Assembly (NCBI GenBank): GCA_024224995.1
Contig: JAAENB010000823.1
Location: 1 to 8,257, forward strand
Source: a bacterium
GTDB lineage: Bacteria; Spirochaetota; UBA4802; UBA5550
Direction: 5' to 3'
DNA length: 8,257 nucleotides
Shown here: positions 1 to 8,257 of the stretch, in pieces
Position numbering within the stretch: position 1 is the first letter of the stretch
Layout: the number at the start of each line of letters is the position of its first letter
The notes under the pieces: generated by a model
The model's database searches: none
The model's input: only the letters and a program-made list of their open reading frames with translations
Told to the model about the DNA's origin: nothing
Program-made: the position numbers and the translations under genes

Positions 1-392
1 AATCCGGAATGAGAGAGAGAACTGTTGTTCAGTGCTTCAATCTTGATTTAATAAAAGAGATTAGAAAAATAAACCCGGGATTAACAACATCGGCTCTCTT
101 TACGTTGACTCGCGTAGAAGGGCTTCTCCTATTGGCCGGTTTTGATTCAAAAAGAGATGAGATCATTAAGAAGACAATTGCTTTAAAATCAGAAATTATA
201 TCACCTCATTATATTTATGTTACTCCTGAATTTATTAAGAAATGCCATGATAACAACATTGCTGTTATCCCCTGGACCGTAAATAAAAAAGAAAAAATGG
301 TGGAATTACTCCGGATGGGAGTTGATGGCATCATATCCGACAACCCTGTTAGACTTTATAAAGTCTATTCGGAATGGAAAAAGATGAAGTAA
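1..392 (+). CDS. Glycerophosphodiester phosphodiesterase family protein, C-terminal fragment (5' end outside window)
   Basis: This is the C-terminal part of a GDPD-family enzyme, which hydrolyses glycerophosphodiesters to glycerol-3-phosphate and an alcohol. The reading frame is open from base 3 (Ser-Gly before the first Met at base 9), so the ATG at 9 is probably internal. The phrase RTVVQCFN matches the family's conserved 'RVVIQSFN' strand of the TIM barrel. Near the end, VIPWTVNKKEKM followed by GVDGIISDNPVRL matches the conserved closing block with the Trp-Thr-Val-Asn and the Gly-Val-Asp-Gly-Ile-x-(S/T)-Asp-x-Pro motif. The catalytic His/Glu/Asp residues lie in the N-terminal half and are not in this window, so activity cannot be judged. 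The gene ends convergently, 73 bases from the next gene. I saw no convincing terminator hairpin in that gap. Confidence 0.85.
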   Translation, partial: SGMRERTVVQCFNLDLIKEIRKINPGLTTSALFTLTRVEGLLLLAGFDSKRDEIIKKTIALKSEIISPHYIYVTPEFIKKCHDNNIAVIPWTVNKKEKMVELLRMGVDGIISDNPVRLYKVYSEWKKMK

Positions 393-465
393 AGAGACAG
401 GTTTAGTCCACTCAAAACCACAGGATTTACAGCGATAATAACTCTTGTAAACCCCTGAAGCCGGG

Positions 466-1035
466 TCAAGCATTCGCGTTCAACCGCACTAAAATATCCT
501 TCATTGCTTCAAGAGTTCCTTCAGCGGTCTTTGTACCAACACTGTCTTCATTGAGAGGATTATGAACGGTACCGCCAAAGTGGTTATTGTCACCAACAAG
601 TATCATCCCATGAACCAGCATCCACGCGTGTATGTCTTTTATTGTGAGCTCTTGACCGCCATTTCTAGACCCGCCAACAGCAAGAGCCGCGCCTATTTTC
701 CCTTTCAGTTTAAAGCCATTTCTTCTAAGAGGAAGTGTCTTATCCAGCATGCATTTTAATTGTCCGGTCATACTTCCAAAGTATACAGGAGAAATCACAA
801 GCAGGGCATCGGCATTGCTCAGTACTTCATTGGCACTGTTTGCGACATCATCTTTACTGCAATAGTCATTTTTTTTGCAGGAATCGCAATGTACACAGGG
901 GCCAATATTAGTTTCATGCAACAGCACTGATGAAGTTTCAAAACCCTGTTCATTAAAATAGCTTGCTGCCATCTCTTTTAATTGTATTGAATTACCATCT
1001 TTTCTTGGACTTCCCGATATTATGCAAATATTCAT
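466..1035 (-). CDS. Iron-sulfur flavoprotein-like NAD(P)H/FMN oxidoreductase (flavodoxin fold)
   Basis: A 189-residue flavodoxin-fold protein of the NADPH-dependent FMN reductase / iron-sulfur flavoprotein (Isf) family. The N-terminal strand ends in a canonical FMN phosphate loop, G8-S-P-R-K-D-G-N-S16. A compact cysteine cluster follows at C47, C50, C53 and C59 (CX2CX2CX5C), the spacing known to bind a 4Fe-4S cluster in archaeal Isf. S82-P-V-Y-F-G87 is the expected loop near the isoalloxazine ring, and G116-G-S-R-N-G-G122 matches the second flavin-contacting loop. Family members pass electrons between ferredoxin or NAD(P)H and acceptors such as quinones, oxygen or peroxide; the substrate here is unknown. 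The start is supported by GAGG seven bases upstream. It appears monocistronic, with 167 bases separating it from the next gene on the same strand. Confidence 0.85.
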   Translation of the reverse strand: MNICIISGSPRKDGNSIQLKEMAASYFNEQGFETSSVLLHETNIGPCVHCDSCKKNDYCSKDDVANSANEVLSNADALLVISPVYFGSMTGQLKCMLDKTLPLRRNGFKLKGKIGAALAVGGSRNGGQELTIKDIHAWMLVHGMILVGDNNHFGGTVHNPLNEDSVGTKTAEGTLEAMKDILVRLNANA

Positions 1036-1145
1036 GTTGCGACCTCAATATGATTTATAAAAAAAGTAGTCTTTCCATATTTTCAGAGCAATACATAAAG
1101 TCAATTAAGTTTTATTATCATAAATATTCATTTTGAAATTACTCC

Positions 1146-1176
1146 GGAAAAAAAAGTTGAAAAATCCTGCAAGCTT
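1146..1176 (-). terminator. Possible weak rho-independent terminator after the exported-protein gene
   Basis: Read on the minus strand, AAGCTTG and CAACTT can pair as a six-base-pair stem with one bulged C and a ten-base loop, followed immediately by a run of U. It lies about 30 bases past the stop codon of the exported-protein gene at 1203-2279. The stem is short and AT-rich, so this is a tentative call. The rest of the 1036-1202 gap is AT-rich with no other clear element. Confidence 0.3.
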
Positions 1177-1202
1177 ACATTATATCCTCTAAAATAAGTT
1201 AC

Positions 1203-2279
1203 TTACCGGTAAACCCTGATCCCGGGACGCATGTTTCTAACATATCGAATATAGCGTTTATCAACAGAACAACGGGCAACGGACATCATGGGAAAAACAA
1301 CCCGCAAAGGAACGCGCTGGCCTCCGATAAAGCAGTAAATTACCATTCCCATTCGAAGATCCCTGGCCGCTGTACCGGAGCCAACAAGTACAGTCTTTCC
1401 CCGTACCATTTTAATGACTCCCACAGGATACTTCTTCCGGATTTTTACCGTTTCCGTTTTCTTTGGAACTACTTTTTGTGGAGCATAGCGATTGCCCGCG
1501 TTTACCAGTTTTTCATGATAGTTGTCACTAATTGTGATATCGAGAATCTGAAAAGGAACTTTTGTTGTATAAAGAGCTTTCAAGGACCACACCTGGCCCG
1601 TGGTAAAGCTCATTGAAGGAACATACCGCTGCCCTTCACTAACGTAGGTTCCCGAACTTGTTTTTACAACCCTTCCTGCATAATTGATTCCTTTCTTAAA
1701 GGGATCCTTTTTGTATATAGTCCGTTCTCTCAATCCGGTATACCCTTTCGATATCCTCAGTTTAATTTTTTCATCTTCCAGGTTATTAACTAAATAAGCT
1801 TCTTTTACATTTCCCTCTTTATCGCAATGATAGTCAATATGAAGATGATTGCCGTACCGAACCTTTGCGGTTACAAGGTCTTTCGTTTTGAGGTGTGTTC
1901 CCGGTGCTTGCTTATGATCTCCTTTTTTATGCAGCAATTGTTGGAGTTCTTTATCGTTTTGATGCAACACGCCATAGTTTGTGAATCGTATTACAATTTC
2001 ATTATTCTTAACTGAGACTATCTCATATCCTTTTGTTATAAGCATTTTTCCATGGGGGCCTTTCCGCATCTTTATGTATGTGGCAAAATCCCCTTTCCGG
2101 GGATTTTTGTGAAGCGGGATCCAATTTGTCATCCCTTTCTGATATTTCCAGGTATATCCTTTATAGATTTTTTCTTTAATTTCTGCATCAGTAAGAAACC
2201 ATGAATAGGTCTTTTTTTGTGGTGTTGTACACACTGCAGTAATTAGAACGAAAAGAGTTAAAACTGTTATCTTTTTCAT
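1203..2279 (-). CDS. Exported protein of unknown function, possible lipoprotein, with a basic C-terminal domain
   Basis: I do not recognise this 358-residue protein. It begins with a short signal peptide: MKK, a hydrophobic stretch at about 4-16, then Cys17. The sequence before the cysteine (I-T-A-V-C) is only a loose lipobox because Val at -1 is unusual, so it could be a lipoprotein or a secreted protein. The mature region is rich in Lys, Tyr and Gly, with beta-type alternation throughout (for example 80-105 and 200-250). Residues about 286-358 form a separate block: VGVIKMVRGKTVLVGSG, then RDLRMGMVIYCF, a strand, and RYVRNMRPGIRVYR. This resembles the small beta domains at the C-terminus of flagellar assembly protein FlgT and related surface proteins, but that is my pattern reading, not a search result. 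The start is supported by AGGTGAT shortly upstream and a promoter at 2329-2357. Confidence 0.75.
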   Translation of the reverse strand: MKKITVLTLFVLITAVCTTPQKKTYSWFLTDAEIKEKIYKGYTWKYQKGMTNWIPLHKNPRKGDFATYIKMRKGPHGKMLITKGYEIVSVKNNEIVIRFTNYGVLHQNDKELQQLLHKKGDHKQAPGTHLKTKDLVTAKVRYGNHLHIDYHCDKEGNVKEAYLVNNLEDEKIKLRISKGYTGLRERTIYKKDPFKKGINYAGRVVKTSSGTYVSEGQRYVPSMSFTTGQVWSLKALYTTKVPFQILDITISDNYHEKLVNAGNRYAPQKVVPKKTETVKIRKKYPVGVIKMVRGKTVLVGSGTAARDLRMGMVIYCFIGGQRVPLRVVFPMMSVARCSVDKRYIRYVRNMRPGIRVYR

Positions 2280-2328
2280 AGTTGATCACCTATTCTTTTT
2301 CTATGACATCTTAAAAAATAATGATTAA

Positions 2329-2357
2329 AGTCTACTTAAAAAAAAATATTCTGTCAA
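2329..2357 (-). promoter_or_regulatory. Sigma-70-type promoter for the exported-protein gene
   Basis: On the minus strand there is a perfect TTGACA (-35, 2357-2352), a 17-base spacer containing a nine-base T run, and TAGACT (-10, 2334-2329, four of six consensus positions). It lies about 50 bases upstream of the start codon at 2279, leaving a plausible leader. It indicates that the exported-protein gene is transcribed separately from the membrane-protein gene upstream. Confidence 0.55.
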
Positions 2358-2384
2358 TAAGAAATATTGAAACGGTGAAGCCCC

Positions 2385-2915
2385 TTATTTATGCCAGATT
2401 ACCAGTTCTCCTTCAGTTTTACTTTTTATAAATCGTGACGCGGATTCCACATTAAAACCCGAAAGGAATCCGGATATTTTCTTTTTCGTATACCACGTCA
2501 TATAAGTATTATCAATCTCAATAATAGCACCATTATTTAAATGAAAAAGCCAGTCACATTCCATATAAAAGCCAAACCATTCATCCGGGAAATCGGCTTC
2601 CGCGACTCTCAGGGATATTTTATCAATATCCTCCCACTTGAAAGTTACTTTTCTTTTTTTGGATTTATCCGGAATATCTTTTTCTGTAAAACAAAGGTTA
2701 TGCTTATTTGCTTTAACACTGCCAGGCAACTCTCTTTTGTAAGCAATAACAATATAAAGAACTGAGAGCAGTATGAAGGGGAAAAGAAACATTCTGAAAT
2801 CGGATACGGAATCAGCAATAAAATAAACCGCTATTAGTAAAATTACAAATAGCACTATAAATTTTAAAAATTCAAGTAGTATTTTAAGATGTATGTTCTT
2901 CACGGTAAACTGCAT
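2385..2915 (-). CDS. Two-helix inner-membrane protein with cytoplasmic PH-like domain, function unknown
   Basis: A 176-residue protein of unknown function. Two hydrophobic segments at about 11-34 and 41-59 form a tight hairpin with a short acidic loop (ADSVSDF). The positive residues after the second helix (YKRE) place the remainder in the cytoplasm. The soluble part has a basic linker (KSKKRKV, 84-90) and then TFKWEDIDKISLRV at 91-104. That phrase recalls the small bacterial PH-like domains that follow two-helix anchors (YcxB- or STM3941-like proteins). The family placement is an inference from this architecture. A G-rich stretch (GGGGGA) eight bases before the ATG is the only ribosome binding site candidate. 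The gene is divergent from the Crp-like regulator with 129 bases between the two starts, so that regulator might act on it. Confidence 0.7.
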   Translation of the reverse strand: MQFTVKNIHLKILLEFLKFIVLFVILLIAVYFIADSVSDFRMFLFPFILLSVLYIVIAYKRELPGSVKANKHNLCFTEKDIPDKSKKRKVTFKWEDIDKISLRVAEADFPDEWFGFYMECDWLFHLNNGAIIEIDNTYMTWYTKKKISGFLSGFNVESASRFIKSKTEGELVIWHK

Positions 2916-3044
2916 ATATCATTTCCCCCAAGTACATGTCAAGAACATTCCCCTGCGCCCAAAACTAAAAAGTATTTGCTTTTTAACACAAGATCAGCTC
3001 CTGTACCATTTATTATTAAATCTCTATACGATAATGGTGAGAAT

Positions 3045-3644
3045 ATGAGTCAAAACAAAGCTTTTATTGCATTAAAAGAATCTATAGAATCATACGCGCC
3101 AATTTCCAATGAAACATGGTCTGCGTTAAAAACGGTCTGTAAATTCAGAATGATTGATAATCACCAGGTTCTCTACCAAACCGGAGAGGTGCCGGTGTCA
3201 TATTCTTTTGTTTATTCAGGGTTGTTTAGAATGTTTATTACCGATGAAAAAGGCAACGAGTACAACAAGATTTTTTTTGATGATGAAACTTTCCCCGGTT
3301 CAATGGCGGCACTGTTAAATTCCACCCCGTCCCGGTTCACGATTGAAGCACTGGAACCATCTTCAATTATAGAAATCAACTTTAACGGGTATAGAAAACT
3401 GCTCATAGAAAAGCATGATTTAAAACTATTTCAAATTTATTACCTGGAAAAAAACTGGTTGCTCGCGAAAGAGGCCCGTGAAGTTGAAATAGTCCAGAGT
3501 AACGCAACTGAGCGTTATAAAAAATTTTTAGAAGAGCACCCGTCACTGGAAAAACGTCTGCCGCAGTACCATATCGCTTCTCATTTAGGTATAACACCAA
3601 CACAACTGAGTAGAATTCGAAAAACAACCGATGTTATCAAGTGA
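3045..3644 (+). CDS. Crp/Fnr-family transcriptional regulator (small type)
   Basis: A 199-residue regulator with an N-terminal cyclic-nucleotide-binding-type beta roll (about 36-122) and a C-terminal helix-turn-helix. The sequence around 173-193 (LPQYHIASHLGITPTQLSRIR) is a clear recognition-helix region of the compact Crp-like group. The effector pocket lacks the Gly-Glu typical of cAMP-binding CRP: the equivalent loop reads F-P-G-S-M-A-A-L with S-R-F-T following. cAMP binding is therefore doubtful, and there is no FNR-type cysteine cluster. The frame is open back to an ATG at 2889, but that version would overlap the divergent gene and adds 52 residues with no domain character. The ATG at 3045 has GGTGAG three bases upstream and starts at the usual family boundary. 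No strong promoter could be assigned in 2916-3044. Its targets are unknown. Confidence 0.88.
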   Translation: MSQNKAFIALKESIESYAPISNETWSALKTVCKFRMIDNHQVLYQTGEVPVSYSFVYSGLFRMFITDEKGNEYNKIFFDDETFPGSMAALLNSTPSRFTIEALEPSSIIEINFNGYRKLLIEKHDLKLFQIYYLEKNWLLAKEAREVEIVQSNATERYKKFLEEHPSLEKRLPQYHIASHLGITPTQLSRIRKTTDVIK

Positions 3645-3682
3645 TGTACATGGCACCGGCTGATTTCTTTTGAGCCTTTATT

Positions 3683-4351
3683 TCAATCCAATAATGGCCG
3701 ATCCCAATGTTTATTCAGAGATCCATTTTTCTTTAACTGCGGACGCCAAAACAAATAATTGCCGACAAAGATTCCAATACGAGAGAATAAAGGAGTTAAT
3801 AATCCGCTGTTCGAATATTCGGGAGCAGAAAAACTGTTAAGTTCTTCCTGATCGAAATGACCACGTGTCCCCAGGGTTGTCCCCATTGCTTTAAACTTGT
3901 TTAAAACAGATCTATTTAAAGCATCGGGCTGGTGTCTGATTCCTTCGCATCCGCCTCGTATAATCATACCCATATTTTCTACGCCTAACTCTTTACACAG
4001 GTTAGCAAGCTGACGATCAAGAGCACGGGCATGACAGGCCTCTCGAAATCCGAACTGGCATAAAAAGCCTAATTTAACGGAATTATCCTTTCCAACAAAA
4101 TCATGTAAGCGGTATACCCATCGAGATGCGGAAGGTGTTAACCCGTACGTATAAAGAGGAAATGCCAGAAGAATAGCTTCTGATTCCGCGAATATTTTTT
4201 TTGCCGCTTCATCAGTATCAATTTCATTATGGTAAATTATTTCAGTGCTATTGTTATTAATCGAATTGAAGCCCTCACAAAAAGCCTCAACAACTATAGT
4301 GGTATTCCCTGTCTTTTTTCGTGGTGAAGCATTAATTATTGTTAAGTGCAT
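3683..4351 (-). CDS. NAD(P)H-dependent FMN oxidoreductase-like flavodoxin-fold protein without cysteine cluster
   Basis: A 222-residue flavodoxin-fold protein and the last gene of the tetR operon. It has a canonical FMN phosphate loop, N7-A-S-P-R-K-K-T-G-N-T17, and a ring-contacting loop F64-P-L-Y-T-Y-G-L-T-P73, so FMN binding is likely. It lacks the CX2CX2CX5-7C cluster of the iron-sulfur flavoproteins nearby. The C-terminal region (about 184-222) is a tail with hydrophobic and aromatic residues (LLTPLFSRIGIFVGNYLFW) that could pack on a partner or dock at the membrane. Its start lies inside the preceding gene (20-base overlap), with AGGAG eight bases upstream of the ATG, so translation is probably coupled. 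The end is convergent with the Crp-like gene, 38 bases away. The electron acceptor is unknown. Confidence 0.8.
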   Translation of the reverse strand: MHLTIINASPRKKTGNTTIVVEAFCEGFNSINNNSTEIIYHNEIDTDEAAKKIFAESEAILLAFPLYTYGLTPSASRWVYRLHDFVGKDNSVKLGFLCQFGFREACHARALDRQLANLCKELGVENMGMIIRGGCEGIRHQPDALNRSVLNKFKAMGTTLGTRGHFDQEELNSFSAPEYSNSGLLTPLFSRIGIFVGNYLFWRPQLKKNGSLNKHWDRPLLD

Positions 4352-4886
4352 CTATAAGCTCCTTATCATTTTTTCCTATTATGAATGTCCCGATATAATT
4401 TTTTTCTTTGTTTTTATTGTTTTTGTTTAAACAATAGGAGATATCTTTCAAACGCTGCTCATCTCTGCCGTGAAAATCTTCTATTAAAAGACCTTTTTTC
4501 CAGTTTAGATTATACCGGGGGTAATGAGCCGACTTTTTATTCTCATCAAGACGCATGTACGCGCACCCCATTGGGAGAAAGCGGTTAATTGCGGAAAGCA
4601 AGGTAGGACTGAGCATTCCAAACCGTACATCCGAAACCATTAACTGAATTTCACTCTCAATAAGCTTCTTAAGAATTTGCTTCATATCGTCTTTATGAAT
4701 ACATAAACCAGGTGTTTTGACCCAGCAGCCAAAGCAGCCAATACACTCTTTAATATCTTTTTCCCGCAAAAGAATAGATTCAACCTGGTGCCCCTGCTCT
4801 TTCAGAACTGCTTCCGCATCGGCAGCAGCAAGATCAACAGCTTTTTTTTTCCGGTCTGAGTTACCATTTAAAAGAACTATTTTCAC
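4332..4886 (-). CDS. Iron-sulfur flavoprotein-like protein with degenerate FMN phosphate loop
   Basis: A 184-residue flavodoxin-fold protein with a cysteine cluster at C48, C51, C54 and C62 (CX2CX2CX7C), in the same place as the 4Fe-4S cluster of Isf-family proteins. The expected phosphate loop (S-P-R-K-x-G-N-T) is replaced by N9-S-D-R-K-K-K-A-V, and the ring loop S-P-V-Y-F-G by S85-D-V-R-F-G90. FMN binding may therefore be weak, altered or lost. The start is GTG, fixed by a perfect AGGAGG six bases upstream; the GTGA overlaps the tetR stop by four bases. The three lysines 13-15 are encoded by nine consecutive A residues, a possible slippage site. It sits between tetR and a flavodoxin-fold gene that has an intact phosphate loop, which suggests the two proteins act together; that is an inference. 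Confidence 0.78.
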   Translation of the reverse strand: MKIVLLNGNSDRKKKAVDLAAADAEAVLKEQGHQVESILLREKDIKECIGCFGCWVKTPGLCIHKDDMKQILKKLIESEIQLMVSDVRFGMLSPTLLSAINRFLPMGCAYMRLDENKKSAHYPRYNLNWKKGLLIEDFHGRDEQRLKDISYCLNKNNKNKEKNYIGTFIIGKNDKELIDALNNN

Positions 4887-5452
4887 TTAGATCCTCCTTT
4901 AAACTTTTTATATGCCTGTATAATTATCGCTTCACCTGTTTCATATAGTATTTTTGAAATTGCTTCATCGGAATTATCCGGCAGCATATCATTCATAACC
5001 GCTTCAGCCAGCCCGGAGGTGAAGATTGCCATCTTGAGTAATAAATCTCTTAGTGTTTCATCGGGTAGATCTGAATACGGGCTGTCTTCTTTTAATTTTA
5101 TGAGCGACTCTTCTGTAAGATCATTGTAGCTTTTGTTCTTTGATTCATTTATTAAGATCCGGTAAAATATTGGCTCCTCTCTTGCGAATCGGACCTGTGC
5201 CAACCCCATATTGAGGAAAGAGTCATTACTATTTGTGCTCATTGCTGCTTGTTGGTATTTTTCAACTATGTTGTTTATAACATCCTTTTTTAATTCATCC
5301 ATAGAGGGATAAAATGAATAAATGGGTCTGCTCGACAAATTTAACTGTTTGGCAACTTCACGAGCAGTAATCATTTTCAAACCGCCCTCTTTAATTAATT
5401 CCAGAGCAGCTCGTATAATTTCTTCTTTTGATGTTTTATGTTCCGGCGCCAT
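4883..5452 (-). CDS. TetR-family transcriptional regulator
   Basis: A 189-residue repressor-type protein. The N-terminal three-helix DNA-binding domain spans about 8-55, with the helix-turn-helix in ITAREVAKQLNLSSRPIYSFYPSM (28-51), the TetR signature. The rest is helical and would form the ligand-binding and dimer domain (FTSGLAEAVMNDM, 144-156, is typical of a core helix). The frame is open to an ATG at 5497, but that codon lies between the -35 and -10 of the likely promoter, upstream of the expected transcript start, so the ATG at 5452 is preferred. This start has no ordinary Shine-Dalgarno sequence: ten G residues occupy its place one base upstream. It heads a three-gene operon with two flavodoxin-fold proteins and is divergent from a GNAT-oxidase-OYE set. 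Autorepression through the palindrome at 5474-5503 is likely. The ligand is unknown; an electrophile or quinone would fit the neighbours. Confidence 0.88.
   Translation of the reverse strand: MAPEHKTSKEEIIRAALELIKEGGLKMITAREVAKQLNLSSRPIYSFYPSMDELKKDVINNIVEKYQQAAMSTNSNDSFLNMGLAQVRFAREEPIFYRILINESKNKSYNDLTEESLIKLKEDSPYSDLPDETLRDLLLKMAIFTSGLAEAVMNDMLPDNSDEAISKILYETGEAIIIQAYKKFKGGSK
4893..4898 (-). promoter_or_regulatory. Consensus ribosome binding site setting the GTG start
   Basis: A perfect AGGAGG on the minus strand, six bases before GTG at 4886. It lies within the last codons of tetR (encoding Lys-Gly-Gly-Ser-Lys) and, with the GTGA overlap, indicates coupled or re-initiated translation from the regulator into the flavoprotein gene. 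Confidence 0.8.
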
Positions 5453-5453
5453 T

Positions 5454-5463
5454 CCCCCCCCCC
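5454..5463. repeat. Ten-base G:C homopolymer at the tetR translation start
   Basis: Ten consecutive C residues on the plus strand, so the tetR mRNA would read ten G residues, one A, then ATG. The tract occupies the ribosome-binding-site position of the regulator. Long G:C homopolymers are unstable by slipped-strand mispairing in many bacteria, so the length may vary between cells. It is the only G:C run of this length in the window, whereas A:T runs of 8-9 occur several times. Confidence 0.9.
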
Positions 5464-5473
5464 ATAGGTTACA

Positions 5474-5503
5474 GACGTTATGCAACACTAGTTGCATAAC
5501 GTC
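5474..5503. promoter_or_regulatory. Perfect 13-bp inverted repeat, probable TetR operator
   Basis: The arms GACGTTATGCAAC (5474-5486) and GTTGCATAACGTC (5491-5503) are exact reverse complements separated by ACTA. The site covers the spacer of the tetR promoter and the nearest parts of its -35 and -10 hexamers. A TetR dimer bound here would block RNA polymerase, giving autorepression. No second copy or clear half-site was seen near the rightward promoter, whose -35 is 60 bases away. Confidence 0.8.
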
Positions 5504-5505
5504 AA
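5477..5505 (-). promoter_or_regulatory. Leftward promoter of the tetR operon, overlapped by the operator
   Basis: On the minus strand there is TTGACG (-35, 5505-5500; five of six consensus), a 17-base spacer, and CATAAC (-10, 5482-5477; four of six). Transcription would begin near 5470, leaving a leader of fewer than 20 bases that consists mostly of the G tract. This placement excludes the upstream ATG at 5497 as the start codon. Confidence 0.6.
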
Positions 5506-5563
5506 CAATTTTTCTTTTTTTTATTTATTAAAAAATTTGAGTTATCAACCTATGTAAATGACA

Positions 5564-5592
5564 TTGCTTGTTTTTTTCCGTATTTTTATCAT
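5564..5592 (+). promoter_or_regulatory. Rightward promoter of the GNAT-oxidase-OYE genes
   Basis: TTGCTT (-35, 5564-5569; four of six consensus), a 17-base spacer and TATCAT (-10, 5587-5592; five of six) lie about 30 bases upstream of the acetyltransferase start codon. The remaining stretch 5504-5563 is AT-rich with T and A runs and could act as an upstream element for either direction. Confidence 0.5.
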
Positions 5593-5622
5593 AACAAGCA
5601 TAAATCAAATCGAGGATTATTT

Positions 5623-6054
5623 ATGGATATAAAAGATATAGAAATTAAAACAGAATGTTCGGGAGTAGATTGGCAGATTGTGTCAGATACATTGAAAAAC
5701 GTTGGTATGGCATATCATGACCCTGCCCTGCATAAAAAAGCTTTTGAAAACAGTTATGTCACTGTTTTTGTGTATCACAACAATGAGATGATCGGTTTCG
5801 GCAGAGCTCTTTCTGATGGAGCATATCAGGCTGCTATTTATGACATGGCGGTGAATCCAAATTTTCAAAAAAAAGGTCTGGGGAGTACAATAATAGAAAA
5901 CATTATGGCCCGGCTTCCGGAGTGCAGTATTATTTTGTATGCTTCACCGGGAAAAGAAGGTTTTTATCATAAAAACGGTTTCAGGAAAATGAAAACAGGC
6001 ATGGCTCATTTTGTTAAAGGTGAAGAAATGGCGGAAAAAGGTTTCACTGAGTAA
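5623..6054 (+). CDS. GNAT-family N-acetyltransferase
   Basis: A 143-residue single-domain GNAT enzyme that would move the acetyl group of acetyl-CoA to an amine. Residues 43-64 form the strand pair before the core (VFVYHNNEMIGFGRALSDG). Motif A runs YDMAVNPNFQKKGLGSTIIENI (73-94), with the pyrophosphate-binding Q82-K-K-G-L-G87. Motif B follows in LYASPGKEGFYHKNGFRKM (105-123), whose Tyr115 is the usual general-acid position. This form (GFGRALSDG, GKEGFYxKxGFRKM) is common among small GNATs of unassigned substrate, so the acceptor cannot be named. The start is supported by GAGGA six bases upstream. It is the first gene of the rightward set; the FAD oxidase gene begins 24 bases after its stop. 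Codons for K83-K84 sit in an eight-base A run. Confidence 0.88.
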   Translation: MDIKDIEIKTECSGVDWQIVSDTLKNVGMAYHDPALHKKAFENSYVTVFVYHNNEMIGFGRALSDGAYQAAIYDMAVNPNFQKKGLGSTIIENIMARLPECSIILYASPGKEGFYHKNGFRKMKTGMAHFVKGEEMAEKGFTE

Positions 6055-6078
6055 GGCAGCGCCAATTGGAGGCCAAAT

Positions 6079-7452
6079 ATGATTCGACTACTGCGTTCTA
6101 ATAACACCTATTCCAAATCGTTGAAAGGAGACTTCAGCCGCAGCTTCTGGTTAGAAAACATGCCCGGGAATCCCGCTCCGCCGCTCCGAGGGTCTAACAG
6201 GTGCGATGTTGCTGTTATCGGCGGTGGGTTTACGGGTCTTTCAACGGCCTATCATACGCGGAAACTGCTCCCCGGATCGGCTGTTCGGGTTCTTGAGGCA
6301 AACAGATGCGGTTTTGGAGCCAGCGGACGCAACGGCGGCTTTTCATCACCACTTTTCGGAATGGGCAAAAGCCTCACTGCCTTGCTGTACGGCAAAGAAC
6401 AAGCCATGGCGGCCCATCACTATATGGAAGACGCTGTGGACTATGTGGATAAAATCGTTCATGAACACGCTATTGATTGCGATTACGAACGAAGCGGCAA
6501 CATGCTGGCTGCCACTACACAAGCCCAGGTAGAACGAATCGAACAGGAGTTACGCATCGCAGAGAGCTGGAATCTTAAAGGAATCGAAGCCCGGGACGAA
6601 GCCCCGTTGGCTGATGAGTTTCAAACAGGGCTGTACCGCCGCGGTCTGTTCCAGCGCCGCAGCGCATTGTTAAACCCGGCTCGCCTGGCGCGCGGATTGA
6701 TGCGAATCGCTCAGGAAACGGGTGCTATAATCCATGAGATGTCGCCGGTGCTCTCCATTGCGGAGGAACCGACGGGCTTTCGCATTCGCACCCCTGAGGG
6801 AGAGCTGCACGCAGACCGGTTGGTATATGCCACAAACGCGTACTCGGGCCTGTTTCCGCGCCTCGTTGCGAAACAAACTCCTGTTTTTCAGCACATCGTC
6901 GTTTCTGAGCCCTTAACGGACGCTCAACTAAAATCAATCGGCTGGAAATCCCGATGCGGATTGGAAGATGCCCTTAGCCTCATGCATTACTATCGACTAA
7001 CTGCCGATAACCGTATTTTAATGGGTGGGGGAAATATATCACCGGTCTTTGGCCGCAAACTCAATTATGACTCGAACAAAAAAGTATTCGCTCATTTAGA
7101 ACAGCATGTGCTCAATGTATACCCGCAACTAAAAGAATTGAAGTTTACCCATCACTGGGGCGGGCCTGTGTCAATTACCGTAAACCTGGTTCCTGTTATT
7201 GGATACCTGGGTCGTAAACGGCGAGCGCTTTTTTCACTGGGCTTAATGGGCCATGGTGTATCAATGGCCCCGTACAATGGGCTCTGCCTGGCTGAATTGC
7301 TGGCGGATCAAAAAAGCAAACGTACTGAAATGTTTTTTGTTGGCCGCCGGACGATTCCCTGGCCGCCCCAGGTGATCCGTTTTCCAATAACGCACGGAGT
7401 TCGTGCTTTGCTCAAGCTCGAAGACCGCTTGCGTTGGGCTAAGGGACGCTAA
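6079..7452 (+). CDS. FAD-dependent amine/amino-acid oxidase (DAO family, gamma-glutamylputrescine oxidase-like)
   Basis: A 457-residue flavoprotein of the D-amino-acid oxidase / glycine oxidase superfamily. The Rossmann dinucleotide motif is CDVAVIGGGFTGLSTAYH (42-59), with Glu73 ending the second strand to hold the FAD ribose. CGFGASGRNGGF (77-88) is the conserved second FAD contact seen in PuuB-like oxidases. HHWGGPVSITVNLVPVIG (358-375) and GLMGHGVSMAPYNG (388-401) are the C-terminal FAD-binding blocks. Such enzymes oxidise a C-N bond of an amine or N-alkyl amino acid; the substrate here is unknown. The start is fixed by GGAGG six bases upstream. The N-terminal stretch WLENMPGNPAPPLRG is typical of this subgroup. 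The coding sequence looks richer in G+C than its neighbours (39 of 60 at 6601-6660, against 21 of 60 at 5641-5700), suggesting a separate origin. Confidence 0.87.
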   Translation: MIRLLRSNNTYSKSLKGDFSRSFWLENMPGNPAPPLRGSNRCDVAVIGGGFTGLSTAYHTRKLLPGSAVRVLEANRCGFGASGRNGGFSSPLFGMGKSLTALLYGKEQAMAAHHYMEDAVDYVDKIVHEHAIDCDYERSGNMLAATTQAQVERIEQELRIAESWNLKGIEARDEAPLADEFQTGLYRRGLFQRRSALLNPARLARGLMRIAQETGAIIHEMSPVLSIAEEPTGFRIRTPEGELHADRLVYATNAYSGLFPRLVAKQTPVFQHIVVSEPLTDAQLKSIGWKSRCGLEDALSLMHYYRLTADNRILMGGGNISPVFGRKLNYDSNKKVFAHLEQHVLNVYPQLKELKFTHHWGGPVSITVNLVPVIGYLGRKRRALFSLGLMGHGVSMAPYNGLCLAELLADQKSKRTEMFFVGRRTIPWPPQVIRFPITHGVRALLKLEDRLRWAKGR

Positions 7453-7481
7453 CAAATAATTATTAAAGAGAGGAAAAGCAT

Positions 7482-8257
7482 ATGACGATTTTATTTACTC
7501 CCGCAAAAATAGGTTCAATAGAACTAAAAAACCGTTTTGTCAGTTCAGCTACGGTAGAATGCCTTGCTTCGGAAGATAACCGTCTCACGGAGAAATACTA
7601 CAAGGTCTATGAAAGACTGGCTAAAGGCGGTGTTGGTCTTATAATTCCGGGAAACTATTTTATTAACCCCATTGGAAGGGCTGTTGATAAGGTTCTCGTC
7701 ATAGACCGCGATGATGTTATTGATGACCTGCGAAAACTTACTGATATTGTTCACCGCTATGGAGCCAAAATTGTTGGTCAAATTAATCACGGCGGGCGGC
7801 AGTGCAATCCCGGCCTTATTGGTGAGCAGCCCGTGAGCCCATCGGGGGTGCGGGATACACTTAGCGGCATAAAACCGCGTCAAATGTCGGTACAAGAAAT
7901 TGAGGAAACGATTTCAGCCTTCGCCGGCGCAGCAGGCCGGATTAAAAAAACAGGATTCGACGGAGTACAAATCAACGGTGCTCATGGCTATCTGGTGAAC
8001 CAGTTCCTTTCATCATACACCAACCGGCGCAGGGACCAGTGGGGAGGTTCACTTGAAAACAGAATGCGCTTTGTAACCCGTATTTATGAAGAAATTAGAA
8101 ATGAAGTTGGTGCCCATTATCCGCTTATTATAAAAATAAATTGTGAAGATGCGATTAAGGGTGGCATTACCCTTGAAGAAAGTATTGCAATGAGCAAGAA
8201 GCTGGAAGCACTGGGATTTGATGCCATTGAAGTGAGCGGCGGGATTAAAGAGACCGG
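7482..8257 (+). CDS. Old Yellow Enzyme-family NADH:flavin oxidoreductase, N-terminal part (3' end outside window)
   Basis: 258 codons of an FMN-binding TIM-barrel oxidoreductase are present and the frame is open to the window end. Family landmarks in order: FTPAKIGSIELKNRF (5-19), the first strand; GGVGLIIPG (49-57); QINHGGRQ (100-107), the FMN-contacting His-Gly-Gly-Arg; VSPSGV (118-123); GFDGVQINGAHGYLVNQFL (158-176); NRRRDQWGGSLENRMRF (181-197), the family signature. At the substrate-anion site, where most members have H-x-x-H or H-x-x-N, this protein has N165 and H168, so the first His is replaced. Whether it is a single-domain enoate-reductase type or a longer form with 4Fe-4S and FAD domains depends on sequence beyond the window. 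The start is set by AGGA seven bases upstream, 29 bases after the oxidase gene; co-transcription is likely. Confidence 0.88.
   Translation, partial: MTILFTPAKIGSIELKNRFVSSATVECLASEDNRLTEKYYKVYERLAKGGVGLIIPGNYFINPIGRAVDKVLVIDRDDVIDDLRKLTDIVHRYGAKIVGQINHGGRQCNPGLIGEQPVSPSGVRDTLSGIKPRQMSVQEIEETISAFAGAAGRIKKTGFDGVQINGAHGYLVNQFLSSYTNRRRDQWGGSLENRMRFVTRIYEEIRNEVGAHYPLIIKINCEDAIKGGITLEESIAMSKKLEALGFDAIEVSGGIKET

Follow-up and report, generated by a model that had tools for sequence, protein, structure and literature searches.

What is the function of a run of ten G residues located immediately before the start codon of a regulatory gene? This question is raised by the window analyzed here, i.e., the whole stretch of 8257 nucleotides, whose plus strand carries ten C at 5454-5463, that is, on the mRNA strand, ten G followed by A (5453) and by the ATG at 5452-5450 of a tetR gene. 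The preliminary description, which had placed ten G one base before this ATG on the mRNA strand, is confirmed by the sequence. Read on the minus strand, the whole region is organized as TTGACG-TTATGCAACTAGTGTTG-CATAAC-GTCTGTAACCTAT-G10-A-ATG-GCG. The tract is the only G/C run of at least six nucleotides in the window (all others are at most five); the window has a GC content of 40.7% and includes eight A or T runs with a length of eight or nine. In a single 4-Mb sequence generated by a first-order Markov model of the window, three G/C runs of at least ten occurred, i.e., about 0.006 per window, and a run placed at random would have a probability of about 0.0065 of ending, on the right strand, at most 12 nt upstream of one of the nine complete-gene starts. 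Therefore, both the length and the place of G10 are above chance expectation. These figures are compatible either with selection or with a slippage-driven expansion of a pre-existing Shine-Dalgarno (SD) sequence. It should also be emphasized that G10 is long enough to be hypermutable by the criterion (about 8 or more G/C) of simple-sequence contingency loci.

The gene that follows the tract (4883..5452, minus strand) encodes a TetR-family regulator of 189 aa that carries a TetR_N helix-turn-helix domain (PF00440, E 5.1e-7, 29.8 bits versus a cut-off of 24); 43 PDB sequences match the TetR profile at E up to 0.001. Two flavoprotein genes lie downstream on the same strand. The first one, an NADPH-dependent FMN reductase-like gene (4332..4886; PF03358, E 5.7e-9), begins with a GTG that overlaps the tetR stop codon within an AAGTGA junction, and the second one is a flavodoxin-like gene (3683..4351; PF02525, E 1.1e-4, 22.4 bits, under the curated cut-off of 27). 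An overlap of these genes was found at both junctions: GTGA at 4883-4886 between tetR and the FMN reductase gene, and 20 nt (4332-4351) between the FMN reductase and flavodoxin-like genes. Furthermore, two FMN reductase relatives (P0008 and P0009) and two TetR relatives (P0004 and P0033) have in common longest contigs of 44,363 and 62,889 bases, suggesting that tetR and the FMN reductase gene form a conserved pair.

Upstream of the tract, the palindrome search revealed a perfect inverted repeat with 13-nt arms and a 4-nt spacer (5474..5503) that is a probable TetR operator. The window contains no other perfect palindrome with arms of at least 10 nt (spacer up to 10); in 495 kb of Markov control sequence, one palindrome with 13-nt arms and 18 with 10-nt arms were counted. 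The palindrome overlaps TTGACG-17-CATAAC, the best minus-strand promoter candidate obtained by promoter scoring from 5640 to 5401, with a predicted -35 box at 5500..5505 and a predicted -10 box at 5477..5482, the latter lying within the palindrome. The score of this candidate (7.8) is not exceptional, the best values obtained for 134 segments of 240 nt having a median of 6.6 and a 90th percentile of 8.9, and a stricter consensus scan of 5350-5700 detected no minus-strand promoter, neither box being retained. Transcription would start near 5470 and generate a leader of 18 nt, a weak prediction that nevertheless agrees with the leader of less than 20 bases previously proposed. Since the palindrome covers the best, although weak, promoter candidate, TetR probably represses its own three-gene operon through this putative operator. 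In autoregulated TetR-family operons, the TetR gene comes first and a palindrome lies over the promoter. Here also, tetR is the first gene and the palindrome covers the predicted promoter, and we infer that this arrangement corresponds to a TetR gene under autorepression.

Other roles were considered for these elements. The use of the tract as a promoter spacer, with the -35 box upstream and the -10 box downstream, was rejected, as this arrangement is found in none of the top 12 minus-strand candidates from 5640 to 5401. On the plus strand, the palindrome and a T-rich tract score as an intrinsic terminator, which could stop antisense RNA coming from the tetR region. Such a role was judged unlikely because the sole plus-strand ORF of at least 60 aa that reaches the palindrome is a 69-aa frame antisense to tetR. 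Searches for further copies of the operator in the window (up to 3 mismatches), for exact matches of the palindrome core in viral contigs and for Rfam families at gathering scores were all negative. Half-site matches with up to 2 mismatches amount to 14, including the two arms, for an expected number of 7.8 +/- 2.5 (4 of 200 shuffles reach 14).

The position of the tract relative to the coding sequence depends on the start codon of tetR. The protein translated from 5452 begins with MAPEHKTSKEE, and an M(A/P)P N-terminus is found in all 16 relatives compared, i.e., P0002-P0006 and 11 of 19 further matches, the starts of these relatives being gene predictions and not measured N-termini. The three TetR relatives to which an organism name is attached (P0002, P0004 and P0033) come from metagenome-assembled genomes of Spirochaetes or Spirochaetia, and the window therefore probably originates from an uncultured spirochaete; the data give no indication of a host association. 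Overall, the comparison supports the 5452 start. The preliminary description had also considered that translation could begin at 5497, in which case the tract would be a frameshift site inside the coding region. The frame from 5497 is indeed open across the tract. Moreover, another ATG abuts the tract (5463..5465, minus strand) and, although it is not in the tetR frame at n = 10, would be in frame if the number n of G residues were a multiple of 3 (n = 9 or n = 12), in which case changes in tract length would alter the reading frame or the N-terminus. However, none of the 16 relatives carries the extension from 5497, the one that would result from 5465 is also absent from the relatives compared, and our pairing model finds an SD at neither ATG. 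Furthermore, the palindrome includes the codon at 5497, which is also located upstream of the predicted RNA start. The 5497 start was therefore rejected, and a frameshift switch operating from either codon appears extremely improbable.

With translation starting at 5452, the tract occupies the position of a ribosome-binding site. Its strength was estimated with a simple, ungapped model of pairing to the 16S tail, in which the anti-SD letters, the spacing penalty and the energy-to-rate factor are general values and not measurements from this organism. GGGGGG from the tract pairs with the 16S tail at -7.7 kcal/mol, the second best value of the ten genes of the window, after GGAGG of the FMN reductase gene starting at 4886 (-10.4); the remaining genes range from -0.6 to -7.0. 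Among them, the gene 2385-2915, which starts at 2915, also has an all-G SD according to the model (GGGGG at 2925-2929, minus strand, -4.9 once the spacing term is included). When the tract is shortened to six G or less, the model finds no SD in the tetR leader, as expected from the earlier claim that this leader contains no other one. According to this computation, G-C and G-U pairs allow an all-G sequence to pair with CCUCC; therefore, the ribosome would bind the G run itself, on a short transcript predicted, weakly, to start about 18 nt before the ATG and probably controlled by the binding of TetR to the palindrome over its own promoter. The tract is thus best read as an all-G SD, a reading that is well supported in silico, and we consider it likely that G10 is the SD element of a probably autorepressed tetR-flavoprotein operon. 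It should be kept in mind that the length of ten is the reading from one assembled sequence, on one contig of 8257 bases, and that homopolymers are error-prone, so the tract could be a sequencing or assembly artefact or have another length. This appears improbable, as both flanks are coherent, with the palindrome on one side and the conserved MAPEHKT start on the other, and as tetR would have no SD found by the model with six G or less.

The comparison with divergent TetR relatives points to the same function for this position. The genome scan identified relatives of tetR at 12 loci in named genomes, all from Bacillota and with 27-32% identity. Inspection by eye showed GGAGG at the same position in each of the 11 Butyrivibrio loci, the remaining Bacillota locus having GAGG. 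Since these relatives carry ordinary SDs at the position of the tract, a ribosome-binding site is expected there; the locus studied here differs from them by its G homopolymer, a G/C run of at least eight being found in none of the 12 loci, all of which are only about 30% identical. Plasmid matches are also distant (4 records, 27.7-33.0% identity), and a scan of viral contigs with the TetR and FMN_red alignments found no close relatives.

Viral contigs nevertheless provide information about the motif itself. G10-A-ATG was found in 77 stretches, compared to 60 and 56 with two permuted endings (binomial p 0.037), and the run is exactly ten in 43 of these 77 stretches. ATGs were considered start-like if they open at least 60 codons and follow an in-frame stop located at most 30 codons upstream. 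They account for 15 of the 77 ATGs preceded by G10-A versus 437 of 4563 control AATG from the same viral loci (one-sided Fisher p 0.006); with the permuted endings, a start-like ATG within about 12 nt was found in 4/60 and 2/57 cases. However, ATGs located behind GGAGG or AGGAG in the same loci are start-like more often (146/349), indicating that G10 is a weak marker of start. Overall, an all-G SD is plausible and recurrent, yet it marks a start less strongly than a standard SD.

If the tract is an SD, its length should influence the translation of tetR. As the binding site is a long homopolymer, this length probably changes by slippage, as inferred from other bacteria. A scan of n = 2-16 gave model totals of -1.3 for n = 7, -4.6 for n = 8, -6.2 for n = 9, -7.7 for n = 10, -8.2 for n = 11 and -8.7 for n = 12 to 16. 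Using a factor of 0.45 per kcal, the corresponding translation rates relative to n = 10 would be 0.06 (n = 7), 0.25 (n = 8), 0.51 (n = 9), 1 (n = 10), 1.25 (n = 11) and 1.57 (n = 12). According to the model, translation would thus be set stepwise, being about halved for each G lost near n = 10 and down to n = 8, then falling more sharply, and gains of G would matter little, with a levelling at n = 12. The predicted behavior is that of a rheostat with a floor near seven G and a ceiling at about twelve, not that of an on/off switch. The earlier proposal that tract length alters ribosome binding is therefore retained in silico, but the term "switch" is too strong for an effect that changes by degrees and reaches its plateau at n = 12. 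When autorepression is represented by a toy loop, the loss of two G lowers the repressor to 0.34-0.56 and raises operon mRNA 1.4-2.2-fold; negative autoregulation would thus turn the translation steps into modest changes of operon output. In the case of a strict translational coupling of the downstream genes, the lower translation of tetR would partly or wholly offset this rise in mRNA.

The tract may simply be an expanded SD, devoid of any selection for length tuning. A GGGG-type SD would have been lengthened by slippage and tolerated since longer runs bind ribosomes equally well, its length having no adaptive role. Several observations are consistent with this scenario: the predicted plateau from n = 12, the GGGGG SD of a second gene of the window, the recurrence of G10 before ATG in viral contigs and the presence of GGAGG at this site in distant relatives. 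However, shortening below nine G is predicted to be costly, and the length of the tract would therefore matter. Taken together, we give this scenario somewhat less than an even chance of being correct.

Whether the all-G SD could instead have been kept as a hypermutable element has to be considered in the light of known variable tracts. In Treponema pallidum, PMC7864442 describes 17 measured poly-G tracts of at least 8, of which 76% vary clearly and four show minimal or no variation. According to the annotated positions that it gives, the tract of tp0617, outside these four, is at -1, that of tp0381, with up to ten lengths, is at -7, and that of tp0986, one of the four minimally or non-variable ones, is also at -7. 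The promoters of tprE/G/J, tprL and tp0126 carry poly-G tracts as well, and the tpr and tp0126 tracts are described as acting on the promoter activity of putative outer membrane proteins. The locus studied here resembles these cases by a G tract of at least 8 just upstream of a gene in a spirochaete, but differs from the tpr and tp0126 promoter tracts since its tract, located within the predicted leader, would serve as the SD of a repressor gene. In Mycobacterium tuberculosis, a one-base insertion in a homopolymer of the espR 5′UTR raised the output of a translational reporter with no detected mRNA change (PMC11898584). This tract likewise belongs to the leader (only predicted in our case) of a regulatory gene. 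However, it is located 144 bp upstream of the gene and is proposed in that report to act through leader folding, whereas in our case the ribosome-binding site would consist of the tract itself. In Campylobacter jejuni, homopolymer mutations in flgR/flgS also affect a regulatory system; they concern poly A/T tracts of less than 7 repeats, compared to G10 here, and the review calls them not reversible (PMC8355987). The earlier opinion that such an element would be unusual because it concerns a regulator is thus weaker than stated, a 5′UTR homopolymer that tunes the translation of espR having been published.

These precedents bear on the possibility that the tract is a selected phase-variation locus, in which a hypermutable switch or rheostat is preserved and generates heritable heterogeneity in repressor level. 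Its length and position recall those of the variable poly-G tracts of T. pallidum (PMC7864442) and of the espR 5′UTR tract (PMC11898584), and single-base changes are predicted to have effects. By contrast, the predicted effect is graded, reaches a plateau and is buffered by autorepression in the toy model, ordinary SDs are present at the 12 loci from distant relatives, and no contingency phenotype is evident for the target, a flavoprotein operon. A selected locus of this kind is a real possibility but an unlikely one.

Because of the T. pallidum and espR precedents, the presence of a poly-G tract at the start codon of a spirochaete gene is not new in kind, and the same is true of the tuning of a regulator's translation by a homopolymer. 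Their combination, in which the homopolymer itself would form the SD of a probable autorepressor, was not met in a narrow search of partly available literature, and the available portions of PMC7911514 and PMC5084427 report no poly-G SD on a TetR gene. If the length of the tract varies, hypermutability would reside in the very ribosome-binding site of a repressor that belongs to a feedback loop; slippage would then tune the set point of a circuit instead of switching a surface protein, and poly-G contingency loci would extend from Treponema surface genes to a metabolic regulator of an uncultured lineage. In the most elaborate form of this proposal, which we regard as quite doubtful, a hypermutable all-G SD would provide heritable gain control on a negative-feedback repressor, slippage tuning TetR translation in roughly two-fold steps and leading to population-wide diversity in a redox flavoprotein operon of a spirochaete-like bacterium with no known host. 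The locus is an interesting candidate for such a switch but not an established one, and if its length is invariant it would be an example of an all-G SD.

The remainder of the window calls for some additional remarks. The gene 1203-2279 encodes a protein of 358 aa whose N-terminus looks signal-like on inspection by eye; neither Pfam nor NCBIfam gave a match to it at E up to 0.001. Five flavoprotein-type genes are present within 8 kb (466-1035, 3683-4351, 4332-4886, 6079-7452 and 7482-8257), corresponding to FMN_red (twice), flavodoxin-like, DAO and old-yellow-enzyme types, the latter being cut by the end of the window. The best NCBIfam match of the DAO-type oxidase (6079-7452) is a putative aminophosphonate oxidoreductase, below the cut-off. 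The gene encoding this oxidase has a GC content of 52%, compared to 41% for the window, and is possibly of foreign origin.
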